The position numbers and the translations under genes are program-made. Shown piece by piece: positions 1 to 64,000 of a DNA stretch of 64,000 bases. The notes below the pieces were generated by a model. It made no database searches. It saw only the letters and a program-made list of their open reading frames with translations, and was not told where the DNA came from. The stretch's first letter is position 1. Each line of letters starts with the position of its first letter. The stretch comes from a virus. The DNA lies in IMG/VR virus record IMGVR_UViG_3300044631_002648, positions 1-64,000 of that record. The stretch is one strand, 5' to 3'.

Positions 1-215
1 TCTACCGATTCCTGCGTATGGTCGAAGCATTGCTCCCATGCATTGTCTGCAAGGGTGGCGCTTCCTTCCCATACGGGAGTGGAGCGAATGAGACGCTCCA
101 GAGTTTCACTGTTGGACTTTCGGGCTTCATGGGCAATGTCGCCCAAGTGATTGAAAGCGGTGTCGGTGAGGGTGACGTGGCGGCGCTTTTTAAGTTCGCC
201 ATGAGCATTCGGCAC
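1..215 (-). CDS. Ribbon-helix-helix-like protein, 3' end outside window
   Basis: The minus strand is open from a GTG at 213-215 to the window edge and encodes about 71 residues. The start reads MPNAHGELKKRRHVTLTD, followed by helices rich in Glu, Arg and Ser. A basic KKRRHVTL strand followed by helices resembles CopG/Arc-type DNA-binding proteins or small phage proteins with that fold; this is a weak fold guess. A TTG at 222-224 is an in-frame alternative start. The gene is divergent from the primase gene, so the 216-453 gap probably holds two back-to-back promoters. Confidence 0.55.
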   Translation of the reverse strand, partial: MPNAHGELKKRRHVTLTDTAFNHLGDIAHEARKSNSETLERLIRSTPVWEGSATLADNAWEQCFDHTQESV

Positions 216-404
216 GGTGATCAAAGGTGGTGAAGAAGGAAATAGGTGAAAGCGAAAGAAATAATGAAGATCAGAAGAAGCTCCATCGGGGAGAGCGGCT
301 CGACACACCTTACACACCTTTTTCAGAGGTGCAACCCCTTATTTCACGAGTCTCACGAGACCGCCGTTGAATGCTTAAGCGTGCATTAAGAACGCTGCAA
401 AGCG

Positions 405-432
405 TTGCCACGCCTAGAAAATCTGCTACAAC
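405..432 (+). promoter_or_regulatory. Possible sigma70-type promoter for the primase gene
   Basis: TTGCCA (405-410) and TACAAC (427-432) are separated by 16 bp and end 21 bp before the ATG at 454. The boxes match the bacterial consensus only partly. No Shine-Dalgarno sequence lies between them and the ATG. The rest of the 216-453 gap shows no convincing gene. Confidence 0.3.
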
Positions 433-453
433 AGCTCTGACTCACCCCCGCTC

Positions 454-2442
454 ATGGCCTTCAACATCCTTGACCACGAAGCCAAGCTGGAGCCTTCTAA
501 AGAAGCAGGGAAATATAAATGCCCCGCCTGTGGCGGCAGCAATCTCAGCCTCGACCGCAACAACGGCTCCTATAACTGCTGGAACGATCCATCGCCTAAA
601 CATCGCGCTGAAATTCGCAACATCCTTGCCCCAATGAAGCGATGGGAAAGGCCCCCTCGCGAATCTGGCACTTATCGCTTCAACTACCAAAACCAAGGCG
701 GTGACACGGTTGTCGAGGTGGTGCGGCGTGATATCGATGGCAAAAAGCAAATTCGCCAGGAATATCCAGGCGTGTCTGCTGACACGCCGCAGCGCAAGAA
801 AGTTGTAGACGAGCGGCGCTCACAAGTATTGCCCTATCGATATAAAGAAGCTGTTGAAGCTTCAAAAGCATTACAGCTTCCCATCTTCGTGGTTGAAGGT
901 GAGCTTTGTTGCGATGCGGTGTGGCAAATCGGCTTGCCTTCCGTCACATTCCTTGGCGGTAGCAAGCAGTACCGTTCTTGCGCTGACTACTCATCGCTCT
1001 TCAAAAGTGGTCGTCTCGTCTTGTGTCCCGACCGAGATGAGCCTGGTGTGGCATTCATGCGGGAAGTGGCATCAGACAATCCTGGTGCGCAATGGCTCTA
1101 TGCAGATCCCGACAGTTTTGAATGGGACTCCCTTCCGCAAAGTAACGGCTTTGACATTTCCGACTGGATTGAGGAAGGCGCCGATCAAGACTTAATTCTC
1201 GCTTCCATCGTTTCCAAGGACCGTCACGAAGGTCACGATGGCCTCCCGTCATATGAGGAGATCATTGGCACCCTTGAAACAATGGTGGGCCTTTATGGCA
1301 ATGATGCTCGCGTGTTGTTCGAGGCTCGTCAATGGATGACCAACCATGGCCTCAAGATGGCCACCAGCGAGCTGGAAAAGCTTTTAAGTGAAGCTAAAGC
1401 CAGGGTGGATGGAAAAGAGGAAATCGAAGTGTTGGACGCCAAGGCCATTGCCCTTTCAAATGAAGTGAGGCGCTGGACTATCGCTGGCATCCTTCCCGAA
1501 AGCAGCGTCATGCTCTTGGCCGCTGCGCCAGGTAGCGGCAAATCCACGCTCATCTACAACTGGGCCATGAGCATTGCCACTGGCTCTGAATGGAGCGGGC
1601 GCCGATGCATGAAAGGCAAATCCCTCATCATTCAATGTGATGAGCCTGTAGTTGATGCTGCAGAGAAAATGCAGGTGATCGGCTACGACCGCGACGACTT
1701 GGAGTCTGATGCCATTGGTTTTGTGGAGCGTTGGCGCTTTTCCAATATTGGCTGGCTTGCCGACCGCATTAAGCGTGATCGCCCACAATTTGTAGCCATT
1801 GACAGTCTCACGGCATGCTTGGCTGGCATGGATGTTGATCTCATTAAAAGTGATGCAGGTAATGTCATCTACGAACTGCGAGACATTGCTAACACCTATG
1901 GCTGCAGCATTGTCATCCTTCACCACCTCAACAAAACTGGCGGCATTCGTGATAGCTCTAGTTTTGAGGCGAACGTCTCGGAAGTTGTGAAGCTTTATAG
2001 GCCAGAGAACAATCCTGGCCCAAATGAATTCCTTTTGGAATGGACCAAGAGCCGCTCTGGCCTTTCAGGAAAGCATTTCTTAGTGCGAGAGCCTAGTAAC
2101 TATGGCTGGTTCTATCGAGGGCCAGTGGATGGTGATCCTGAAGACCTGATGCGCATTGTCAATGCCGTGAATAATCGCGGCATGGAACGCTTTGATCCTC
2201 AACAGGTGAGCGTCATGCTCTCGATGTATGACACATCGAAAGCACGCCGCACGTTAGAGCAGGCTCGTCGTCAAGGCCTTATTACTGCCTCATGGCAGCT
2301 TGGTCCCACTGGTGAGCGTGATTTGCTCTATCACTCTTGGAAATATCAAGAACAAGAACTGACGGACTTTGCGGAGGAGAAACCAACTATCGAGAACGCC
2401 CCTGAGGAAATACCAGATTTTGACGATGGTATTCCGTTCTAA
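454..2442 (+). CDS. Phage primase-helicase (zinc finger, Toprim, RecA-like ATPase)
   Basis: This 662-aa protein would prime and unwind DNA at the phage fork. An N-terminal zinc ribbon uses C23, C26, C42 and probably H50, as in phage primases that read template DNA. A Toprim domain follows, with the VVEGE glutamate at E148 and the metal-binding CPDRDE motif at D193/D195. A RecA/RepA-like ATPase begins near residue 345, with Walker A APGSGKST at 358-365, a hydrophobic FVAIDS Walker B and an ILHHLNK motif. The C-terminal 130 residues look like a winged helix plus an acidic tail ending DFDDGIPF. The architecture resembles T7 gp4-like fusions, but the ATPase is closer to the RepA/AAA_25 type, so helicase activity is inferred. 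A strong terminator follows at 2473. Confidence 0.9.
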   Translation: MAFNILDHEAKLEPSKEAGKYKCPACGGSNLSLDRNNGSYNCWNDPSPKHRAEIRNILAPMKRWERPPRESGTYRFNYQNQGGDTVVEVVRRDIDGKKQIRQEYPGVSADTPQRKKVVDERRSQVLPYRYKEAVEASKALQLPIFVVEGELCCDAVWQIGLPSVTFLGGSKQYRSCADYSSLFKSGRLVLCPDRDEPGVAFMREVASDNPGAQWLYADPDSFEWDSLPQSNGFDISDWIEEGADQDLILASIVSKDRHEGHDGLPSYEEIIGTLETMVGLYGNDARVLFEARQWMTNHGLKMATSELEKLLSEAKARVDGKEEIEVLDAKAIALSNEVRRWTIAGILPESSVMLLAAAPGSGKSTLIYNWAMSIATGSEWSGRRCMKGKSLIIQCDEPVVDAAEKMQVIGYDRDDLESDAIGFVERWRFSNIGWLADRIKRDRPQFVAIDSLTACLAGMDVDLIKSDAGNVIYELRDIANTYGCSIVILHHLNKTGGIRDSSSFEANVSEVVKLYRPENNPGPNEFLLEWTKSRSGLSGKHFLVREPSNYGWFYRGPVDGDPEDLMRIVNAVNNRGMERFDPQQVSVMLSMYDTSKARRTLEQARRQGLITASWQLGPTGERDLLYHSWKYQEQELTDFAEEKPTIENAPEEIPDFDDGIPF

Positions 2443-2472
2443 ATAGAGGGAGACTTAGCTCGGCGTCTCCCC

Positions 2473-2503
2473 GCCCGCCCGACGCTACGAGGCGGGCTTT
2501 TTT
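2473..2503 (+). terminator. Intrinsic terminator after primase gene
   Basis: A 7-bp GC stem GCCCGCC/GGCGGGC with an 11-nt loop is followed by six T residues. It lies 31 bp past the primase stop codon. Confidence 0.9.
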
Positions 2504-2600
2504 AATGCTAACTAATATTTGCCTTATCAATAAACGGCCTTTATTGAGAATGCAGCTAACATAATAAAGATTATATTATGGCCGCGGCCTAGTTATTGCA

Positions 2601-2795
2601 ATGGTTTTCCAGAATCCAGGCCTTGAAGCGCTGCACCAATACATCACTCGCAACAACTCTACCCCTGAGTCTGCCCCCGTCATTGAACAAAACGTGGTGG
2701 AGCAAATTGAGAAGAGCGTAGAAATTGAAGAAATCACCAAGGACATCCAAGACGATGCTCGCTTGGAACGCCCGAAATGGAAGGGATTTGGCTGA
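2601..2795 (+). CDS. Small acidic protein of unknown function
   Basis: The 64-aa product starts MVFQNPGLEALHQYITRN and ends in a basic KWKGFG tail. The centre is rich in Glu, Ile and Val and could be an amphipathic helix. It is not recognised. The upstream 100 bp are AT-rich with TATATT at 2572-2577 but have no well-placed -35 box and no Shine-Dalgarno sequence. Confidence 0.55.
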   Translation: MVFQNPGLEALHQYITRNNSTPESAPVIEQNVVEQIEKSVEIEEITKDIQDDARLERPKWKGFG

Positions 2796-2971
2796 TTTCA
2801 GAGGGTTTTGGGGCTCGTGCTACAGTGGTCACGGAAAGTCCCGAGCGCACCCAGTTCCAGAACTGACGAGCTCTAGACTCCCTCCAGGCATGGCCTTCCA
2901 GAGCCAGCGACGCCCCCCAAAGGGCGGAGCGGGATCCAGCACCCAGGCCAAGATCACCTAGAAGAACAAAA

Positions 2972-3268
2972 GTGTCTTCCAAGGTGAAAAAGGTGGATAA
3001 CATTGCAGGGCAAACAAATTCTGCAATGATTAATCCTCCGAAGCCTGTCGAAAGTCTTCCTTCGCTGGAGCACAATGGAGTGGAAATTATTTGCCGTATA
3101 CACAACGGCTTCTCCACACCATCGAAAGGCCCCGTTCCTGCACCGCGTTATCTGTATGGTGCCGTGAGCCCCGAAGGCGAACGGCATTGGCGACGCAGCC
3201 TTAATGACATCCAAGCTCTTATTGATGCTGGCTTTAAGCTGAATACGGCCTCCGCATCGAAAGAGTGA
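2972..3268 (+). CDS. Hypothetical phage protein, GTG start
   Basis: The 98-aa product begins MSSKVKKVDNIAGQTNSAM. The C-terminal half contains GERHWRRSLNDIQALIDAG, a plausible helix pair. No family is recognised. The GTG at 2972 is the only reasonable start. The stop overlaps the next GTG start by 4 bp (GTGA), which points to translational coupling. The 2796-2971 stretch before it has no convincing gene. Confidence 0.6.
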   Translation: MSSKVKKVDNIAGQTNSAMINPPKPVESLPSLEHNGVEIICRIHNGFSTPSKGPVPAPRYLYGAVSPEGERHWRRSLNDIQALIDAGFKLNTASASKE

Positions 3269-3456
3269 CGCACGATAATCGTCTGTCTGATTCTGAATGG
3301 GATGAGATGGACTCGATACGGAGGGCCATTAATGATGGCCCTCCTGCGGTCGCAGCTCACAAAATGGAACGCTTCACAGAATTATTTGTGCGAACGCTTC
3401 CATATGAGGGCGATACAATTGCGCCAGTGGTAAACGTAACTAATGGCTCAGCCTGA
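3265..3456 (+). CDS. Small hypothetical protein, coupled start
   Basis: The 63-aa product starts with GTG inside the GTGA stop-start overlap of the gene before it and overlaps the next gene by 14 bp. The sequence MTHDNRLSDSEWDEMDSIRR suggests a short acidic helix. Position in a tight plus-strand run supports it; no function is recognised. Confidence 0.55.
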   Translation: MTHDNRLSDSEWDEMDSIRRAINDGPPAVAAHKMERFTELFVRTLPYEGDTIAPVVNVTNGSA

Positions 3457-4174
3457 AATTGTCTTCAAAGATAAAGAAGAAGGTTTGCGCTATGCACTAA
3501 AAATACTCACTGATGCTGGCCTTTCGCCAGAGGAAATTGAGCGTGTTCGTGCAAAGAATAAGCCTGGCGTAAACATGGCGAAGGACCTTATCGGCCTTCG
3601 CCGTTACATGGTTCAGGAACTATTGGCTGCCAACATGAGCAATCGACAGATTGCTGACGCATTGCAGCTCAGTAAAGAGACGGTGAATGCTGATCGGCAT
3701 CATGCTCGCCAGCTCTATACGGAAAAGCTCTTGCAGAGCGCAGACGTGCATCGGGCACGTCTACTGAAAGAGCAAATGGACTTAAAAGAGAAAGCCCTCG
3801 AAGCGTTTGAACATAGCAAGCGCAAGAAAGTGACAACCATTCAAGATGGTGACGATGGGAAAGGCGGCACCATCATCAAGGTGGAAGAAAGTGCTGGTGA
3901 ACATGGCTTCCTGAATGTTGCCAAGAATGCCCTCGTGGAACAAGCCCGCCTCTTGGGCCTGCATGAGCTGAAGCGCGAGGAGCAGCAAGACAAGACTTAC
4001 CAGCAATTCCTGAAAGACCTCACTGTCACCATTGATAAGGAGAAAAAGCTCAGTGAAGACACTGCCATGAAAGAAGGAGCAGTGGAAGTTGAAGCAATGG
4101 ACGCAGAGGAGAAAAGCGAGACGGAAGATGTGGCAATGCGCACGCGATTTCTGCAAAGTGCAGAAAGTCTTTAG
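3443..4174 (+). CDS. HTH protein, candidate small terminase or phage regulator
   Basis: This 243-aa protein carries a clear helix-turn-helix at about residues 65-92 (MSNRQIADALQLSKETVNAD). Long charged helices follow, then an acidic C-terminus (EKSETEDVAM). An HTH followed by coiled-coil and acidic regions is typical of phage small terminase subunits, but the large terminase lies 18 kb away on the other strand. A transcription regulator is therefore equally possible. Basic KRKKVTT near residue 126 splits the helical region. Confidence 0.7.
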   Translation: MAQPEIVFKDKEEGLRYALKILTDAGLSPEEIERVRAKNKPGVNMAKDLIGLRRYMVQELLAANMSNRQIADALQLSKETVNADRHHARQLYTEKLLQSADVHRARLLKEQMDLKEKALEAFEHSKRKKVTTIQDGDDGKGGTIIKVEESAGEHGFLNVAKNALVEQARLLGLHELKREEQQDKTYQQFLKDLTVTIDKEKKLSEDTAMKEGAVEVEAMDAEEKSETEDVAMRTRFLQSAESL

Positions 4175-4199
4175 GCCCGTTCGTTGACGAGCTTGGTTA

Positions 4200-4670
4200 T
4201 TGTCGGCAGGATACAAGCGTTGCTCACTTCCTTTGTCTTTTTCCTTTGACAGCGTTGACGATTTCCTGCGAAAAGCTAGTGAAGCGAAGCGCGATCAACG
4301 CGCTGAAGCGAACGCTTGGGCTCAAGATTTTCTTAACGATCCCCATACAATTGGCGTACCAGTAGATCTGGCCGATACCATTGGTTCTCTTCTTGAAAAG
4401 TATGGCGATGAGCCCCTAAGGCAAATCGCCCTTTTCTGCCTTGGTAAGTGGTACGCCATTCATGCTGGTGTCATCCAAGAGATGATTGAAATGGAAGACA
4501 CCGCTGCCTCCATTGCTGGTGCAATGGACGCCGCTCGCGTGAGTGGCGCCATTCAGCTTCTAGAAACCGTAGGCAGCTTTGGTGGCGATGATTCCTGGCG
4601 AGACATGCTCAAGGAAACCATCGTTTCTGAAGTGGATGAATACAAAGCACGAGAGCAGGGCGATGGTTGA
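4200..4670 (+). CDS. Hypothetical helical protein
   Basis: The 156-aa product (TTG start) has a mostly alpha-helical sequence with alternating acidic and hydrophobic residues and one LFCLGKWYAI segment. A TTG at 4233 gives 145 aa starting MSFSFDSVDDFL and may be the true start; neither has a good ribosome site. It follows the HTH gene, so the two may act together. The family is not recognised. Confidence 0.6.
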   Translation: MSAGYKRCSLPLSFSFDSVDDFLRKASEAKRDQRAEANAWAQDFLNDPHTIGVPVDLADTIGSLLEKYGDEPLRQIALFCLGKWYAIHAGVIQEMIEMEDTAASIAGAMDAARVSGAIQLLETVGSFGGDDSWRDMLKETIVSEVDEYKAREQGDG

Positions 4671-4851
4671 CATGCCCAATGCCATGAATGCCTATCTCAT
4701 CACCACCAGTCGTGACGAGATGATTTCCCTCGTGGCACCTAACGAATGGCTCGCTCGTCAGTTATTTGCTAAGCATTTCCCGCGTAAGCGCATTTCAACG
4801 GTGACGGAATGGCCTTCTGACATTCCTTGCACTGTCCCCACCATCGAATGA
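4663..4851 (+). CDS. Small hypothetical protein
   Basis: The 62-aa product starts at ATG 4663, which overlaps the preceding stop by 8 bp. Sequence such as MNAYLITTSRDEMISLVAPN looks like a small alpha/beta protein, with a basic FPRKRIST patch near the C-terminus. An upstream in-frame ATG at 4579 lies inside the preceding gene and is less likely. No function is assigned. Confidence 0.6.
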   Translation: MVDMPNAMNAYLITTSRDEMISLVAPNEWLARQLFAKHFPRKRISTVTEWPSDIPCTVPTIE

Positions 4852-5024
4852 TTCTTCCCACACTTCGTCTCACCACCAGCCATGCAGGAGGCATTTTCCA
4901 GCTCGGTTCAATCACCATCGAATGGGCCAACACTATCCCCCAAGGCACCCAACTCATGGGGCAATCCCGTTGGGGCTGGACAACAGTCCTTTTCACAAAT
5001 GACGTTTGGTTTTTCGGAAGATAA
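4848..5024 (+). CDS. 58-aa hypothetical protein, coupled start
   Basis: The ATG at 4848 overlaps the previous TGA as ATGA. The product alternates hydrophobic and polar residues (GGIFQLGSITIEWANTIPQG) and looks beta-rich with several Trp residues. It is too short for a confident family call. Its 3' end overlaps the next gene by 26 bp. Confidence 0.55.
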   Translation: MILPTLRLTTSHAGGIFQLGSITIEWANTIPQGTQLMGQSRWGWTTVLFTNDVWFFGR

Positions 5025-5433
5025 ACTTGCTGGTCAGCGCAAGGCGTTTATTTGCATTCCGCCAGCATTGACACAGGAGATCATGCAGAAAGGGCAAGAA
5101 AGCCCGCCGCCACATCCCGTGTGGGCAAAGACAGTAAAACGCAATCGTTATTACGTCATTGCTGCTGACAGCTTGGAAGACCTCACGGAAATTGCAGACT
5201 TTGCTCGCGTGGAGCTAGAGGAGCCTGAAGAGCCTCTCACTAAGATCAGAAGGCAGGCCTGTCAAGCCCTGCTGGACCGAGCACATCGCTACGCCGTGTT
5301 AGAGCCTCTCGGTGAATACCACTGCATTGCCACTGCCTGGCGTGATCAGCCCCTACGTGGCCACAAGGCATCCTCGAAGGTGGTTCGTGAGCTTCGTGAA
5401 GCAAAGCGAAGCAAAGGCTTGACACTCTGGTGA
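4999..5433 (+). CDS. Hypothetical protein
   Basis: With the ATG at 4999 the product is 144 aa (MTFGFSEDKLAGQRKAF). The frame is open to 4882, but an earlier start would overlap the upstream gene much more. It has a beta-like N-terminal half with YYVIAADSLEDL, then a basic helical C-terminus (VVRELREAKRSKG). The function is unknown. Confidence 0.6.
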   Translation: MTFGFSEDKLAGQRKAFICIPPALTQEIMQKGQESPPPHPVWAKTVKRNRYYVIAADSLEDLTEIADFARVELEEPEEPLTKIRRQACQALLDRAHRYAVLEPLGEYHCIATAWRDQPLRGHKASSKVVRELREAKRSKGLTLW

Positions 5434-5436
5434 AAA

Positions 5437-5469
5437 GGCGGCATCATGCCGCCATGGGACGCGAGTCCC
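5437..5469 (+). other. Two adjacent perfect hairpins, no T-run
   Basis: GGCGGCA-TCA-TGCCGCC (5437-5453) is followed at once by GGGAC-GCGA-GTCCC (5456-5469), whose loop is a GNRA tetraloop. They fill most of the 55-bp gap between two genes. Without a T-run they are more likely RNA processing or stability elements than terminators. Confidence 0.6.
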
Positions 5470-5488
5470 GCTAATCGCCTTTCTAATT

Positions 5489-5884
5489 ATGCATACCAAA
5501 GTTGTTTCCATTTCAGGCCATACCAGTGATCGTGGCTTATCAGTGTTCGCTAAGAACATTCTTGGCAATACTGTGCCAGTCATGTTTGGCAGCGAGCCCG
5601 TTGTTGAGGGTACGTTCAGAGTGCACGAGTTGCTCCGCGCCTGCCAGGCGCTTGAGACTGCCATTTGTGCCCTAGAAGGTCAGCGCTTAGACAATGGCCC
5701 CACTCCCATGGTGGACAATGCCATAAATGAACTGAACTATCTGCAAATTCGCCTTGATGGACTCATCAAGAGCAGCGCCGTTATGCACGGTGCAGTTGTC
5801 GAATGCATGGCTGTAGAAAAACCAGATCTCATGCAAAGCTATCTTTCAGCTTTTGCTCGTGCAGTAGGCGCAGGAGAAGTGTGA
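5489..5884 (+). CDS. Hypothetical helical protein
   Basis: The 131-aa product starts MHTKVVSISGHTSDRG. Residues 50-130 look helical with a LNYLQIRLDGLIKSSAV stretch. No motif is recognised. It sits 20 bp after a double hairpin and ends in a GTGTGACAATG junction with the next gene. Confidence 0.6.
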   Translation: MHTKVVSISGHTSDRGLSVFAKNILGNTVPVMFGSEPVVEGTFRVHELLRACQALETAICALEGQRLDNGPTPMVDNAINELNYLQIRLDGLIKSSAVMHGAVVECMAVEKPDLMQSYLSAFARAVGAGEV

Positions 5885-5886
5885 CA

Positions 5887-6042
5887 ATGGAAAAAGAACT
5901 AATGGAGTGGACAATGAAACCTTCAGAACTTTTTGAAGAAATTGCTTATCGTATGCGGCGCCTAGAAAAGCGCCTAGCAAAACTAAAGAAGACCGAAGAA
6001 GAGCTTATTCTCGAACGCTACCGTCAAGCCACTTCCATCTAA
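5887..6042 (+). CDS. 51-aa coiled-coil protein
   Basis: ATG 5887 (or an overlapping GTG at 5881) gives about 51 residues, with a strongly charged helix EEIAYRMRRLEKRLAKLKKT. The heptad pattern suggests a small coiled coil that dimerises. A terminator follows 3 bp after the stop, so this is the last gene of its transcript. Confidence 0.6.
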   Translation: MEKELMEWTMKPSELFEEIAYRMRRLEKRLAKLKKTEEELILERYRQATSI

Positions 6043-6044
6043 CT

Positions 6045-6069
6045 AAAGGCCCCTTTGGGGGCCTTTTTT
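6045..6069 (+). terminator. Intrinsic terminator
   Basis: AAAGGCCCC-TTT-GGGGGCCTTT forms a 9-bp stem with a 3-nt loop, followed by a T-run ending at 6069. It lies directly after the coiled-coil gene. Confidence 0.9.
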
Positions 6070-6110
6070 ATTGCTCCCTATAGAATTGTTCTTGATATTG
6101 CAATGTGAAT

Positions 6111-6431
6111 ATGTTGTCCACAGCGATGCGTCAGCGCGTGGAATTTATTTGTCAACGCATTGCAGAAGGGGCGCCAGTTGAACTTTCTGACATGGCATGG
6201 CTGCAAAAGCTTGCAGCCCGCAATCCAACAGTAAATGACTGGCTAAAGAAAGCCCGTGACGTGGCGGTTAATGGTGAGATGCCACAGGAAAGCCTCGATG
6301 GCTTCTGTCAGGCTCTAGGTATTGTTGATTCCGATCCATCAGACCATCTCAGTGGTCCACAGGATCCTGTGGCGATAGCAGAGTGGTTTCAGAGTAAACA
6401 GCGTTGGTTTCGCGGCCAGTCTTCCCTTTAG
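6111..6431 (+). CDS. Hypothetical protein
   Basis: The 106-aa product starts at ATG 6111 (a GTG at 6105 is also in frame). It is helical, with LQKLAARNPTVNDWLKKARD near the middle and a C-terminus IAEWFQSKQRWFRGQ. It overlaps a minus-strand gene tail-to-tail by 83 bp. The function is unknown. Confidence 0.6.
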   Translation: MLSTAMRQRVEFICQRIAEGAPVELSDMAWLQKLAARNPTVNDWLKKARDVAVNGEMPQESLDGFCQALGIVDSDPSDHLSGPQDPVAIAEWFQSKQRWFRGQSSL

Positions 6432-6576
6432 CCTGCGCCCAGGTGGAATCGTTCGGTAGCGGCTCAGTGCCGTATTCAAATGTGTCGTAGTCTTCTTCAT
6501 TACGCGGGTCATATACCACGCCATATCGCAACCACTTAGCTAGGCGTTCTTTTTCTTGCTCTGGTGAAAGCTTCAT
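6349..6576 (-). CDS. Small hypothetical protein, convergent overlap
   Basis: ATG at 6574-6576 is preceded by GGAGAGG, one of the better ribosome sites here, and gives 75 aa (MKLSPEQEKERLAKWLRYGV). Acidic and aromatic residues follow (PRNEEDYDTFEYG). Longer starts would translate the terminator hairpin at 6611-6642. Its 3' end overlaps the convergent plus-strand gene; the 16-bp palindrome at 6357-6372 lies in the overlap. Confidence 0.55.
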   Translation of the reverse strand: MKLSPEQEKERLAKWLRYGVVYDPRNEEDYDTFEYGTEPLPNDSTWAQAKGKTGRETNAVYSETTLLSPQDPVDH

Positions 6577-6610
6577 CATCCTCTCCATTGCATTTCCATT
6601 ATCGCGCATG

Positions 6611-6642
6611 AAAAAGGCGGGCCTCAAAGCCCGCCTTTCTTA
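6611..6642. terminator. Bidirectional terminator hairpin with CTCAAA loop
   Basis: AAAAAGGCGGGC-CTCAAA-GCCCGCCTTTCTT has a perfect 7-bp GC stem with an A-run on one side and T residues on the other, so it can act in both directions. The hexaloop CTCAAA recurs in other hairpins of this window. Confidence 0.85.
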
Positions 6643-6660
6643 ATGGTTGTGGCCTCCGAT

Positions 6661-6815
6661 GAGCAATTTTAACCTTCAGGAGCAGTGCTCAACTAAAGGG
6701 ACAGTACGCCTCTGAGGCTCATGCTGTGCCTTGGAAAGGTCGTAACGACCGTTCCCGTACTGTCTCACCCGTCCACCCTTGCGGCTCGCCACGCTAATGA
6801 CGAGGGAAGCCGTTA
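6661..6815. ncRNA. Candidate structured RNA in a gene-free gap
   Basis: GGGACAGTACG (6698-6708) pairs with CGTACTGTCTC (6756-6766) over nine Watson-Crick pairs plus wobble/closing pairs. Inside lie AGGC/GCCT (6715-6718 with 6728-6731) and GGTCG-TAA-CGACC (6738-6750), giving a three-way junction. GAGC/GCTC (6661-6664 with 6687-6690) and CGGCT/AGCCG flank it. It is not a tRNA. No gene is visible between 6643 and 6985. The family and strand are unknown. Confidence 0.4.
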
Positions 6816-6985
6816 AGCCTCCAGGACCGACCACTCAGAAATAGTAGCACTTGCCACCACCAAGGCATCCACGAAATCAGTAGCAATCCTTAAGAACCCT
6901 GCAGTGGCCAGTGGAAATGGGACACAATGGTGGGACTGCAGTGCTGGCGACCGCCTGCAGCCTCTGGACTTATTCCCCCATTCTG

Positions 6986-7342
6986 ATGCTTCGTTTTCTT
7001 TCTTCTCTCCTGCTGCTGGGCACCATTGCACCATCCGCCCAAGCAGCAGCGTTTCAATGCGGCCAAGCAAGCCACTACGGCATTGGCGATGGCTACCACG
7101 GGCAACGAACTGCTTCTGGCCAACGCTTTGATGCCTACGCTATGACTGCTGCCCACCCATCGCTGCCATTAGGCTCTCGCGTCATTGTTAAGAATCGTGA
7201 CAATGGCAAAAGCGTGCTAGTGACCATCAATGATCGTGGCCCTTACGCTGGTGGCCGCGTGCTGGACTTGTCCTATGGCAGCTTCTCTCGCATTGCTTCG
7301 CCTTCTCGTGGCGTAGCAAACGTCTGCATCTCCCGAGCCTGA
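6986..7342 (+). CDS. RlpA-like double-psi beta-barrel secreted protein
   Basis: ATG 6986 gives a 118-aa precursor with a signal peptide (MLRFLSSLLLLGTIAPSAQA, cleavage after AQA). The mature part reads SHYGIGDGYHGQRTASGQRF, then GSRVIVKN and the NDRGPYAGGRVLDLS signature of RlpA-family lytic transglycosylases. Bacterial RlpA proteins cut denuded peptidoglycan; a phage copy could help cell-wall entry or lysis. The SPOR domain of typical RlpA is absent. It is followed by another small membrane-targeted protein. Confidence 0.85.
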   Translation: MLRFLSSLLLLGTIAPSAQAAAFQCGQASHYGIGDGYHGQRTASGQRFDAYAMTAAHPSLPLGSRVIVKNRDNGKSVLVTINDRGPYAGGRVLDLSYGSFSRIASPSRGVANVCISRA

Positions 7343-7365
7343 TCAGCTCACCATCCTCTCGAATC

Positions 7366-7545
7366 ATGCTTAACCAACTTGCTTCCCTGAGCTTTCTGCT
7401 CACCGTTTTTGGCATAGGAGCCTTTGCCATTTACGCTGCGCCTGAAGTGCAGCCCAATCACGAGGGCTTGGCCAAGTGCCAAGAGCTCCACCCCATACGC
7501 TATTGCCGAATTGCGAATGGCTTCCCCGTAGAACCCCTCAAGTGA
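7366..7545 (+). CDS. 59-aa small membrane or secreted protein
   Basis: The product starts MLNQLASLSFLLTVFGIGAF, a single hydrophobic segment over residues 5-25. A short polar tail follows with two Cys residues (KCQELHPIRYCRIANG). It lies 23 bp after the RlpA-like gene and just before a terminator, so the two probably share a transcript and both act at the envelope. No family is recognised. Confidence 0.6.
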   Translation: MLNQLASLSFLLTVFGIGAFAIYAAPEVQPNHEGLAKCQELHPIRYCRIANGFPVEPLK

Positions 7546-7570
7546 TAGGCTCTTTTTCCGCAGGTTTCCT

Positions 7571-7595
7571 AAAGGCCCTTGACAGGGCCTTTTTT
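7571..7595 (+). terminator. Intrinsic terminator whose loop is TTGACA
   Basis: AAAGGCCC-TTGACA-GGGCCTTTTTT forms a 7-8 bp stem with a T-run. The 6-nt loop is exactly the sigma70 -35 consensus of the next promoter. Confidence 0.85.
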
Positions 7596-7608
7596 CATGC
7601 TCTATCAT
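7579..7608 (+). promoter_or_regulatory. Sigma70-type promoter for the SWIM gene
   Basis: A perfect TTGACA (7579-7584) is followed after 18 bp by TATCAT (7603-7608). The start codon of the next gene is 39 bp downstream. The -35 box lies in the loop of the terminator of the previous transcript. Confidence 0.65.
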
Positions 7609-7647
7609 TCCTGCACGTCCGAGAGGACGCCCTTCCTTTTGAAAACC

Positions 7648-8043
7648 ATGACGGTCGCTTCTCATTTCCGCGTTAGCAAGAAAGCTCAAAGTGCTTTGGG
7701 CATCACTGTGCTTAACGTGCTCCAGCATTGCGTGGTCATCCGCACTGAGCGTGGCCCTCGCTTTATGAGCCGCAAAGTATTTGATTCTTGGGAAGCCAAG
7801 CAGCGTGCCCACAAGGCACGCGCATGCCATGCCCGATATATCGCTAACAATGTGTGGATGGTTCTCGATCCCACCACGCCTACGGATGCTCACACCGTCA
7901 TCCGTACTGGCGCTTATGTCAAAGGAATTGAAGGAAAATGGAGCTGCACCTGCACTGATGCCCATTTCATGCTTGAGCGTGGCCAAGAGCCTTGCTGCAA
8001 GCACATCCTTGCAGCCCACATGCAACTCAACATCGGCTCGTGA
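7648..8043 (+). CDS. SWIM zinc-finger protein
   Basis: The 131-aa product from ATG 7648 has a C-terminal SWIM-type zinc site, C100-x-C102 and C117-x-H119, inside the sequence WSCTCTDAHFMLERGQ. SWIM domains bind nucleic acid or protein partners. The N-terminal half is basic and beta-rich (MTVASHFRVSKKAQSALG). It has its own promoter and is coupled by GTGA overlap to the next gene. Confidence 0.8.
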   Translation: MTVASHFRVSKKAQSALGITVLNVLQHCVVIRTERGPRFMSRKVFDSWEAKQRAHKARACHARYIANNVWMVLDPTTPTDAHTVIRTGAYVKGIEGKWSCTCTDAHFMLERGQEPCCKHILAAHMQLNIGS

Positions 8044-8222
8044 ACGACCCTTATTCCCCCGCATTGGACTCCCTGGAAAATAAGCTCGGCGATGCACTGG
8101 GCCTAGCCATTGGCCTCATCCGTCATCCAGAAAAGCTAGACAATCGCACCATGGCGACTATTGAAGGTGCTTTTGCTCAATGGTGTGACAAGCAAATCGA
8201 TGAAATGGGAAATGAAGACTAA
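8040..8222 (+). CDS. 60-aa hypothetical protein
   Basis: GTG 8040 overlaps the preceding TGA (GTGA). The product MNDPYSPALDSLENKLGDAL is helical throughout. It is probably co-translated with the SWIM protein and may be its partner, but no family is recognised. Confidence 0.55.
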   Translation: MNDPYSPALDSLENKLGDALGLAIGLIRHPEKLDNRTMATIEGAFAQWCDKQIDEMGNED

Positions 8223-8282
8223 GGCCGCCATTCAGGAGCGGCCCCGCCAGGGTTGAGCCAGGCTTCACGAGGCTTGGCTTTA
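8223..8282 (+). terminator. Two hairpins, the second terminator-like
   Basis: GGCCGC/GCGGCC (8223-8228 with 8238-8243) follows the stop codon directly. AGCCAGGCT/GGCTTGGCT (from 8256, six-nt loop TCACGA) ends in TTTAA. The second stem has two wobble pairs, so termination may be partial. Confidence 0.5.
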
Positions 8283-8342
8283 ATGACGCCCCTTCGCCAG
8301 TAACGCCCATGAAGAAATCATTGGACATTGCCACCATAGACA

Positions 8343-8555
8343 ATGGCTAAATTCCCCGTGGGCACCATCGTCGATCTATATGACTTTGGTTTTCGGCAAT
8401 GGAGGGGCGAATATATCGTCATTAAAACGCCTGATTCAGACCGCGCCCTTTACAAAATTCGTAACACCAAAACCAATAGCCAGCAATGGGTCAAGGAAAA
8501 ATCCTTGCGCATTGGCCGCTTGGGTCCATTCTCCATCGAAAGCTTGCGCCCTTGA
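8343..8555 (+). CDS. Small beta-barrel-like hypothetical protein
   Basis: The 70-aa product MAKFPVGTIVDLYDFGFRQW alternates beta strands and turns and could be an SH3-like barrel; this is a visual guess only. Basic residues are spread throughout. No family is recognised. Confidence 0.6.
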   Translation: MAKFPVGTIVDLYDFGFRQWRGEYIVIKTPDSDRALYKIRNTKTNSQQWVKEKSLRIGRLGPFSIESLRP

Positions 8556-8612
8556 CCACTTTGCTGTAAGATTTTGCACATGGCTGGAGACAGCCCCCTT
8601 ACCGAGGAAACC

Positions 8613-8852
8613 ATGCATCGCCCTTACGACGGCCACAAGGAATCGTCCTATCTGGCCAAGCTTGAAGCAGATCGCCAGGCCCAGCTTTCTGGCTATGGGG
8701 TTCGTCAATATCTCTGTGCAGATGGCTCTCGCAAATGGGAAGCCTATGGTTGGGAGCGCATCACTGAGCTCCAAGTTCATTACACCAGCTATGGCATATA
8801 TGACCATATGTGGCAAGCTGAGCAATTCTTCTACAACATTATCCACGCTTGA
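8613..8852 (+). CDS. 79-aa hypothetical protein
   Basis: ATG 8613 follows GAGGAA at a good ribosome-site distance; earlier in-frame starts at 8574 and 8580 lack one. The sequence MHRPYDGHKESSYLAKLEAD leads to an aromatic-rich C-terminus (HYTSYGIYDHMWQAEQFF). The function is unknown. Confidence 0.6.
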   Translation: MHRPYDGHKESSYLAKLEADRQAQLSGYGVRQYLCADGSRKWEAYGWERITELQVHYTSYGIYDHMWQAEQFFYNIIHA

Positions 8853-8854
8853 CC

Positions 8855-9133
8855 ATGAGCCTCCGCACTGTTCACGGCTTCACTGTTCCTTCTGTCCACC
8901 TCAATGGCACTGGCGCTACCACGCTTCGCGAGGAATACGCTCATGCTTACGACGCATTGAATAAAGCTATTGAAGCTTTTGTTAATACCACTTGCAATGC
9001 TCGTGATTTCTACGTGCAAGACCAGCATGCCTTTGATAAGGCCCGCCACGAGCGGGCCGAAGCTCTTGATCAATTGAGAAAGAGCCAGCATTACATTGGC
9101 TCAATGCTCATGGGCATTTGTGATCAAATATGA
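8855..9133 (+). CDS. 92-aa helical hypothetical protein
   Basis: ATG 8855 lies 2 bp after the previous stop. The protein is mainly helical (EEYAHAYDALNKAIEAFVN) with a C-terminal coiled-coil-like ERAEALDQLRKSQ. No family is recognised. Confidence 0.6.
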   Translation: MSLRTVHGFTVPSVHLNGTGATTLREEYAHAYDALNKAIEAFVNTTCNARDFYVQDQHAFDKARHERAEALDQLRKSQHYIGSMLMGICDQI

Positions 9134-9140
9134 AGAAGCC

Positions 9141-9199
9141 TATATATCACACAGAGGGTATATATAGGAATATATATGCCCAAATAGTGCATATATAGC
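9141..9199. repeat. Four TATATA-type elements in a short gap
   Basis: TATATAT at 9141, TATATATA at 9159, ATATATAT at 9170 and CATATATAG at 9190 are spaced 11-20 bp apart in the 93-bp gap before the gene at 9227. They could be promoter -10 elements, a protein-binding array or a melting site. Confidence 0.5.
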
Positions 9200-9226
9200 A
9201 TTTGCAAACTTTCACTTCTTAAAAAA

Positions 9227-9532
9227 ATGCGCTTCATTTGCAATTACAACGACAACGGCCCTTATTTCGGCGTCACTCAAGGACAATATCAAGCAGTTTC
9301 CTTGAAGGAGCTTCTGATGCACGTTCGTACATGCATGGAAGATAGTGACCAGGCCATTGCAGTGTTTGATGATGATTCTGAATGCCTTGGCATGTGGCTT
9401 GATGAATCAGAGCCAGTAGACGATGGGGAGGGCGGAATGATGCTTGGCAGGCCAGTTTATTGCTTCTATAGGCCTGGCTCAATGAGCGAAGGGATGTGGA
9501 AGCGCCATTTGAAGCATTTCAAGAGGCCGTGA
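9227..9532 (+). CDS. 101-aa hypothetical acidic protein
   Basis: The product MRFICNYNDNGPYFGVTQGQ has a beta-rich start, an acidic middle (DDDSECLGMWLDESEPVDDG) and a basic end (MWKRHLKHFKRP). The gene follows the TATATA array. Its stop overlaps a GTGACAATG junction with the next gene. Confidence 0.6.
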   Translation: MRFICNYNDNGPYFGVTQGQYQAVSLKELLMHVRTCMEDSDQAIAVFDDDSECLGMWLDESEPVDDGEGGMMLGRPVYCFYRPGSMSEGMWKRHLKHFKRP

Positions 9533-9534
9533 CA

Positions 9535-9693
9535 ATGATTCTCATTGATTTCTTTTCTGAAGCTGCTTGCAAAGGCACTGAACTTATTGAAGGATGGTAT
9601 TACTATGCGGATGATGATGATTCTTTCATCGGCGGACCATTTCTAGATGAAGAAGCTGCCATAAAGGCAGCTTTTGATGGTCATGGATGGTAA
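9535..9693 (+). CDS. 52-aa acidic protein
   Basis: ATG 9535 (or the overlapping GTG 9529) gives MILIDFFSEAACKGTELIEG. The sequence contains YYYADDDDSF and a repeated acidic-aromatic pattern. An AGAGG lies 8 bp before the ATG. It is the last gene before the control region at 9.7 kb. Confidence 0.55.
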   Translation: MILIDFFSEAACKGTELIEGWYYYADDDDSFIGGPFLDEEAAIKAAFDGHGW

Positions 9694-9752
9694 TTAATAT
9701 TGCAGCTTTTTATTAAATAGATAATTAATTTTTATTATTTTTTTAAATAATT
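9694..9752. other. AT-rich tract
   Basis: These 59 bp are almost all A and T (for example TTTTTATTATTTTTTTAAATAA). They directly precede three tandem iteron-like repeats. This layout is typical of a DNA-unwinding element beside initiator sites. Confidence 0.55.
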
Positions 9753-9753
9753 G

Positions 9754-9821
9754 GGACTTGGCAAAAAGCGGTAAAGGACTCGCTGAAACGCGGTATAGGG
9801 ACTTGCTAAAACGCGGTATAG
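9754..9821 (+). repeat. Three tandem 22-23 bp iteron-like repeats
   Basis: Copies begin at 9754, 9776 and 9799 and follow GGACTYG(G/C)YRAAAMGCGGTAWAG. They are head-to-tail, about two helical turns apart, next to the AT-rich tract. The best reading is initiator binding sites of a replication origin; an operator array is the alternative. Confidence 0.65.
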
Positions 9822-9855
9822 TAGAAGCGCTTTAGAGGGCGCCCGCGATCCGCGC

Positions 9856-9945
9856 CGCTAGTACGCCTGTACTACCGCTAGTACGTTTCTACTACCCTGA
9901 TGATGAGAATCATTCTCAATAGGCGAGCCAGTACGTTTGTACTAC
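9856..9945. repeat. Three AGTAC inverted-repeat operators
   Basis: AGTAC-GCCT-GTACT (from 9860) and AGTAC-GTTT-GTACT (from 9929) are perfect inverted repeats. The copy between them (from 9879) has one arm altered. The first two form 19-bp direct repeats CCGCTAGTACG-N6-CTAC. A dimeric regulator is the likely reader. Confidence 0.55.
9899..9918. promoter_or_regulatory. Near-consensus Fur-box palindrome
   Basis: TGAGAAT-C-ATTCTCA (9904-9918) is a perfect 7-1-7 inverted repeat. The 19-mer from 9899 matches the classic Fur box GATAATGATAATCATTATC at 16 of 19 positions. A half-conserved second copy, TGAGAATCAGTCGCA, lies at 9994-10008. Both are followed by AATAGG(C/A)GAGCC. Confidence 0.5.
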
Positions 9946-9953
9946 TATGTCTT

Positions 9954-10047
9954 TATGCGCATACACGCATACCCGCATAGGCCTAGTTGCAAGTGAGAAT
10001 CAGTCGCAATAGGAGAGCCTGAGAAGCTATGCGCCTATGCGCATAGC
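9954..10047. repeat. TATGCGCATA palindromes at the left border of the island
   Basis: TATGCGCATA (9954-9963) is a perfect 10-bp palindrome. GCTATGCGC-CTAT-GCGCATAGC (10026-10047) is a 9-bp inverted repeat. Similar CGCATA units recur beyond the other border near 14104-14175. Confidence 0.5.
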
Positions 10048-10125
10048 GGCATTGTTAAGAGAGATGTGACAATCCGCGAGGCGATGCCTCCCGCTCGCTC
10101 TCCTTGTCTGTATTGTCTCTGGCAA

Positions 10126-10137
10126 GGCCGCGAGGCC
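10126..10137 (+). promoter_or_regulatory. GCGA-loop hairpin in first island leader
   Basis: GGCC-GCGA-GGCC, extended by one A-T pair, lies 21 bp before the ATG at 10159. The pyrimidine tract CTCTCTGTTCTC follows. GAGGC-GAT-GCCTC at 10077-10089 lies just upstream. Confidence 0.45.
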
Positions 10138-10158
10138 TCCTCTCTGCTCTCTGTTCTC

Positions 10159-10524
10159 ATGCTCGCTCCTTCTCTCAGGGCTCCCTCCTTCCCTCCCCTC
10201 TCTGACGCGCTCGAGGCGCTCGCCTCTCTGCCATGGGAGCGGATCGCCTCTGCTGCTCTCGAGGCGCTCCTGTTCTCTGTGGCTCTCTGCCACGCTCTCG
10301 CCGCTCGCCTCTGGCGCGAGCGAGGCCGTCTCTCTCCCTTCCTTCGCGCTCTGGCCTCCTGGCTCGAGCGCCTCGCCTCAGCTCTGCCCGAGCCTCTCTC
10401 CTCTGCCTCCCCTCGCGCTCTGCTGATCGAGGCTCTGATCGAGGCAGGCGAGAGCTCCTCCTCTGTGGCGAAGGCCTCCCGCTCTGCTCTCCTTCGCCGC
10501 GCCTCTCGCCTCGGCCTCCTCTGA
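10159..10524 (+). CDS. Island gene 1, hydrophobic-helical protein
   Basis: ATG 10159 gives 121 aa (MLAPSLRAPSFPPLSDALEA). Its start context TCTGTTCTCATGCTC recurs before other island genes; the frame is open to a GTG at 10066. The sequence is dominated by Leu, Ala, Ser, Arg and Glu, with a hydrophobic LEALLFSVALCHALAARL stretch. Glu is encoded only by GAG here. No family is recognised; the strong base bias makes low-complexity protein unavoidable. Confidence 0.5.
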   Translation: MLAPSLRAPSFPPLSDALEALASLPWERIASAALEALLFSVALCHALAARLWRERGRLSPFLRALASWLERLASALPEPLSSASPRALLIEALIEAGESSSSVAKASRSALLRRASRLGLL

Positions 10525-10538
10525 GGCTATGCTCTGCA

Positions 10539-10556
10539 GGAGGCCGCGAGGCCTCC
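10539..10556 (+). promoter_or_regulatory. Perfect 7-bp GCGA hairpin before island gene 2
   Basis: GGAGGCC-GCGA-GGCCTCC ends 26 bp before the ATG at 10583. The stem buries a GGAGG that could otherwise serve as a ribosome site. Confidence 0.5.
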
Positions 10557-10582
10557 CCTCTCTGTTCTCTGCTCTGGTTCTC

Positions 10583-10816
10583 ATGCTCCGCTCTGCTCTC
10601 GCCGCTCTGGCTCTGTTCGCTCCTGCCTCGGCGCTCGCTTCTCCTCTGATCGTTGCTCCTCACGAGCCGATGGTTCGCCTTGAGGCTCTCCCTCACCTCG
10701 GCGCCTCTCGCTTTTCTACTGTTCAGCATTGTCTCTCTGTGGCAGAGGCCGAGCTCTCTCTGATCACCGATAGCGAGCTCGAGACGGTCGAGGCCTGCCT
10801 CCTCGAGCACACGTGA
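10583..10816 (+). CDS. Island gene 2, small secreted protein
   Basis: ATG 10583 gives 77 aa with a signal-peptide-like start (MLRSALAALALFAPASALAS). The mature part is less biased (HLGASRFSTVQHCLSVAEAE), which argues that it is a real protein. The ATG is in the same TTCTCATGCTC context as island genes 1 and 6. The function is unknown; export to the periplasm or membrane is inferred. Confidence 0.55.
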   Translation: MLRSALAALALFAPASALASPLIVAPHEPMVRLEALPHLGASRFSTVQHCLSVAEAELSLITDSELETVEACLLEHT

Positions 10817-10871
10817 GGCGCTCGCCTCCTGGCTCCTTCCGCTCCTGCCTCCCTCTCTCGCTCTCCTTCCT

Positions 10872-11066
10872 ATGTCGACTCACGAGCTCCTCGCCTCTGA
10901 TCTCTCATGGCCTCGGTTCTCCTTCTCCTCTCGCCGTGAGGCCGCTCTGTTCGCTCGCGAGCTCGAGGAGGAGCTCGCCTCCCCTTCGCTCTCTCCTGCC
11001 GCTCGAGCCGAGGCCGAGGAGGCGCTCGAGGAGCTCCTCTCCCTCCTGCTCTCTCCCGTCTCCTGA
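10872..11066 (+). CDS. Island gene 3, acidic helical protein
   Basis: The 64-aa product (MSTHELLASDLSWPRFSFSS) continues into a Glu- and Ala-rich helix (RELEEELASPSLSPAARAEA). GAGGC-GCTC-GCCTC forms a hairpin at 10815-10828 upstream. No family is recognised. Confidence 0.5.
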   Translation: MSTHELLASDLSWPRFSFSSRREAALFARELEEELASPSLSPAARAEAEEALEELLSLLLSPVS

Positions 11067-11075
11067 GGCTCTGCC

Positions 11076-11360
11076 ATGCTCTCCCCCTCTGAGCTCGCCT
11101 CGCTCTGCTCTGCCGTAGAGAGCGAAGGCCGCGAGCTCTCCCCCTCTGAGCTCGAGGCTATTCTCGCGCTCCCTCCTCGCTCTGGGCTCTCCCCTCTCGA
11201 GAGGCGCCTCGCCGCGATCGAGCGCCTCCTCCCTCGCCTCTCTGGCGAGGCCGAGGAGCGCCTCCTGAGAGAGAGGCGCTCCCTCCTTCGCCTTCGCCAT
11301 GGCATCCCCCTGGCGATCGAGCTCCCGCTCTCCTTCTCTGCTGCTGATCTCTCCTCCTGA
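11076..11360 (+). CDS. Island gene 4, helical protein
   Basis: The 94-aa product starts 9 bp after the previous stop (MLSPSELASLCSAVESEGRE). It contains two SPSEL repeats (residues 3-7 and 22-26) and basic-acidic helices such as ERRLAAIERLLPRL. Function is unknown. Confidence 0.5.
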   Translation: MLSPSELASLCSAVESEGRELSPSELEAILALPPRSGLSPLERRLAAIERLLPRLSGEAEERLLRERRSLLRLRHGIPLAIELPLSFSAADLSS

Positions 11361-11371
11361 GGCTCTCTCTC

Positions 11372-11539
11372 ATGCTCCCCTCCTACCTACGGGCTCGGCT
11401 CCTCGATCGCGCCGAGGAGCTCGGCCTCGCCTCCTCTGGCCTCCCCTTCCTCCTCGAGGAGCTCGCTAGGTGGCTCCCATCCCCCACGATCGAGGCCTTC
11501 CTCTCTGATCTCGAGGAGCTCTCCTCTGCTGATCTCTGA
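11372..11539 (+). CDS. Island gene 5, 55-aa helical protein
   Basis: ATG 11372 lies 11 bp after the previous stop in a CTCTCATGCTCC context and runs to TGA at 11537-11539. The product (MLPSYLRARLLDRAEELGLA) is an amphipathic, Leu- and Glu-rich helix. It fits the tandem spacing and dialect of its neighbours. Confidence 0.5.
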   Translation: MLPSYLRARLLDRAEELGLASSGLPFLLEELARWLPSPTIEAFLSDLEELSSADL

Positions 11540-11542
11540 TCG

Positions 11543-11561
11543 CGGATTGTTACGGATTGTT
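11543..11561 (+). repeat. CGGATTGTT direct repeat
   Basis: Two copies of CGGATTGTT, starting at 11543 and 11553, lie between island gene 5 and a terminator-like palindrome. They are among the few A/T-containing words in the island. Confidence 0.4.
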
Positions 11562-11568
11562 TCAACCC

Positions 11569-11597
11569 AGGAGGCAGGCTCGAGCCTGCCTCCTTTT
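11569..11597 (+). terminator. 26-bp perfect palindrome followed by T-run
   Basis: The 26 bp from 11569 to 11594 are perfectly self-complementary around CTCGAG, then TTT follows. As RNA this gives an 11-bp stem with a minimal loop. It probably ends the first island transcript, with five genes before it and six after. Confidence 0.65.
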
Positions 11598-11619
11598 CAT
11601 GCTGTAGGATCTCGTGCAT

Positions 11620-11637
11620 GAGGCGAGAGATCGCCTC
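11620..11637 (+). promoter_or_regulatory. Perfect GAGA-loop hairpin before island gene 6
   Basis: GAGGCGA-GAGA-TCGCCTC is a 7-bp stem closed by a GNRA-type loop. It ends 21 bp before ATG 11659 and is followed by the same CTCTCTGTTCTC tract seen before island gene 1. Confidence 0.5.
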
Positions 11638-11658
11638 GCTCCTTCGCTCTCTGTTCTC

Positions 11659-11898
11659 ATGCTCCGCTCTGTTCGCGCTCTCGCTCCTACGCTCGCTCTG
11701 TTCGCGGGCTCTGTAGCTTTCGGCCTCTGTGCCGCCACATACGGCAATCGCATCTCTCTGGCTCCTTCCGCTCAGGCCGCCGCTCCCTTCGCCGCTCCTT
11801 TCTCTCTGTTCGCCTCTGCCACTGCGGCCTCCTTCGCTCTCGCCGCTGCGGCCTCCTGCGACGCTGCTGAGAAGCTCTCGCGCTCCGCTCGCTCCTGA
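11659..11898 (+). CDS. Island gene 6, membrane or secreted protein
   Basis: ATG 11659 gives 79 aa. The N-terminal segment APTLALFAGSVAFGLCAATY looks like a signal anchor, and a second Ala/Phe-rich hydrophobic stretch follows. It shares its leader and start context with island gene 1. The frame extends upstream to 11614, but that start would include the hairpin. The function is unknown. Confidence 0.5.
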   Translation: MLRSVRALAPTLALFAGSVAFGLCAATYGNRISLAPSAQAAAPFAAPFSLFASATAASFALAAAASCDAAEKLSRSARS

Positions 11899-11957
11899 GC
11901 TCCTGGCCTCCCCCTCCCATGGGGGGAGGCCTTCTCTCTGTTCGCCTCGCTCCTGCC

Positions 11958-12125
11958 ATGCTCTCTCGCTCTGATCTGATCGCTCTCCTCGAGCTCCTCG
12001 AAACCTCCGCTGCTCTCGAGGCAGAGCTCAACCATTTCTTTCCCTCCCTTTTCGAGGAGGCCTCTTTCCTTCTCAGTCTTGCTGAGCGCGTCTCGCTTGA
12101 GCTGAACACTAGGTTCCCTCTCTGA
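11958..12125 (+). CDS. Island gene 7, 55-aa helical protein
   Basis: ATG 11958 gives MLSRSDLIALLELLETSAAL and ends LELNTRFPL. It is acidic and helical, with more normal residue variety (NHFFPSLFEEASF) than its neighbours. A long hairpin GGCCTCCCCC/GGGGGAGGCC (11905-11931) lies upstream. Confidence 0.5.
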   Translation: MLSRSDLIALLELLETSAALEAELNHFFPSLFEEASFLLSLAERVSLELNTRFPL

Positions 12126-12134
12126 GCTCCTCTC

Positions 12135-12353
12135 ATGCTCTCCTCCCCTTCCATCGATCGCGCCTCTGACGCCGCGCCTCTGCTCTCCCTCCTCGCGCTC
12201 TCGCGAGGCCTTCGCCTCGCCTTCGATCGTGGCTCCTACCTGCTGATCGAGACGGCCTCCCCCTCGATCGCTCACGAGAGCCAGAGCCTGCCAGAGCTCG
12301 AGGCCTTTCTCCTCTGGCTCCCTCTCGCCTCTGCCTCTCTGCTGCTCTCCTGA
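12135..12353 (+). CDS. Island gene 8, 72-aa protein
   Basis: The product starts 9 bp after the previous stop (MLSSPSIDRASDAAPLLSLL) and contains a RLAFDRGSYLLIETASPSIA segment with beta character, then a hydrophobic C-terminus. No family is recognised. Confidence 0.5.
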   Translation: MLSSPSIDRASDAAPLLSLLALSRGLRLAFDRGSYLLIETASPSIAHESQSLPELEAFLLWLPLASASLLLS

Positions 12354-12367
12354 GCTCTCCCTCTCAT

Positions 12368-12385
12368 GGCCTCCGCGAGGAGGCC
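12368..12385 (+). promoter_or_regulatory. Perfect GCGA hairpin before the 371-aa gene
   Basis: GGCCTCC-GCGA-GGAGGCC is a perfect 7-bp stem 29 bp before ATG 12415. It is the mirror arrangement of the hairpin before island gene 2. A C/T-rich leader separates it from the start. Confidence 0.5.
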
Positions 12386-12414
12386 TCCCCTTCCCCTCCT
12401 TCTCTGCTGATCTC

Positions 12415-13530
12415 ATGGCTCCCGCTCTCCTGGCTCCTCCCGCTCCCGTCTCCCTCTCTCGCGCTCCTCGAGCGCCTCAGGAGCTCCGCTCCTTCCTTTC
12501 TAGGTTCGGCCTCTCCCTAGAGAGCCTCCTCACCTCAGGCTCTGCTAATGCGAAGCTCGCGAAGGGGAGCGGCCTCGCCTTCTCCTCGATCCTGCATCTC
12601 CTCCCCTCTCGCGGCCTCGCTCGAGCCGTCTCCCCTGGCTCCCATGCCTCTCCCGTGAGAGGAGAGCTCCCTGGCCTCCGTGCTCTCGCTGATCGCGAAG
12701 GCCTCACCGCTCGCGCTCTCCTGTTCGATGCCTGCCCCTTCGCCTCCGAGGCCTGCCGCGAGCTCTGCCTCGCCTTCTCTGGTCATGGCGGCATGAGCCA
12801 GAGCGTAGGAGCCTGCAGGGCTCGGCGCTCGCTCGCGCTCCTCGCTGATCGTGAGGCCTTCGCTCGCTCTCTCCTATGGGCAATCGGCCTCTCCTACCGC
12901 AAGGCTCGGCGCCTCGGCCTCCCCTTCGCGCTCCGTCTCAATGGAACCCAGGAGCTCCCTTGGACTGAGGCCTGGCTCTCTGTTCGCCTCTCTCGTGAGG
13001 AGGCCGAGGCTCTCTCTGCTCTGTTCGATGCTCCCATCCCTCAGGGCATCCGCACCATCCCCGAGGCGCTCGCCTCTGTGCCCTTCCTTGAGCTGTACGA
13101 CTACGCGAAGGCTCCTGTGTACGGACGCTCTGGCCTCCTCGCCATGAGGCAGGCAGGCATTCACACCACGGCCTCCCTCGCTGCTGATCGTGAGGGAGGA
13201 GCCGCTCGCGCTCTGGATGCAATTGAGGCGGGCTTCTCTCTGGCAGTGCCGATCCTGGCCAGCAAGGGAGAGGAGCTCCCGCGCTCCCTCCTCCTCAGAG
13301 ATGACAATGGGAGAGAAGCTCTCCTGCAGTGCATCGATGGGGACGCGAATGATCTCAGGATGCTCGATCCTTCGCCCGCTCCTGGCTTCTCTGGCCTCGC
13401 CGTTCTCCTCCGTCTCAAGCGATCGAGAGGAGCCGATCCCTCCGCGGCCTCTCGCTTCGCTCTAGCTCCTGGCTCTGGCGCCTTCGCTCCCATGGCAGGA
13501 GGCGGCTCTTTCGCTTTCTCTCGCATTTGA
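12415..13530 (+). CDS. Island gene 9, phage Cys-motif protein (GP88/DUF7227-like)
   Basis: This 371-aa protein is the only island product with clear family-type motifs. C107-x6-C114-x3-C118 (CPFASEACRELC) is followed by C134, a conserved-looking LRLNGTQELPW at 173-183, and FLELYDYAKAPVYG. From memory this order of motifs resembles uncharacterised phage families such as GP88/DUF7227, in which a Cys cluster precedes an R(L/I)xGxxD-type strand; the assignment needs a profile search. The cysteines could bind iron-sulphur or zinc. Normal residue variety shows selection on the protein despite the extreme base bias. It may be the catalytic member of the island. Confidence 0.75.
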   Translation: MAPALLAPPAPVSLSRAPRAPQELRSFLSRFGLSLESLLTSGSANAKLAKGSGLAFSSILHLLPSRGLARAVSPGSHASPVRGELPGLRALADREGLTARALLFDACPFASEACRELCLAFSGHGGMSQSVGACRARRSLALLADREAFARSLLWAIGLSYRKARRLGLPFALRLNGTQELPWTEAWLSVRLSREEAEALSALFDAPIPQGIRTIPEALASVPFLELYDYAKAPVYGRSGLLAMRQAGIHTTASLAADREGGAARALDAIEAGFSLAVPILASKGEELPRSLLLRDDNGREALLQCIDGDANDLRMLDPSPAPGFSGLAVLLRLKRSRGADPSAASRFALAPGSGAFAPMAGGGSFAFSRI

Positions 13531-13560
13531 GAAGCTCTCCTCACCCTGAGGCTCCCTCCC

Positions 13561-13794
13561 ATGGCTCTCCCCTTCTCTCTCTCTACCGTCACAGAGTACG
13601 GTCACACTGAGGAGCTAGCCTCCTTCGCCTCCCTCGAGGAGGCAGAGGAGGCGCTCTCCTCCCTCTACGATGCTCTCGAGGAGGCCTCCTCCTCTCGAGC
13701 CTTCTCTCTGCAATCCGCGATCAGCGAGCTCGAGGAGCAACTCTCAGAGGCTCGCCTCTGCGCAGAGGCAGAGGCAGAGGAGGAGGCCTCCTAG
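13561..13794 (+). CDS. Island gene 10, acidic coiled-coil protein
   Basis: The 77-aa product begins with a beta-like MALPFSLSTVTEYGHTEELA, then has a long acidic helix (EEAEEALSSLYDALEE, ISELEEQLSEARLCAEAEAE). All Glu codons are GAG. It lies 30 bp after the Cys-motif gene and could be its partner; this is inferred from position only. Confidence 0.55.
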   Translation: MALPFSLSTVTEYGHTEELASFASLEEAEEALSSLYDALEEASSSRAFSLQSAISELEEQLSEARLCAEAEAEEEAS

Positions 13795-13795
13795 G

Positions 13796-14035
13796 ATGCC
13801 CCTCCTCCTCCCCCTCCCCTCCATAGGCTCCCGCTCCCTCCTCCTAGTCTCTCGCTCCTCCCCTCGCCTCCCCCTCCTCGCCTCCTTCGCCTCCTGGCGA
13901 TCGAGAGAGGCAGGATGGCTCGGCCTCCTCTCTCTTCGCCTCCCTGGCCTCTGGCTCCTTCGCCTTCGCTCCCTCCCATCCCGTGAGAAGCTCGATAGGC
14001 TCGGCCATGGCGTAGGGTCTAACTTCCTTCCATAG
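13796..14035 (+). CDS. Island gene 11, Leu/Arg-rich protein
   Basis: ATG 13796 follows the previous TAG by 1 bp and gives 79 aa (MPLLLPLPSIGSRSLLLVSR). Leu, Ser, Arg and Pro dominate. The C-terminus (EKLDRLGHGVGSNFLP) is more ordinary. It may be real, or an open frame permitted by the base bias. Confidence 0.4.
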   Translation: MPLLLPLPSIGSRSLLLVSRSSPRLPLLASFASWRSREAGWLGLLSLRLPGLWLLRLRSLPSREKLDRLGHGVGSNFLP

Positions 14036-14066
14036 CCTCTCTCAAGGCCTCAGAAGCTCCTCTCAG

Positions 14067-14097
14067 AGCCCGCTCTCCTTCCATAGGATGGCGGGCT
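14067..14097 (+). terminator. Probable terminator at island end
   Basis: AGCCCGC (14067-14073) pairs with GCGGGCT (14091-14097), with a smaller internal pairing, followed by TCTCTG. It lies 31 bp after the last island gene. Confidence 0.5.
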
Positions 14098-14103
14098 TCT
14101 CTG

Positions 14104-14175
14104 TATGCGCTCCTATGCTGCCACACGCATAGAGGGCAACTGGGGGATTATCCCCTATTCGCATAGGCGCATAAC
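14104..14175. repeat. CGCATA-rich right border and GGGGA inverted repeat
   Basis: The stretch holds TATGCGC, CACGCATAG, GGGGA-TTA-TCCCC (14143-14155), TTCGCATAGG and CGCATAACGC. These mirror the TATGC/GCATA elements at the left border of the island. Confidence 0.45.
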
Positions 14176-14185
14176 GCAAAGCATG

Positions 14186-14213
14186 AAAAAGCCGACCCCG
14201 TAGGTCGGCTTTT
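14186..14213. terminator. Bidirectional terminator
   Basis: AAAAGCCGACC-CCGTA-GGTCGGCTTTT has an 11-bp stem with A- and T-runs on either side. It serves the minus-strand mini-gene that ends at 14219 and can also stop leftover island transcription. Confidence 0.85.
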
Positions 14214-14218
14214 AATGG

Positions 14219-14371
14219 TCAGTCTAGAGGGATCTCTAGGGCCTCGAGCTCGCTGATCATGCTGCGTACGCTGCTGATCATGCTTTCGAGGCGCTTCTCG
14301 CTCTCCTGGTGGCGCTTCTCGAGCTCTGCGAGCTGAGCGGCGAACAGGTCGGCGATCGAGGGGGAGGCCAT
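14219..14371 (-). CDS. 50-aa coiled-coil mini-protein in island dialect
   Basis: ATG at 14369-14371 on the minus strand encodes MASPSIADLFAAQLAELEKR, then two MIS repeats with Glu-rich heptads (ESMISSVRSMISELEALE). It is a short coiled coil. Codon use (GAG, CTC, GCC, AGC) matches the island although the gene is antisense to it. It ends just before a bidirectional terminator. Confidence 0.6.
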   Translation of the reverse strand: MASPSIADLFAAQLAELEKRHQESEKRLESMISSVRSMISELEALEIPLD

Positions 14372-14533
14372 GGGGGATCGGTTGTAGAGGTGCGCGAGCG
14401 ATCTCTCGCTCGTGAACCAGTCTGTCAGAAATCCGCGCCGATCGAGGCCGATTGCTGCATTTCTTCAAACAGTTTCGCTTATGTCAGTCATAAGCAAAGC
14501 TGATAGTGTAAATGTACTACAGCGCGGTAGCGG

Positions 14534-14550
14534 GAATGATTATCAGTATT
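14534..14550. promoter_or_regulatory. Weak Fur-like site
   Basis: GAATGATTATCAGTATT contains TGATTATCA, one half of a Fur-type 7-1-7 repeat, with a degraded second half. It lies in the 14372-14594 gap, which holds no gene that can be supported. Confidence 0.2.
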
Positions 14551-14594
14551 GGCGTGGGCATACCCCTCCGAAAAACGGCCTCATTTTTCATCAA

Positions 14595-15011
14595 CTATTT
14601 TCCCCTATGCATATCTGCATCACTCTCTAGTAGATAATCAAGGGCTGCGCTAATCAATGCGGGGGAATCATCGAAATGACCAAGACCTAAATTGCAAGGG
14701 CTGCAAATGTAGCCTCTAAATTTGTCAGTGGTATGACAATGATCCAACACCCATCGTTCTGTGTGTTTTGTGCAGATGGGACACGGCCCTGGAGGAGGGG
14801 CTGGATTATTGCGTTTTAGACGATTGCGAAGGCGTGCGTGATCGCGAATGCATGTTTTACAGCGTGAATCAAGATTATCTACATTGCGAGGCTGAGCTGG
14901 AAAGGCAATGAGAGGCTTTTCTTCATTGCAAAGTTGACACCTTTTTGCTGGACCTTCGAGAGGACTGAATGGCAGCGATGAGGAGAGTAGTGACAATTGC
15001 GACGATGCCAC
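14595..15011 (-). CDS. Endonuclease VII-like HNH nuclease
   Basis: The 138-aa product has zinc-type Cys pairs (RCQLCNEEKP, RCKTCIRDHA) and then the recombination endonuclease VII core CPICTKHTERWVLDHCHTTD with SPCNLGLGHFDD. Phage T4 endonuclease VII resolves branched DNA; stand-alone relatives often act as homing-type nucleases. The gene is inverted relative to its neighbours and isolated, which suggests insertion. Confidence 0.85.
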   Translation of the reverse strand: MASSQLSLLSSSLPFSPLEGPAKRCQLCNEEKPLIAFPAQPRNVDNLDSRCKTCIRDHARLRNRLKRNNPAPPPGPCPICTKHTERWVLDHCHTTDKFRGYICSPCNLGLGHFDDSPALISAALDYLLESDADMHRGK

Positions 15012-15132
15012 TGTTGCAACAATTCTTTACAGAGCATAGTCATGAAAACTTAGTTGGCACATGGCGAGTCAAGGCCTTATGGCCGCAGACGAGCCATTAT
15101 GGCGAGGCTCCATTCAGAACTTTCCATCACAA

Positions 15133-15154
15133 AGAGCGGCCTCAAAGCCGCTCT
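15133..15154. terminator. CTCAAA-loop hairpin
   Basis: AGAGCGGC-CTCAAA-GCCGCTCT is a perfect 8-bp stem in the gene-free 15012-15623 stretch. It lacks a long T-run but has the recurring CTCAAA loop. Confidence 0.55.
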
Positions 15155-15200
15155 GTTTGAAAACAAGCCAGACATTCCCTTCCATTGTTATTTCCAGAAC

Positions 15201-15228
15201 AAAGGCGCCCCTCAAAGGGCGCCTTTTA
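15201..15228. terminator. CTCAAA-loop terminator
   Basis: AAAGGCGCCC-CTCAAA-GGGCGCCTTT is a 10-bp stem with T residues after it. It is the second hairpin with the same loop within 100 bp. Confidence 0.75.
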
Positions 15229-15460
15229 GTGCCAAAAGCCATTGTTTACGTGTGTTTTTGAGCCATCCGCGCAGTTGCACGCATTTTCCCCTTGCATTTA
15301 CCAGGCGTACTGGAGCGACGCCGCTTTTGGGGCGGCGTCTCAGAGCTGGAAGGACATTTGCCAGTCCTAGAAGGCTTGCGAGGGGCTTGGCGTCGAGAGC
15401 TTTTTGTTGCCCTGAAGCGCTCAGTGGCCGCTTTGGGGCGGCCCCTCGCTTAGTGCTGAA
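15229..15460. other. Hairpin-dense stretch without a supported gene
   Basis: GACGCCGC/GCGGCGTC near 15315-15337, AGGAC/GTCCT near 15351-15368 and GGCCGC/GCGGCC near 15426-15443 are strong stems. A TTG-start frame (15292-15453, 53 codons) crosses them but has no ribosome site. The stretch may be a structured RNA. Confidence 0.35.
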
Positions 15461-15515
15461 TCACTGGTGAGACGTTTTCACTGGTGAGGCGTCGCTCGTC
15501 AGTGTCGCTTGTCAG
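15461..15515. repeat. Two pairs of direct repeats upstream of the gene at 15624
   Basis: TCACTGGTGAG(A/G)CGT occurs at 15461 and 15478. TCGCT(C/T)GTCAG occurs at 15492 and 15505. The close tandem spacing looks like regulator binding sites. Confidence 0.5.
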
Positions 15516-15530
15516 AAGACGTACGTTGCA

Positions 15531-15550
15531 CTATGCGTATAGCATAACGT
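15531..15550. promoter_or_regulatory. CTATGC/TAGCATAA operator-like element
   Basis: CTATGC-GTA-TAGCATAACGT closely matches CTATGC-AGAA-TAGCATAATGT beside the repressor gene at 30.65 kb. It lies 74 bp before the gene at 15624. Confidence 0.45.
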
Positions 15551-15623
15551 GGGCTGATGGTGATCTGTTTTCCCCATTGCTCCCAATCGTGCTACTGTAG
15601 GCCAGTTCGGCCTTTCGTGTATC

Positions 15624-16292
15624 ATGGTGAACACCACTCAATGGTGCTTAATTTCCCACTGGGAATTTAGTGACTGGCTCTGGCGTATTGATTTCACGCT
15701 CCATCCAGACGCATTGTTTGATCAATTGCTGTTTTCGTACCACGAACGGCTCATGGTGATCAAAGCTTTTGAGACCATGGGAAATCGCCAACAGCAAATT
15801 GAAGAGCGTTTTGCTGAATGCCACAAAGGCGGTCCTTGGTACGCCCCTCGACCAGAGCTAAGGCGGTTCGTAGAAGATGAGGCAATGTGTGAAACGCTTA
15901 CGGCTAAGCATTTGTTTGGCATGAGAGAAGGCCGCCTTAATTGGCGGCCTGCAAGGCTTGATATGCGATCAAAAATGGAAAGAGCTCAAGGCGAAGGGGA
16001 GCTGCCAAAATTTGTGCGGAATGCGGAGCGTTTTGTGATGTGGGCCGTCGATGACGTGACGGGAGATGGTGAGGCGTGTTTACCGAGGGGAATCATTCAG
16101 CATCCAGCGAATTCCCTTTATCAGCCAAAAACTATTTACAACACCATTCGCATTCTTGTCGAGCAAGAGAAAGTGGCTAAAGCTTCGTCTGGGAGGCTTT
16201 TGTTGACCGACAAGGGGCAAGAGGAAATTGATGGATTAAAAAAAGTGGAAGAATTAAAAAGAAAAGGCAGTGTGAGGACATTGCGTCTGTAA
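15624..16292 (+). CDS. Hypothetical protein with possible C-terminal winged helix
   Basis: The 222-aa product starts MVNTTQWCLISHWEFSDWLW, rich in Trp. The C-terminal 90 residues, with YNTIRILVEQEKVAKASSGR and LLLTDKGQEEIDGL, resemble a winged-helix DNA-binding fold. It follows the operator-like elements at 15.46-15.55 kb, so it may be a regulator. The family is not recognised. Confidence 0.6.
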   Translation: MVNTTQWCLISHWEFSDWLWRIDFTLHPDALFDQLLFSYHERLMVIKAFETMGNRQQQIEERFAECHKGGPWYAPRPELRRFVEDEAMCETLTAKHLFGMREGRLNWRPARLDMRSKMERAQGEGELPKFVRNAERFVMWAVDDVTGDGEACLPRGIIQHPANSLYQPKTIYNTIRILVEQEKVAKASSGRLLLTDKGQEEIDGLKKVEELKRKGSVRTLRL

Positions 16293-16363
16293 AAGCTGAA
16301 GTTTGTATAAACAACCACTTTCCCTTCATTGTTCTCTCTCTAGCGTGAAGAGACACAGCGGAA

Positions 16364-16558
16364 ATGACTATGTGGGACGACCTTCCAGAGCCCTTCATGG
16401 TCGGCGCCATCAAACTTTGGCCTGCCCATAGTCGTCCTGGCTATACGTGGTTCATTGCTCACGAAGGTAAGCCTTATTACTTTCGGAGTAAGAGCGAGGC
16501 CATGCTTTTTGCAAAGGACAGGCAGTCCATTGAAGATCCTGAAATGCTGTGCGATTAG
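16364..16558 (+). CDS. 64-aa hypothetical protein
   Basis: The product MTMWDDLPEPFMVGAIKLWP continues with beta-like GYTWFIAHEGKPYYFRSKSE and an amphipathic helix. It ends 51 bp before a terminator. No function is recognised. Confidence 0.6.
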   Translation: MTMWDDLPEPFMVGAIKLWPAHSRPGYTWFIAHEGKPYYFRSKSEAMLFAKDRQSIEDPEMLCD

Positions 16559-16608
16559 CGAAAGATTTGATTAAGAGGCCAGTGACCGTAGCTAAGCTGG
16601 TTCCGTTC

Positions 16609-16635
16609 AAGAGCCGCCTTTGAGGGCGGCTCTTT
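16609..16635. terminator. Terminator with TTTGAG loop (CTCAAA on the other strand)
   Basis: AAGAGCCGCC-TTTGAG-GGCGGCTCTT has an 8-10 bp stem with Ts after it. The loop is the reverse complement of CTCAAA, so this is the same hairpin type inverted. Confidence 0.75.
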
Positions 16636-16649
16636 CGTCTCAATCACTA

Positions 16650-18068
16650 ATGACAATGACGGAGAAAGTTGCTCGCACAGGGCGCGTACAAAGCTGGCTT
16701 GATGATCCAGAGGGGCGTCTTGCCGTTAGCTGCACAGTATTCAACGTGCAGGACAGTATGGAAGGCGAAGATGGCATTGAAGCTTCTTGGCGTTTTGTGA
16801 GTCATGGCCTGCGCAATGGTGCTGGCGTGGCAGTCCATTTGTCTGATTTGCGGCCCAAGGGAGAGGAAAACGGAAAAGGCCTTGTAGCGAGTGGTCCAGT
16901 TAGCTTCGGCAAAATCTATTCCACATTGAATGAAATTCTGCGTAGGGGCGGAAAGTATAAGAACGGTGCAATTGTTCTCCACATTGATTATTCCCACCCT
17001 GATGCATTGGAATTTATCAAGGCATCGCGAAGTGAGCTTCCTTGGGTGAAGCGTTGCGTGAATGTGGATAGTGAATTTATGGAGAAAAGTTCTCCTGAAT
17101 TGATTGATGCATTGCTGAAGGGAATTGCTTCGGGCGACATTTGGCTAAACAAAATTCGCTACGACCAACGCGGCGAACGCATTCGTGCGAATGTATGCCT
17201 GGAAGTGTATTTGCCCCATCGCGGCACTTGTCTGTTGCAGCATGTCAATATGGGCGCCTGCACCATTGAAGACGTTGTAGGAGCCTTTAAGGAGGGCATG
17301 CAGCAGCTTTGTGAGCTGCATGCCTTTACTGGCGTGGGCGACACTGGAGAATACCTGCCTGCAGTGGTGGATCGGCAAGTGGGCCTAGGCATGCTGGGCC
17401 TCGCTAATTTCCTGGCGCAGGAAGGCATTTCCTATAAGGACTTCGGCCTGGCCCTAAAGGATGTGAATGATGGCAAGGGTGGTGCTGTTACAAATGCACG
17501 TACTGCCGCCATTGTTTTGAAGCAAGCGATCATGGAGGCTGCTGCAATTGCCCGTCAGTACAACATGGATCGGGCCTTCTGCATTGCCCCTACTGCCTCA
17601 TGCTCCTATCGCTACACAGACTTGCGTGGATTTACTACCACTCCTGAAATTGCTCCCCCGATTGCTCGCCATGTGGACCGCGATAGCGGCACATTTGGCG
17701 TGGAAAGCTTTGACTACGGCGATGTTGAGACGGCAGCAGATGTGGGCTGGGAAGATTACAAGCGTGTGGCTGATGAACTGGTTCGTATGTACCAGAGCAG
17801 CAATTTGTTCCATGGATATAGCTTTAATTCTTGGAGCGATGTTGTCATTTATGACGAAGCCTTCCTCAAGGATTGGCTAGCATCTCCTCAGACGAGCCTC
17901 TACTATTCGCTGCAAGTTCTACCAGACACGCAGCGTAAAGATGATGCCTACGCGGCATTAGATGACGACTTTAAGAGCATGTTTGGTCTCGACGATGAGT
18001 CGATGGCTGATCAGAGTTCTGCGTCTTGTGATTTAGAGGCTGGTTTCTGCAGCTCATGTGCTGAGTGA
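16650..18068 (+). CDS. nrdA: Ribonucleotide reductase alpha subunit, class I phage type
   Basis: The 472-aa product from ATG 16650 reduces ribonucleotides to deoxyribonucleotides. The active-site trio is visible: C28 in AVSCTVFNVQDS, the thiyl-radical C183 in ANVCLEV, and C194 in GTCLLQHVNMGA. C467/C470 near the C-terminus (FCSSC) form the redox shuttle. The RAFCIAPTASCSYRY loop binds substrate. The protein is far shorter than bacterial NrdA (about 760 aa) and has no room for the N-terminal ATP cone, so dATP feedback is probably lost. The beta-like partner is next door. An in-frame ATG at 16620 is less likely because it overlaps a terminator. Confidence 0.9.
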   Translation: MTMTEKVARTGRVQSWLDDPEGRLAVSCTVFNVQDSMEGEDGIEASWRFVSHGLRNGAGVAVHLSDLRPKGEENGKGLVASGPVSFGKIYSTLNEILRRGGKYKNGAIVLHIDYSHPDALEFIKASRSELPWVKRCVNVDSEFMEKSSPELIDALLKGIASGDIWLNKIRYDQRGERIRANVCLEVYLPHRGTCLLQHVNMGACTIEDVVGAFKEGMQQLCELHAFTGVGDTGEYLPAVVDRQVGLGMLGLANFLAQEGISYKDFGLALKDVNDGKGGAVTNARTAAIVLKQAIMEAAAIARQYNMDRAFCIAPTASCSYRYTDLRGFTTTPEIAPPIARHVDRDSGTFGVESFDYGDVETAADVGWEDYKRVADELVRMYQSSNLFHGYSFNSWSDVVIYDEAFLKDWLASPQTSLYYSLQVLPDTQRKDDAYAALDDDFKSMFGLDDESMADQSSASCDLEAGFCSSCAE

Positions 18069-18077
18069 CCAATTAAA

Positions 18078-18100
18078 AGAGGGGGCCAGCGGCCCCCTTT
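18078..18100 (+). terminator. Intrinsic terminator between alpha and beta genes
   Basis: GGGGGCC-AGC-GGCCCCC with flanking A and T residues forms a 7-bp GC stem. With only three T residues it may be leaky and set the alpha:beta ratio. Confidence 0.6.
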
Positions 18101-18127
18101 CGTATCCACACTATTCCATCGTTTGAA

Positions 18128-18865
18128 ATGGCTACTGCCGAGAAAAGTCCTTATTTGTCAATGATTGCCAAGAAGCGGCCTTGGCAGGCCACACCTGTTG
18201 GCCGTGATCAAGTTGTAGAAGGAAGTGAGGCGACAATTTTCCGCGCTCTCGCATTGCGGCATCTAGAACTTCCCGTTCGTGAGCTTTTGGAGCAAGGGCT
18301 TCAGCGCGACTTGCCATCGACGCCTGGTGTGATCGAGGCTTTGCGTCACAATCAGCAGGATGAGGAGCGCCATGACGAGGCGCTCAACTACGTTGCTGCC
18401 GCTCATGGCGTAAATGAAAAAGCTGAAAAAGAAGCGGGCAACATCCTAAGGGCATGGAATGAGCACCCTGCTCACCCCATCCTCAAGGCAGCAATCTTAG
18501 AGCGATCCATTTTCTTTATCATCCTTCCCTTTTTCCGTTTTAACGGCGATGTTGGGATGCGAACTGTTTCGCGGGATATTAGTCGCGATGAGCAGGTGCA
18601 TGTTGGTGTGCATAGTCTTGTTGCAATGGAGTTAGGAGAGGGTGCTGGCGAAAGTTTGAATAAGCTACGCCGAGCGACAGCGTTGTGGGCATTTGATGAG
18701 CTTGGGCGTAGTGACAACAAATGGTTAGACAAAGACTTTTGGCTGCGCTCAAGCGACAGTTTGTTTGAACGTGGCAAAGCTGAGGGCCTCACCGAATCCC
18801 GCGCATCGGTGATGCCAGCTTTCTTTGAGACCGCTAATTACAACTTGCCTTCTTACGGACGCTAG
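18128..18865 (+). CDS. nrdB: Ribonucleotide reductase beta-like subunit lacking the radical tyrosine
   Basis: The 245-aa ferritin-like protein has two di-metal motifs: E79-x-x-H82 (DEERHDEALNY) and E155-x-x-H158 (SRDEQVHVGVH), with E125 as a likely third ligand. In E. coli-type beta the radical tyrosine sits four residues after the first His; here that position is L86. This suggests a tyrosine-free cofactor (Mn/Fe or Mn/Mn), as proposed for some cyanophage class I enzymes. The protein is about 130 residues shorter than E. coli NrdB. It lies 60 bp after the alpha gene. Confidence 0.85.
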   Translation: MATAEKSPYLSMIAKKRPWQATPVGRDQVVEGSEATIFRALALRHLELPVRELLEQGLQRDLPSTPGVIEALRHNQQDEERHDEALNYVAAAHGVNEKAEKEAGNILRAWNEHPAHPILKAAILERSIFFIILPFFRFNGDVGMRTVSRDISRDEQVHVGVHSLVAMELGEGAGESLNKLRRATALWAFDELGRSDNKWLDKDFWLRSSDSLFERGKAEGLTESRASVMPAFFETANYNLPSYGR

Positions 18866-18924
18866 GTCTACCAGCGCTTTTAAGCGGAGGAGCGCTAAGA
18901 TATTTCTTCTTTGAGTGCTCCTTC

Positions 18925-19446
18925 GTGGAAAAGCAGTGTGCGATGTGCGGTGAAATCAAATCCGCCCGTGAGTTTTACAAGGAAAAGAGAGTACATGATG
19001 GCTTGACCGCACGCTGTAAAAATTGCACGCGGGAGGCCGCTAACACAAGTTATCAAAACAGAAGGGAAATTGTCCTCGCATCACACAAGGAAAAGTATTG
19101 CGCAAAGAAGAATAGAGCCTCAGCATTGATGAAAAACTATGGGATGACCATAGAGGAATGGAACGAAATGTTCGCCAGTCAAAACTATAGATGTGCAATT
19201 TGTGGGTCAAAAGATCCGCTCAACACGGCAAAAAACTTTGTCGTTGACCATTGTCATTCGCTTGGACATGTGAGAGGCATACTATGTTCGCCGTGCAATG
19301 CAATGCTTGGCTTTGCCCACGATGATCCAAATGTTTTATGGGATGCCATGACTTATTTGCTGTCACGCCCCGTTGGCGAGACCGTCGAAGAGCGAAAAAA
19401 ACGGCATGGGTACAAGGGGAATGACAAGAGTGAAAAGCTGCGCTAA
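18925..19446 (+). CDS. Endonuclease VII-like HNH nuclease
   Basis: The 173-aa product (GTG start) has Cys pairs CAMCGE and CKNCTREA, a helical linker with MKNYGMTIEEWNEM, then the endonuclease VII core YRCAICGSKDPLNTA, VVDHCHSLGHVRGILC and SPCNAMLGFAHDD. The full layout is that of phage recombination endonuclease VII-like HNH proteins. It sits between the ribonucleotide reductase pair and a phosphoesterase on the same strand. Confidence 0.85.
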   Translation: MEKQCAMCGEIKSAREFYKEKRVHDGLTARCKNCTREAANTSYQNRREIVLASHKEKYCAKKNRASALMKNYGMTIEEWNEMFASQNYRCAICGSKDPLNTAKNFVVDHCHSLGHVRGILCSPCNAMLGFAHDDPNVLWDAMTYLLSRPVGETVEERKKRHGYKGNDKSEKLR

Positions 19447-19466
19447 TATTTCCAAGGTGTGAGGAG

Positions 19467-19495
19467 AAGGGGCGCCCCGCAAAGGGCGCCCTTTG
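19467..19495 (+). terminator. CGCAAA-loop terminator
   Basis: GGGCGCCC-CGCAAA-GGGCGCCC followed by TTT forms a perfect 8-bp stem. The loop differs by one base from the CTCAAA loop seen elsewhere. Confidence 0.75.
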
Positions 19496-19503
19496 TCTTG
19501 TCT

Positions 19504-20025
19504 ATGGTCAATTGCTGGCTCATTTCAGACACGCATTGGGGCCATGAAAAGGCCTATACGTTTCTGCGTCCTGATGGGGAGAAGCTGCGTCCTTTTGGGG
19601 ACGCAGCAGAAGCAGATGAAGCAATGGTGGAGCGATGGAATGCCGTGGTTAGGCCCAAGGATCGCATCTACCACCTAGGGGACGTTGCCATTCCACGTAG
19701 GGGCCTAAAAGTGTTGGAAAAGCTCAATGGGCGGAAAGTGTTGGTACGCGGGAATCACGATGTTTTTAAGCTTTCAGACTATGCACAGTATTTTGATGAT
19801 GTGAGGGGGTGTTTTTATCACCACGAATTTATGCTGAGTCACATTCCCTTGCATCCCGAGCTATTTCAACAGCGCTTTAGAGGCAATATTCACGGTCACC
19901 TCCATTGTCATAACGTGAGGCTCTCTGATGGGAGCCTAGATCGAAGGTATTTCAATTGCTGCGTCGAGCAAAATGATTTTGCGCCTTTCCATTGGGACGA
20001 GGTAATGGCCTATTTCGACCTATAG
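19504..20025 (+). CDS. Calcineurin-like metallophosphoesterase
   Basis: The 173-aa product from ATG 19504 has the full metal-site set: D9-x-H11 (SDTHWGH), G59-D60, G83-N84-H85-D86, H113 (SHIPLH) and G131-H132-x-H134 (GHLH). It matches the compact phosphoesterases found in many phages. The substrate (nucleotide, phosphodiester or RNA) cannot be read from the sequence. An earlier in-frame start would overlap the terminator. Confidence 0.9.
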   Translation: MVNCWLISDTHWGHEKAYTFLRPDGEKLRPFGDAAEADEAMVERWNAVVRPKDRIYHLGDVAIPRRGLKVLEKLNGRKVLVRGNHDVFKLSDYAQYFDDVRGCFYHHEFMLSHIPLHPELFQQRFRGNIHGHLHCHNVRLSDGSLDRRYFNCCVEQNDFAPFHWDEVMAYFDL

Positions 20026-20055
20026 TTTATTTATCGCCTCGCATCATGCGAACTA

Positions 20056-20298
20056 ATGGAAAGAGCAGGATTGGCTCCTTCCGACGAATTAAATGGTGGC
20101 CTCAATCCCAGAAGGACGTTTAATACGCCCATCAGGGAGCCATGGAATGCGCCCATTCATAATACGTTGAAGGCCATTGATAATCACATGGCTTTGTACT
20201 TTAGAGACGGTAATAAGTGGCATTTGGCGAAAGCTGATATGTTGCGGGAATACCTGCGCGAGCTAAAGTCTTGGATTCACGAACAGGAAGGAAAGTGA
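20056..20298 (+). CDS. 80-aa hypothetical protein
   Basis: The product MERAGLAPSDELNGGLNPRR has a disordered-looking first half and a helical second half (ADMLREYLRELKSWIHEQEG). Its stop overlaps the GTG of the next gene. No family is recognised. Confidence 0.6.
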   Translation: MERAGLAPSDELNGGLNPRRTFNTPIREPWNAPIHNTLKAIDNHMALYFRDGNKWHLAKADMLREYLRELKSWIHEQEGK

Positions 20299-20489
20299 GC
20301 TGGAGGCTTTGGGCGAAAGCGCTGGGCGAGAAGGCGGGAAAGAATGAAAAAGAGGCAGATATGGTGGCTCTTATTAGAACTATTATTCTTTCCTCATACA
20401 TCGTTACCAATTTGTTCATTGTCGCTGGCGTGATCCGCCATTGGAATGATATTGAATACAGTTTGCCAGCAAAAGAAAAGGGGCCCTGA
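20295..20489 (+). CDS. 64-aa single-span membrane protein
   Basis: GTG 20295 overlaps the previous TGA as GTGA. A charged N-terminus (KALGEKAGKNEKEAD) precedes one hydrophobic segment, ALIRTIILSSYIVTNLFIVA. The stop codon lies in the loop of the terminator hairpin. A holin-like or host-membrane role is possible but not shown. Confidence 0.6.
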   Translation: MSWRLWAKALGEKAGKNEKEADMVALIRTIILSSYIVTNLFIVAGVIRHWNDIEYSLPAKEKGP

Positions 20490-20500
20490 GGCCCCTTTTT
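20476..20500. terminator. Bidirectional terminator, loop contains a stop codon
   Basis: AAAAGGGGCC-CTGA-GGCCCCTTTTT is a 9-10 bp stem. The TGA of the upstream gene is in the loop. On the other strand it ends the mini-gene at 20508-20627. Confidence 0.9.
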
Positions 20501-20507
20501 ATTGAGA

Positions 20508-20627
20508 TTAGAACCAGTGCGGTTTGGGCACGTAAGCCACGCCTCGATAGACGAGAGAGGCCATTTGTGCTTCGCGCAGGCGTGCGGCTTTCTCAAGCTG
20601 TTGCTTGATCAGTGCAAGAGGGTTCAT
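20508..20627 (-). CDS. 39-aa YRGVxY mini-protein (DUF4278-like)
   Basis: ATG at 20625-20627 encodes MNPLALIKQQLEKAARLREA, then ASLVYRGVAYVPKPHWF. The YRGVAY motif is typical of small DUF4278-like proteins common in cyanobacteria and their phages; the function is unknown. This motif supports a cyanobacterial host. Confidence 0.65.
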   Translation of the reverse strand: MNPLALIKQQLEKAARLREAQMASLVYRGVAYVPKPHWF

Positions 20628-20641
20628 GGTGGTTCCCGATG

Positions 20642-20690
20642 ATGCTGTCCCCGTTCCGTGACAGCGAGTCATGCGCCCTGTCGCCAGGGT
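20642..20690 (-). promoter_or_regulatory. Two-hairpin leader between tRNA and mini-gene
   Basis: On the minus strand CCCTG-GCGA-CAGGG (20676-20689) and GCTGTC/GACAGC follow the tRNA and precede the YRGVxY gene. The first loop is a GNRA tetraloop. The tRNA and mini-gene may share a transcript that is cut here. Confidence 0.45.
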
Positions 20691-20711
20691 GAACGTACCT
20701 TTAGTGTATCA

Positions 20712-20784
20712 AGCCCCCGTCAGGAATTGAACCCGACTCTCCGCTTTACAAGAGCGGTGCATCGCCACTGAATGCTTCAAGGGC
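20712..20784 (-). tRNA. tRNA-Thr (anticodon UGU)
   Basis: The 73-nt cloverleaf has acceptor GCCCTTG/CGGGGGC with two G-U pairs, D-stem GCAT/ATGC, anticodon stem CCGCT/AGCGG with loop CTTGTAA, a 4-nt variable loop, and T-arm TCGGG-TTCAATT-CCTGA. The anticodon TGT reads ACA and ACG-type Thr codons. CCA is not encoded. It is the only tRNA seen in the window. Confidence 0.9.
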
Positions 20785-20980
20785 AAGGGCGGGAGTAGGA
20801 CGCGATAGTCCAATAATGGCCGTGCGGCGGCCCTCCCGCTGCTTCATCGTCCTGGTACGGACATTGCGGAAAGGATCTTCCCCTCCTTTCCTGGATCAGG
20901 AAGTGCCTGAACCACTTCCTAGATGGGACTTTCATCCCCAAAACCACTTAGGCGTCCCCTCGTGGCTGCATCGCGAATGC

Positions 20981-21115
20981 TCAAAAACTATAAAGGAAAT
21001 CTGGACGAGGAGGAAGCTCTTCGCCATCTTCGGGCTCAATATCAACAGGCCATTCCAGGGCAAACATCCCTGGACATTCCTCCAAATCTTCTTGATAGGA
21101 CTCTGGGATGCACAT
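20981..21115 (-). CDS. 44-aa acidic mini-protein
   Basis: ATG at 21113-21115 lies 2 bp after the previous stop on the minus strand. The product MCIPESYQEDLEECPGMFAL is acidic and Pro-rich (EPEDGEELPPRPDF). It belongs to a run of four minus-strand mini-genes downstream of the terminase. From 20785 to 20980 no further gene is supported. Confidence 0.5.
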   Translation of the reverse strand: MCIPESYQEDLEECPGMFALEWPVDIEPEDGEELPPRPDFLYSF

Positions 21116-21117
21116 AG

Positions 21118-21258
21118 CTACTGGCGCCAGGTCCAATACACTACTCCGCCTTGTTCCAAAATCCAACGATGGTGGTGGCGTGCCTCATGGAGCGGCACGC
21201 AAGCTTGATGCTTGCGGCCGCCAAGAACGTATTGCATGCAGACTGTATTGCCGTTCAT
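21118..21258 (-). CDS. 46-aa basic mini-protein
   Basis: ATG at 21256-21258 overlaps the previous TGA as ATGA. The product MNGNTVCMQYVLGGRKHQAC has a His-rich middle (EARHHHRWILEQGG) and a Trp/Tyr C-terminus. The tight overlap supports it. The function is unknown. Confidence 0.5.
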   Translation of the reverse strand: MNGNTVCMQYVLGGRKHQACVPLHEARHHHRWILEQGGVVYWTWRQ

Positions 21259-21497
21259 ACGTCGTATAGACGACACTCTGCGGCATCTGGGCTCTGTCGG
21301 CACAAAATCTCCCAGCGTGTTGACGTGGAAAAAGGGAGCTCTGCCTCCTTTCTATACGCTGCCATAGCCTCCACGTAGGCATTATTTGCTGCACATGCCT
21401 CGGCGCTGTCTGCCCCATGCTCATTGAAAGCCATGGTGAACGCAAAAGAAGTATCTACTACTTTTGCGAAGGCCACGTGAAGGGCTTCTTTGTCCAT
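21255..21497 (-). CDS. 80-aa hypothetical protein
   Basis: The product MDKEALHVAFAKVVDTSFAF is helical and Ala-rich, with three Cys residues and an acidic face. It lies 34 bp after the next upstream minus-strand gene. No family is recognised. Confidence 0.6.
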   Translation of the reverse strand: MDKEALHVAFAKVVDTSFAFTMAFNEHGADSAEACAANNAYVEAMAAYRKEAELPFSTSTRWEILCRQSPDAAECRLYDV

Positions 21498-21531
21498 TGC
21501 ATTATCCTGAACACTTTTAGGCTAAACAGTT

Positions 21532-21714
21532 TCAGGAAGATTGCTCTAGTTGTTGTTTCTTTTTCAAGATTTGTTGAGCTTTGCGTAGGCGAGGCAGTAA
21601 CGAGGGCTGATAGAAATGCTCTGCCGCCAGCAATTGAAGAGCAGTCTGGCGGTCGCCTTCTAATAGTGCTACCAAGAATTGTACTTCCTTGTAATTAAGC
21701 TCAATCGTTTCCAC
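21532..21714 (-). CDS. 60-aa helical protein
   Basis: The product METIELNYKEVQFLVALLEG is followed by a basic helix (RLRKAQQILKKKQQLEQ). It lies 40 bp after the large terminase gene on the same strand. Its size and charge would suit a packaging or DNA-binding accessory, but this is positional inference. Confidence 0.6.
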   Translation of the reverse strand: METIELNYKEVQFLVALLEGDRQTALQLLAAEHFYQPSLLPRLRKAQQILKKKQQLEQSS

Positions 21715-21754
21715 TTGGACATTGTGAAAATAAATTCTTGAACATACTAGAGGG

Positions 21755-23119
21755 TTAAATGAAGCCGTCTAGCCAATTAGCCTCATCATCTTGATTCGCA
21801 GCGTGAATGGCCGCTGCTAGAGCGAATGCATGGTCGTCAATGCCAGTTTGTTTGCCACCAGTTACTGTCCATTGTCCGCCTGCTCGATACACCACTGTTA
21901 GGCCTTTAATTTCACTAATTGCCTTTTCGTGGTTGTAAATATTTACTTGCCCAGCGTTAAATAGCTCTCGCATTTTGGAGAATGCTTTTACTTTGGAATT
22001 GATGGTCCAAGTTAGTTCTTCAATGGGAAAATCGCCAGTGAGGGCCTGGATTGTACCTGCACTGTTGTATTGGTCCATGACAATCTTGTCAAACAAATAG
22101 AGCTTATGCTGCTCGCGTATCCATTCCTCAACGGCGTTAATATTCACTTCCTTCCTTCCATTGATTTCAAAGTCTGCAACAAAGGTGTGAAATTTATCAA
22201 CAACTAATGTGCCATTGTTGAAATGAACGATGCACGCAGTGTAGTTGTCTCGGCCCAGGCCGCCGCGAGCAGGGTCAAGAGCCAGCACGTAGGTGCCCAT
22301 AAAGGCCTCCTCGGGGGGCAGTGCCTTGCGCTTGTCATCAATGCAAGCTTCTACTACGTCGGGGGCAATGAGGGCTGAGAGATTGGCGGAGAACTGCGCT
22401 CCGTATTCCACATTGAACTTATCTGGATCGCGCTGGCGCTCAAGCTCTAGGAAATCGCGAGAGATGGTGGGGTTCATCTCCCACGTTGGGAGGTTTACAG
22501 CTTGCAAGTGAGGAAACCGCCCTGAGGCGGCTTCCTTGAAGTGCTGATAAAAGAGGCCATCAGTGAGCCATGGGGAGGAGAGCTCAAGGATTTTGCCATC
22601 GCTGCCGAACTGTGCCACTGCAGGAGAAAGTGCTTGATAGATGCCGTTGGCACCAGAGTTGGCGTCTCCATCTACTGCGAAGGCGAGCTCATCAAACACG
22701 CAAGCGCAGCAAGCGAGACCACGAGCAGCACGGCCAGAAGTGGGAATGGCTTTAAAGACGCAGCCATTGCTCATTTCGAGCTGATCTGCAGTTTCGCGCT
22801 GGATTTCTTGGGCGAAGGGGCTATCAAGGATGAGCTGGCGAACATTATTAAGAGCAATGCGACTCTGATCTTGACTGTTTGCCACTGTTAGCACGTACCA
22901 TTTCTCGCCTTTTCGTACTTTGCTTTTGTATTTCTCTTCCAGCACGAAGCAAATGTAGACACAAGCGACTGCGGCCATTAGTGTTTTGCCGCTACGACGA
23001 CCGAGTGCCCAAGTTGCTTGCGAAAATCCTCCTTCAAAGAAGCTGTCAAGAATTTCAGCTTGTTTTGGATAGAGCTCTAGGCGCAAAGCATGCTTTGCGA
23101 AGTCTGAACATCTAAGCAT
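21755..23119 (-). CDS. terL: Large terminase subunit
   Basis: The 454-aa packaging motor has Walker A GRRSGKT at 40-46, Walker B VFDE at 141-144, a LSSPW coupling segment near 180, and nuclease aspartates D282 (LALDPARGG), D349 (IVMDQYNS) and D428/D429 (GIDDHAF). The ATPase pumps DNA and the RNaseH-like domain cuts it. It is on the minus strand, divergent from the portal gene. This is less usual than a shared operon. Confidence 0.93.
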   Translation of the reverse strand: MLRCSDFAKHALRLELYPKQAEILDSFFEGGFSQATWALGRRSGKTLMAAVACVYICFVLEEKYKSKVRKGEKWYVLTVANSQDQSRIALNNVRQLILDSPFAQEIQRETADQLEMSNGCVFKAIPTSGRAARGLACCACVFDELAFAVDGDANSGANGIYQALSPAVAQFGSDGKILELSSPWLTDGLFYQHFKEAASGRFPHLQAVNLPTWEMNPTISRDFLELERQRDPDKFNVEYGAQFSANLSALIAPDVVEACIDDKRKALPPEEAFMGTYVLALDPARGGLGRDNYTACIVHFNNGTLVVDKFHTFVADFEINGRKEVNINAVEEWIREQHKLYLFDKIVMDQYNSAGTIQALTGDFPIEELTWTINSKVKAFSKMRELFNAGQVNIYNHEKAISEIKGLTVVYRAGGQWTVTGGKQTGIDDHAFALAAAIHAANQDDEANWLDGFI

Positions 23120-23160
23120 GTTTCCATTCCATTGCTGCTGCTTAATTTAAAGCAAGCTTG

Positions 23161-23742
23161 TTAGATAGGTCTCCGCCAGATGCCATCAATTTTGCGATAG
23201 GTGACAGCTTTTGTGTCTCGAATGAACGCATCATGTGGCTCCCATCGAATGATGTCTTTATTGGGTAGTCCAGCCCTTGAAAAACCTTGGCGACCAAACC
23301 ATTTTTGGATGGGGGGATTACTGCTGTAGTAGCGTTCCACTGTTTCGCTTGGCGGCTTGTAAGCACGAAGAGCATCTAGGCGATGGTATGCAATAAGGGA
23401 GTCGTCGGACGTTACTTGCAAAATCACATCTGCTTTTCCGCGTAGCCAGCCAGGATGCCCAGTGATTCCTGTGTATTCCAAGAGAACGGGGCGAAGAAGG
23501 GAATGCGTTGGATGGTTGCAAGTTTTAGGGGCCTTCACTTCTACTTTGTATTCAACATTTCCTCTGCTAACTATGTAATCGAAATGATGAATTCTATTTT
23601 CTTCCGCTGAACTTTGCCTGTATTCCCAGCCCATGTGGGTAAGGAATTCAGGAGCAATTACGAATTCAGCTTTGTTTCCAATGGCTTGACTGCGAGCCAA
23701 GCGATCACTGAGTGGGTGGGGCGACACATCTTTTGGAGACAT
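23161..23742 (-). CDS. PD-(D/E)XK-like nuclease
   Basis: The 193-aa protein has a PD-(D/E)XK pattern: an upstream Glu pair, D55 in IHHFDYIVSR and E68-V-K70 in KVEVKAPK. The fold is that of restriction-like or recombination nucleases. It is the first gene of the minus-strand terminase run, so a role in packaging, recombination or host DNA breakdown fits. Its exact substrate is unknown. Confidence 0.7.
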   Translation of the reverse strand: MSPKDVSPHPLSDRLARSQAIGNKAEFVIAPEFLTHMGWEYRQSSAEENRIHHFDYIVSRGNVEYKVEVKAPKTCNHPTHSLLRPVLLEYTGITGHPGWLRGKADVILQVTSDDSLIAYHRLDALRAYKPPSETVERYYSSNPPIQKWFGRQGFSRAGLPNKDIIRWEPHDAFIRDTKAVTYRKIDGIWRRPI

Positions 23743-23810
23743 AAGTGGGCTTATGCATGCTTTTCAGTGTAGTGATTAAATAGAATGTGACTATTAAGCA
23801 TTTCTTATAG

Positions 23811-25682
23811 ATGGCTGACATTACGCAAAGCAGCGCTGATCTTGGTCATTTCAGGGCCGATGGCATCAGGGCTGATGGGCTGCAAAACGTCTTTACTGGC
23901 ATGGGAACTTCCCGTGACAAGACCACTCGTACTACTGTCAAGCCCATCAGCTTTATGGGCTATGAAGACCTTGAGGGTCTTTATGCGCACTGGCTGATGC
24001 GTCGCATTGTGGACCTTGTGGCCGATGAGAGCACACGCGAGGGTTTTGAGATTCTGTTTGGTGGGGAAGGTGTGAATGCTGAAACGCTTTCTGGCGTTGA
24101 GCAGGCTATTGAAGATCTAGAAATTCTCTATTCATTTAACGAAGCAGCTCGCACTTCCCGCCTTTATGGCGGAAGTGCTTTGCTTCTTTACATTGACGAC
24201 GGGCGTCCGTCTGACATGCCAGTTGATCGGAATAACATTCGTGCCGTTGAGGGCATGGAATGTTTAGATCGCCATCAAATTGCACCTCTTATTAGTGAAG
24301 AAAGTCTGTACGACTATTCAAAGGCAACTTATTATCAAATCATCTCTGGCGATCTAATTCAACAGCCCAATCTTCGCGCCATTCATAAAGATAGGATTTT
24401 GCGTTTTGATGGCATTTGGTTGCCTTATCGCACGCGCCAGAAGAACTATGGCTGGGGCATGAGCGTGCTGCAGAGTGTATTTGAAAGCTTCAATCACTAT
24501 TACAGCGGCACTTCCTCCATTGCCACTCTTCTCACTGAATTCGACATTTTTGTTCACAAAGTGAGGGGCTTGGCTTCGATGCTTGTTGCAGGCAAGGAAA
24601 GTCAAGTGAGGGACCGCCTGCAATTGAACGATATGAGCAAGAGCATCTATCGCGGCTACGCGATTGATGCGGAAAAAGAAGAGCTGGAATTTATTGGCCG
24701 TAATTTTGGTGGCGTATCGGAAATCCTTGAGAAGCTCCGTATTGACATCATTGCAGCCTCTGGCATCCCACATACATTGCTATTTGGTCAGTCGCCGTCA
24801 GGCCTTGGTGCCACTGGCCGTTCTGAGGAGCGTGATTTTGCGAAAGTCTGTCACCACTACCAAGAAACTCATTTTCGTAAGCCACTGACAAAGCTGATGG
24901 AATACATCATGCTGAGCAAGACTGGGCCGACGAATGGAAGGGTGCCTGATAACTGGCGCGTGAGCTTCAAGCCGTTGTTCGAGATGAATGAGCGGGAAAT
25001 TGCCGATGTGCGTGCGCGTGTGGCTGCTGTTGATGCTCGCTACATCCAAGTGGGCGTGCTTACGCCTCAGGAAGTAGCAGACAGTCGCTTTGGTAAGAGC
25101 GAGTACAGCATTGAGACCACCATCGATCCATCTATTGCGCGTGAAATGCCCGCAAAGATTGGTGGTAACGGTCAAATGGTGGTTCCTCCTGGCGGTCGTG
25201 ATCCGTTGGATCAAGCGAATGGCACGTTGCCGATGGATGGCACTCGCGGGGCTTCTCCTGATGACCAGACGTTAGACGGAGCGGGTCTTTATTTGCCGCG
25301 AGATCTTGAAGAAATTCGCGGTGATGTGGAATTCAAGGACAAGGAGCTCCATCAGAAAGCAATTGCCGCAGCGAAGGCCAAGTTCAAGACTTGGCCGAGC
25401 GCTGTTGCTGGTGCCTATGTCACGCGAAAGTACAAAGAGCTGTACAAGCGCAAGCACGGCAGCATGGAAGGTGCTTTCAAGGGCAAGAAAGAGACTGCGG
25501 AGTATTTCAAAAAGGATGCCATTGAGCCACTAAAGGCCGAGGGTCTCATTCTTGGTGACATCGACGAAGCCTCTCTAGTTTCCCAAGCAGATATTGACGC
25601 CGCATTGAACCAATGGAAGACCGAAGCGCCTGAGCGCTTTAAGGACATTCTGGAGGCATCTGATGCTCAGCCCACTGAGTGA
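23811..25682 (+). CDS. Portal protein with C-terminal extension
   Basis: The 623-aa protein looks like the DUF1073-type portal family: LMRRIVDLVADESTREGFEI near the N-terminus, a SRLYGGSALLLYIDDG strand, and IPHTLLFGQSPSGLGATGRS near residue 325. The portal ring is the DNA channel and head-tail joint. Residues from about 505 to the end form an added basic helical domain (AKAKFKTWPSAVAGAYVTRK) preceded by a flexible Gly/Pro/Asp linker. It overlaps the next gene by 20 bp. Confidence 0.9.
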   Translation: MADITQSSADLGHFRADGIRADGLQNVFTGMGTSRDKTTRTTVKPISFMGYEDLEGLYAHWLMRRIVDLVADESTREGFEILFGGEGVNAETLSGVEQAIEDLEILYSFNEAARTSRLYGGSALLLYIDDGRPSDMPVDRNNIRAVEGMECLDRHQIAPLISEESLYDYSKATYYQIISGDLIQQPNLRAIHKDRILRFDGIWLPYRTRQKNYGWGMSVLQSVFESFNHYYSGTSSIATLLTEFDIFVHKVRGLASMLVAGKESQVRDRLQLNDMSKSIYRGYAIDAEKEELEFIGRNFGGVSEILEKLRIDIIAASGIPHTLLFGQSPSGLGATGRSEERDFAKVCHHYQETHFRKPLTKLMEYIMLSKTGPTNGRVPDNWRVSFKPLFEMNEREIADVRARVAAVDARYIQVGVLTPQEVADSRFGKSEYSIETTIDPSIAREMPAKIGGNGQMVVPPGGRDPLDQANGTLPMDGTRGASPDDQTLDGAGLYLPRDLEEIRGDVEFKDKELHQKAIAAAKAKFKTWPSAVAGAYVTRKYKELYKRKHGSMEGAFKGKKETAEYFKKDAIEPLKAEGLILGDIDEASLVSQADIDAALNQWKTEAPERFKDILEASDAQPTE

Positions 25683-26325
25683 TGCATGGCCTCGGTTTGA
25701 TGCCGAATGGTCATATGACACTAATCTGGGGCGCTATAGGCGCCCTTCTGGTCAATTTATGAGCCAGAAGGCTGTAATGGCCCTTGTCGATGGTCGCATT
25801 GACAAGCTTGGCCAACAGCTACGCCGTTTCACTCAAATGCTGGCCGATGGCAACATCACAATTGATCAGTGGCAAGGGAGTATCCGCGAGGCAATTAAAG
25901 CTGCTCATATTCAAGCAACAGTGCTTGGCCATGGCGGTAAGGACGGTATGGGCAGTGCGGAGTATGGCCGTATCGGTCAAAGGCTTCGTGCGGAATACAC
26001 TTATCTTCAGAAGTTTGCTGGCGATATTTTGGCTGGCCGCGTTTCTACTGCCATGGCTCTTGCTCGTGTGCAGCTATATGCTGAAAGCGTGCGAGGTTCT
26101 TACTGGGAAGGCTCCACAATTCGCCAAGAGCGACAAGGCTATTCCTTGATGCGGCGCATTCTTGATCCGCAAGCGCAGCATTGTGATGATTGTGTGCGTT
26201 ATGCAGGCGCTGGACTTGTTTCCCTAGGTAGTTTGCCGATGCCTGGACAGCGTTGTGAGTGTCGTTCACGGTGTAGGTGCAGCGTGGAATACAGGCGTAA
26301 TGCGGTGCCGACCGTTCCTGTTTAA
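25663..26325 (+). CDS. MuF/SPP1 gp7-like minor head protein
   Basis: The 220-aa protein follows the portal with a 20-bp overlap, the usual place for MuF-type proteins. Its C-terminus has the Cys-rich signature HCDDCVRYAGAGLVSLGSLP then GQRCECRSRCRC, matching the CxxC end of that family. These proteins are carried in the head and help DNA exit or packaging. It is short for the family. Confidence 0.75.
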   Translation: MLSPLSDAWPRFDAEWSYDTNLGRYRRPSGQFMSQKAVMALVDGRIDKLGQQLRRFTQMLADGNITIDQWQGSIREAIKAAHIQATVLGHGGKDGMGSAEYGRIGQRLRAEYTYLQKFAGDILAGRVSTAMALARVQLYAESVRGSYWEGSTIRQERQGYSLMRRILDPQAQHCDDCVRYAGAGLVSLGSLPMPGQRCECRSRCRCSVEYRRNAVPTVPV

Positions 26326-26363
26326 AAACAAGGCCTAACATTGCGCAAGACATTGCGCTTTGT

Positions 26364-27560
26364 ATGGCCAAAATTCTTTATTGCGGAGACGCAGCAGTTC
26401 AGACGGGCTTTGGGCGGGTAGCCGAGAATCTGCTTCCTGAGCTTGCGAAAGAGCATGAAGTGGTGGTGCTCGCCGTGAACTGGTGGGGCGATCCGCATGA
26501 ACTGCCCTATCGCATGTATCCCGCAAATGCTGGTGGTGCCGATCCGTTTGGCTCCCATCGTATTCAGGAGCTTTTGATCAAGGAGAAGCCTGATCTGGTG
26601 TTTGCCGTTAATGATATTTGGGTGTTGAACAAGCTTTGGAGGGTAGCAAAGCCCTTGAAAGAGAAGCTTGGTTTTAAGTGGTATGGGTATTTCCCCACTG
26701 ATAGCTATGGCTTCTTTCCTGAAGTGTTTGAGGATTGCAAAGAGTGGGACGGTATGGCCACTTATACGGAATTTGGCCTCGAAGAAGTTCGTAAAGCGGG
26801 CTGCGAAATGCCGTGTGACGTGATTCCGCATGGCATTGATCGCTCTACGTTTTTCCCAGTGAAGAAAGACGAAGCGCGGAAGGCGATGGGCGTACCCGAG
26901 GATGTGTTTATTGTCTTCAATGGCAATCGAAACCAGCCACGTAAGCGCATTGATTTGACAATTAAGGCATTTGTTCAGTTCGCCCTTGATAAGCCCGATG
27001 CGCGGCTTTGGCTCAATATGGGACCAAAAGATCAAGGATGGGATTTGATTCCGCTGTTTAAGCGTGTGTCTCGTGACTATGGTTACGATCCTGCTGGCAA
27101 GCTAATTCTTACAAGCAAGGATTTTGATGTGATGAATTGCTTGCCCATTGACAAGCTCAATCTTGTGTATAACACCTGTGACGTGGGTGTTAATACGTGT
27201 ATTGGCGAGGGCTGGGGCTTGGTTAATTTTGAGCATGCCGCCACCCGCACTGCTCAAATCGTTCCAGACCACACATCGCTGAAAGAAATTTTTGGTGGCA
27301 TTCCGCGTATTCCCATTGAAAGCTGGGAAGTTGATTGTAATTATGGCCTTGATCGTGGCGTGCCTTCCGTGAATGATCTAGTGCGAATTCTTGATAATTA
27401 TTACGAGCATCGTGATAATCTTGACAAGGTTGCGCAATGGTGTTACGACGAACTTCAGGACGACAAGTATTCCTGGATCACGATTGGCGCGAACGTATTG
27501 AAGATTGTCAATAAAACCTTGGGGCAGACCACTGCTGGCAAGGGATTTGGCGATGAATAA
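26364..27560 (+). CDS. GT4-type glycosyltransferase
   Basis: The 398-aa protein has a GT-B fold pattern: an N-terminal KILYCGDAAVQTGFGRVAEN, a central IPHGIDRSTFFP, NRNQPRKRIDLTIKAF, and the nucleotide-sugar signature G281-E282-G283-W284-G285 followed by NFEHAA. It transfers sugar from a nucleotide donor. It sits in the head operon with a second glycosyltransferase and a methyltransferase, so glycan decoration of virion proteins is the likely job. Confidence 0.85.
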   Translation: MAKILYCGDAAVQTGFGRVAENLLPELAKEHEVVVLAVNWWGDPHELPYRMYPANAGGADPFGSHRIQELLIKEKPDLVFAVNDIWVLNKLWRVAKPLKEKLGFKWYGYFPTDSYGFFPEVFEDCKEWDGMATYTEFGLEEVRKAGCEMPCDVIPHGIDRSTFFPVKKDEARKAMGVPEDVFIVFNGNRNQPRKRIDLTIKAFVQFALDKPDARLWLNMGPKDQGWDLIPLFKRVSRDYGYDPAGKLILTSKDFDVMNCLPIDKLNLVYNTCDVGVNTCIGEGWGLVNFEHAATRTAQIVPDHTSLKEIFGGIPRIPIESWEVDCNYGLDRGVPSVNDLVRILDNYYEHRDNLDKVAQWCYDELQDDKYSWITIGANVLKIVNKTLGQTTAGKGFGDE

Positions 27561-28239
27561 ACGCCGTGTGAGCGTGGGAATTCCCACGCTTTCTTGCTAC
27601 GACAAACTCATTCGTTTGTGTAATCATTTGATCAATGATGAGCACCCTTGCATTGAGGCGGAGGTGCTCATTCTTGACAATGGCGGACGAATGAAAGAAA
27701 GTTCTGCGGTGGATGAGCTGGCGGAATGTTGCGATCTTTCTAGGTGGAAAGTAGCGGTGCCGCCGTACAATCTTGGTGTGGCCAAGTCTTGGAATTATCT
27801 TATTAATCAGCTAAATCAATGCATCATCGCTAATGACGATGTGATGTTTGGCCTTAATGATATTGCGGCCTTTCTAGAGGCCGCTGACGCTAATCCAGGT
27901 ACGATTATTCTCGAGACCAATCATTCCGTTGGCGGTTTTTCTACTTTTTATGTGAATCGTCCCGAGCGCTGGCTTGGAATGGGCGGTTTTGACGAGCTAT
28001 TTGCCCCTGCTTATTTTGAGGATAATGACTGCCGCTGGCGATTACTTCTAGAGAATAATCCCGCAGTAAAAGTCAATCTTTCTTCATGGAAGCATGAAAA
28101 TAGCAGCACATTGCACACAGGTGATGATCGTTACAAGAGAATGCACTGGTGTTGCTTTGAGCGGAACAAGGCTTACTACCAAGCAAAATGGGGAGGCCTT
28201 CCTGGAAATGAGCAATTCACTTCTCCATTTGGCAAATAG
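27553..28239 (+). CDS. GT2-type glycosyltransferase
   Basis: ATG 27553 overlaps the previous stop by 8 bp and gives 228 aa. It has a GT-A pattern: VSVGIPTLSCYDKL, LILDNGG, YNLGVAKSWNYL and N94-D95-D96 (IIANDDVMFG) in place of a DxD motif, then FDELFAPAYFEDNDCRWRLL. It probably acts on the product of the GT4 enzyme, as the genes are coupled. Confidence 0.8.
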   Translation: MNKRRVSVGIPTLSCYDKLIRLCNHLINDEHPCIEAEVLILDNGGRMKESSAVDELAECCDLSRWKVAVPPYNLGVAKSWNYLINQLNQCIIANDDVMFGLNDIAAFLEAADANPGTIILETNHSVGGFSTFYVNRPERWLGMGGFDELFAPAYFEDNDCRWRLLLENNPAVKVNLSSWKHENSSTLHTGDDRYKRMHWCCFERNKAYYQAKWGGLPGNEQFTSPFGK

Positions 28240-28241
28240 TT

Positions 28242-28787
28242 ATGGCTCATTTTGAACAGCAACAATTTGTTCAAAGTGTGAAAGACGAATTCCCGTCGTT
28301 CTTTCATGGTGGAAGAATTGTGGAAATTGGTAGTCTTGATATCAATGGAAGCGTGAGGCGTTTCTTTGATGCCCCAAAAGAATATGTGGGCGTAGACGTT
28401 GGTGCGGGGAAAGGCGTTGACGTGGTGTGTGAAGGACAGAGCTATGACGGTGCCACTGGCAGTTTTGACGTGGCCATTTCTGCCGAATGCTTTGAGCACA
28501 ACCCCTATTGGGAGGCAACGTTTGCCAATATGCATCGCATGGTGCGCGATGAAGGACTAATTGTGATGACATGCGCGACGACGGGGCGCCCTGAACATGG
28601 CACAACAAGAAGTGACATGGGCAGCAGTCCGCTAACGGTGGGCAAGGGCTGGGACTATTACAAGAATTTGATTGAGGAAGATTTCTATAACGCTTTTCCT
28701 ATTGGTTGCATGTTCTCAGAACATTGTTTTAAGGTGAACACAAGTAGTCACGATTTGTACTTCTGGGGGCTTGTAAGCAAGCTATAG
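28242..28787 (+). CDS. Class I SAM-dependent methyltransferase
   Basis: The 181-aa protein has motif I VEIGSLDINGSVRRF (27-41), an acidic ribose-binding VDVGAGKGVD and the catalytic-core SFDVAISAECFEHNPY. It matches small Methyltransf_11-type enzymes that act on sugars or small molecules. It lies 2 bp after the GT2 gene, so glycan O-methylation is a reasonable inference. Confidence 0.8.
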   Translation: MAHFEQQQFVQSVKDEFPSFFHGGRIVEIGSLDINGSVRRFFDAPKEYVGVDVGAGKGVDVVCEGQSYDGATGSFDVAISAECFEHNPYWEATFANMHRMVRDEGLIVMTCATTGRPEHGTTRSDMGSSPLTVGKGWDYYKNLIEEDFYNAFPIGCMFSEHCFKVNTSSHDLYFWGLVSKL

Positions 28788-29333
28788 ATCATCTTTGGCT
28801 TGCCATTTAGAAAGTTCTTTTCGCTGGTGTTCCGAGTTTGAGAGAACTTCCAAATTCTCAATGTCGTTGTTTAAATGGTTGTCATCAATATGGTGAACAT
28901 GCTCCCAACTTTCAAGTTTACGTCCCAGATATTGTTCCATTAGCCATCGGTGTTCCCTGACTTCTTTTCCGTTTACAGAAATAGTTTTGTAAATCTTGCG
29001 ACCTGAACCCCCCTTGAGCGCCTGGGCTCTCCTTGTAACTGGAGATGCTTCGCGTGCCTTTTGTGTGTTTTCGGGATTAGCTAGAGAGGTGCACCGCCGA
29101 GAACAAAACTTGGCCGTATCTGCTCTATATTGAGGCACGTAAAATCCCGAGTCGCATAGCTTGCAGTTCAAAAGGACGCCTTTTGCTTGTCGTCCTTTTA
29201 TTTTTCCAATTTTTCGTAAGTACGAAACTTGGCAGGTGCGACAACAGTAAACATTCGTCTTTCTCCTTGGGGAGAATGCGGCGCTACAGTTAAGACAGGG
29301 CTTGGGGTCCACAAAAAGCAAATCAACTCCCAT
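28782..29333 (-). CDS. HNH endonuclease, inserted in the head operon
   Basis: The 183-aa minus-strand protein from ATG 29331-29333 has N-terminal zinc pairs (CLNCSAAFSPRR, YCCRTC; CKLC, CSRRC) and a C-terminal HNH motif (EHRWLMEQYLGRKLESWEHV, HHIDDNHLNNDIENLEVLS). It is antisense within a plus-strand operon and shares a CTATAG with the methyltransferase stop, typical of a homing-type insertion. Confidence 0.85.
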   Translation of the reverse strand: MGVDLLFVDPKPCLNCSAAFSPRRKTNVYCCRTCQVSYLRKIGKIKGRQAKGVLLNCKLCDSGFYVPQYRADTAKFCSRRCTSLANPENTQKAREASPVTRRAQALKGGSGRKIYKTISVNGKEVREHRWLMEQYLGRKLESWEHVHHIDDNHLNNDIENLEVLSNSEHQRKELSKWQAKDDL

Positions 29334-29358
29334 CACCACAGCAGATAGCGAGACTCAA

Positions 29359-29706
29359 ATGGCAAAAGCATCGCCTAAACAGCAGCGCAAGATTTCAAGA
29401 GTTTTGAGGGAGTTCAAAGCTGGAACCCTTAAAAGCAGTAGTGGGGAAAAAATTACGGACCCCAAACGCGCGTTGGCGATTGCGCTTTCAGAAGCTGGTG
29501 TGTCACGCGAAATACAGAAAGATAAGAGCGATGCTTATTGGGACGCCTATATCGACACTATGTGCGGCTCGATGAGCAAGGGCGGCATGGAAGAAGAGGA
29601 AGAGGGGGAAGAGGAAGAAGAAATGGAAGAGGAGATGGACGCCAACGCTGCTGAGGCTCGCTGCAAAGGCTATCTTTCTTCCCTTAACAAAAGAAAAAAG
29701 CGCTAA
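29359..29706 (+). CDS. Frameshift pair, upstream frame (DUF6496-like)
   Basis: The 115-aa zero-frame product from ATG 29359 begins MAKASPKQQRKISRVLREFK and contains AGTLKSSSGEKITDPKRALA, like small DUF6496-type proteins. A strongly acidic run (EEEEEGEEEEEMEEE) and a basic tail NKRKKR follow. The last codons carry the slippery heptamer A_AAA_AAG at 29694-29700, 3 bp before the stop. The function is unknown; position suggests a head protein. Confidence 0.75.
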   Translation: MAKASPKQQRKISRVLREFKAGTLKSSSGEKITDPKRALAIALSEAGVSREIQKDKSDAYWDAYIDTMCGSMSKGGMEEEEEGEEEEEMEEEMDANAAEARCKGYLSSLNKRKKR

Positions 29707-30050
29707 GGGGCGACGCCGAAAGCTTCGCCCCTCCTGCCAGCGTAAAGAGTGCTGCACGGCGCGGCCTTGAGCTGCGCCGAAAGCACGGCAAGGGAGGGCT
29801 TACTACAAAAGAAGCTGGAGAGCAAGGCATTGGAAGCGGCGTGGCACGAGCCACGTCGCTAGCTAACGGAGAGAAGGTTAGTGCAAACACCATTCGTCGC
29901 ATGGCTGCATTTTTCTCGAGGCATGAGAAGAACAAAAGCGGTGGTGAAAATGACGCGGGCTACATTGCTTGGCTTTTGTGGGGCGGCGATGCGGGGAGAT
30001 CTTGGGCGAATCGTACGCTTAGGATGCTGGAAAAGCGTCAAGAAAAATGA
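29359..30050 (+). CDS. -1 frameshift fusion protein, join(29359..29700,29700..30050)
   Basis: Slippage at A_AAA_AAG would fuse the 114 upstream residues to 116 more, giving 230 aa. The downstream frame has no ATG, GTG or TTG before its conserved-looking part (VKSAARRGLELRRKHGKGGL, EQGIGSGVARATSLA, GYIAWLLWGGDAGRSWANRT). A hairpin GGGGCGA/TCGCCCC (29707-29713 with 29725-29731) starts 6 nt after the heptamer, as in dnaX-type sites. The C-terminal domain resembles a module found in other phage head-region proteins; its function is unknown to me. Confidence 0.75.
29694..29731 (+). promoter_or_regulatory. -1 frameshift signal: slippery site plus hairpin
   Basis: A_AAA_AAG at 29694-29700 is in the correct phase with the upstream frame (AGA AAA AAG). 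A 6-nt spacer containing the stop codon leads to a 7-bp GC-rich stem with an 11-nt loop. Confidence 0.75.
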
Positions 30051-30361
30051 TGGAAGGCCTCAGGATGGTGCGTGAAGAGGAAGACGGCATCAGTGTGATG
30101 CAGGCCTTGCAAATTCTGTCCCGCAATGCCCATCGCAATACTTCTCGTTGGGAACTTGTTGAAAAGCAAGTATTTAAAAATGGGCGTCTCGAAGAAACTC
30201 ACGAATATGTGGTGAGTGTTTACGACGTGCCTGATTCGCAATTTGAGCCTGCAAAGTTTTTGATTTTTGAGGCAGTAGCAATGGCGAAGGCTTACATCAT
30301 GGACGGCATTGAAGAGCAGCTTGCTTCTATTCGCGAAGAAGATGAGGACGATGAGGATTAG
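30047..30361 (+). CDS. 104-aa acidic hypothetical protein
   Basis: ATG 30047 overlaps the preceding TGA as ATGA. The product (MMEGLRMVREEEDGISVMQA) is alpha/beta and ends in a long acidic tail (REEDEDDED). It overlaps the convergent repressor gene by 4 bp. It may be co-translated with the frameshift protein. Confidence 0.6.
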   Translation: MMEGLRMVREEEDGISVMQALQILSRNAHRNTSRWELVEKQVFKNGRLEETHEYVVSVYDVPDSQFEPAKFLIFEAVAMAKAYIMDGIEEQLASIREEDEDDED

Positions 30362-30648
30362 TCCTTCGTCGCATGAACGACGAAGGACGGATAGCCAAGA
30401 AGCCAGAGCACACTGAGCTGAAAAACGCCGCTCATCACTTTAATTTGAGCCACATCTGGGGCGAGGATGCCACTTTCAATGCGAGAGATGGTGGCCTGAT
30501 CGCAAAACAGCAGTTCCGCCAGCGCTCTTTGTGACAAACCACAACCTTGGCGAGCTTCCCGCACTCGGGAACCAATGAGAGCTTTAGCTTCGGAATAGGA
30601 GGAGCGTGGGCTTTTGACTTTACGCCCGCCCAAATCTTTTTGCGTCAT
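30358..30648 (-). CDS. XRE/Cro-CI family repressor
   Basis: The 96-aa protein has a basic N-terminus (KDLGGRKVKSPRSSYS), then a HTH_3 domain: IGSRVREARQGCGLSQRALA, ELLFCDQATISRIESGI and VFQLSVLWLLGYP. It is the only classic phage-type repressor in the window. It is divergent from the protease-scaffold gene, and the 60 bp between them carry inverted repeats, so autoregulation and control of the capsid operon are likely. Confidence 0.85.
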   Translation of the reverse strand: MTQKDLGGRKVKSPRSSYSEAKALIGSRVREARQGCGLSQRALAELLFCDQATISRIESGILAPDVAQIKVMSGVFQLSVLWLLGYPSFVVHATKD

Positions 30649-30708
30649 TCTATGCAGAATAGCATAATGTCTAGTAGACTATGCAAATGAAGCCCTTACA
30701 GTATATGT
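30649..30708. promoter_or_regulatory. Operator region between repressor and capsid operon
   Basis: CTATGC-AGAA-TAGCATAATGT (30650-30670), the perfect 11-bp palindrome GTCTAGTAGAC (30669-30679) and a further CTATGCA (30679-30685) fill the divergent gap. A minus-strand -35-like TTGCAT lies in it. The first element matches 15531-15550. Confidence 0.6.
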
Positions 30709-31905
30709 ATGAGCACCACATCTTGTCGGTACGACGTTTCTCCTATTGAGAAATATGAAATGACACCTGAAGGTTATCTTCGGGTGTGGGCTTCTATTGC
30801 ACGTACTGGCATTCAGCATTACACCGATGCTGACGGTTCTATCAGGAAGGAATTCCGCCCTGAAACCGAGGTGGCGTCTCCAGAAAGCCTTGCCTCATTT
30901 GCGGGGAAGGCCATCACGATGGAACATCCTCCTGTTCTTTTGGACAGTGAGAACACCAAAGATTACCAAATTGGTTTTACTGGTTCAGAAATTGTCTATG
31001 ACAATGGCTTTGTAAAGGCCGTTATGACAGTGACTGACCGCGAAACCATTGATAAGGTGATGAAAGGTGATGTTCGTGAAGTGAGCGCTGGCTATAGGGT
31101 CAATTATGATCCGACGCCTGGCGTTACCGATAGTGGCGAGCATTACGACGGCATCCAAAAGGAAATCAGTGGTAATCACGTTGCTATCGTTCGTCGGGGC
31201 CGAGCTGGCCCGCAGGTGAGGCTGCATTTGGATCGCCTAGATGCTGCTGACCCCTCCCTAATTTCCACTGAGGAAAATCAAACAATGAGCGCAAAAGTCG
31301 TTTTCGACGGCGCCGAGTTTGAGGTGAGCGAGAGCGTTGCTCTGGCGATCACCAAAGAACGCGAAGACGCCAAGATGTCCTACGAGGACATGAAGAAGAA
31401 GTACGACGAGCTGCAGGCCGCTGCTGATTCCATGAAATCCGAGATGGATGCAATGGAAAAAGAAATGAAGGGCAAGATGGACGGGGCCGAAGGCCGCGCC
31501 GATGCTCTGGCCGAGCAAGTTGACTCTCTGAAAGCCGAGCTGGAAGAAGCCAAGCAAATCAACGTGGATTCCATTGTTGAAGATCGTCTGGCTCTCATCT
31601 CCAAGGCCAAGCCTGTGCTGGATGCTGCCTATGAATTTGGCGGCAAGAGCGACCGTGAAGTGATGGTTGATGCCATCAAGGCAGTTCGCGGTGATTCTGT
31701 TGCTCTGGACGAGCGTTCCGACGATTACGTCCTAGCAATGTTCGACACCATCTCTGAAGATGCTGCCAATCGCGCTGATTCCACTGAGGATCTGCGTAAG
31801 GCAGTGGCTTCTATTGCCACTCCTGCTTCTGCTCCTTCCTCCTATATGGAGAAGCTGCAGAATGCTTGGAAGTCCCCTCTCTCCATTTCCAAGGAGGCTA
31901 AGTAA
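30709..31905 (+). CDS. Prohead protease-scaffold fusion (DUF2213-like)
   Basis: The 398-aa protein has an N-terminal protease-like domain, with MTPEGYLRVWASIARTGIQH, ITMEHPP (candidate catalytic His) and GDVREVSAGYRVNY, as in DUF2213-type phage proteases. From about residue 215 a long coiled coil (KKYDELQAAADSMKSEMDAM) forms the scaffold, and the C-terminus returns to helices. It cleaves and shapes the procapsid. An internal ATG at 31285 with GAGGAA upstream could yield scaffold alone. Confidence 0.85.
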   Translation: MSTTSCRYDVSPIEKYEMTPEGYLRVWASIARTGIQHYTDADGSIRKEFRPETEVASPESLASFAGKAITMEHPPVLLDSENTKDYQIGFTGSEIVYDNGFVKAVMTVTDRETIDKVMKGDVREVSAGYRVNYDPTPGVTDSGEHYDGIQKEISGNHVAIVRRGRAGPQVRLHLDRLDAADPSLISTEENQTMSAKVVFDGAEFEVSESVALAITKEREDAKMSYEDMKKKYDELQAAADSMKSEMDAMEKEMKGKMDGAEGRADALAEQVDSLKAELEEAKQINVDSIVEDRLALISKAKPVLDAAYEFGGKSDREVMVDAIKAVRGDSVALDERSDDYVLAMFDTISEDAANRADSTEDLRKAVASIATPASAPSSYMEKLQNAWKSPLSISKEAK

Positions 31906-31908
31906 TCC

Positions 31909-32478
31909 ATGGCCGTCACTTTTACCCCCAGCACAGGCGCTGCAGGTGGTGTTCAGTCCAGCTATCCGCTGGAACTGACCGCTGCTCTGGAAGGCCAGTT
32001 TGCTGACATTGCTGATAATAATGTTGCCACTTTCGTGAACGAAACTGGCGCTGGTGTTGCTTTTGGCGACCTGCTGGTGGTTAACACTGGTGGTTCCGTT
32101 GGTAATTCCGCTAAGACCATTGCCGCCACTGGCGACACTGTGGTGGGCGTGAATGCTCTCACTTACATCGAAGAGAAGGCCACTGATGCCAATGGCCGCC
32201 CTGCCGCTTCTGATGAGCAGGCTCTCAACGTGATTAACAAAGGCGTTGTTGCTGTCTACGTGACTGGCGCCGTTGATCTCACCTCCCCTGTGCGTGTGCT
32301 GTATGCCACTCACACTGGCACCACTGCTGGTGCTCATCCTGGTCGCTTCTCTCACGTTTTCGTGAGCGGTAAGACCCGCCGTCTGACTGCCGCCCGTTGG
32401 GTGTCGAAGACTACTGGTGCTGGTATTGCTCTGCTGGAGCTGAACGGCCCTGATTTCACCCTTGCCGCCGATTCCTGA
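31909..32478 (+). CDS. Head decoration/cement-like protein
   Basis: The 189-aa beta-rich, Gly/Thr/Ala-rich protein (MAVTFTPSTGAAGGVQSSYP, DTVVGVNALTYIEEKATDAN) lies 3 bp after the protease-scaffold gene and 12 bp before the capsid gene, where phages encode cement proteins. It resembles structural cement proteins paired with DUF2184 capsids. The ATG is in a CCATGG context with GGAGGC upstream. Confidence 0.7.
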   Translation: MAVTFTPSTGAAGGVQSSYPLELTAALEGQFADIADNNVATFVNETGAGVAFGDLLVVNTGGSVGNSAKTIAATGDTVVGVNALTYIEEKATDANGRPAASDEQALNVINKGVVAVYVTGAVDLTSPVRVLYATHTGTTAGAHPGRFSHVFVSGKTRRLTAARWVSKTTGAGIALLELNGPDFTLAADS

Positions 32479-32490
32479 TAGGAGGACACC

Positions 32491-33405
32491 ATGAGCGAAT
32501 TTCGTATGGATGAAGCGGGTCTGTTTCTTGAGCGTCAGCTTGAGTACATCCGCCCTCAAGTGTTTGAAGTCGAATATGCCGACATCAAATACGCAACAAT
32601 CCTGCCTGTAACCAGCGAAGCTGGTCCTGGCGCCCAAACCTTCACCTACCGCATCATGGATGCGACTGGTGACTTCAAGCTCATCTCTGACGCTGCAGAT
32701 GATCTGCCGCGTGCTGATGTGAGCCAGATCGAGCGGAGCATCAACATCCGTTCGTTCGGTGGTTCCTTCGGTTATACCGTGCAGGAACTGCGTGCCGCTC
32801 AAATGGCCAACGTGGCCCTGGAGCAGCGCCGCGCCGCCGCTGTGCGTCGTGCTTATGAAGAGAAGGTTGAAGACATTGCAATGTTCGGTGAGGCTTCTGT
32901 TGGCCTCGTCGGCTTCTTCAATAACTCCACTGTTGATGTGCTGGCTGCTGATAAGTGGTTCACTGGCGCTACCGCCACTGGCACCACCTCTCAGGACATG
33001 CTGGAGCTGCTGAACCAGGGTGTTACCGCCATCATCAATGGCTCCAATATGAAGGAGCAGCCCGACACCATTCTGATGTCGTGGGAAGATTACAACATTG
33101 TTTCCACCACTCGTAACTCCGATTCTTCGGACGTGACTGTGCTGGAATACTTCCTGCGTACCAACCCCTTCATCCGTAATGTTGAGCCCATCAATCAGCT
33201 TGATGCTGATAAGAGTGCTCTGACTAAGAATCGGATGGTGGTTTACAAGCGTGACCCCCAGAAGGTGCAACTGCACATTCCTCAGCCTCTTGAGCTGTTC
33301 CCCCCTCAACAGCGCGGTCTGGAATTTATTGTTCCTGCCCATGCTCGCGTTGGTGGCGTCTCTCTGTACTATCCGAAGAGCGTCATTTACGTTCAGGCTC
33401 CCTGA
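32491..33405 (+). CDS. Major capsid protein (DUF2184-like, HK97 fold)
   Basis: The 304-aa protein begins with a helical N-arm (EFRMDEAGLFLERQLEYIRP), then EYADIKYATILPVTSEAGPG and a FTYRIMDATGDFKLISDAAD E-loop-like region. It ends with HARVGGVSLYYPKSVIYVQA. This order matches DUF2184-type HK97-fold capsids. GGAGGA lies 7 bp before the ATG, the strongest ribosome site in the window, as expected for the most abundant protein. Confidence 0.85.
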   Translation: MSEFRMDEAGLFLERQLEYIRPQVFEVEYADIKYATILPVTSEAGPGAQTFTYRIMDATGDFKLISDAADDLPRADVSQIERSINIRSFGGSFGYTVQELRAAQMANVALEQRRAAAVRRAYEEKVEDIAMFGEASVGLVGFFNNSTVDVLAADKWFTGATATGTTSQDMLELLNQGVTAIINGSNMKEQPDTILMSWEDYNIVSTTRNSDSSDVTVLEYFLRTNPFIRNVEPINQLDADKSALTKNRMVVYKRDPQKVQLHIPQPLELFPPQQRGLEFIVPAHARVGGVSLYYPKSVIYVQAP

Positions 33406-33448
33406 GGAAGCCTTTAGGTAGTTCGTCAAGAAAAGGGTGGTTAAGCTA

Positions 33449-33862
33449 ATGAGCAGTTCTTTTTTGAACAAAACAATGCTTATTGCTTACCGCCCTGAAC
33501 TTGAGAATCCGCCGCGAGAAGCCAGCTTTGGAGTGATTACTAAGCGAGGCGTTATCAGCCTTGCTCCTGGACTTAATCAGGAAATTCCTGATGAGCAATG
33601 GGAAGAAGCAAAACTGAACCCTACGGTGCAGAGTCTTCTTCGCATTGGAGCCCTTGAGGAAATGAAGGAGCGAGTGGAAATCGAGACTATTCCTAAGTCT
33701 GCAGAAAACCTTTCGCAACTTCCCCTTAGTCAAGCCATCCAGGCCATTGAACTTCTCCATGATGAAGACAAGCTTTCTGATTGGAAGAAGATTGAAGGTC
33801 GTGTGAGGGTGCGCAACGCGATTAACCGTCGTCTTGAAGCCATTCGCACAGGAAAAGCATGA
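33449..33862 (+). CDS. Head-region hypothetical protein
   Basis: ATG 33449 gives 137 aa (MSSSFLNKTMLIAYRPELEN); a GTG at 33437 is also in frame. A beta-rich first half (VITKRGVISLAPGLNQEIPD) leads to a helical second half. It lies between the capsid and connector genes and overlaps the next gene by 4 bp. The role is unknown. Confidence 0.65.
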   Translation: MSSSFLNKTMLIAYRPELENPPREASFGVITKRGVISLAPGLNQEIPDEQWEEAKLNPTVQSLLRIGALEEMKERVEIETIPKSAENLSQLPLSQAIQAIELLHDEDKLSDWKKIEGRVRVRNAINRRLEAIRTGKA

Positions 33863-34170
33863 CAGTCACTTATTCTGGGTTCTTACAGCGTTTCCCTGAA
33901 TTCAGCCCTCATCCTTCAGGGATTGTGAATGGCGCCATTGAAAGCGCAACAGCAGATGTATCCTCTGACATTTTTGGTGATCAGACTGACCGTGCCGTGC
34001 GTTTTCTAGCTGCTCACATCATTGCTATTCAGCTTGCCCAAATGGGCGTCCAAATTGGCGCTACAGATGGAAAAGTGTATGGCAATGGGCTGGACGCCAC
34101 ATTGTATGGTCAGGAATTTAAGCGCCTTACAGAAGCGGCCTCTTCTTCATTGCTTGGTTTTGTTGTCTGA
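33859..34170 (+). CDS. Head-tail connector (DUF4054-like)
   Basis: The 103-aa protein (MTVTYSGFLQRFPEFSPHPS) has the FLxRFPEF start and AVRFLAAHIIAIQLAQ helix of DUF4054/gp6-like adaptor proteins that dock under the portal. Its ATG overlaps the previous stop, and its stop overlaps the next start. Confidence 0.75.
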   Translation: MTVTYSGFLQRFPEFSPHPSGIVNGAIESATADVSSDIFGDQTDRAVRFLAAHIIAIQLAQMGVQIGATDGKVYGNGLDATLYGQEFKRLTEAASSSLLGFVV

Positions 34171-34559
34171 TGACTAATCCTGCCCCGCCACTAGCTAATG
34201 CCACATTGGTGTTTGCAGTGGCGAGCGGATATGCGACAGATGCGGCCACTGGTAATTACGTTGAACTCACTGGAGATCAAACGTACTATGCCACATTGAA
34301 GCAGAGCAAGGATCCTCGGTACGATCAGCGGCTAGGGACTGACGAAAACGTCATCTATATGAAAGGCCGCCTAGTTGGTCCTCTTGCATTTTCGGGAGTG
34401 CCCCCTGGAAGCGTGGCTGGTGCCACCATTGAAAATCAGGAGGGGCGTTTTGAACTGCTCCCTACGACTGAAATGACTGACCACTACCGTCAGTTTTTGG
34501 GCACTCCAATCCACGGCTACTTTAGAGTTGTGGGAGCAGGAAGTGTCCTTAATCGTTAA
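34170..34559 (+). CDS. Head-tail joining-region protein
   Basis: The 129-aa beta-rich protein (MTNPAPPLANATLVFAVASG, FEVL-like GRFELLPTTEMTDHYRQFLG) lies between the connector and tail tube genes. That position suits a stopper or head-completion protein. No clear family motif is visible. Confidence 0.6.
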   Translation: MTNPAPPLANATLVFAVASGYATDAATGNYVELTGDQTYYATLKQSKDPRYDQRLGTDENVIYMKGRLVGPLAFSGVPPGSVAGATIENQEGRFELLPTTEMTDHYRQFLGTPIHGYFRVVGAGSVLNR

Positions 34560-34582
34560 TCACGCTCCTTCGCATTGTTTCA

Positions 34583-35161
34583 ATGGCCATTCAACATCCC
34601 ACACAGATCATCAAGAGCCAGGACACTATTGTGTATGTGGGCGCTCTTTCTGGCGCCACTCGTCCTGCAATTACTCCCGCCACTAACGGCGTTCTTAGTC
34701 GTCCCACTTCTGGCGTTCCTGCCAATAACTTTTTCTTGGGCGGCGTCACAAATGCCACTGTTTCCTTTAACGATGGCGAAACCGAATATTTCCTGCTTGG
34801 AAATGGCGGTTTTGCTGATGGCGTGAAGGTGACGCAGCGTTGCCAAGCATCCATCACTTCTTATTTCCAGAAGGATCTGGATGGCAGCAATATTGACAAT
34901 ACCCAGTTTGACGAAGCTTTCGATCTGATCCTGCGCGGTCGCACCGATAAGGATTACGAAGTGTATGTTGAAATCTTTAAGTTCTTGGGTGGTCAAACTT
35001 ATGACCTCACTTGCTTTGCTGCCACTGTGATGAATTACAACGAGAGCTATCCTGCTGATAATCTCGTTGAAGCCACTTTTGATCTGATGAGCCGTGGCAC
35101 CTATGGTGCTGGCCGCTGCACCATTTCTGGCGGCATTCTGCCCACCAACCCCAACTCCTGA
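34583..35161 (+). CDS. Major tail tube protein
   Basis: The 192-aa protein has a beta-sandwich pattern with long strand-turn repeats (VSFNDGETEYFLLGNGGFAD, DYEVYVEIFKFLGGQTYDLT, LVEATFDLMSRGTYGAGRCT). Size and position, just before a strong terminator and the tail chaperones, match tail tube proteins. Polymers of it build the tube through which DNA passes. Confidence 0.75.
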   Translation: MAIQHPTQIIKSQDTIVYVGALSGATRPAITPATNGVLSRPTSGVPANNFFLGGVTNATVSFNDGETEYFLLGNGGFADGVKVTQRCQASITSYFQKDLDGSNIDNTQFDEAFDLILRGRTDKDYEVYVEIFKFLGGQTYDLTCFAATVMNYNESYPADNLVEATFDLMSRGTYGAGRCTISGGILPTNPNS

Positions 35162-35185
35162 TCTTTGGACTAGAGAGTTTCTCAT

Positions 35186-35209
35186 TAGCCCCCGAAAGGG
35201 GGCTATTTT
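35186..35209 (+). terminator. GAAA-loop terminator after tail tube gene
   Basis: TAGCCCCC-GAAA-GGGGGCTA forms an 8-bp stem with a GNRA loop and is followed by TTTTA. It can lower transcription past the abundant structural genes. Confidence 0.85.
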
Positions 35210-35215
35210 AATGAT

Positions 35216-35620
35216 ATGAACGTCCTCCAACTGCGCGACACCGTTTCCCAACTGCTGTCTGGATTAATCGGCACTTATACATTGCCGAACAATACCACTC
35301 AGCCTGCATTGTATGTTGTTGGTCAGCAGGGAGTGCCCAAAGGATGGAAGGCCACTGGTTTGGAGGTGACTATTCGCCAGTACCCTAGGCAAACATCTCG
35401 TCCGCTAGTAGGAACAGTACAGATCAACCAGCTATGGGAAATTGTGCTGGTTAATTACACTCCTGGATCAAAGGTGCTGGAGGAGGCAATTTTAAAGATC
35501 TTGAGGCATTTCCCTGATGCCAGGACAAGTTATCAAGACTATAGTGACATTGCTTACGAGCAGTATCGAGTTTTGATTCCTGAAATCGAGCTGCCCACTC
35601 AATTTATGATCAGGCAATGA
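35216..35620 (+). CDS. Tail completion-like protein
   Basis: The 134-aa product (MNVLQLRDTVSQLLSGLIGT) has a QLWEIVLVNYTPGSK strand and a helix-strand C-terminal half. It lies between the tube and tail chaperone genes, where tail-terminator or neck proteins are usual. Its stop overlaps the next ATG. Confidence 0.55.
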   Translation: MNVLQLRDTVSQLLSGLIGTYTLPNNTTQPALYVVGQQGVPKGWKATGLEVTIRQYPRQTSRPLVGTVQINQLWEIVLVNYTPGSKVLEEAILKILRHFPDARTSYQDYSDIAYEQYRVLIPEIELPTQFMIRQ

Positions 35621-35853
35621 AGCTTGTCAAAAGCAAATGCGAGAAAGCTTGGCTGTTTAATACAGCCAAGCGAAGTGATGAGATAATTGCGGGGCTTGCT
35701 TGCTTTTTGCCTGGATGTGAAGAAAGCGTACAAGTGGAAATGGGAGGCAAGGAATGGCATGCGATGGTTCCTGCGAAGGCAGTGAATAGTCCTGTGCCAG
35801 TAAAAGTGACTAACGCTAGACTCTCTCTGCTTATTAGCGCTTCCCATGAGTAA
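35617..35853 (+). CDS. 78-aa hypothetical protein
   Basis: The product MKLVKSKCEKAWLFNTAKRS has a ATG that overlaps the preceding TGA and overlaps the chaperone start by 8 bp. It is a beta-rich, Cys-containing sequence with a SPVPVKVTNARLSLLISA end. The function is unknown. Confidence 0.6.
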   Translation: MKLVKSKCEKAWLFNTAKRSDEIIAGLACFLPGCEESVQVEMGGKEWHAMVPAKAVNSPVPVKVTNARLSLLISASHE

Positions 35854-36385
35854 ATATTCTTCGTTTTTTCTTCTCAGCAGTCCCGAGTACGAAAAGCTTG
35901 GAGATAAGTTGCGCCTGCGCAAATATGGCAGTTGGCTGGCGGAAGAAGCCTGGCTTAGGGAAGAGCAGTCACAAAAGCGTGCATTGTTTACCTTGAAGGC
36001 TATTGATCTAGCGCGCAAGATTGCAAAAGACAAGGGAATTGAAGATGCAGAAGCTTTTGAGCTACTGCAGAACAGTGGCATGATTGACGAAGAGCTAATG
36101 GGAGGCTATGCAGCAGAGGCCACTGCATTGATGGAGAATATGCCCTCCAACCGCACTCAGCTTGAGCAGCTTGTCACTATCTTCTTCCGCAATCGAGGCG
36201 AAGTGCTACAGGGCAAGAAATGGGAAGCCACTGATGACTGGACCGAGGAAGACACAAAGATGCTTCCTAAATTGGTTCTTGAGCAAGTGGAGCAATTCAT
36301 GCTTAGCGAGGATTCCACTGGCGTAGTAGGCGAAGAGGGCGAGGAAAAAGAAGAAGAAGAAGAAGAGGAAGAAGCAAAAAACTAA
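35846..36385 (+). CDS. Tail assembly chaperone, short form (G-like)
   Basis: The 179-aa helical protein (MSKYSSFFLLSSPEYEKLGD) ends in an acidic run (EEGEEKEEEEEEEEAKN). Two-frame chaperones of this kind bind the tape measure during tail assembly. A_AAA_AAC at 36376-36382 is the last sense sequence before the stop codon. Confidence 0.8.
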   Translation: MSKYSSFFLLSSPEYEKLGDKLRLRKYGSWLAEEAWLREEQSQKRALFTLKAIDLARKIAKDKGIEDAEAFELLQNSGMIDEELMGGYAAEATALMENMPSNRTQLEQLVTIFFRNRGEVLQGKKWEATDDWTEEDTKMLPKLVLEQVEQFMLSEDSTGVVGEEGEEKEEEEEEEEAKN

Positions 36386-36789
36386 TCAGTCGGTTAGCTG
36401 AACAGTCTGACGCTGTGTTGAGCAGGGCAACAGATTGGACATTTTTGTATTGCCAGCTAACCGCTTTAAACCTTCCAGACCCTATTTTCCACGCATCGAA
36501 CTTTGCGCGATTGCCAGTACGTTTGATTACAGACGTACTGGATAATCATTCAAAGATTTCTCGCATGCGTGCCAATGCGAATAGTTTGGCCACTGCAAAG
36601 ATGGGGGCGATGGTGGCATCTGCGCTTGGCAGCAAGGGAAATCAAGTGAAGGTGACTGACTTTTTGCCATACGAAATGGAAAAAGACACGGGAAGCGTGT
36701 CTGAAGAGACTAAAGAAGTGCTCAAATGGGCACTTAAATCCCAAAAACTTCCGCCCGCCATTGTCGCAATGCTGGGAAGCGAATTGTAG
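35846..36789 (+). CDS. Tail assembly chaperone, -1 frameshift form (GT-like), join(35846..36382,36382..36789)
   Basis: After slippage at A_AAA_AAC the -1 frame continues LISRLAEQSDAVLSRATDWT and NARLPV-type sequence up to the stop at 36789, giving about 314 aa. The downstream frame has no convincing start of its own; a TTG near 36418 lacks a ribosome site. A weak stem GTTAG/CTGAC lies shortly after the site. This is the standard G/GT layout just before the tape measure gene. Confidence 0.8.
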
Positions 36790-36833
36790 TAAATGCTAGA
36801 TTAGCAATAGCATATAGTCGGCGCATTGTAGTT

Positions 36834-37352
36834 GTGACGTATCAACTTCGATTTGAGAGCAATGCGTTTAAGGCAGACAGCGCCATTAGCAAAGCTTTGG
36901 ATGCATTGCAGCGAACTATTAATGGCGCCAAGAAGGTGGCGGGCGTGAGGGTAAGAGAAGAAGAGGTGAATAGGCTTGTAAAGCTTAGGGGAATAAATCA
37001 GCGCGTGTTTGCACGCGCAATGGACTGGGCCGATAATGATTTCGACCAGCAAATCCTTTCCGAGCAATGGGATTGGAAAGGACCTGATTTTGAAACAAGA
37101 AGAAAGAATGGCCAGACAGTTACTGAGCCTCGCGATATTGTTGATACTTCCGCATTGTTAAACAGTAAACGCAGGGAAGATTCAGCAGGTTCCATTACGG
37201 AATTTGAATGGACCGCACCTCATGCAGAAGGAGTGCATGATGGTTATGTGGCTAGGGGCGGCAATCGAAACCCAGCAAGACCATGGACAGAGCCCACTAT
37301 TGAAGATTTAGACGAAATTATTCAAGGCTTATTCGAGGAGGGCACTAAATAA
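36834..37352 (+). CDS. Neck/tail-joining protein (gp10-like)
   Basis: The 172-aa product (GTG start, MTYQLRFESNAFKADSAISK) has a helical first half. The second half has a HAEGVHDGYVARGGNRNPAR, then RPWTEPTIEDL pattern, as in HK97 gp10-like tail-completion proteins. Its stop overlaps the start of the tape measure gene. Confidence 0.6.
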   Translation: MTYQLRFESNAFKADSAISKALDALQRTINGAKKVAGVRVREEEVNRLVKLRGINQRVFARAMDWADNDFDQQILSEQWDWKGPDFETRRKNGQTVTEPRDIVDTSALLNSKRREDSAGSITEFEWTAPHAEGVHDGYVARGGNRNPARPWTEPTIEDLDEIIQGLFEEGTK

Positions 37353-40300
37353 TGGCACGTTATACCATTGATTTCTCTACCAATGCGAGCGCCGTCGTTC
37401 GCGAGATAGAGAGAGTTAACAGAGAAATCACCAATGTTGCCAGAAATGGCAAGAAGGTGACAATTAATCTTGATACGAGCGGGCTCAAGACGCAGATCAG
37501 TGCGACGTTTGCGCAGCTCAATCGAGAGATTGCCTCTATGCAGGCAAAGCTGTCGAAGCTTCAAATTGGTAGCCAGCCATTTAGAAAGACTGCGGCGGCT
37601 ATGGGCTTCCGCGAGGGGCAGGTAGAAAGGGGGCAAATGATTGCGCAGCCCCTAAGGCTGCGCGGACAGGCTCAATCTTTTGAACAGGATTCGCTTGTTC
37701 GTTTACAGAAAGAGCTGCAAGCGGCGCAGATTGAGGCTTCGCAAATCAGGCCCGCCACTGAGCCATGGGTGAGGCTGCAGGGCGAGATTGCTCGCATTAA
37801 TGGGGAGCTAAGGCAGGCGGATAAGCTTGCGGAGAATATTCAGCTCACCCGTGACCTTGGGGCGTTTTCTCCTGGCAGCTTGAATCAGCTTGAAGCGAAG
37901 CTGACAATTTTGCGCAATCGTGCGCGAGAGATTTCTCCTGATACGACAGAGTGGAAAAATCTAAACAAGGAGATCGTTAAGGCTGAACAAGGTATTGAGA
38001 GGCAAACCAAAAAGCCTTTGTCGCGAGGGCAGCGCCTGGGCGCTGCTGGTGGCGCATTTCTCTATGGAGGAGGGCTTGGCGGCGGCGTAGGCAGTGCTGT
38101 TGGTGGTATTGCTGGCGGCCTGCTTGGAGGAGTGCCAGGCGCCTTTACAGGCGCCGCTATTGGTCAAGCAGTAGATACTCTTGGGCAATATGCTGCTGCT
38201 GTTGCAAAGATAGTCGGAGAGGTAAATAAGGCCCGAGTTGCGCTTGCTGGTGTCACCAGAGATCAGCAGGACTATGAGACTGCACTGGCAGCAGCAACTG
38301 ATGCAAGCAATAAATTCCTTTTACCGATTAGTGATGCGACTAGGCAGTTTGCTCGTTTGCAAGCGAGCGTAGCTGGCGCTGGATTTCAAACTGATACGAC
38401 AAAGAAAGTTTTTGATGGCATTGCTGCAGCCATTGTTGCCACTGGCGGAAAAACAGAAGATTTAAACGGAGCGCTGCTTGCTACTGCGCAGGTATTTAGC
38501 AAAGGAAAAGTAAGTGCCGAAGAACTGAGGGGTCAAATTGGTGAACGACTTCCTGGGGCGTTTACTGTCTTTGCCTCTGCTGTTGGCAAGACTCCACAGC
38601 AACTAGATGATGCGCTCCAGAAAGGCGAGGTAACGCTTTCCGACTTTGTTCTATTTACAGAAGAATTAACAAAGCGCTATGGCAAGACTGCCGAAATTCT
38701 TGCAACTGCTCCAGAAAATGCTGGCGCTCGCTTGCAGGTGGCATTGCAAGACGCTTCCGTTCGATACGCGGGATTTTTCCAGGTAGTTGGAGCTGGCTTC
38801 CAAGATAGTTTGACTGGTGTTTTAAATTGGGCTCGTCAAAACGAAGATAGCATCAAGCGCGTTGTAACAGTATTTGCCATTGGCTTTAATACACTTGGTG
38901 GATTAATTGGCAAATTTACCAAGTTTCTTGTCGATTCGTTTAATGGTGCATTTGCGCAGTTACTTGGGAACCTCGACACTGTTCTTGCGCGTATTGAAGA
39001 TGCTATTAACAGAGCAGTTGGTGCAGCATCTCTAACTCCCGCGCAAATCCAAAAATTCCAAGAGCAAGCAGATAAAGCAACCAAGGCTAAGTATGGTGCC
39101 CGAATTGACTTAGGAGGCCGCAATGGTCCCATTAATACTGGGCTAATTCTTGATCAAAATGCTGCGAGTCAATATTACAACAAATATTTCAACGATCTTG
39201 TTGATACCGCTACTAAATCTCGTGGAGCCAAGAAATATACAGAGGAAGTCCAGAAAAAACTATTCCCAGACTTTAAGCCTTCTTCTTTTGGTAGTGGACT
39301 TGGCCAAAATCCTGGAGGTATTCCAGGTGCTGGTGGCGGTGGAGCTGGTGGAAAAACTGCCCGTGAGCGCCAACTTCGTGATTTCCAAAACGAACGAATC
39401 GCTGAACTAAAAACCAACGAAAAAATTGCACAGCAGCGCCTTGATCAACAGCGCCAGCTAGAGATTATTGATGAAACGGAATACGCCATTGCTTCTGCTA
39501 GTAATAAACGCAAATTTGAGCTTCTTGTTATTGAAGAAGCATTGGCGCAAAAGAGGGCAAGTATTGGCGAATTTGAAGCCAATGTAAGAGAAAAGCAGCT
39601 TGGCGTGTTTGAGCAGCTCGCTGAAAATGAAAGAACTCTTGTTGAGGAAGAGTATAAAACTGCGGTGCAAGGAGCAAAGCTGCAGCTATCTAGGCCCTTT
39701 AAGGATGCAATCAGGGACGAAAATATAGAGATTGGCAAGCAAACTCTGTTGCTGGAGAATCTTCAAAAGGGTTTCGCGGAGTTGACACCAGAGCAAGAAG
39801 CAAATCTGATTATCGAAGAAAAAATTAAGGATTTACGCACAAAACAGCAGGCTCTAATTCAAGCAGAGATTGACAATCTAAGGACGGTCACTCTCGAAAG
39901 AATTCGCGGAGCTAATGCTCTTCAAAGAGAGACTGAGCTTCTTAGGCTTCGTAATCAAGCTGCAGTATTGAGGGCTCCCCTCGGACAGGAGCGCCTTGTT
40001 GAGCTTCAGCAAAACCCCAATCTCACGCCAGAGCAAGCCAAGGCTCAATTTGCTCTCGAAGAACAAAATCGTCGATTGCAAGTATTGCGTGAAGGCGCAG
40101 CAAGCTTGGCTGGAACAATCAATTCCACACTCGGTGATTCCATTGTCAATCTTGCTACTAATTTTGGCAATGCTCAACAGATTGGCTTAAATTTCCTGCA
40201 AACTCTTGCCGATGGCTTTAAACAGCTTGCCAATACAATCATCCAAGAATTAACCAGGGCTTTTGTTAACCAAGCTGTATCAAAGATTTTTGGTTTTGCA

Positions 40301-40753
40301 CTTAGCTTCGTTCCTGGACTGGGCAGCTTTAGTGGAGGCGCTGGTTTTGGTCAGCAAACTCAATTGCCTTCTGGTGTTGGCATTGGTGCTGGTAATGGCA
40401 TTATTCAGAATCCAGGAGGGCAAGGTTTTGGCACTCTTGGACCTAATTTTGGTTTCAGACAATTCGCTCAGGGCGGTGTCGTCACTGGTCCCACTCTCGG
40501 TCTTGTAGGCGAAGGTCGCTTCAATGAAGCCGTTGTCCCCCTGCCCGATGGCCGTCGGATTCCCGTAGATCTTGGTGGCAATACTGGTAACAACATTTCC
40601 ACTAACATTGTTGTCAATGTGAACAATGGCCAAGCCTCGTCTCAAGTGAACGGCTCGAACGGTCAAGCGTTTGGTCGTGAGCTTGAAGGCGCTGTACGCA
40701 GTGTCATCCTGAAAGAAAGCCGTCCTGGCGGCATCATTTACAGCCAGCGTTAA
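37352..40753 (+). CDS. Tape measure protein
   Basis: The 1133-aa protein is the longest in the window. A coiled-coil N-terminus (EIERVNREITNVARNG) precedes a Gly-rich hydrophobic hairpin near 225-275 (LYGGGLGGGVGSAVGGIAGG). A tape-measure domain follows (FQTDTTKKVFDGIAAAIVAT, EELRGQIGERLPGAFTVFAS), then charged coiled coils. The C-terminus has the GEGRFNEAVVPLPDG motif common to these proteins. Its length sets tail length; at about 0.15 nm per residue this predicts a tail near 170 nm. Confidence 0.92.
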   Translation: MARYTIDFSTNASAVVREIERVNREITNVARNGKKVTINLDTSGLKTQISATFAQLNREIASMQAKLSKLQIGSQPFRKTAAAMGFREGQVERGQMIAQPLRLRGQAQSFEQDSLVRLQKELQAAQIEASQIRPATEPWVRLQGEIARINGELRQADKLAENIQLTRDLGAFSPGSLNQLEAKLTILRNRAREISPDTTEWKNLNKEIVKAEQGIERQTKKPLSRGQRLGAAGGAFLYGGGLGGGVGSAVGGIAGGLLGGVPGAFTGAAIGQAVDTLGQYAAAVAKIVGEVNKARVALAGVTRDQQDYETALAAATDASNKFLLPISDATRQFARLQASVAGAGFQTDTTKKVFDGIAAAIVATGGKTEDLNGALLATAQVFSKGKVSAEELRGQIGERLPGAFTVFASAVGKTPQQLDDALQKGEVTLSDFVLFTEELTKRYGKTAEILATAPENAGARLQVALQDASVRYAGFFQVVGAGFQDSLTGVLNWARQNEDSIKRVVTVFAIGFNTLGGLIGKFTKFLVDSFNGAFAQLLGNLDTVLARIEDAINRAVGAASLTPAQIQKFQEQADKATKAKYGARIDLGGRNGPINTGLILDQNAASQYYNKYFNDLVDTATKSRGAKKYTEEVQKKLFPDFKPSSFGSGLGQNPGGIPGAGGGGAGGKTARERQLRDFQNERIAELKTNEKIAQQRLDQQRQLEIIDETEYAIASASNKRKFELLVIEEALAQKRASIGEFEANVREKQLGVFEQLAENERTLVEEEYKTAVQGAKLQLSRPFKDAIRDENIEIGKQTLLLENLQKGFAELTPEQEANLIIEEKIKDLRTKQQALIQAEIDNLRTVTLERIRGANALQRETELLRLRNQAAVLRAPLGQERLVELQQNPNLTPEQAKAQFALEEQNRRLQVLREGAASLAGTINSTLGDSIVNLATNFGNAQQIGLNFLQTLADGFKQLANTIIQELTRAFVNQAVSKIFGFALSFVPGLGSFSGGAGFGQQTQLPSGVGIGAGNGIIQNPGGQGFGTLGPNFGFRQFAQGGVVTGPTLGLVGEGRFNEAVVPLPDGRRIPVDLGGNTGNNISTNIVVNVNNGQASSQVNGSNGQAFGRELEGAVRSVILKESRPGGIIYSQR

Positions 40754-40756
40754 TCC

Positions 40757-41110
40757 ATGGCACAGCCCACTTTAGTTCTAGACGTTGAATACGGCCTTAC
40801 TGCCAGAAGAGGCACGCGCGTCAGGCGCGTGCAATTTGGCGATGGCTTCGAGCAAGTGTTTCCTGATGGCCTGAATGCTGACCTTAGGGAATACGACATT
40901 AGGACAGTACCCATCACTGATGAGCAAGCTGTTGCGTTAGATGAGACACTCTCTGAATTGCAGGGAGATTTCTTTGTGGCCCAGTTCTTTCAAGATAGTG
41001 AAGAATACAAATATCGCCTAGTCCCTAATCAATGGAGCTGGGAAAGTCTTGGTCCTAATTCCAACATCATTTCGTTTACTTGCCGTCGCATTTACGATTC
41101 GAGGAGCTGA
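40757..41110 (+). CDS. Minor tail protein, lambda gpM-like
   Basis: The 117-aa product (MAQPTLVLDVEYGLTARRGT) has the RVRRVQFGDGFEQVFPDGLN strand pattern of phage minor tail protein M. It begins 3 bp after the tape measure gene and precedes the gpL-like gene, the lambda order. Confidence 0.8.
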   Translation: MAQPTLVLDVEYGLTARRGTRVRRVQFGDGFEQVFPDGLNADLREYDIRTVPITDEQAVALDETLSELQGDFFVAQFFQDSEEYKYRLVPNQWSWESLGPNSNIISFTCRRIYDSRS

Positions 41111-41113
41111 TAA

Positions 41114-42598
41114 ATGTCGCTTGAAAACGATGTAAAAAGAGGATGGCATGAAGCGATTGTTGAGCTTTATGAAATAGACCTATCCACCATTGGAACTGGA
41201 CTTTCGGACAAGTTTTTCTTGACGAATCAAACAATGCCAGATAATTCGGCGGTGCGATTCAAGGGAAAAACATATACGGCTTTTCCCATCGAGGCTGGAG
41301 GTTTTGACAAGAATACAAGCGGACAATTTGCCCGTCCTGAAATTACTGTTTCTAATGTTTTTGGCACATTTAGTGCTGCCATTGCTTCTGCAGAAGATTT
41401 AGTTGGTGCGAAAGTCACTCGTCGCCGCACATTGTTCAAATATCTGGATAACGGTCCTGATCCTGATTCGAGCCAAGAGTTTCCTGAGGATGTGTTCTTC
41501 ATTGAACGCAAAAGTGCGGAAACCAATTTGACTGTCACATGGCAGTTGGCCAGCAGAATCGATGTGGAAGGCATCTTGCTGCCGCGCCGTGTGATCACAC
41601 AGGATGCATGCGTATGGCGCTATAGGGGGCCTGAGTGTGGCTATTCGGGGCCACCAGTGGCCAATGAGTTTGACGGAGCTCCAGAGGGCTCTTCTGGTGC
41701 AGCGCAGGCCTATATCAATGCTCTCAGGGCATTGCTTGAGGCAAATGCAAGATTAAATTCCGCAATTGCAGAATTGGCAAATGCCGAAGCAGCAGAAGAA
41801 GTTGTCTGTGATATCGACATTATCAAAGAAGGCGAGCCTGAATTTAACCTTCGCGATTCCAACGGTCCTTATACGTTTGGCATCTTGCAGGGCGGGCAAT
41901 ATTTCGCCGCTTACAAAGATGACACCCTTGTTCCTCCAGGGAAATTTGGCTTTGACAAACCTGTTGGAGAGGGAGAAGTTGGAGATGCTGCTTTTGGTGA
42001 CCCACAAAATACTGGAAGAGGGCCAAACGGCAATGGCACTGGCCCTCTTTTCGCTATCAATCTTTTCCAGGCCATAAGAGATCCAGAAACTGGAGAAGTT
42101 ACTGATGTTGTGCTAGTAAGCTCCACTTACGATCCGCCAAGAACATTTGCTTTTCGAGATTTAGAAGGCGAATTTGTTATTTGCATTGATGGCACCATCA
42201 GAAGGGAAGGCCCTATTAAAGAACAGACAGAACCTGGGCAAGTACCGCCCACCGATGCTTTTGGCGGTCTTGGTGGTCAAGAATTTGCTTTTGCAGTGGG
42301 TGATCGAGAGGATAGAAATGCTGGCCCTGTGACTGATTTACGATTTCTTGAGCTATCAAGTGCTCAGTGTGACGCCGCAACGGGACGCACTGAAGATGCC
42401 CAGGCAGAGCTTGATGCTGCCACTGCAGCGCAAGCAGCAGCTCAAGCTGCTTTCAATGCAGCTTTAGCTGCGCTTCCCGCAAATGATCCGCTTAGAGCAA
42501 GTGATCAATGTGGAAAGCGTTTGACGAGCTGTCGTTTGCGTTTCGGCACGTCTACACTGCCCTTTGGCGGATTCCCTGGCGCCAATTTGTTCCAATGA
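41114..42598 (+). CDS. Minor tail protein, lambda gpL-like, with large insertion
   Basis: The 494-aa protein begins like gpL (VELYEIDLSTIG, VRFKGKTYTAFPIEAGGFDK). The usual C-terminal cysteine set, which holds a 4Fe-4S cluster in lambda gpL, appears as C166-x8-C175 and C466-x6-C473. About 290 residues separate the two pairs, including a helical Ala/Glu linker, an acidic beta region and a second Ala-rich helix. The protein is roughly twice the lambda length (232 aa). Confidence 0.85.
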   Translation: MSLENDVKRGWHEAIVELYEIDLSTIGTGLSDKFFLTNQTMPDNSAVRFKGKTYTAFPIEAGGFDKNTSGQFARPEITVSNVFGTFSAAIASAEDLVGAKVTRRRTLFKYLDNGPDPDSSQEFPEDVFFIERKSAETNLTVTWQLASRIDVEGILLPRRVITQDACVWRYRGPECGYSGPPVANEFDGAPEGSSGAAQAYINALRALLEANARLNSAIAELANAEAAEEVVCDIDIIKEGEPEFNLRDSNGPYTFGILQGGQYFAAYKDDTLVPPGKFGFDKPVGEGEVGDAAFGDPQNTGRGPNGNGTGPLFAINLFQAIRDPETGEVTDVVLVSSTYDPPRTFAFRDLEGEFVICIDGTIRREGPIKEQTEPGQVPPTDAFGGLGGQEFAFAVGDREDRNAGPVTDLRFLELSSAQCDAATGRTEDAQAELDAATAAQAAAQAAFNAALAALPANDPLRASDQCGKRLTSCRLRFGTSTLPFGGFPGANLFQ

Positions 42599-43302
42599 TC
42601 AAGCTTTCCCATTCCCTTAAAAAGGCCATTGCTTTTCAGGCTTCGCAATGTGCGCCCGAGGAATGCTGTGGATTCATTGTCGATGGTGAGATCATGCCAT
42701 GCAAGAACGTGCATGATTCGCCAACTACTAATTTTGCCATCAGAGCAGAAGACTATGTGAAGGCAGAGGAAAAGGGTAACATTGACGCCATTTACCATTC
42801 TCACATTGGAGGAATGGACGGCTTTTCAAAGCATGATGCAAAAGCGTGCAAACAGTCCAACATTCCGTGGGTGATGATTCAGCTTCCCACTCATAATTTC
42901 CATTACATCGATCCAACTGGCGAAGCGCCCTATGAAGGGCGCGAATGGTGCTATGGAGTGAGTGATTGCTATTCGTTGTTCCGCGATTTCTATGCTCGTG
43001 AATTCAATATTCACTTAGATGATTTTGAGCGTGGCGATGACGAGGAATGGCTCAATCCTGAATGGCGCATGTTTGTTGATAATTACAGCAAGCAAGGCTT
43101 TTATGAGGTGGGCAGGCCAGAGCAAAAGGGCGATATGTTGCTGATGCGTCTTCAAGCGCCAGGGCCTAACCATGTGGGAGTGATGAATGGTAATGGTGCA
43201 TGCTTCTACCATCACCTATCAAACCGCCTTTCTCAGTCTTCTGTGTATGGTGGATACTGGGCTAAAGTGACAGTTAAAGTGTTGCGACATAAGGATCTAT
43301 GA
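42595..43302 (+). CDS. JAMM plus NlpC/P60 tail tip hydrolase, lambda gpK-like
   Basis: ATG 42595 overlaps the previous stop (ATGA) and gives 235 aa. An N-terminal JAMM domain has E23 and H68-x-H70-x7-S78-x2-D81 (YHSHIGGMDGFSKHD). An NlpC/P60-like domain has C125 (GVSDCYSLFRDFY) and a His in NHVGVMNG. In lambda this protein processes or opens the wall during tail assembly or entry. Confidence 0.85.
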   Translation: MIKLSHSLKKAIAFQASQCAPEECCGFIVDGEIMPCKNVHDSPTTNFAIRAEDYVKAEEKGNIDAIYHSHIGGMDGFSKHDAKACKQSNIPWVMIQLPTHNFHYIDPTGEAPYEGREWCYGVSDCYSLFRDFYAREFNIHLDDFERGDDEEWLNPEWRMFVDNYSKQGFYEVGRPEQKGDMLLMRLQAPGPNHVGVMNGNGACFYHHLSNRLSQSSVYGGYWAKVTVKVLRHKDL

Positions 43303-43910
43303 CGGGCACTAAAAGACGCTGGGTGGAAGTGAAGCTCCTTGGAGAGCTTGGTCGTAAGTTTGGCCGCCATTATCGCTTTATGGCATTGAATGCGCGTGAA
43401 GTGATTATTGCTTTGTCGCGACAGATTGAAGGGTTTCAGGAATATTTAGCCAATGCCCATGAGAACGGTATTGGCTTCAAGCTTGTTACGAAAGATCCAG
43501 AGGGTCTTGATTATGACGGAGTGTTTTTAAGCTGTGATCGCTTGGTGATGGCTCCAATTGTTACTGGAGCAGGCGGCAATGTAGGACAGATTTTGATTGG
43601 TGCTGCTCTTATCGCCTTAGCTTTCATTCCTGGCGTTGGCACTGTTGCCGCTACTGGTGCGTTTAGCAGCGTCGGCACCGCATTGTTTGGTCTTGGCGCC
43701 AGCTTGTTTCTTACTGGTATTGCAGGCTTATTGTCACCGCCTGTTCAAACGCCGACAAGTGATACAAAAAAGAAAGAAAGCTTTATTTTCGATAGGGCCA
43801 CTGAACTTACCACTCAGGGCTTTCCCGTGCCATTGATTTATGGACGTTATCGCGTGCAGTCTTCTTTGGTGATTTCCTCCTCCATTGCTACTGAGCAAAT
43901 TCCCATCTGA
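43299..43910 (+). CDS. Tail tip assembly protein, lambda gpI-like
   Basis: The 203-aa product begins with a ubiquitin-like region (VEVKLLGELGRKFGRHYRFM) and has a long hydrophobic glycine-rich hairpin (ILIGAALIALAFIPGVGTVA, ALFGLGASLFLTGIAGLLS). Its C-terminus contains PVPLIYGRYRVQS, typical of gpI. It overlaps the gpK-like gene by 4 bp. Confidence 0.8.
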   Translation: MTGTKRRWVEVKLLGELGRKFGRHYRFMALNAREVIIALSRQIEGFQEYLANAHENGIGFKLVTKDPEGLDYDGVFLSCDRLVMAPIVTGAGGNVGQILIGAALIALAFIPGVGTVAATGAFSSVGTALFGLGASLFLTGIAGLLSPPVQTPTSDTKKKESFIFDRATELTTQGFPVPLIYGRYRVQSSLVISSSIATEQIPI

Positions 43911-43912
43911 TA

Positions 43913-45895
43913 ATGCAAAAGCTTTACGGAGAGAATCAGCGTTGGTGGATCACTGGCTCTGGCGGCGGTGGCAAAGGCGGCGGTGGTGCTCCCACTGAAG
44001 AACCTGACACGCTGCGAAGCAGGGCTGAAGCAAGTATTGTCGCAGCTATTTGCGAAGGCGAAGTAGAAGGCTTTCCAAGTGATGACCCAGAGGAACGAGG
44101 AAAGTTCATCTTCCTCAATGACACACCGCTAATCAGCGAAAACGGCACTCCCAATTTCAATACAAAAGGCGATTCTGATGTAGAAATTCAGTTTGCAACT
44201 GGCACACAGTCGCAATCGCCATTGCAAGGTTTCCGCGACGTACGCATTGAACAGAGCATTGGCACAAAGCTTACAAAAGCTGCGGGGCGAGTGTCTGTAA
44301 CCACCACACGCTCTGACATCAATCGCATTGTTATTCGCATTGGAGTGGGATCACTTTTCAAAGTGGAGGACGAAGGGGATATTGTTGCTACATCCGTTGA
44401 CTTCAATATCAGGATTTTTGATTCCGTTGGTGAAGAGCCAATTGTTGATGAAGATAAAACAATTGAAGGAAAGAGTAGAGGGCCATTCGATAGGGAGTAT
44501 TTTTATGGCTTAACTGGCACTGGCCCGTGGACCGTTCGCGTGAGGCGTCTTAGCAATGATGCGAAAGATCTAAAAGTAAACAGTGATTTATTCTTTAAAG
44601 CAATTGTTGGCATCCTCGACGATAAACTTGCCTATCCAAATACAGCATTAATTGGTGCCAAGTTTTCTGCTGAGGCATTCTCTAGCGTTCCCAGAGTATC
44701 GGTGGAAATTAAAGGGCTGAAAGTAAGAGTGCCCACTGGTATTAGTGCCGATGGTGTGTGGAGTGGAGAATTTACCACTGAATACAGCAACAATCCCGCA
44801 TGGGTGTTCTTTGATCTGATCACGAACGAACGCTATGGCACTGGACTTTTTATTGAGCCCGACGATGTGGATGTATTCTCGTTGTTCAAAATTGCTCAAT
44901 ATTGCGACGAGCAAGTATCGAATGGCAGGGGCGGCTCCGAAAAGCGTTTCACTTTTAATGCTGTTATTAACAACAGGGCCGAAGCTTATGAAGTGATCAA
45001 TGGCATCGCTGCTGCCTTTAGGGGCATGATTTATTTTGCTCAGGGCGCAATCATGGCCACCCAGGATCGCCCTGGATCAGTTGTGAGACAGTTCTCGCCT
45101 TCCAATGTGATTGTCGATGTCAACGATCAAGGGGAATTAACTGGATCGCCTTTCATCTATGAGGGCACCGCCCTTAGGGCGCGGAGAACGGTGGCGCTTG
45201 TTTCCTATAACGACCGCGATGATGATTTCAAGAGCAAAGTTGAATATGTAGAAGATCCGCAAGGTATTGCGCGATATGGCATTCGTGAAACTGAAATTAG
45301 AGCATTTGGCACTACCAGTCGCTCTCAGGCGCGACGAGTGGGCTATTGGACATTGCTCACCAACATGAATGAAACCGAGACAGTCAGCTTCAAGCTGACT
45401 GGCGAAGGTTATTTCTTAATGCCAGGAGAAATCATTGAAATTATCGATCCCAACAGGACGCCAGGATTAGCAGCGGGAAACATTGTGGAGGCCAGTACTG
45501 TGGGCATGGTGCTAGACCGAGAAGTGATGCTGGAAGCAGGAAAGTTTTACACAATGCTTATTCGCGATGGTAACCAGGAATTCAATATGACCATTACCAG
45601 CCCACCTGGCATGGTTTCCGTGGTGTCAGTTGCGCCTGCACTTACGCAGGCGCCAGAATCAGGATCCACGTTCTTCATTCGTGAAGCAGCAGCGGAAGGC
45701 AAGAAATATAGAGTGATGGGCCTCACTGAAGATGCTGGTATTGTCACTGTTCTCGCCACTGAATATTTTGAAGATAAATATGAGCTCATCGACAATCTGT
45801 CGCTGGGCTCGCCAACATTAATGTCTGTGGCATCTTCTCAAATGATTTCGATGCCTACTGTCAATCCTTCTTCTATTTCTTTTGCGGGACTATGA
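43913..45895 (+). CDS. Tail tip/central fibre protein, lambda gpJ-like
   Basis: The 660-aa protein starts with a Gly-rich GSGGGGKGGGGAPTEEPDTL segment and the LRSRAEASIVAAICEGEVEG motif of gpJ proteins. Baseplate-hub-like domains follow (NPAWVFFDLITNERYGTGLF, RGMIYFAQGAIMATQDRPGS). It lacks the long C-terminal fibre repeats of lambda J; those functions seem to be moved to separate genes downstream. Confidence 0.88.
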   Translation: MQKLYGENQRWWITGSGGGGKGGGGAPTEEPDTLRSRAEASIVAAICEGEVEGFPSDDPEERGKFIFLNDTPLISENGTPNFNTKGDSDVEIQFATGTQSQSPLQGFRDVRIEQSIGTKLTKAAGRVSVTTTRSDINRIVIRIGVGSLFKVEDEGDIVATSVDFNIRIFDSVGEEPIVDEDKTIEGKSRGPFDREYFYGLTGTGPWTVRVRRLSNDAKDLKVNSDLFFKAIVGILDDKLAYPNTALIGAKFSAEAFSSVPRVSVEIKGLKVRVPTGISADGVWSGEFTTEYSNNPAWVFFDLITNERYGTGLFIEPDDVDVFSLFKIAQYCDEQVSNGRGGSEKRFTFNAVINNRAEAYEVINGIAAAFRGMIYFAQGAIMATQDRPGSVVRQFSPSNVIVDVNDQGELTGSPFIYEGTALRARRTVALVSYNDRDDDFKSKVEYVEDPQGIARYGIRETEIRAFGTTSRSQARRVGYWTLLTNMNETETVSFKLTGEGYFLMPGEIIEIIDPNRTPGLAAGNIVEASTVGMVLDREVMLEAGKFYTMLIRDGNQEFNMTITSPPGMVSVVSVAPALTQAPESGSTFFIREAAAEGKKYRVMGLTEDAGIVTVLATEYFEDKYELIDNLSLGSPTLMSVASSQMISMPTVNPSSISFAGL

Positions 45896-46290
45896 CGACA
45901 AGAGTGGAGATCACTTGGAATGTCCCGCAATATACGGGCTACTCCATCCTTAATACATTAAATCCAGCTATTTGCTGGCAGCGTCCAGTTAACAATCCCC
46001 TCATTCGTTCTTTTCAGGTGCAAATGTTGCGCCAAGAAGAGGATATGTGGATGGACCTGGGGCAGACTGAGAAAAACTACGTTTATGTGGATGCTGTTGA
46101 TTATGACATTAGATCTTCATATGTGATTCGCATTGCTACAATTGGCTTAAATGGGAAGCGTAGTGGTTGGTCTTATAGCTCTCGCTATGTTGCCTCTCCA
46201 TTGCGATTTGATTTTGCCGCTGTTGATCCCGTTAGGCTACCAAACGGCGAAACAAAGCCGAACCAACGCCTTCTATTCTTGATGTTTTAA
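45892..46290 (+). CDS. Fibronectin III-like tail protein
   Basis: The 132-aa product (MTTRVEITWNVPQYTGYSIL) has an Ig/FN3-like strand set ending VIRIATIGLNGKRSGWSYSS. It overlaps the gpJ-like gene by 4 bp. It looks like a detached FN3 module of gpJ. Confidence 0.65.
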   Translation: MTTRVEITWNVPQYTGYSILNTLNPAICWQRPVNNPLIRSFQVQMLRQEEDMWMDLGQTEKNYVYVDAVDYDIRSSYVIRIATIGLNGKRSGWSYSSRYVASPLRFDFAAVDPVRLPNGETKPNQRLLFLMF

Positions 46291-46292
46291 TC

Positions 46293-46700
46293 ATGGCACT
46301 TTTCGGTCTTGATGCGGCGGGCAACTCAGCGTACGTGCAGGCGCAGGGTGATGGCAGCATTACTGTTCCCTATATCTTGCAGCATGACATTCTGCCATCT
46401 GGCATTAAGAGCGCATGGGTGTCGAGTACAAGTGGAGTGGTTGTCGTTTCTGGAGTGACAGGAAAGTCTTTGCGTGTATTAAACGTAGTTTGTACGGCAA
46501 CTAGCGGAGGTACTGTTCAGTTCCGCAGTGGCGCTTCTGGCGTTACATTGACGCCTGCGTTTCCCGTGTATGTATCAGGCTCTCCATTGTCCTACGGCAG
46601 TCCCATGGGACTATTTCAGACAACTGCTGGAGAGGCTCTTCAGACTGTAGTTAGTAGCGGCATCGAATACCAGACTCTCGTCACATACCGCGAGGTGTAA
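46293..46700 (+). CDS. Tail-associated beta protein
   Basis: The 135-aa protein (MALFGLDAAGNSAYVQAQGD) is Gly/Ser/Val-rich and nearly all beta (SSTSGVVVVSGVTGKSLRVL). It resembles small phage adhesin-base or fibre-attachment proteins but no family is certain. Confidence 0.6.
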   Translation: MALFGLDAAGNSAYVQAQGDGSITVPYILQHDILPSGIKSAWVSSTSGVVVVSGVTGKSLRVLNVVCTATSGGTVQFRSGASGVTLTPAFPVYVSGSPLSYGSPMGLFQTTAGEALQTVVSSGIEYQTLVTYREV

Positions 46701-46702
46701 GC

Positions 46703-47533
46703 ATGGCTCGTATTGTCGGCTTTCTTGAGGGAGCCAATGGTCCACTGAATGGACGGCTTTTTGTCAAGGCGGGAGGCGCCTTTATTGGCGCCCCCGCCAA
46801 GGACTTGTCGTTCAAGGTGCAAGACGGCATTGTTGACATTGAACTGCCAGCATGCCCTCCTGGCATGCCTTACTTTGTTGATTGGAAAGACACTGGTGAC
46901 ATTAGTCGCCTGCAATACGTAGAGCGCTGGCGTGTTCCAGCGGCTCCAGAGGTGAGCATCGAAGAGGTGCGAGGGCTGGTAAAGGCAAAACAGTCTCGCG
47001 TGCATGCAAATAGCGCAAAAGCGGAGCTGCTTGAAGCAAAGATGCTTAAAAGCGAGCTTGCAGAACTGGCGGCTAGTGTTCAAGCTCTTGAACAGGAAAA
47101 TGCAAAACTATTGAGAGAAGTCAGCGAAGCTGAAAGTAAGGCTGCTGCAGCGCGAGCGAAGAGCGCATCAATGGTTTCAGAATTGTCTCATGCTCAAACC
47201 GAAGCGGTGAAGGCGAGACTTTCTCAACAAGAAGTGGTTATCGAGAAAATTGTAGAAAAGACCGTTACGCCTGCGGAATTCCAGCAAATCATTAGTGAAC
47301 ATCGCCAAGAGCTTGAGCTTATCAAGCAAGAAAACGAGGCCTTGAAAAAAGAAGCCCAAGATGCGTTTTCTCTTACAACGCATTATGCAAGTCTTCATTC
47401 CCAAATTGATAGACTTACATTGGAAAAGCAGCAGCTTTTATCTCGCATTGATGACCTGAAGCGTCCCAAGCGCAGCACTACATCGTTGCGTAACGAAGCA
47501 ATTGCAAACCTCGACCGTCTAATTAGTGGCTGA
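46703..47533 (+). CDS. Tail protein with beta head and long coiled coil
   Basis: Of 276 aa, about the first 75 are beta-rich (RIVGFLEGANGPLNGRLFVK). The rest is one long coiled coil (LEAKMLKSELAELAASVQAL, EKIVEKTVTPAEFQQIISEH). It is probably a fibrous tail component. It overlaps the next gene by 1 bp. Confidence 0.65.
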   Translation: MARIVGFLEGANGPLNGRLFVKAGGAFIGAPAKDLSFKVQDGIVDIELPACPPGMPYFVDWKDTGDISRLQYVERWRVPAAPEVSIEEVRGLVKAKQSRVHANSAKAELLEAKMLKSELAELAASVQALEQENAKLLREVSEAESKAAAARAKSASMVSELSHAQTEAVKARLSQQEVVIEKIVEKTVTPAEFQQIISEHRQELELIKQENEALKKEAQDAFSLTTHYASLHSQIDRLTLEKQQLLSRIDDLKRPKRSTTSLRNEAIANLDRLISG

Positions 47534-48210
47534 TGGAAAGCATTAATGTAACCGTGAGAGAGGGCGACAGCTTTGATGAGCTGTACCTCGCTTTCCAGAA
47601 GCCTATTGGCACGTTTCGCGACTTCACTAATTCTGAGCTAATTGCTCAAATCAAGGAGACGTTTGGAGGTGAAGTTGTTGACACTTACAACATCACTAAG
47701 CTCGCGACAACTGGACATTTAAAGCTTGGTCTTTCGTCATCGCAAACCGAAGCATTGCGGAGAAACATCGCAATTGGCTACGAAGAGCGAGTGATTACTT
47801 ATGATGTGGGCCGACAAGCTGCTGACCCAGCGGATATTGGCGCTCTCTACTTGTGGGACTTGAAAGAGTTGTTCTACGTTGAAGAGGGCAATGGTATTTT
47901 GAACATTACGCAGGGATCATTGATTGATCCGCTTCTGCAAACATTCCGCCTTCGCGTGGAAACGATTGGTCGCCATAATCTTGGCCCCTCTGACATTGTT
48001 CGCATTACTGGAACAAGCGTTGCTGGCTACAATAGCACTTACACTTTTAATACACTGAGCATTGTTAATGAGCGGGTATTTGAAATTATACCCGCGCTAA
48101 ATGTTCCCGTATTTAGTGCCGCTTCTTTTGGAGGCACTCTAAGAGTGCTAAAAGAGGATACGATTGTAATAGGCACACTGCAGGTTAAGCCCCGCATCAC
48201 ATCGATTTAA
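47533..48210 (+). CDS. Tail protein of unknown function
   Basis: The 225-aa product (MESINVTVREGDSFDELYLA) is alpha/beta. Its C-terminal part contains LGPSDIVRITGTSVAGYNST and NERVFEIIPAL, a beta module also seen in two downstream genes. Confidence 0.6.
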   Translation: MESINVTVREGDSFDELYLAFQKPIGTFRDFTNSELIAQIKETFGGEVVDTYNITKLATTGHLKLGLSSSQTEALRRNIAIGYEERVITYDVGRQAADPADIGALYLWDLKELFYVEEGNGILNITQGSLIDPLLQTFRLRVETIGRHNLGPSDIVRITGTSVAGYNSTYTFNTLSIVNERVFEIIPALNVPVFSAASFGGTLRVLKEDTIVIGTLQVKPRITSI

Positions 48211-48216
48211 GGAATC

Positions 48217-49767
48217 ATGCCTGACATTGAAGAAGGTCAACAGGTAGTAACAGTTGGCAGATCAGAGCCTATTCAACCAGGCCAAGCGACTATGGAAAAG
48301 TCGCTGCCAGTTGCTATTGCCAGCGATCAGAGTCCGATTCCTATCCTTGACAATCTGAGCGCACCTTCAGAGGTGCGCGATGATTTGCTGGGCAATCCTC
48401 GCATTCAAACCAGTCTTTCGATTTGGGATTCGGTCAATATTCTTGACATCGATCCCAAGCTATGGAAGAAAACACAAGTACTAGAGGGTAGTCCCCTCTT
48501 TTCAACTGTCACCCACCTGCCTCTTGAGAGCGGCGCGCAGTTGCTTGTGAATAGCAATGCGCCCAACTCTACACAGGCGCAGTTGCAGAGCCGCCTTGTC
48601 TTCCCTTATCAGACAGGTCGTATTACTGACGCAAGCTTTGGTATTAGCTTGCTGCTCAATCAAAATGCCACGCACGAAGCTGGTATTTACGACGAAAAGA
48701 ACGGCTATATCGTGCGTTTTATTGGCGACGAAGTGTTCTTTGTTCGCCGCACTAATTCTGGGGAAACTCCTCAGAACAATGGTGCTCCTGCTGGCTCGAC
48801 TGACTTTACAGTCACTGATCCCACATCGATTTACTTCCAGCATCGTTACCGCTTGCTGCCAGAGGATCCCTCCGTCATGGAAGAGATTGTTCCTCGCAGT
48901 GCCTTCACTGGTGACAAGCTTGATGGCGTGTTTCCGAGCGTTCACACGCTGAGCTTGTCCAATGTGACAATGTTCCGCATCCAGATGGGCTGGTATGGCG
49001 GTTCAGCCTGCAAATTGCTGGCTTACGTGCCAATTGACGAGAACCTGCCGCAGGGTTCGGAGCCCAAGAATGCGCGATGGGTGACCATCCATCAAATCAA
49101 TACTTGCGACCGCATTCCGTTCCCAAGCCTTGGCAATCCGAATGTTCCGCTCACGTTCCGCGTTGAGAAAAATGGCAGCCTGCCGCAAGCGGTATTCCTG
49201 AAGATTTACGGCACCAAAGTTGAAATTGACGGCGGCGATGCTACAAAGTTTGATATTTACTCACGTGCATCTTCTGCGGTGCAGATCAATCCTGGAGTGC
49301 AACGTCCTCTAATCTCCATTCGATGCAAGGAAAATATTGTTAACAATCAAGGTGCTATCACAAAGAATATTCTGCGTGCTGTGCCATTGTATGCCAACCT
49401 TTCTTCAACAAATAGGACTAAGTTTACGCTGATTAAGAATGCCAGTGGCATTGTAATTAATGGCGAAACTGTCGATCCTCAAGAGCAAAGCATCGCATGG
49501 TCATCAGCGGGTCAACTTTCTGCCATTGAAGTGAATACCACCGCTTCTGGTATTACTGGCGGTCAGGTGATTACTACATTTTTCACTGGTGATCAAGACG
49601 GACAGAATCTTGATCTAACCGAAATTTTCCGTTACAACCGTGAATTCCTCACTCGTCCAATTTCAAACGAAGCTGGACAAGCTGGCGATGTTCTGACGCT
49701 TGTTGCAGAAAGCTTGGCGGCAAGTGGCAACACTGTTGCTGGCTCTCTCACCTGGGGCGAACGCTGA
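48217..49767 (+). CDS. Large tail/fibre protein, paralog 1
   Basis: The 516-aa protein begins with an acidic arm (MPDIEEGQQVVTVGRSEPIQ). It has a central beta sandwich with FPYQTGRITDASFGISLLLN, EAGIYDEKNGYIVRFIGDEV and FRIQMGWYGGSACKLLAYVP. The same motif order recurs in the genes at 49796 and 59683. It is probably a peripheral adhesin. Confidence 0.65.
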   Translation: MPDIEEGQQVVTVGRSEPIQPGQATMEKSLPVAIASDQSPIPILDNLSAPSEVRDDLLGNPRIQTSLSIWDSVNILDIDPKLWKKTQVLEGSPLFSTVTHLPLESGAQLLVNSNAPNSTQAQLQSRLVFPYQTGRITDASFGISLLLNQNATHEAGIYDEKNGYIVRFIGDEVFFVRRTNSGETPQNNGAPAGSTDFTVTDPTSIYFQHRYRLLPEDPSVMEEIVPRSAFTGDKLDGVFPSVHTLSLSNVTMFRIQMGWYGGSACKLLAYVPIDENLPQGSEPKNARWVTIHQINTCDRIPFPSLGNPNVPLTFRVEKNGSLPQAVFLKIYGTKVEIDGGDATKFDIYSRASSAVQINPGVQRPLISIRCKENIVNNQGAITKNILRAVPLYANLSSTNRTKFTLIKNASGIVINGETVDPQEQSIAWSSAGQLSAIEVNTTASGITGGQVITTFFTGDQDGQNLDLTEIFRYNREFLTRPISNEAGQAGDVLTLVAESLAASGNTVAGSLTWGER

Positions 49768-49795
49768 TCGCCTTTTACATTGTTTGTGATTGCTC

Positions 49796-51976
49796 ATGGC
49801 AACTTATTACCAGCTTGGTCCTGAAGTAGGACGGAACCGTGTTGTTGTTGCGAGCGGCGCCAATGCTGGCGAAGTGCTCCAGGAAGCTGGTGAGTTTCCA
49901 GAAGGCCAAAAGTTCATGGCGGAGAGCATTCCAGTGGTGGCCCCACTGAAAGGCACTCCGCTTCCCATTAGTCCATATCTAGAAAAGCCTTCAGAAGTTA
50001 AGACTGACCTTCTCGGTAATGACCGAGCAAGCAAAGCTCTTAGTCTTTTTAATTACACGGATGATTACGATTTCCGCGACGATGTTTACGTAACGGAAAT
50101 TCAAGGCCTGAATGAAACAGGCGAAAACGATGAGGAAAGCGCCAAGTGGAGTCAGCTTGAGCGTGTAGGTATTAATTACAGCCCACTTCCCATTGGAAGC
50201 TTCCGTCACGATCCAAAGCGTCGTGGCATCAATATTGAACTTGCGAAAGCTACTGGCGGCTTCCAGCGTGCTCGCTTGAGCACGCGGAAGCGCTTCCGTT
50301 ATCAAACTGGCCGCACATTGCGCATGTCCGTATGTGCGCAGATGAGCCTTGCTGATCTGCCCGCATGCGAAAAGCTATGGGGTATTGGAGATAGTCAAGA
50401 TGGCTTCTTCTTTCAAATTAGGGCTTCTGGCGTAGGCGACGATTTCAGAATTATTTATCGTCGTTCATCGGGCGATGGACTAACGAAAGAAGTGGTTGTT
50501 CCGCGTAGCGAATTCAACCATGACCCGATGGATGGCACTGGCCTTAGTGGTGCCAACATTGATTTCACCAAGAATGCTATGTACTTGGTGGAATGGGGCT
50601 GGTATGGCGCCAGTTCTGCCCGCTTCTATGCATTTCTTGTAGATGAACAGGAGAATCTGCCTGTAACTGTCAAGAAGGTGCCTCGCGGTCGTTGGATTTT
50701 GATGCATGAATTGCTTATCCCCGATACGCTTAATGCGCCAAGCTTGGGCACGCCTGTTTTGCCCTTTACGCTTGAGATTAGTAACACTGGCTACCTTGTT
50801 GAGCCTCAGTTCATCTTTAAGTATGGACTTAGTGTGCAGGTGGACGGCGGCGAAAGTGAGAAGGCCGAAATCCTTGGTGCAGACTTGTCTAATGGACGGG
50901 ACATTGGTCCCATTCTTGGCGGAGTGGCGCCATCCTCCTTCTTCCCAATTTTTGCCATTCGAGCAAAAGATTTCGCGAACAACAATATTTTGAATACGCT
51001 CCAAGGTCTTCCAAAGACATTGGAGCTGTTTGCAAATTACGGCACTGAGCTTGCTGTCATTCGAGACGCGGAATTCGACAGTCTTGATGAAGTGGGCCAT
51101 TTCAATGGCAATCTTCCTGATGATTCGGAAGGCGATTTTGGGCTCGCCGAATCGCTATTGCTAGCTCCTGGCGGCAATCTGTTGATTGCCACCTTGCTCT
51201 TCCCTGATGGCTTGAATGAGGCGTTTCAGATTATTGATGATGCTGTGCTCCAAGGTGTCTTGGTGACGCCTGATGGGTTTGAGCCCACCGATCCATTCCT
51301 GTTGCTTACAGAGCCTCCCGAGCAGCTTCCACTGTCGCTCCAGGACCGCTACATGGCAACTGACATGGGCACCTTGGAGGGCAACTATGTGGTGAAGAAG
51401 CTTGTGCGTGGCAAAGAACTCACTCGCGTTTACATTCCGCCCAACAAAAATACCAACGTCAATCTCACCGCTATTTACGACTTGGTGCGAGAATCAATTA
51501 CCACCGAATATGACAGTAAGTTTGATTTCCCAGTAGTGAATGAGGATTATCAAATTGTTGATATTTCTAACACTGGAGTGATCACGCTGGATAGGAAGCA
51601 CACCATTGAAGAGGGCTTCCGTTTTGTTGTTAATAATGTCACTTACTATGCGCGTAGTATTCTCGGTGAATTTACACTGACAATTTCTGCCGAGCGCAAA
51701 GGCCCTCTGCTCATTCCACCTTTTGCAGAGCTTGAATATTGCCGAGTGTTTTACGACGTTGTTCTTGACAATGCAGTGGCCACTCGCGCACGTCCAATCG
51801 AGCAAAGCATTGTTGCATTTGCAGCGCGTCGAGTGGAAGATGGATTGCTTGTTACAAACTTCGGAGAAAAGAATGCTCAATGGATTAGGGCATCGAACTG
51901 CTCCACTAGCAATTCCTATAATGTGGTGAGCCCTGTGCCTGAAGTGAGGGCATTCCTTAACTATGGCTTGCGATAA
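49796..51976 (+). CDS. Large tail/fibre protein, paralog 2
   Basis: ATG 49796 gives 726 aa. The N-terminal 400 residues mirror the previous protein (PSEVKTDLLGNDRASKALSL, FRYQTGRTLRMSVCAQMSLA, EWGWYGASSARFYAFLVDEQ). An extra C-terminal region of about 300 residues follows, ending SYNVVSPVPEVRAFLNYGL. It is probably an adhesin or side fibre. Confidence 0.65.
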   Translation: MATYYQLGPEVGRNRVVVASGANAGEVLQEAGEFPEGQKFMAESIPVVAPLKGTPLPISPYLEKPSEVKTDLLGNDRASKALSLFNYTDDYDFRDDVYVTEIQGLNETGENDEESAKWSQLERVGINYSPLPIGSFRHDPKRRGINIELAKATGGFQRARLSTRKRFRYQTGRTLRMSVCAQMSLADLPACEKLWGIGDSQDGFFFQIRASGVGDDFRIIYRRSSGDGLTKEVVVPRSEFNHDPMDGTGLSGANIDFTKNAMYLVEWGWYGASSARFYAFLVDEQENLPVTVKKVPRGRWILMHELLIPDTLNAPSLGTPVLPFTLEISNTGYLVEPQFIFKYGLSVQVDGGESEKAEILGADLSNGRDIGPILGGVAPSSFFPIFAIRAKDFANNNILNTLQGLPKTLELFANYGTELAVIRDAEFDSLDEVGHFNGNLPDDSEGDFGLAESLLLAPGGNLLIATLLFPDGLNEAFQIIDDAVLQGVLVTPDGFEPTDPFLLLTEPPEQLPLSLQDRYMATDMGTLEGNYVVKKLVRGKELTRVYIPPNKNTNVNLTAIYDLVRESITTEYDSKFDFPVVNEDYQIVDISNTGVITLDRKHTIEEGFRFVVNNVTYYARSILGEFTLTISAERKGPLLIPPFAELEYCRVFYDVVLDNAVATRARPIEQSIVAFAARRVEDGLLVTNFGEKNAQWIRASNCSTSNSYNVVSPVPEVRAFLNYGLR

Positions 51977-51978
51977 AC

Positions 51979-52791
51979 ATGGCTGAAGGTAGTCAAATCA
52001 TCAATCTGACAGAGGATGGTCTGCCAGATCAATTAGTTGATCGCGCTTATGCATTTTGCATTGGCACTCAACTTCTTCAAACGCCATCATTTGATCCTCG
52101 CAACGGCAAGCTGCAGTTCAAGGTGAGTCCTGATCTGTTGAATGTAGGTGTTTCAGGTAATACAAGGCCTACAACGGCTCTTGGCTTGGCTACAAAAGCA
52201 AACATTTCCACATTGTCTGTTTGGCGCTCTGATTCTGAAATTTCAGACGATGGCAGGCAGTTCGGGGTGTATGCGCTTGGTTTTGCGGAGAACGTCAGCA
52301 ATGGAACCCTAGTTGCGGTGACAACTGCTGGCCAGACAATTGCAAGCCTTGCTAAAAATCGCATTGGCAGCAATGTTGATATTGGCTTCGATACTTTTGT
52401 TAGCTCAGGGCATGGATACACACTTGGTGATGCTGTAGTAATTTATAGCGGCAACACTCCCGCTCCATTGCAAAGTGGCGTTACTTACTACGTCATTCCT
52501 TCTGGTGTAGATAGGTTTAAGCTTGCTGAAAGTCGTGCTGCTGCAGTTATTGGCAGTGGTATTGACATTGTTGTTAGCGGCGGTCCTGTCTACCTTCGTA
52601 GTGATGACGTGTGGGAACTGCGACGCAATGGCCTCACTGGAACAGTGGGCGTTTATCGTAATGATTTTCTCATCTATACTTATAGTGGTACTACGTTAGA
52701 GTCTTTGCGGCCCTTTTTCTGGACCAGGGAAAAGTCTGCGAGTGCTACCATACCTGTATTCAAGGAAATCAAAGTTAGCGGGGCTTCCTAA
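51979..52791 (+). CDS. Tail protein with shared beta module
   Basis: The 270-aa protein (MAEGSQIINLTEDGLPDQLV) contains GHGYTLGDAVVIYSGNTPAP then SGVTYYVIPSGVDRFKLAES, a module that also occurs in the next gene. It ends in a lectin-like strand-rich part (GTVGVYRNDFLIYTYSGTTL). Confidence 0.6.
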   Translation: MAEGSQIINLTEDGLPDQLVDRAYAFCIGTQLLQTPSFDPRNGKLQFKVSPDLLNVGVSGNTRPTTALGLATKANISTLSVWRSDSEISDDGRQFGVYALGFAENVSNGTLVAVTTAGQTIASLAKNRIGSNVDIGFDTFVSSGHGYTLGDAVVIYSGNTPAPLQSGVTYYVIPSGVDRFKLAESRAAAVIGSGIDIVVSGGPVYLRSDDVWELRRNGLTGTVGVYRNDFLIYTYSGTTLESLRPFFWTREKSASATIPVFKEIKVSGAS

Positions 52792-52794
52792 TCA

Positions 52795-54684
52795 ATGGCT
52801 CAGAGCAGACTCATCACGGATCTTGTTGAGCTTATTACGCCCAACAATGATGATATTTTTGTCATTGTTGACAACACATCGGACCCCTCGCTTTCCGTTA
52901 CCAAGCGCATCAGCTACGCCAATTTGAAGGAAAGCCTTCAAGACGTTCTTGATGTATTTTTTGAGCAAGGCGTTGGCGTAAATCTCGCCTATAGCGATGT
53001 TGCCAATACTATTACTATCTCGGTGGTCAATGATACCACCACTCAGAAGAGTATTTATAGCAATAGTGGAACAACAGTTGGCACCCGCCAACAACTCAAC
53101 CTCGTTCCTGGCGCTGGCGTAACGATCAGCGGCGTTGATAACAACGCCGCCAATCGCGTTGACCTGACTGTCAATACGACAAACGTAGCCACTGCTACTA
53201 ACCTTGCGGCAAATAATCAATCTGCTTCCATTGTGAAGGAGATTGTTACGCAAGTTGACGGGACGAAAGACCTTAAGATTCGCCCCATTGAAGCTGGCAG
53301 CAATAAGGTAGCTGTTACCACTGGCTCCACTGGCAATAGCGTTAGTGTTGACGTGGTGCCTGGCAATATCAGCATTAATGATCTTGCCACTAACCAGCCA
53401 CTGTCCGTTGCCCTTGGTGGCACCAATGCTTCTACGGCTTCTGCTGCTCGCGTGAGCCTTGGCGCTGCTGCTCGTGGCGATAACAGCGATATTACAAGCC
53501 TCAATGGTATTACCACTCCATTGTCCATCCCTCAAGGTGGCACTGGCGGTTCCACGTCCCAAACTGCGTTGTTTGGGCTGGAAGGTATTTCCACGGCAGT
53601 AAACGTGGGTTCCACTGGTCAATCTTTGATTGTCAATGGCAAGTCTGCAGTTGCTGGTGAATATCGCGTTGAACTGAAGAGTATTCGTCCTGGTTCAACA
53701 AGGGCGAGCGTTTCCACTGTTGGCTCGGAGATTGTTGTTGATGTTAATGCAAACAACGTACTTAACGCAGCTTCTCAAAATGTCAATCTGAATGGCTTCC
53801 GCATCACTAATTTGGCGCTTCCGACAAGTGCTAGTGATGCTGCTACTAAAGAATATGCAGACTCTGTTGCACAGGGCCTGTCTGTTAAGGAAGCATGTCG
53901 TGCATCTAGCACGGCTAATTTTGACGCCACCTATTTCAACTCTGTCGGCACTGCAAGTTCTGTAGACATTAGTGCTGACACGATTACAATTAACAACCAT
54001 CCGTTCACCACTGGTGAGCGTGTGTATGTTTCGACCACTGGTAGCTTGCCCACTGGTCTTCAGTCACTCACTGAATATTTCATTATCAATGCGGGCGTCA
54101 ATCTCATCAAGCTGGCACTAACTGCCGCTGATGCTGTTGGCGGCACTGCAATCAACATTACTACCACGGGCTCTGGCACTCTCACTGTTGCCAATACGCT
54201 CTATTTAGTAGCCACTGCCAATGGTGCGTTCTCTGCTGATGGCGTGACGCTGGCAGAAGGCGACCGCGTGCTGATGAAGGATCAGACGGATGCCACATTG
54301 AACGGCATCTACTTCGTCAGCGACACTGGCGCGGCTAATCGCCCTGCAGTACTTACTCGCGCTGATGATGCCAATGCAAGTGATGAACTCACTGCTGGTG
54401 TGTTCACCTTCATCATTGAAGGCACCACACAGGGCGGCATTGCCTACGTACAAGTTACTGACAACCCCATTCTTGACGTAGATGATTTGGTTTGGACAGT
54501 GTTCTCTTCGAGCGCTGTTCCGCCCAATTCACTTGACAATGATCGTTTTGTGCAAGTGACGCAGGCAACCGTGAAGGGTCGTGCTGCTGGCGCTGGCACT
54601 GGTGACGTGCAAAATCTCACCGCTAATCAAGTGGTGGGGATTATCAATACCGCCACCACTGCCATTGACGCTGGCACTTACTGA
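52795..54684 (+). CDS. Tail fibre protein
   Basis: The 629-aa protein has an N-terminal attachment-like arm (DIFVIVDNTSDPSLSVTKRI) and long Thr/Ser/Asn-rich beta repeats. It also has the fibre signature NGFRITNLALPTSASDAATK and a C-terminal domain with LMKDQTDATLNGIYFVSDTG as in trimeric phage fibres. A copy of the GERVYVSTTGSLPTGLQSLT module lies near residue 405. Confidence 0.75.
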   Translation: MAQSRLITDLVELITPNNDDIFVIVDNTSDPSLSVTKRISYANLKESLQDVLDVFFEQGVGVNLAYSDVANTITISVVNDTTTQKSIYSNSGTTVGTRQQLNLVPGAGVTISGVDNNAANRVDLTVNTTNVATATNLAANNQSASIVKEIVTQVDGTKDLKIRPIEAGSNKVAVTTGSTGNSVSVDVVPGNISINDLATNQPLSVALGGTNASTASAARVSLGAAARGDNSDITSLNGITTPLSIPQGGTGGSTSQTALFGLEGISTAVNVGSTGQSLIVNGKSAVAGEYRVELKSIRPGSTRASVSTVGSEIVVDVNANNVLNAASQNVNLNGFRITNLALPTSASDAATKEYADSVAQGLSVKEACRASSTANFDATYFNSVGTASSVDISADTITINNHPFTTGERVYVSTTGSLPTGLQSLTEYFIINAGVNLIKLALTAADAVGGTAINITTTGSGTLTVANTLYLVATANGAFSADGVTLAEGDRVLMKDQTDATLNGIYFVSDTGAANRPAVLTRADDANASDELTAGVFTFIIEGTTQGGIAYVQVTDNPILDVDDLVWTVFSSSAVPPNSLDNDRFVQVTQATVKGRAAGAGTGDVQNLTANQVVGIINTATTAIDAGTY

Positions 54685-54726
54685 TCAAACTGAGGTCATT
54701 TTCACTTTTTCATTCTGTAATTAACA

Positions 54727-55902
54727 ATGACTGCACAAGTTCCCATTTACAACCTGCGCAGCGGGACCGCCTCTAAGCGGCCCGCTGCTTCTGGCCTTGC
54801 TTTTGGTCAGATTGCCATTAATTACAACCACAGTGATCCAGCTATCTACTTGCGTGGTAGCAGCGATGACTTAGTAAAAGTGGCGCCTGTATTTGTTGGC
54901 AGTGGCGCTCCTAATGCTACGCCTGCAAGTGGTGGTGCTTCTGGCAATACTGTTGGTGAGCAATGGCTGGATATTACTGGTGGAGACTATGTAACAAAGG
55001 TTTGGGACGGCACTGCGTGGCGTTCTCCTGTTATTACAAGCGCGCTGATTAAGAACGGCACGATTGTTGATGAAGACATCAATGCTTCTGCTGGCATTGC
55101 AGTGACGAAGCTTGGCAATGGTGCCTTGCCCACTGGTATTACCATTGCTAGTGACAATATTGTCAATGGCACTATCGTCAACGCTGATATTAACGCTGCG
55201 GCGGCAATTGCTCTGACGAAGCTCGATAGCGGCGCTTTACCGAGTGGCATCACTGTTAGCAGTGACAATATTGTTGATGGCACCATTGTCAATGCTGATA
55301 TCAATGCGTCTGCTGCTATTACATATGGCAAGCTGAGCCTTGGCAATTCTATTGTTAACGCTGACATTAATTCCGCTGCTGCCATTGCCGATACAAAACT
55401 AGCAACCATTACAACTGCAGGAAAAGTAAATGGTGGCGCTGTTACGAGTGGAACCATTAGTGGCTCCACTGCTATTAATATCAGTGGTTCGATTGTTACC
55501 ACTAGCGGTATTTCTGGTAACAATGTAGTTGCAAGTGGAACCCTTGCTGTTGGCCAGTCGAGCGCAGCAACATTTGTAGAACTTGATTTGAACGGAGCAT
55601 TTGCTCAGACTCCTCAAGCGGTGGCCGCTCTTGATATTGACTGCTCGCTTGGCAATTATTTCACAAAAACAATTAATGGCGCTAGTACCTTCACGTTTAG
55701 CAATGTGCCTTCGGGAAGGGCTTATAGCTTCATGATTGAAATCACGCAAACTTCTGGCGCTATCACCTGGCCAGCAAGCGTGAAATTCAATACTGACACT
55801 GCCCCCACATTAACCGCTGGCAGGACACACCTATTTGTGTTTGTCACTGATGACGGTGGCACCCGCTGGCGCGGTGCGGCACTGGTAGACTACGTCAATT
55901 GA
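54727..55902 (+). CDS. Tail fibre protein with tandem repeats
   Basis: The 391-aa protein begins MTAQVPIYNLRSGTASKRPA, a common fibre N-terminus. It then has about four repeats of a 30-35 residue unit (IVNADINAAAAIALTKLDSG, GALPSGITVSSDNIVDGTIV). The C-terminus has FTFSNVPSGRAYSFMIEITQ, a trimerisation or tip domain. Confidence 0.75.
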   Translation: MTAQVPIYNLRSGTASKRPAASGLAFGQIAINYNHSDPAIYLRGSSDDLVKVAPVFVGSGAPNATPASGGASGNTVGEQWLDITGGDYVTKVWDGTAWRSPVITSALIKNGTIVDEDINASAGIAVTKLGNGALPTGITIASDNIVNGTIVNADINAAAAIALTKLDSGALPSGITVSSDNIVDGTIVNADINASAAITYGKLSLGNSIVNADINSAAAIADTKLATITTAGKVNGGAVTSGTISGSTAINISGSIVTTSGISGNNVVASGTLAVGQSSAATFVELDLNGAFAQTPQAVAALDIDCSLGNYFTKTINGASTFTFSNVPSGRAYSFMIEITQTSGAITWPASVKFNTDTAPTLTAGRTHLFVFVTDDGGTRWRGAALVDYVN

Positions 55903-55916
55903 TTTTGGAGAAATAG

Positions 55917-57833
55917 ATGGATCCCACTTCCAAGCTTATTGCATTTGCCGCTGCTGGTAAAAAAGAAGAAAAGTTTTATATAGAGGATGTATTTTCCACT
56001 TTTCTGTATTCGGGCACAGGAAGTAGCCAAACTGTTACAAATGGCATTGATTTAGCGACTAAGGGAGGGATGGTTTGGATTAAGCCACGAAATTCATCCA
56101 ACAGCAACTGCGTTTATGACACAGTACGAGGAGCTGGAAAAGAGCTGAATACAGACAATGCCAGTGGAGCGATCAACGATCTAAATCGCTTAAGCGGCTT
56201 CACTTCGACTGGCTTTACACTGGGAAGCGGAACCAGTGTAAATAGTGCTACAGGCACATACGTTTCTTGGACATTCCGCGAGGCGCCAAAATTCTTTGAT
56301 GTTGTCACTTATACAGGTGATGGCGTCTTAGGTCGTAATATTGCGCACAATTTAGGGAGTGTTCCTGGTTGTATTATTGTCAAGAAAGTTAGCTCTTCCA
56401 CGAACTGGGTGGTTTACCATCGAGCCAGAGGCGCAGGTACGTTTTACTTTTTGAATTCATCTGCGGGCGCTTCTACTTCTGGTGCATATTGGAACAACAC
56501 CACGCCTACTAGTACAGTATTTACCGTTGGAAATGACACGACAGTCAATGCCAGTGGAGATAGCTATGTCGCCTATTTATTCGCTCACAATGCTGGTGGC
56601 TTTGGCCAAAACGGCGATCAAAACGTGATCACTTGCGACCAGTTTGTTACTGATGGGAATGGTGCCGCAACCATAAATCTTGGCTGGGAACCTCAATGGA
56701 TATTAGTCAAAAGAAACAATGCTGCCATTGGCTCTTTTGTTGATAATTGGAATTTACTAGATGTATCGAGGGGGCTTGATCTGTCTGGCACTAGTTATTA
56801 CACATCGGCAAATCTAACAAACTCTGAAAGCTCTGCTATTGGCGCTTATTCAATAGGTAACACTGGATTCACGCAAGTAGTCGGCGGGGATCCAAGCGTA
56901 CGTTATATTTACATAGCCATTCGTCGTGGGCCGATGAAAGTGCCTACGGACGCTACAAAAGTTTTCAGTGCGAGTACAGCGGCGAATGATAGCGTCAACG
57001 GGGCAACTACAAACTTTCTTGTCGATGCATTGTTTGACTTAAGGAGAGGCACCACCTCTGGCGGCTCAACTGTCTTGACGCGAATTACTGGCAACAAGTT
57101 TTTGTCAACTCCTTCAACTGGCGTAGAGCAAAGCGGCGCTAATCGTTGGTACGACATAAGCAATGGAATAAAGGCGCCAAATATTTATGGCGATGCTACT
57201 GTCTACGAACTATTTGGCCGTGCTCCAGGTTTCTTTGATGTAGTACCTTACACAGGAACTGGATCGTTGAGAACTGTAGCCCACAATCTTGGAGTGGTGC
57301 CTGAATTAATAATTGTCAAATCTCGAACAAGCATTCAGCCTTGGTGCGTTTATTCTGCTGATGAATATAACAGAAGTGGAAGTGTACTGCGCCTAAGCTC
57401 TTCCGATCCCGCCTCATTTAGTTTCTTTTCTCGATTTGGAGAGCTCCCCACTTCTTCTGTGTTTTCAGTGGCGTCTGATGGTGAGACAAATACGAACGGC
57501 GCTAATTACATCGCCTATCTCTTTGCCACCTGTCCAGGCGTGAGCAAAGTTGGCAGCTACACAGGTGACAACTCTATTCTTAATATTGACTGTGGCTTTA
57601 CCAATGGGGCTAGGTTTGTCCTCATTAAACGCACAGATGCATCGGCGCAATGGCTTGTTTTCGATTCAGCCCGTGGCATCGTCAGCGGAAGTGACCCTTA
57701 TTTATCCCTTAATTCAACTGACCCCGAAGTATCTTCTGATGTAATTGACCCAAATCCGTCTGGTTTTGCATTACCTAGCGGAACTTTTGCCAACACGAAT
57801 GGCGGCAGTTACATCTTCCTTGCCATTGCTTAA
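55917..57833 (+). CDS. Repeat-built tail protein (DUF7483-like)
   Basis: The 638-aa protein has three or four repeats of a beta domain. It shows FTLGSGTSVNSATGTYVSWT, FFDVVTYTGDGVLGRNIAHN and LGSVPGCIIVKKVSSSTNWV, then later copies with FDVVPYTGTGSLRTVAHNLG. From memory this is the DUF7483-type architecture of cyanophage tail proteins. It is likely receptor-binding. Confidence 0.7.
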   Translation: MDPTSKLIAFAAAGKKEEKFYIEDVFSTFLYSGTGSSQTVTNGIDLATKGGMVWIKPRNSSNSNCVYDTVRGAGKELNTDNASGAINDLNRLSGFTSTGFTLGSGTSVNSATGTYVSWTFREAPKFFDVVTYTGDGVLGRNIAHNLGSVPGCIIVKKVSSSTNWVVYHRARGAGTFYFLNSSAGASTSGAYWNNTTPTSTVFTVGNDTTVNASGDSYVAYLFAHNAGGFGQNGDQNVITCDQFVTDGNGAATINLGWEPQWILVKRNNAAIGSFVDNWNLLDVSRGLDLSGTSYYTSANLTNSESSAIGAYSIGNTGFTQVVGGDPSVRYIYIAIRRGPMKVPTDATKVFSASTAANDSVNGATTNFLVDALFDLRRGTTSGGSTVLTRITGNKFLSTPSTGVEQSGANRWYDISNGIKAPNIYGDATVYELFGRAPGFFDVVPYTGTGSLRTVAHNLGVVPELIIVKSRTSIQPWCVYSADEYNRSGSVLRLSSSDPASFSFFSRFGELPTSSVFSVASDGETNTNGANYIAYLFATCPGVSKVGSYTGDNSILNIDCGFTNGARFVLIKRTDASAQWLVFDSARGIVSGSDPYLSLNSTDPEVSSDVIDPNPSGFALPSGTFANTNGGSYIFLAIA

Positions 57834-57857
57834 TTTTCTTTTCATCATTAACTAATC

Positions 57858-58352
57858 ATGGAACTCCGCAATCGCACTACTGGCACCATCACTACTGACA
57901 GCCAATTCCGCGCTGAATTTCCCACTACCAGCTTCCCTCGCGTGTTGACACCAGAGATTTTGGACAGCTATGGCTACGATCCAATCCTCGAAGGTCCGCA
58001 AGCCACTGTCATTCCTCCCTATCAATACAGCCAACGCGCTGGAGTGGAAGAAATCAATGGACAATGGTTCGCTAAATACATTGCTGGCCCAGTTTTCGAG
58101 GATTACACCGATGAAGAAGGCGTAGTCCACACCGCTGCGGAACAGTACGAAGCTTATTGCTTTGCAAAAGACACTGAGCAAGCGAAAATCATTCGTACAG
58201 AACGCAACAAGCGTCTTGCCGATTGCGATTGGACACAACTTCCCGATGCCCCAGTCGACACTGCAGCATGGGCGGCTTATCGTCAATTACTGCGGGAAGT
58301 ACCTTCTCAAGATGGTTTCCCTTGGGAAATTGTTTGGCCTGAGGAGCCCTGA
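57858..58352 (+). CDS. Phage tail assembly chaperone-like protein
   Basis: The 164-aa product ends with the signature RTERNKRLADCDWTQLPDAP, then AAWAAYRQLLREVP and GFPWEIVWP, which is the C-terminal motif of tail fibre assembly/chaperone proteins. These help fold fibres encoded just upstream. The N-terminus is beta-rich. Confidence 0.8.
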   Translation: MELRNRTTGTITTDSQFRAEFPTTSFPRVLTPEILDSYGYDPILEGPQATVIPPYQYSQRAGVEEINGQWFAKYIAGPVFEDYTDEEGVVHTAAEQYEAYCFAKDTEQAKIIRTERNKRLADCDWTQLPDAPVDTAAWAAYRQLLREVPSQDGFPWEIVWPEEP

Positions 58353-58354
58353 TA

Positions 58355-58489
58355 ATGGCTAAGCCTCGGAAAAGTCTTTCAGGCTCTGTTCTCATTGAAA
58401 GCAAACCTAAAACAACTTCAATTGGTCAAGGCAGGAACTCACGGCCTGCTAGGAGAGGTAAAAAGCCTCTCAGGGGACAAGGCCATTAA
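58355..58489 (+). CDS. 44-aa basic protein
   Basis: ATG 58355 gives MAKPRKSLSGSVLIESKPKT, then SIGQGRNSRPARRGKKPLRG. The very basic, disordered sequence resembles short proteins found beside tail genes in other phages. It could bind nucleic acid. Its 3' end overlaps the HNH gene tail-to-tail by 51 bp. Confidence 0.65.
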   Translation: MAKPRKSLSGSVLIESKPKTTSIGQGRNSRPARRGKKPLRGQGH

Positions 58490-59002
58490 AGGAGAAAACT
58501 CCCCATATGCAAACTTTTCTGCTACTTCTCGGGCGGCTATTGCCGCCTCTTTTGTTGCATAGGCACCAATAAAGTAAAGCTTGCCAGAGACATAAAATTC
58601 CGCTTTCCAATATTCAATTCCACCAATAATACACTGGCGGACACCAGCTTTACCAGATGTATTATTTTTGCGCAAACGCCTAGAGTTTCTTGCGTTTTGC
58701 ATGTGAGTAGCAACGCGCAAATTTGCGGGATTGTTATTAGTGGGATTGCAGTCAATGTGATCGACAAATGAATCTCCTGGGTCTATGCCATTGTGCAATG
58801 CATAAGCCACGCGATGAGCAAGCATTTTTTGCTCTTTGTATTTAATTTCAATGTAACCATCGGGCCTTAAATACCCAGCACGTCTGCCTACGCGAGCCTT
58901 GAAGTAGTTAATCCTCCAGACCACCTCATTGCCCTTTATTTCAAAGGCCTCCTTCAATGATTCAATCGGAGGAAGAGGCTTGATTCGCACTTTGTTACCC
59001 AT
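58439..59002 (-). CDS. HNH endonuclease with AP2-like domain
   Basis: The 187-aa minus-strand product has an HNH motif (HRVAYALHNGIDPGDSFVDH, IDCNPTNNNPANLRVATHMQ) followed by an AP2-like DNA-binding domain (NTSGKAGVRQCIIGGIEYWK, YFIGAYATKEAAIAAREVAE). This pairing is typical of free-standing homing endonucleases. It interrupts the plus-strand tail operon. Confidence 0.9.
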   Translation of the reverse strand: MGNKVRIKPLPPIESLKEAFEIKGNEVVWRINYFKARVGRRAGYLRPDGYIEIKYKEQKMLAHRVAYALHNGIDPGDSFVDHIDCNPTNNNPANLRVATHMQNARNSRRLRKNNTSGKAGVRQCIIGGIEYWKAEFYVSGKLYFIGAYATKEAAIAAREVAEKFAYGEFSPLMALSPERLFTSPSRP

Positions 59003-59100
59003 AAAAGCGGCAGTACGATGGTAGCACGAGACGAAACAGGGTCAAGGAAGGAGTAGTCGTCCTTCCCATGGACGCAAACTAAAGCGCGGACAAGGCTAAT

Positions 59101-59128
59101 AAAAGAGGGCTTTAAAGCCCTCTTTTTT
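59101..59128. terminator. Bidirectional terminator
   Basis: AAAAGAGGGC-TTTAAA-GCCCTCTTTT is a long palindromic stem with A- and T-runs. It isolates the genes from 59181 on from read-through. Confidence 0.85.
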
Positions 59129-59180
59129 AATGCCAAGCATGATACGCGCTATTGTATAAAGAAAGGCTGCCTTTACTTCC

Positions 59181-59513
59181 ATGGCTCAAATGATGCTCAA
59201 TGGAGAGCAGCATGATGCTGTTCTCATTCGTGGTGATGAGAATGGTGGTCCCATTCCCGTTTCCATTGCTAGTGGTGTCACGCTTAATGGCGTGAGCATT
59301 GGCGCTGAAATTGAAATTTCTAATAATGCTGGCAATCCAGTGCCAGTGGTGCAAGGCTTTAATATTCCTGCATACGATGCTGTCAATCTTTCTTACACTG
59401 GCAGTAATTTAACTGGCGTTGTGTATAAAAGTGGTGGCACTGGTGGTTCAACAGTAGCCACTTTGGCGTTGACATATAGTGGCTCCACTCTTGTTTCTAT
59501 TGCCAAGAGTTGA
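59181..59513 (+). CDS. Tail-associated beta protein
   Basis: The 110-aa product (MAQMMLNGEQHDAVLIRGDE) is beta-rich with GSNLTGVVYKSGGTGGSTVA. It resembles small fibre-attachment proteins and lies after a strong terminator, so it needs its own promoter; TATAAA near 59156 may be the -10 box. Confidence 0.6.
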   Translation: MAQMMLNGEQHDAVLIRGDENGGPIPVSIASGVTLNGVSIGAEIEISNNAGNPVPVVQGFNIPAYDAVNLSYTGSNLTGVVYKSGGTGGSTVATLALTYSGSTLVSIAKS

Positions 59514-59515
59514 TC

Positions 59516-59683
59516 ATGCCATACGTTTTTAATCCGCTAACTGGCAATTTAGACAGCACTGGTGAAGCAATAAATAGCTTTACCACCATTGAAGTGAGCG
59601 AAGGGATTATTGTTAATAATACGCAAATCATCGGCTCAGGGCTTGTGGTAAGTGGCGTCACCATTGATTGCGGAGAGTTTTAG
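59516..59683 (+). CDS. 55-aa fibre-type N-terminal domain protein
   Basis: ATG 59516 starts MPYVFNPLTGNLDSTGEAIN, a PYxxNPLTGxLD motif common at the start of phage tail proteins. The rest is beta-rich (IIGSGLVVSGVTIDCGEF). It overlaps the next GTG start by 1 bp, so the two may act as one split protein. Confidence 0.65.
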   Translation: MPYVFNPLTGNLDSTGEAINSFTTIEVSEGIIVNNTQIIGSGLVVSGVTIDCGEF

Positions 59684-60909
59684 TGGGACAAATTAAAGTA
59701 AATAACGACCAGTTTGAAACTCACATTCTGGCCGATCATCGAGGGAAGCTTCTTGCCGTTGGACCAGATAGTGGCTCTGTAGATGCTTTTGGCCGACAGC
59801 GTGTAAGTGCTCCTTTCACTCTGTTTGATAGCACCATGCGCTACACCAAGCGCACAGATCAATGGTTTGAAATAGTCACGACTGGTGGCACGACAAATTA
59901 CCTGGTGAACGAAAGCAGTTTGGAGCTTACTACTGCCACCACTTCTGGCAGTGCCGTTCTAAGACGCACCAAGCAGCGCTTTCCGTATCAGCCAGGCAAG
60001 AGCTTGATGGCTCTTCAAAGTTTTGTTGGCGCCACGCCTACTGCAGGCCTGGTGCAGGAAGTGGGCTATTTTGATGATCAGAACGGAGTGATGGTACGTG
60101 CCAGTGGCACTGACATTCAGTTTGTTGTTCGCAGTAGTAGCACTGGATCGATTATTGAAGAAGCGGTCAATCAAGCCAATTGGAACATTGACGCTTTTGA
60201 GGAACTTGATTTCTCGAAGGCTCAAATTTTAGTTATCGACTTGGAATGGCTTGGTGCGGGTCGAGCGCGTTGTGGCTTTGTCATTGACGGAGAAATTCGC
60301 TATTGCCATGAATTTAATCATGCGAACAATGCGGATAGGTCTTATATGACAACGGCTATTTTGCCGTTTTCCTATCGCATTGCAAATACCACTACACAGT
60401 CTGCTAGTCGCACGCTCAAGCAAATTTGCGCAAGCCTATTGAGCGAGGGAGGGTATGAGCCCGATGGCGCCATCTATTCAATTGCGCATAGCCTAAGTGC
60501 AGTTGCCAATGAATCTGGAGAGCGCTTGACGGCAGCCATTCGCATGGCGAGCGGTCGAACTGGCAATGTCATTCTTCCAGCTCGCGTGGATGTGGCCTGC
60601 GAAAGTAGCAGCTTGGTGATGTGGCGACTGCGGCTCAATCCAACCATTTCTGGTGCAACATGGGCCCCAGCCTCCAATGGCAGAGGTAATGTAGAAACTA
60701 CGACAAGTGGTAGTTCCATTAGTGGTGGAACAGTTGTTCTTGCTGGCCTCCTTTCTCAAGGGCAGTCCACCAATTTAAGTATTGACGTGGCTGTACGCCT
60801 GGCCCTTGGCGTTAACGCTAGTGGTGAGAGCGACGTGCTAGCTCTTACTGTTGACAGCGCCATATCATCCAAGGCATTGGGACAATTGGGCTGGGTGGAG
60901 ATAGCTTGA
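59683..60909 (+). CDS. Tail/fibre protein, paralog 3
   Basis: GTG 59683, with GGAGAG a few bases upstream, gives 408 aa; a TTG at 59668 is in frame. The protein carries the same motif order as the genes at 48217 and 49796: FGRQRVSAPFTLFDSTMRYT, RFPYQPGKSLMALQSFVGAT, GYFDDQNGVMVRASGTDIQF and DLEWLGAGRARCGFVIDGEI. The same frame stays open past its TGA for 65 codons. Confidence 0.7.
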   Translation: MGQIKVNNDQFETHILADHRGKLLAVGPDSGSVDAFGRQRVSAPFTLFDSTMRYTKRTDQWFEIVTTGGTTNYLVNESSLELTTATTSGSAVLRRTKQRFPYQPGKSLMALQSFVGATPTAGLVQEVGYFDDQNGVMVRASGTDIQFVVRSSSTGSIIEEAVNQANWNIDAFEELDFSKAQILVIDLEWLGAGRARCGFVIDGEIRYCHEFNHANNADRSYMTTAILPFSYRIANTTTQSASRTLKQICASLLSEGGYEPDGAIYSIAHSLSAVANESGERLTAAIRMASGRTGNVILPARVDVACESSSLVMWRLRLNPTISGATWAPASNGRGNVETTTSGSSISGGTVVLAGLLSQGQSTNLSIDVAVRLALGVNASGESDVLALTVDSAISSKALGQLGWVEIA

Positions 60910-60975
60910 GCAAATAAAACATTCGTTGTAGATGGCAGGGCCGAGGCTGCGCACGAAGCCATTTGCGACGCCATA

Positions 60976-61107
60976 ATGTCTTGGATTGATTACCACCAGA
61001 AAGAGCTGAACGAATGGCGCTATTTGGCGGCACGTCTAAACCTTCCTCTTCCTTCACCCAACGTATCTACAACGTCTTCCGAGGGGACAAGCGTGAGCAA
61101 CAGCTAG
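60976..61107 (+). CDS. Possible small gene or readthrough extension
   Basis: The frame of the preceding gene continues past TGA (60907-60909) as open, protein-like sequence (VVDGRAEAAHEAICDAIMSW, IDYHQKELNEWRYLAARLN). The first ATG is 60976 (43 aa), but the protein-like part begins before it. It could be a gene with an unusual start, stop-codon readthrough, or a relic. Confidence 0.35.
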   Translation: MSWIDYHQKELNEWRYLAARLNLPLPSPNVSTTSSEGTSVSNS

Positions 61108-61388
61108 AGGATTTGGAGAAGTCCTTCCAGGAGCGCACCAAGCAGCTTGCGCAGGAAGACTACGAATGGTGGAACGAGCTATCTGTAGAAGATCAGCAAC
61201 GTGCCTTTCGTTCAGTGTGTAGGCGCATTCATCAAGGAGACGTGGTAGAGCGTGGCAGTTATCGCCATGTGCTTTATGACGTTTTCGGTTTTGATGCTGA
61301 TTCCTATGTCGATGGGATGGATAGTGGCTATATGACCATCCACAATCTCATTCAAGAGGCAATTGCATTTCGCCAGGGTGAGCGTTAG
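61014..61388 (+). CDS. Hypothetical tail-region protein
   Basis: The 124-aa product (MALFGGTSKPSSSFTQRIYN) is mainly helical and charged (EQQLEDLEKSFQERTKQLAQ), with a C-terminal DVFGFDADSYVDGMD. It overlaps the convergent lysis-cassette gene by 41 bp. The function is unknown. Confidence 0.6.
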   Translation: MALFGGTSKPSSSFTQRIYNVFRGDKREQQLEDLEKSFQERTKQLAQEDYEWWNELSVEDQQRAFRSVCRRIHQGDVVERGSYRHVLYDVFGFDADSYVDGMDSGYMTIHNLIQEAIAFRQGER

Positions 61389-61824
61389 TCCACGCTCCCC
61401 TTATTCCCATGGAACCATCTGGTAGTTCGTAATAAATAGCATTTTCTAGAACGACGCGCTGAGGGTAGGGAAGCTTACTGGCATATTCAAGAATAGTTTT
61501 ATTTGTCATTCTTGGCTTGTAATTATTGCGCTCCTGCTCTTCATAAGCCTTTATTGCGCCATCCACATCGCCTTGTATTTTCTTTTTGAGAAGATTTGGC
61601 CTTTTGTTGATTTCCCTATTGAAATAATCATCAAGATCGCGGAGATGTGGAGGAAGCTTGCCTTTTGGTAAATGCTTTCTAATTTCAAGATATGTTTCGA
61701 GAATGCTTTCGCGCTCAATTTGGCATTTGACTGCCAATGCGGCAATAAGAGACGCAACTACAAAAACAATGATTGCGGAGCGATTTGGAATTTTGGCTAG
61801 TAGGCGGAATTCAGGAAGCTTCAT
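61348..61824 (-). CDS. Membrane-anchored lysis-cassette protein
   Basis: The 158-aa product has an N-terminal single span (IIVFVVASLIAALAVKCQIE), then a soluble helical region with Lys/Leu-rich stretches. Position next to the wall-degrading enzyme suggests a spanin-like role, but no lipobox or classic Rz coiled coil is clear. It overlaps the next upstream gene by 14 bp. Confidence 0.6.
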   Translation of the reverse strand: MKLPEFRLLAKIPNRSAIIVFVVASLIAALAVKCQIERESILETYLEIRKHLPKGKLPPHLRDLDDYFNREINKRPNLLKKKIQGDVDGAIKAYEEQERNNYKPRMTNKTILEYASKLPYPQRVVLENAIYYELPDGSMGIRGAWTNAHPGEMQLPLE

Positions 61825-62101
61825 TGAATTCCTCCAGCGCTTTGCTCACAATGTCTTCCGCATTGATCGGCTTTCGCTTCTCTCGCATTTTCTTGCTGTC
61901 GAAGAGCAATGTAGGCGTGATACTGCCATCGTCTTCTTTCTTTAAGCGCACGCCAAAAGGCGTGCCGCTTGGCTGTAGTTCTATTTCTTGCGAAGAGCGG
62001 AGCTTAATGTCTCCGAGGGCTGTATTGAGCTGCAGGGCGCCTGTGCGGCCAAGTTGATCGAGGGCTTCCTCTGCGTCACCAGGAAGCCCTTCCACGCCCA
62101 T
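61811..62101 (-). CDS. 96-aa acidic protein in the lysis cassette
   Basis: The product MGVEGLPGDAEEALDQLGRT is mixed alpha/beta with KKEDDGSITPTLLFDSKKMR near the C-terminus. It lies 2 bp after the lysis enzyme and overlaps the membrane protein gene, so all are in one operon. The function is unknown. Confidence 0.6.
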   Translation of the reverse strand: MGVEGLPGDAEEALDQLGRTGALQLNTALGDIKLRSSQEIELQPSGTPFGVRLKKEDDGSITPTLLFDSKKMREKRKPINAEDIVSKALEEFNEAS

Positions 62102-62103
62102 TG

Positions 62104-63051
62104 TCAGCCTTCTTGATAGACCGAAATAAAGATGCTGCCGCTCTTCAGGAGCGGCATTACGAAATCACGTAGATGCACATTATGCATACGCACGCAACCG
62201 TGAGTAGCAAGAAGAGGCTGCATGGGCGCCCAAGCGCCTGGCCATCCATTGCCACTACCACCGCCATGCAACATGATTCCTGCGCGTCCCACTTTGGCTT
62301 CTTGGCCTTCTAGATCGATCATGTCAAGGCTGTACCAGCCATAGGCCATGAGCGTACGATCAAACGGAGGCTTGTCACCATTGATTTCATAATCTCGGTA
62401 GACAGTGCCCACCTTGTACAAGCCAGGAGGCGTATCTGTGTTGCGCAGCTTCCATTCGTAATCGCTGCCTTGTCCACGGGCCAGAGCGGGAAGCTCCCAC
62501 AAGAGCTTCCCTTCGGCATTGAAACACTTGGCAGTTTCCACTACGTCATTAACGACGATGTGATGGTCGCCAGTTTTGAAGCCGAATTCTTTAGGAGATT
62601 TTTTAGGGCCAATCATGGGAGAAGTGCGAGTTGATTCAGGGGCATATTCCTTCATCAATCGCGATAATTTAGCAGGGTATTCTGGATCCGTAGCATACGA
62701 TTGCTCCTTGAGCATTCGCGCCGCTGCGTAACGATTCGGGGCGTGATTGATACCTTTGAATTGCCGATAGTCTTTGTACCAGCGTGTGACAAGATATTCA
62801 ATGCATGCAGCAAGGCTTGGGAAATCAATAAATCCCGCCTTGATTGTCACCCATTGACCGTCATACCATTCTTGCGTAGTGGTAGTAGTGCCACTACCTT
62901 TTGCACCGATGTAATTATGAAGGCCCGAGGTGTGACGCCCAAATCCACTCTCTAGGCAGCACTGGGCCGCCACAAGCTCAGGATATTTTGCGCCACATCG
63001 ACGGGCAATTTGAAAGCATTCGTCCCAGAACGCTCGGTTACTGGGCCACAT
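62104..63051 (-). CDS. Lysis enzyme: glucosaminidase-like plus L,D-transpeptidase (YkuD) domain
   Basis: The 315-aa protein has an N-terminal GH73-like domain (AAQCCLESGFGRHTSGLHNY with E34 as the candidate acid, FIDFPSLAACIEYLVTRWYK). The C-terminal half is YkuD-like: H262 in IMLHGGG and T284-H285-G286-C287-x-R289 (LATHGCVRMHN). The first domain cuts glycan chains; the second normally forms or cleaves L,D cross-links via C287. Neighbouring small membrane proteins support a lysis role. Confidence 0.85.
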   Translation of the reverse strand: MWPSNRAFWDECFQIARRCGAKYPELVAAQCCLESGFGRHTSGLHNYIGAKGSGTTTTTQEWYDGQWVTIKAGFIDFPSLAACIEYLVTRWYKDYRQFKGINHAPNRYAAARMLKEQSYATDPEYPAKLSRLMKEYAPESTRTSPMIGPKKSPKEFGFKTGDHHIVVNDVVETAKCFNAEGKLLWELPALARGQGSDYEWKLRNTDTPPGLYKVGTVYRDYEINGDKPPFDRTLMAYGWYSLDMIDLEGQEAKVGRAGIMLHGGGSGNGWPGAWAPMQPLLATHGCVRMHNVHLRDFVMPLLKSGSIFISVYQEG

Positions 63052-63055
63052 TGCT

Positions 63056-63199
63056 TTAGCCCTTCACACGGAAAATAGCTTTCAGGCCTGTCATTACAAG
63101 CTGAATGATGTTGTTTTCTTTGTAAGGCGTTTTTTCAATGATTTGATCGGCCGCGGCAATAATGATGCCACCAACCACGAACCATTCAATGCTGCCCAT
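63056..63199 (-). CDS. 47-aa holin-like membrane protein
   Basis: ATG at 63197-63199, preceded by GGAGAT, encodes MGSIEWFVVGGIIIAAADQI and NIIQLVMTGLKAIFRVK. One hydrophobic segment and an amphipathic helix would suit a small holin or antiholin. It ends 4 bp before the lysis enzyme start. Confidence 0.6.
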   Translation of the reverse strand: MGSIEWFVVGGIIIAAADQIIEKTPYKENNIIQLVMTGLKAIFRVKG

Positions 63200-63228
63200 T
63201 GGAAATCTCCGAGAGGGTTTCTTTTAGC

Positions 63229-63456
63229 CTAGCGACGAATTTCCAAGCTTCTCACCCGTGCCTCTAGCTGTTGCACGTTTTCAGTGAGTGTGTCCAAATT
63301 TTTAGTAATTGCTTCCACTTGCGTGGTGATGCGAATTTGCTGTTGCCCTACAGCAATCATCATGCCACCAGAAGCCAATAGCATTCCTGCCGTGACTGTT
63401 GCCACAAAGTTTGCAAGTCCTTCTTTCACTGCTAGCTTTGTAGCATTTTCCTCCAT
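63229..63456 (-). CDS. Holin-like membrane protein
   Basis: The 75-aa protein has a polar N-terminus, a hydrophobic span (VATVTAGMLLASGGMMIAVG) and a coiled-coil tail (ITKNLD-type QVEAITKNLDTLTENVQQLE). One-span plus coiled coil is a common holin layout. It is the first gene of the minus-strand lysis cassette. Confidence 0.65.
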   Translation of the reverse strand: MEENATKLAVKEGLANFVATVTAGMLLASGGMMIAVGQQQIRITTQVEAITKNLDTLTENVQQLEARVRSLEIRR

Positions 63457-63521
63457 ATTAACACCATCTCACTGTTCAAATTGAGACGATAGATTAGTGT
63501 CAGCCAACTGAAGATAGCGTC

Positions 63522-64000
63522 ATGTTTGTGGCGTATGAGCCCGATGATTACATCACTGGCCTCATTGAATTGCGCAAGTCGGACGCCACGCGACGCTTCA
63601 GGAAATCCATCTTTGACGACTATCCGCTTCGCGGCCCGCTAGGGCAGTCCGCGTGCGCTTATTGCGGGCGATGGAATGAAAAGTTAACGATTGATCACAT
63701 TGTTCCCAAGAGCAAAGGCGGCCCTCACTTCGCCCGCTGGAACATGGTGCCCGCTTGCAAGCGTTGCAATTTGGCCAAAACTGATTTGCCAGTGTTTGAA
63801 TGGTGGCGTCCCACTGATCAATGGTCAAAACAGCGAGAGGAAGTGTTGATGGCCTGGACCTACGCCAATAGCTTCATCGATGCCCATACTGACAGTGATG
63901 AATACTGGCGCTTCTTGGCTGAAAAGCGCGTGGTGCAGAATGAAATAGTGCGTCGCATTAAAAAAGGGCCATTTCGTGGCCCTTTTTCTTTAGCCGATTT
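63522..64000 (+). CDS. HNH endonuclease, 3' end not reached
   Basis: ATG 63522 opens a frame with no stop before the window edge (about 160 codons). A zinc-bound HNH core is visible: CAYCGRWNEKLTIDHIVPKS, GGPHFARWNMVPACKRCNLA. The tail crosses a terminator hairpin at 63961-63987 in frame (KKGPFRGPFSLAD). The true end is outside. Confidence 0.85.
   Translation, partial: MFVAYEPDDYITGLIELRKSDATRRFRKSIFDDYPLRGPLGQSACAYCGRWNEKLTIDHIVPKSKGGPHFARWNMVPACKRCNLAKTDLPVFEWWRPTDQWSKQREEVLMAWTYANSFIDAHTDSDEYWRFLAEKRVVQNEIVRRIKKGPFRGPFSLAD
63961..63990 (+). terminator. Terminator hairpin inside the last open frame
   Basis: AAAAAGGGCCA-TTTCG-TGGCCCTTTTT has an 11-bp stem with a T-run. It lies inside the open frame of the HNH gene, so either the gene ends just beyond it or translation passes through it. 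Confidence 0.7.

Follow-up and report, generated by a model that had tools for sequence, protein, structure and literature searches.

A lineage-specific short-word vocabulary in an exchangeable gene cassette of S-CBS4-like picocyanobacterial phages

Within the window analysed here (64,000 nucleotides, positions 1 to 64,000 of IMG/VR virus record IMGVR_UViG_3300044631_002648), about 4 kb is written in an A-poor vocabulary of CTC and GAG words. The phage is a virus of picocyanobacteria and kin of Synechococcus phage S-CBS4 (TerL 97%). How did such a segment come to stand among ordinary phage genes, and what maintains its vocabulary? Composition islands are usually taken as recent imports, but this extreme one has persisted while its synonymous sites were rewritten. 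Our main reading, which we put at roughly 40%, is an accessory cassette wired to host stress, with a pressure at the nucleic-acid level that travels with the cassette and maintains its words. Unlike its exchange, the cause of the dialect is something we infer.

Composition and genes of the island

Bases 10066–14035 comprise A.102, C.406, G.245 and T.247; the remainder of the window has.250/.232/.258/.259. The sliding-window statistics called for in an earlier note on this DNA bore out its claim of an abrupt change at ~10.06 kb: the step is sharp at both borders (about 10.07 kb and 14.1 kb), is complete within about 100 bp, and the flanks are normal. The hand count in that note for 12181–12240 (28 C, 16 T, 13 G, 3 A) was exact. 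Its description of T as nearly always flanked by C, and of A as nearly always beside G or within GATC, captured a real preference but was too strong: CTC accounts for 48.5% of T (4.6% elsewhere), GAG for 37% of A and GAT for 12% (6.5 and 6.7% elsewhere). CTC or GAG occurs once per about 6 bp, and 1067 of the 4096 hexamers are present, compared with about 2250 in equal-length stretches elsewhere. The short palindromes said to be frequent are indeed so, at densities per kb of 6.5 for GAGCTC (0.2 elsewhere), 5.5 for CTCGAG (0.03), 4.3 for AGGCCT (0.35) and 2.25 for CGATCG (0). Single codons dominate, with CTC making up 72% of Leu, TTC 86% of Phe and GAG 89% of Glu codons (38–40% in flank and core genes); the preference for GAG and the richness of the products in Leu, Ser, Ala, Arg and Glu had both been recognized previously.

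About eleven tandem genes had been proposed. Eight of these ORFs have orthologues, with pN/pS of 0.09–0.59, whereas ORF 11919–12125 is unsupported as a gene (pN/pS 1.05) and ORFs 13561–13794 and 13670–14035 overlap and are uncertain (Table 1). The mostly non-coding tail closes at the right border with a GCCCGC...GCGGGC hairpin and TTCTCT. The 50-aa gene on the opposite strand is counted in the unit; its fraction of AG+GA+CT+TC is 0.40–0.44 in 11 of 14 loci, compared with 0.25 elsewhere in the phage.

Table 1. Features of the leader, island and right border (window coordinates)
Feature	Position	Strand	Remarks
Leader: intergenic, hypervariable, with an array of operator-like boxes; precedes cassette	9694–10055		in relatives, enriched in iterated palindromes (LexA, Fur-like and others)
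Putative LexA (SOS) box AGTACGCCTGTACT	9860–9873	+	matches RGTACNNNDGTWCB
Putative Fur-like 7-1-7 box TGAGAATCATTCTCA	9904–9918	+	
Putative LexA box AGTACGTTTGTACT	9930–9943	+	
Palindrome CTATGCGCCTATGCGCATA	10027–10045	+	imperfect inverted copy at 14152–14173, past right border
Operator/promoter-like element GTTAAGAGATGTGACAATCCG, left border	10056–10076	+	
152-aa protein, no assigned family	10066–10524	+	orthologues in 24 loci, median pN/pS 0.49
Dialect segment D1 (CTC/GAG vocabulary)	10073–14102	+	maximum-scoring dinucleotide segment
95-aa protein, no assigned family	10529–10816	+	three further loci, pN/pS 0.09
64-aa protein, no assigned family	10872–11066	+	17 loci
94-aa protein, no assigned family	11076–11360	+	19 loci
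55-aa protein, no assigned family	11372–11539	+	23 loci, pN/pS 0.35
Border element, second copy GTTACGGATTGTTTCAACCC	11549–11568	+	dialect briefly broken here
Terminator-like hairpin GGAGGCAGGCTCGAGCCTGCCTCC then TTTT	11570–11600	+	judged from sequence; palindrome I17
94-aa protein with hydrophobic stretch	11614–11898	+	20 loci
72-aa protein, no assigned family	12135–12353	+	10 loci, pN/pS 0.27
371-aa GP88-family protein	12415–13530	+	PF17338 E 5e-11; phrog_1617 E 1e-25
77-aa ORF, uncertain but probably coding	13561–13794	+	weak phrog_3550 match; 13 other loci, pN/pS 0.59
Tail, mostly non-coding, very strong dialect	13795–14102	+	A 10%, C 45%
50-aa gene past right border, same word bias	14219–14371	-	14 loci including window

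Pfam and PHROG profile searches of the island proteins gave a confident family for gp88 alone, and PADLOC defence models matched none of the 10 island proteins searched. The 371-aa product is a member of the GP88 family and of the Gp37/Gp68-like phage proteins; it passes the PF17338 gathering cut-off (43.2 bits versus 24.4), and C107-x6-C114-x3-C118 is invariant in the gp88 alignment. Selection at the protein level, proposed on the grounds of family-like motifs, is thus upheld. The predicted fold is TIM-barrel-like (pLDDT 80). A fold search with this model returned no PDB match at E below 0.001, its matches being phage GP88 and Gp37/Gp68-like proteins only, none of them solved. Unlike the island gene, gp88 relatives at 25–32% identity, at this locus and in Xanthomonas/Stenotrophomonas phages, are of ordinary composition.

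Exchange and persistence at one locus

A search of related phages, as had been recommended, found the island at the same locus in about 29 other metagenomic contigs, with normal flanks and a gp88-family protein 59–100% identical; those bearing gp88 number 28 besides the window. The locus is bounded by the gene at 9496–9693 and by RNR, and its contents differ among close relatives. Cassettes with gp88 carry D1, a CTGGCC dialect (D2), ordinary composition, or a GC-rich type of its own (L319) whose bias is phase-dependent; a cassette without gp88 has a GGAAGCT dialect (D3) that is not A-poor throughout, and some relatives carry no such segment. The vocabularies clearly distinct here thus number three, plus the GC-rich gp88 type. 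Four relatives (L084, L085, L086 and L090) have the same flanks as the window and alternative contents; the RNR of the window is 94% identical to that of the D2-bearing L084 and 93% to that of the island-less L085. On the gp88 tree, the normal, D1 and D2 types form one clade each and require two dialect changes, the minimum, while on the RNR tree dialect is scattered (17 changes versus a minimum of 4), which indicates that dialect belongs to an exchangeable cassette and not to the phage backbone. These comparisons make the island a cassette exchanged among members of this phage group. With its single gene family and three or more vocabularies, the locus is a natural experiment on short-word maintenance.

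In distant D1 pairs the mismatch at fourfold sites is 0.3–0.45, against a context-conditional ceiling of 0.45, and these near-saturated synonymous sites show no drift back towards phage composition. On this alignment evidence, the dialect is conserved while synonymous letters have turned over. The divergence of gp88 correlates with left-flank divergence (Mantel r 0.52, p 0.001) but not with right-flank divergence (r 0.06).

The earlier note had raised transfer from a different replicon. Recent transfer from a compositionally distant genome, with amelioration still pending, would account for the sharp borders, the alien composition and the imperfect inverted repeats outside the borders. As in a recent island, the contrast with the core is sharp; the limited divergence, or amelioration with age, expected of one is not seen. 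Some 30 divergent phages have the island at this single locus, gp88 diverges in step with the left flank, and the dialect was kept as fourfold sites neared saturation; no donor appeared in the gp88 profile search, in the IMG/VR scan or among the genome matches listed. This explanation is largely refuted, and we give it hardly any weight. Persistence, together with other vocabularies on near-identical backbones, contradicts simple amelioration, and backbone mutation bias is separable from whatever shapes the cassette.

Alternatively, cassettes might evolve mostly outside these phages, in a satellite, a plasmid, a host lineage or another phage group, and enter the phages repeatedly; replication of that other replicon would impose the context-dependent mutation bias. 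Cassettes do shift between backbones, their spacers are the most extreme parts, as expected under mutation pressure, and D2 and the L319 type look like GC-rich genomes. However, a profile search of 84,980 genomes of bacteria and archaea found no gp88 relatives, and dialect-word scans of IMG/VR placed D1 in these cassettes only, the other matches examined being single and in GC-rich sequence. When the genome collection was scanned for dialect words, none of the matches listed was a true D1 segment; they were mostly GC-rich chance matches, and the one D1-like candidate (L199) is a long coiled-coil gene. The tracking of the left flank by gp88 also speaks against such a reservoir, which we regard as conceivable but unlikely. 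Our literature search found no paper on such dialects.

Word bias, coding and copying

Dinucleotide odds in the three codon phases of the island are.49/.31/.21 for AC,.22/.34/.30 for GT, 1.9/2.1/2.0 for GA and 1.6/1.5/1.6 for TC, and the bias is strongest in the spacers (A 0–13%, C mostly 44–65%). Since the bias is alike in all phases and peaks outside genes, the dialect is not codon usage. Adaptation of codons or amino acids, for instance to a few favoured host tRNAs or to low-complexity helical proteins, would fit the single dominant codons and the Leu/Ser/Ala-rich products; the equal bias across codon boundaries and in spacers, and flanking genes that are already C/T-rich at fourfold sites yet lack the dialect, make it quite improbable.

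Protection of the transcript, by which an A-poor, pyrimidine-rich mRNA escapes RNases or R-loops, agrees with the promoter-like element and terminator-like hairpin at the borders. Yet the opposite-strand gene past the terminator uses the same words, the odds pattern is largely preserved on reverse complementation (r 0.65), and D3 cassettes are not uniformly A-poor; we consider this account improbable. Special RNA structure was rejected, stability against dinucleotide shuffles being z -0.7 in the island and -1.0 in the flank.

Repeated dispersed 12-mers reach 1.6–5 times the Markov-4 expectation, with a greater excess of 15- and 18-mers in several islands, and the adjacent leader has iterated motifs. 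Self-templated copying (slippage, micro-duplication or local conversion) could therefore homogenize the vocabulary of each cassette. Against it, close island pairs differ mostly by point substitutions and by few duplications, and substituted 9–13-mers find matches in other parts of the island at no higher rate than a local 5-mer model predicts (9-mers, 389 observed versus 423 expected), leaving it very improbable. Diversity-generating retroelements mutagenize adenines, and a loss of A from the coding strand is likewise found here; in contrast, the island proteins are conserved (pN/pS below 1) and D3 does not share the A loss throughout. A Pfam scan of ten genes around the locus found no reverse transcriptase.

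Cyanobacterial HIP1 and Neisseria DUS dialects also comprise short words far above chance in lineage-specific versions. Those words are genome-wide, whereas the island words are very dense and confined to one cassette. HIP1 itself (GCGATCGC) is absent from both the D1 island and the rest of the window, and occurs at 1.5–1.7 per kb in the L319 type.

The leader and a proposed source of the vocabulary

Perfect cyanobacterial LexA boxes number 19 in 24 kb of leader region and 0 in 307 kb elsewhere; Fur-like boxes in relatives occur at 0.74/kb upstream of D1 islands versus 0 in 193 kb elsewhere. Both sit directly upstream regardless of cassette type. In the window, AGTACGCCTGTACT is one base off the Synechococcus WH8102 recA site CGTACGCCTGTACT, and AGTACGTTTGTACT one base off the CC9902 recA site CGTACGTTTGTACT, both listed in PMC3091678. 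Such a leader suggests a tie between the cassettes and host stress. Forms akin to the left border element (GGATTGTnnCAATCC) stand 12–17 bp ahead of the island in some ten relatives, and several islands contain them as well; as a strict regulon motif this element is weak, because its enrichment is only 2.7-fold.

The exchange shown above makes the island an accessory-gene cassette with a fixed place in S-CBS4-like phages of picocyanobacteria. We hypothesize that its expression is controlled by the SOS and iron regulators of the host, or by their titration. The constraint on vocabulary would act on nucleic acid at a scale of 2–5 bp and move with the cassette, the amino acid richness of the proteins being a probable by-product. 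Its most likely form would be selection keeping the cassette DNA or RNA rich in words that one factor handles and poor in others. This factor would be specific to the cassette lineage, possibly a cassette-encoded or host-subgroup protein that binds, modifies or cleaves; family and defence-model searches of the island proteins found no factor reading the words. It also tells against this reading that D2 and the GC-rich L319 type may show no more than a likeness to the codon usage of GC-rich hosts. The data may fit a cassette-confined mutation bias as well as selection; the unusual mutation pressure considered earlier would have to be confined to the cassette and keep the dialect on different backbones. 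A doubtful further step is that each cassette carries a self-identifying vocabulary, by which a cassette-specific factor tells its DNA or RNA from any other nucleic acid in the cell. If so, dialects would diverge by co-evolution of cassette and factor, and sequence content would serve as a self/non-self code that needs no single recognition site.

Accessory ('moron') or hypervariable cargo loci of tailed phages share the fixed locus, swappable small genes, core-gene flanks and own leader; we know of no cargo locus with its own stable short-word vocabulary per cassette lineage, spacers included. The putative LexA and Fur-like boxes recall LexA- or Fur-regulated accessory genes of phages and prophages. 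The island differs from these in that its boxes form a dense array, which changes fast and includes other iterated boxes too.

The 'complete' record of S-CBS4 is split exactly at this locus; dialect DNA may defeat assembly and annotation.

Composition and word bias of the island

The earlier note had described an abrupt change in coding-strand composition, and composition statistics over the window confirmed a sharp step. The short-word vocabulary, or dialect, of the island (D1) is more than A-poverty: in each of the three codon phases, AG, GA, CT and TC occur more often than base content predicts, and AC, GT, TA and TT less often. Base content is strand-asymmetric (plus strand C-rich, A-poor), words and their reverse complements are largely alike (r = 0.65 over trinucleotides), and the dialect is stronger in spacers than in genes. 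Fourfold sites are already C/T-rich in the flank genes, one of which (Table) has strongly C/T-biased third positions yet is dialect-free. The island differs in that its bias extends to codon positions 1 and 2, which alters the amino-acid make-up as well (Leu 19%, Ala 16%, Ser 13%; Lys 1.5%, Asn 0.7%, Val 2.2%).

Alternative cassettes at the locus

A search with the downstream gene, RNR, retrieved 80 loci. Upstream of RNR, as far as the homologue of gene 9496-9693, contents vary among close relatives (Table).

Table. Cassette types and other features (gp88, gene of a 371-aa GP88-family protein; L-numbers, related loci).
Feature	Coordinates	Content
Flank gene	window 8574-8852	fourfold sites A 6, C 54, G 5, T 34%
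Leader	window 9694-10055 and corresponding leaders of related loci	cyanobacterial LexA (SOS) boxes, Fur-like 7-1-7 palindromes, TATGCGCATA, GATACGTATC, GATCATGATCA
D1 cassette	window 10073-14102, plus	CTC/GAG words
gp88 of D1	window 12415-13530	
D2 cassette (L084, L099, L101, L108, L140, L148, L154-156)		CTGGCC/GGCC words; TG odds 1.9, TC 0.5; gp88 48-52% identical to the window's
D3 cassette (L160; more weakly L147)	L160 2880-4640; L147 4400-6300	GGAAGCT/CTTCC words; proteins other than gp88
Ordinary-composition cassette		gp88 of 25-31% identity
No such segment (for example L085)		
Partial stretch in L115	2.9-4.5 kb upstream of RNR	CTCTC-rich, without gp88
Direct repeats in L014	~330 bp upstream of island start (6490)	TTAACC
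Tandem repeats in leader of L160	L160 2370-2520	~7 copies of 24-bp unit GGTGATGCTCACTGTCCCGCGCCA
Riboswitch aptamer	window 20642-20784, minus	glutamine-II type

In the D3 cassettes of L160 and L147 gp88 was not found, and no other relative of the larger D3 protein of L160 was found in IMG/VR. A search with D2 gp88 gave 39 loci, including a GC-rich type with abundant CGCC and GATC (L319, L320, L324), tentatively placed at the locus via the adjoining minus-strand gene; its word bias depends on codon phase, and its composition may be ordinary GC-rich codon usage. The stretch in L115 is perhaps a remnant or a young D1-like island. A Euryarchaeota MAG contig (L199) was rejected as a D1 relative: it contains a long coiled-coil-type region, unrelated to the phage, whose amino-acid make-up accounts for its D1-like dinucleotides.

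In the gp88 tree, D1, D2 and normal types form one clade each, with the minimum of 2 changes; when cassette type is mapped onto the RNR tree, 17 are required (minimum 4, shuffled mean 25.9), and the nearest RNR relatives of the window are D2-bearing (L084) and island-less (L085). The dialect therefore follows the cassette and not the backbone, which rules out a backbone-wide mutation bias as its cause. Swappable cargo is already known as a locus type; stable cassette-bound vocabularies are apparently undescribed, as far as can be told from a search of open papers.

Persistence of the dialect and its possible cause

A gp88 search of IMG/VR gave 33 loci, 29 of them (59-100% identical, two partial) in islands of this kind whose flanks are normal; one more island, truncated (L069), came from a word scan. 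Pairs of these phages have diverged about as much in island proteins (median amino-acid divergence 0.28) as in flank genes (0.32-0.40), and in distant pairs the fourfold mismatch nears the local-context ceiling (island 0.45; flanks 0.62-0.65), so letters have been replaced while the vocabulary was retained. Distances in gp88 correlate with left-flank distances (r = 0.52, p = 0.001) and not with right-flank ones (r = 0.06), as would be expected if recombination breakpoints were frequent between island and RNR.

An agent keeping the dialect would have to be carried along with the cassette and act at a scale of 2-5 bp in genes and spacers; it would have to act on both strands, because in 11 of 14 phages a minus-strand 50-aa gene past the right border uses the island vocabulary. 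Tests gave no support for internal copying as a source of the dialect. We tentatively favour selection that keeps words on which a cassette-specific factor acts (probability about 0.4), although mutation bias confined to the cassette could give the same picture; a mutation regime within an unseen reservoir comes second and is less likely. D1 and D2 share gp88, which has an invariant C-x6-C-x3-C in the alignment and a predicted TIM-barrel-like fold; a role as an Fe-S or radical-SAM-like protein would be a guess. As a general cause of dialects gp88 is ruled out, since it also exists in ordinary composition and D3 lacks it.

Borders, leader and the relative S-CBS4

The left border coincides with the element GTTACGGATTGTTTCAATCC, a form only moderately enriched, with further copies inside several islands; the right border, in the window and several relatives, falls at a GCCCG...CGGGC hairpin with a pyrimidine tail. 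Upstream of the island lies the leader, a fast-changing box array. With the LexA consensus RGTACNNNDGTWCB and Synechococcus recA sites as reference (PMC3091678), 27 relatives with cassette types other than D1 contain 19 perfect LexA boxes in 24.3 kb of leader versus 0 in 307 kb elsewhere. Judged from these sequences, the leader is a property of the locus, independent of cassette type, and its boxes could serve regulation by host repressors or titration of them. In L014 the TTAACC run, resembling tandem cyanobacterial Pho boxes, stands in place of the LexA boxes, with Fur-like boxes kept.

A named relative of the phage is Synechococcus phage S-CBS4 (TerL 96.9%), colinear with the window around the locus at 79-87% DNA identity; the other relatives, apart from remote gp88 phages, are metagenomic contigs. 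The record of S-CBS4 (HQ698895.1, linear, labelled complete) ends at the position matching window 9429 and starts at that matching window 16344, so that the missing part is exactly the island locus. The absence may reflect a deletion, the ends of the genome or a gap left open in the assembly, and the published isolate may carry an unsequenced cassette. Contig breaks in relatives also concentrate on the island side of RNR: 21 contigs are long downstream and broken <5 kb upstream of it, and 4 have the opposite pattern. The phage also carries a riboswitch aptamer beside a tRNA-Thr gene (Table).

Follow-up and report, generated by a model that had tools for sequence, protein, structure and literature searches.

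We found that the head operon of phages related to Synechococcus phage S-CBS4 very probably uses programmed -1 ribosomal frameshifting to make a short protein together with a C-terminally extended form of it, a reading in which the signal, the frames and the products rest on comparative sequence evidence. The window analysed here is a stretch of 64,000 nucleotides (positions 1 to 64,000 of IMG/VR record IMGVR_UViG_3300044631_002648), part of a 70.4 kb virus record, and its nearest named relative is S-CBS4 (87.3% identity over 81% of a 3.9 kb query). The features concerned are the following.

29359 to 29706, plus strand: zero-frame DUF6496 gene, short product of 115 amino acids (ATG 29359, TAA 29704-29706; PF20106 match and charge profile)
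29694 to 29700, plus strand: slippery heptamer A_AAA_AAG in the zero-frame phase (V_VVA_AAG in 122 of 143 distinct relatives)
29707 to 29731, plus strand: putative stimulatory hairpin, arms 29707-29713 and 29725-29731, extra pair 29706-29732, 11-nt loop (fold and covariation)
29700 to 30050, plus strand: -1 frame encoding domain B, 116 codons from GCG 29700 to the codon preceding TGA 30048-30050 (phrog_2859)
30047 to 30361, plus strand: next gene, its ATG overlapping the -1 frame stop (ATGA)
30709 to 31905, plus strand: head maturation protease (phrog_530, E 4.5e-105), its downstream position kept in relatives

The preliminary description of this DNA had proposed an in-phase A_AAA_AAG 3 bp ahead of the stop of the upstream gene, a 6-nt spacer leading to a 7-bp GC-rich hairpin, and a downstream frame without a start before its conserved sequence, and we found all of these in place. 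The DUF6496 gene ends in the codons AGA AAA AAG CGC TAA, with 3 nt between heptamer and stop; the spacer covers 29701-29706 and the stem pairs GGGGCGA with TCGCCCC, to which folding adds an A29706-U29732 pair that lengthens the stem to 8 bp and shortens the spacer to 5 nt. The region 29701-29740 folds at -19.2 kcal/mol (z -3.38), and one of 200 shuffles was equally stable. The -1 frame is open from 29688 to 30050, and its first ATG, GTG or TTG is GTG 29841, 45 codons into conserved sequence. Among the 20 genes of the window (5550 codon positions), the heptamer at 29694 is the only in-phase V_VVA_AAG.

To survey relatives, we combined five scans from domain B sequences (four of viral contigs and one of genome contigs) with named records, which yielded 153 distinct regions not selected by pattern. 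Ten domain B regions without DUF6496 were left out (L083, L084, L358, L360, L362, L364, L376, L439, L440 and L441), L194 was excluded as truncated, and the 143 sequences counted, all with a DUF6496 frame ahead of domain B, are distinct but not independent. A V_VVA_AAG heptamer followed by a zero-frame stop was present in 122 of the 143, while the other 21 carry both domains in one frame and have no heptamer. The genome-contig scan (alignment A2) gave four loci with domain B, one of them a close relative (L438) and the others in other contexts. The arrangement is shared by the cultured phage S-CBS4.

The heptamer varies among the 122 loci as A_AAA_AAG (82), G_GGA_AAG (29) and C_CCA_AAG (11), and no U_UUA_AAG was seen among them. 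Excerpts of PMC4066793 place V_VV.A_AA.R motifs in the group with the highest -1 efficiency in E. coli, and the natural variation of the first three bases is exactly the A, C and G of what these excerpts call the "three best V_VV.A_AA.G heptamers" (V = C, A or G); U_UUA_AAG is there given as efficient as well (PMC4066793). Another 39 distinct sequences came solely from a search with a DNA pattern that leaves XXX free and were kept outside the conservation counts; they have AAA (29), GGG (9) or CCC (1) at this place. In the 118 loci where the heptamer was exactly placed, a set that demanded a stop 0 or 1 codon away, the zero-frame stop follows after 0 codons in 11 and after 1 codon in 107. Four others were added by eye to give 122: L374 and L435, where the stop lies five codons on, within the hairpin, and heptamer and stem are retained, and the shifted variants L398 and L417.

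This variation bears on two further explanations. The A6 run at 29694-29699 of the window could point to transcriptional slippage, which would give mixed mRNAs, some of them joining both frames. Such slippage needs long homopolymers, however, and 40 of the 122 heptamer loci read GGGAAAG or CCCAAAG, where the A run of the site never exceeds three; furthermore, slippage would need neither a hairpin nor an adjacent stop, and we regard it as extremely improbable. The second explanation is that the window contains a pseudogene or an error of sequencing or assembly. In its favour, the two frames form one continuous gene in 21 of the 143 relatives, the very pattern that the preliminary description had named as a sign of sequencing error. 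These relatives were looked for and do exist, but they do not indicate an error: they lack the heptamer, their linkers differ and the stem is mostly gone, so that we take them to be natural, hard-wired fusions. The same shift occurs in 122 distinct sequences with varied heptamers, stops and stems, including cultured S-CBS4, and because the contigs, by their names, derive from many separate IMG samples, a sequencing error is excluded.

Next, we examined the hairpin. The full seven-pair stem forms in 104 of the 118 heptamer loci, compared with 2 of 22 rows filed as fused; these 22 are the 21 fusions and a misfiled region, L440. Heptamer loci and fusions encode similar residues despite this difference in pairing, and the mean folding energy is -13.8 kcal/mol for the former and -6.2 kcal/mol for the latter. 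Among 88 distinct rows, 96.3% of cells pair, and the covariation score is 0.183, against 0.098 for shuffled alignments (0 of 500 reaching it) and at most 0.072 for slid ones; the hairpin thus beats every shuffle for both cells paired and covariation, and every slid version, with the caveat that relatedness inflates the shuffle test. The fifth pair varies (C-G 33, A-U 38, U-G 8, G-U 2 and unpaired 7 of the 88 rows), the third base of a Gly codon tracking the later residue, Ala (G) or Ser (U). At one locus, L090, an A-U pair has replaced G-C at the fourth position even though this substitution alters two amino acids. Mismatches also occur: pair 5-21 is mismatched in 13 of the 118 heptamer loci. 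On starred tree branches, five independent pairs were available for stem covariation, of which 4.5 agree on average and none is opposed, a number too few for p < 0.05. A quick tree of domain B nucleotides gave parsimony minima of 20 heptamer-state, 10 frameshift/fusion and 32 stem-pair changes, counts that are rough because the tree uses about 280 nt and recombination is likely.

The GGGG stem is missing from two of the 118 heptamer loci (L233 and L428) and from L398 (on the same contig as L450) and L417. All four have C_CCA_AAG and an adjacent stop, and in L398 and L417 the site lies one codon further upstream; another stimulator or a weaker shift may apply at these loci. Within the coding sequence of domain B, at about 29756-29780 of the window and some 55 nt past the heptamer, another strong hairpin is predicted.

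We then asked how the -1 frame is read immediately after the site. Codons 0-11 past the shift, which precede any usual start, have a pN/pS of 0.30 in the -1 frame, compared with 1.73 in the zero frame and 2.94 in the third. Ser5 of the -1 frame is encoded by both AGY and TCN codons. Furthermore, pS is lower over codons 0-11 than further on (0.507 versus 0.712), as expected if the RNA stem is also under selection. Collectively, the region combines the features of an X_XXY_YYZ signal: an in-phase heptamer before a stop, a conserved downstream RNA structure and -1 coding after the site.

These data also bear on whether DUF6496 and domain B are simply two separate genes, domain B being translated by internal initiation or by re-initiation after the TAA. 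This is how the S-CBS4 record presents them, with gp019 annotated from GTG 13217 (codon 12), and the one start-like codon that recurs, a GTG at codon 12, is found in 33 of the 122 heptamer loci. The Val12 codon drifts, however (GTA 54, GTG 31, GTT 31 and GTC 4 of 120), the -1 frame of 61 of the 122 loci lacks a start codon through codon 15, and the window itself has none before codon 45. The S-CBS4 stretch GDAEGFAPPASVR (codons 1-12) is encoded ahead of the annotated gp019 start, in a region where codons 0-11 are under protein constraint. Because the upstream codons are constrained, starts are absent in half of the loci (61 of 122) and Val12 drifts, gp019 is most likely mis-started in the record. 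Two separate genes would moreover leave the heptamer, the stem and the fusions that start with DUF6496 unexplained, and we consider this arrangement very unlikely.

The conservation in relatives of both heptamer and stem, which the preliminary description had put forward as a check, is thus borne out (V_VVA_AAG in 122 of 143, all seven stem pairs in 104 of 118), and its central proposal, a -1 frameshift that fuses two domains in the head operon, is upheld by the conserved heptamer, stop and stem with support from covariation, by the natural one-frame fusions and by the coding constraint on the -1 frame. It is very likely, on these comparisons, that the frameshift signal is real, since many related viruses retain it through matched changes.

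Natural variants provide a second view of the system. The linkers of the 21 fusions range from short (..AYVETFQEDRGDAESF) to acidic (..EEEMEEEEEEADRGDSESF), and in these hard-wired, long-only forms the acidic linker is altered or lost. A reverse scan from DUF6496 gave at least 98 distinct loci, at least 72 of them without domain B nearby; those listed are nearly all short DUF6496 genes of the usual kind from other phages, and L448 is the informative one. Its head protease is identical to that of the window at 375 of 398 residues, and domain B, heptamer and hairpin have been lost together, so that the DUF6496 frame ends RKRRK-TAG and is followed directly by the last bases before the next gene. 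The signal is therefore present where domain B lies in the -1 frame and absent where domain B is fused or deleted. Both long-only and short-only lineages seem to be viable, the short-only state being known from one contig. It is possible, and we propose it tentatively, that one phage family has moved a two-domain protein among frameshift-mixed, hard-wired fusion and domain B-deleted states while swapping the three strongest V_VV.A_AA.G motifs.

The short product matches Pfam DUF6496 (PF20106) at 27.9 bits, above the cut-off of 24, and consists of a DUF6496 domain, an acidic linker and a basic tail ending in KRKKR, with a net charge of +8 over residues 1-50 and -17 over residues 51-100. A match of the short product to a nitrile hydratase accessory family of NCBIfam reached 15.9 bits against a cut-off of 46 and was taken as chance. 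The long product totals 230 amino acids. Its domain B is basic (computed pI about 10.7) and matches phrog_2859, a family of unknown function, over residues 11-116 (E 4.7e-16). Domain B is a roaming module that occurs also on portal and prohead protease proteins: tblastn against named phages gave matches under portal protein, major capsid/head protein and prohead protease features, BFVD structure matches include proteins named prohead protease, XkdF, portal and ParB/sulfiredoxin, and at the fetched loci L376/L379 and L439 domain B forms the tail of long ORFs. An AlphaFold2 model of the natural fusion L198 (mean pLDDT 81.1, pTM 0.52) gave nothing at E <= 0.001 against the PDB and no Z of 5 or more in VIA-align; rows suggesting a lambda-repressor-like fold were weak (Z 2.2-2.8) and unusable. 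A PDB sequence search returned no match, and Rfam gave nothing above the gathering score.

We propose that most ribosomes would translate the DUF6496 gene and end at TAA 29704, yielding the 115-aa protein, while a fraction, paused by the hairpin at 29707-29731, would slip back one base on A_AAA_AAG. The shifted ribosomes would append the basic, predicted helical domain B of about 114 aa to give a protein of about 230 aa and, since the -1 stop overlaps the start of the next gene, would terminate on that start codon. The acidic and basic make-up of the products and the links of domain B to portal and protease point to a long form that carries domain B into the head during assembly, with the short form as the bulk partner. 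We infer that slippage occurs at a useful rate in the cell, and that a bulk short form and a minor long form delivering domain B may act together in a ratio that matters.

The operon around the pair is well kept. Taking all 157 heptamer regions, pattern-found ones included, for synteny and stop overlap, a homologue of the 30047 gene follows in 147 and the head protease in 136, some sequences ending before these genes are reached. The -1 stop with its preceding base reads ATGA in 90 and GTGA in 38 (128 of 157), and ATGA is found at the domain B stop of all 21 fusions. Such overlaps would be compatible with a frameshift that serves mainly as a valve for the 30047 gene, with restart at ATGA, so that the rate of shifting sets the expression of that gene rather than a protein ratio. 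Stop/start overlaps are ordinary between co-transcribed phage genes, however, which counts against this explanation, and domain B is itself strongly constrained as a protein; a valve as the main role is thus unlikely, although its effect can coexist with an effect on the protein ratio, which we favour.

Other features of the locus deserve description. An HNH endonuclease gene (28782-29339, minus strand; named after S-CBS4 gp017) lies between the methyltransferase and DUF6496 genes, also in S-CBS4. L448 lacks this gene, and there the DUF6496 start codon shares bases with the stop of the methyltransferase gene (ATGA), a difference that looks like the insertion of a homing-type gene. A repressor-like gene (30358-30648, minus strand) sits in the middle of the head operon directly before the head protease, and its S-CBS4 counterpart is gp021, "transcriptional repressor". 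Downstream, a candidate tail-chaperone frameshift site, A_AAA_AAC at 36376-36382, is in phase and abuts TAA 36383-36385 of the 35846 ORF. An open -1 frame continues into the 36415-36789 ORF, which precedes the long 37352 ORF. S-CBS4 differs at this place, with an A run and then a quick -1 stop.

How does the DUF6496/domain B pair compare with known systems? The preliminary description called it dnaX-like, a label that suits the heptamer and the hairpin spacing, since E. coli dnaX (gamma/tau) shares A_AAA_AAG and a GC-rich hairpin a few nucleotides downstream, but not the outcome. In dnaX the zero frame encodes the long protein, and a shifted ribosome soon meets a stop, which yields the shorter form. 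Our pair shows the reverse, the short form coming from the zero frame and the long form from the shift, and the gene is a DUF6496 gene, not homologous to the dnaX clamp-loader gene.

Among phage head genes, excerpts of PMC5009743 describe -1 frameshifts at the ends of the major capsid protein genes of T3 and T7 (gene 10) and of Lactobacillus phage A2; there too, the shift takes place where a gene of the head operon ends, and some of the product gains a C-terminal domain. The base protein here is a small DUF6496 protein, however, the added part is domain B and not Ig-like as in those excerpts (PMC5009743), and the annotated major head protein of S-CBS4 is a separate gene further downstream. The lambda G/GT tail assembly chaperone also has a short and a frameshift-extended form of one morphogenesis gene, according to the same excerpts (PMC5009743), but our pair lies in the head rather than the tail operon, no homology was recognised, and the window has its separate candidate chaperone site at 36376. 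Whereas G/GT stands just upstream of the tape measure gene, the DUF6496/domain B pair precedes the head protease, and the S-CBS4 tape measure gene is about 7 kb beyond it. Lastly, orfA/orfB of the IS3 family shares the V_VV.A_AA.G class, a hairpin 4-10 nt downstream and a long -1 product, as excerpts of PMC4066793 indicate, in a transposon rather than a phage head-operon gene.

In searches of the openly accessible literature, we found no report of a DUF6496/domain B frameshift pair. The literature searched contained no mention of DUF6496 and nothing on XkdF with frameshifting; papers on S-CBS4 and frameshifting, judged by their titles, included none on this gene pair, and the excerpted text of the PRFect paper mentions neither Synechococcus nor cyanophages.

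Taken together, these results indicate that the DUF6496/domain B frameshift is deeply conserved and has been overlooked in annotation, as with the two genes of S-CBS4. Most known phage frameshifts lie in genes for tail chaperones and major capsid proteins. This case concerns a different head-operon gene and is a first starting point for work on DUF6496 and domain B, both of unknown function. Should the three-state reading hold, evolution would be able to adjust, like a dial, how much long form of a head-assembly protein is made relative to the short form, and the ATGA overlap may extend this control to the next gene. Frameshifted, fused and deleted versions already exist in nature, and comparing them is a ready way to ask what the product ratio does in capsid assembly.
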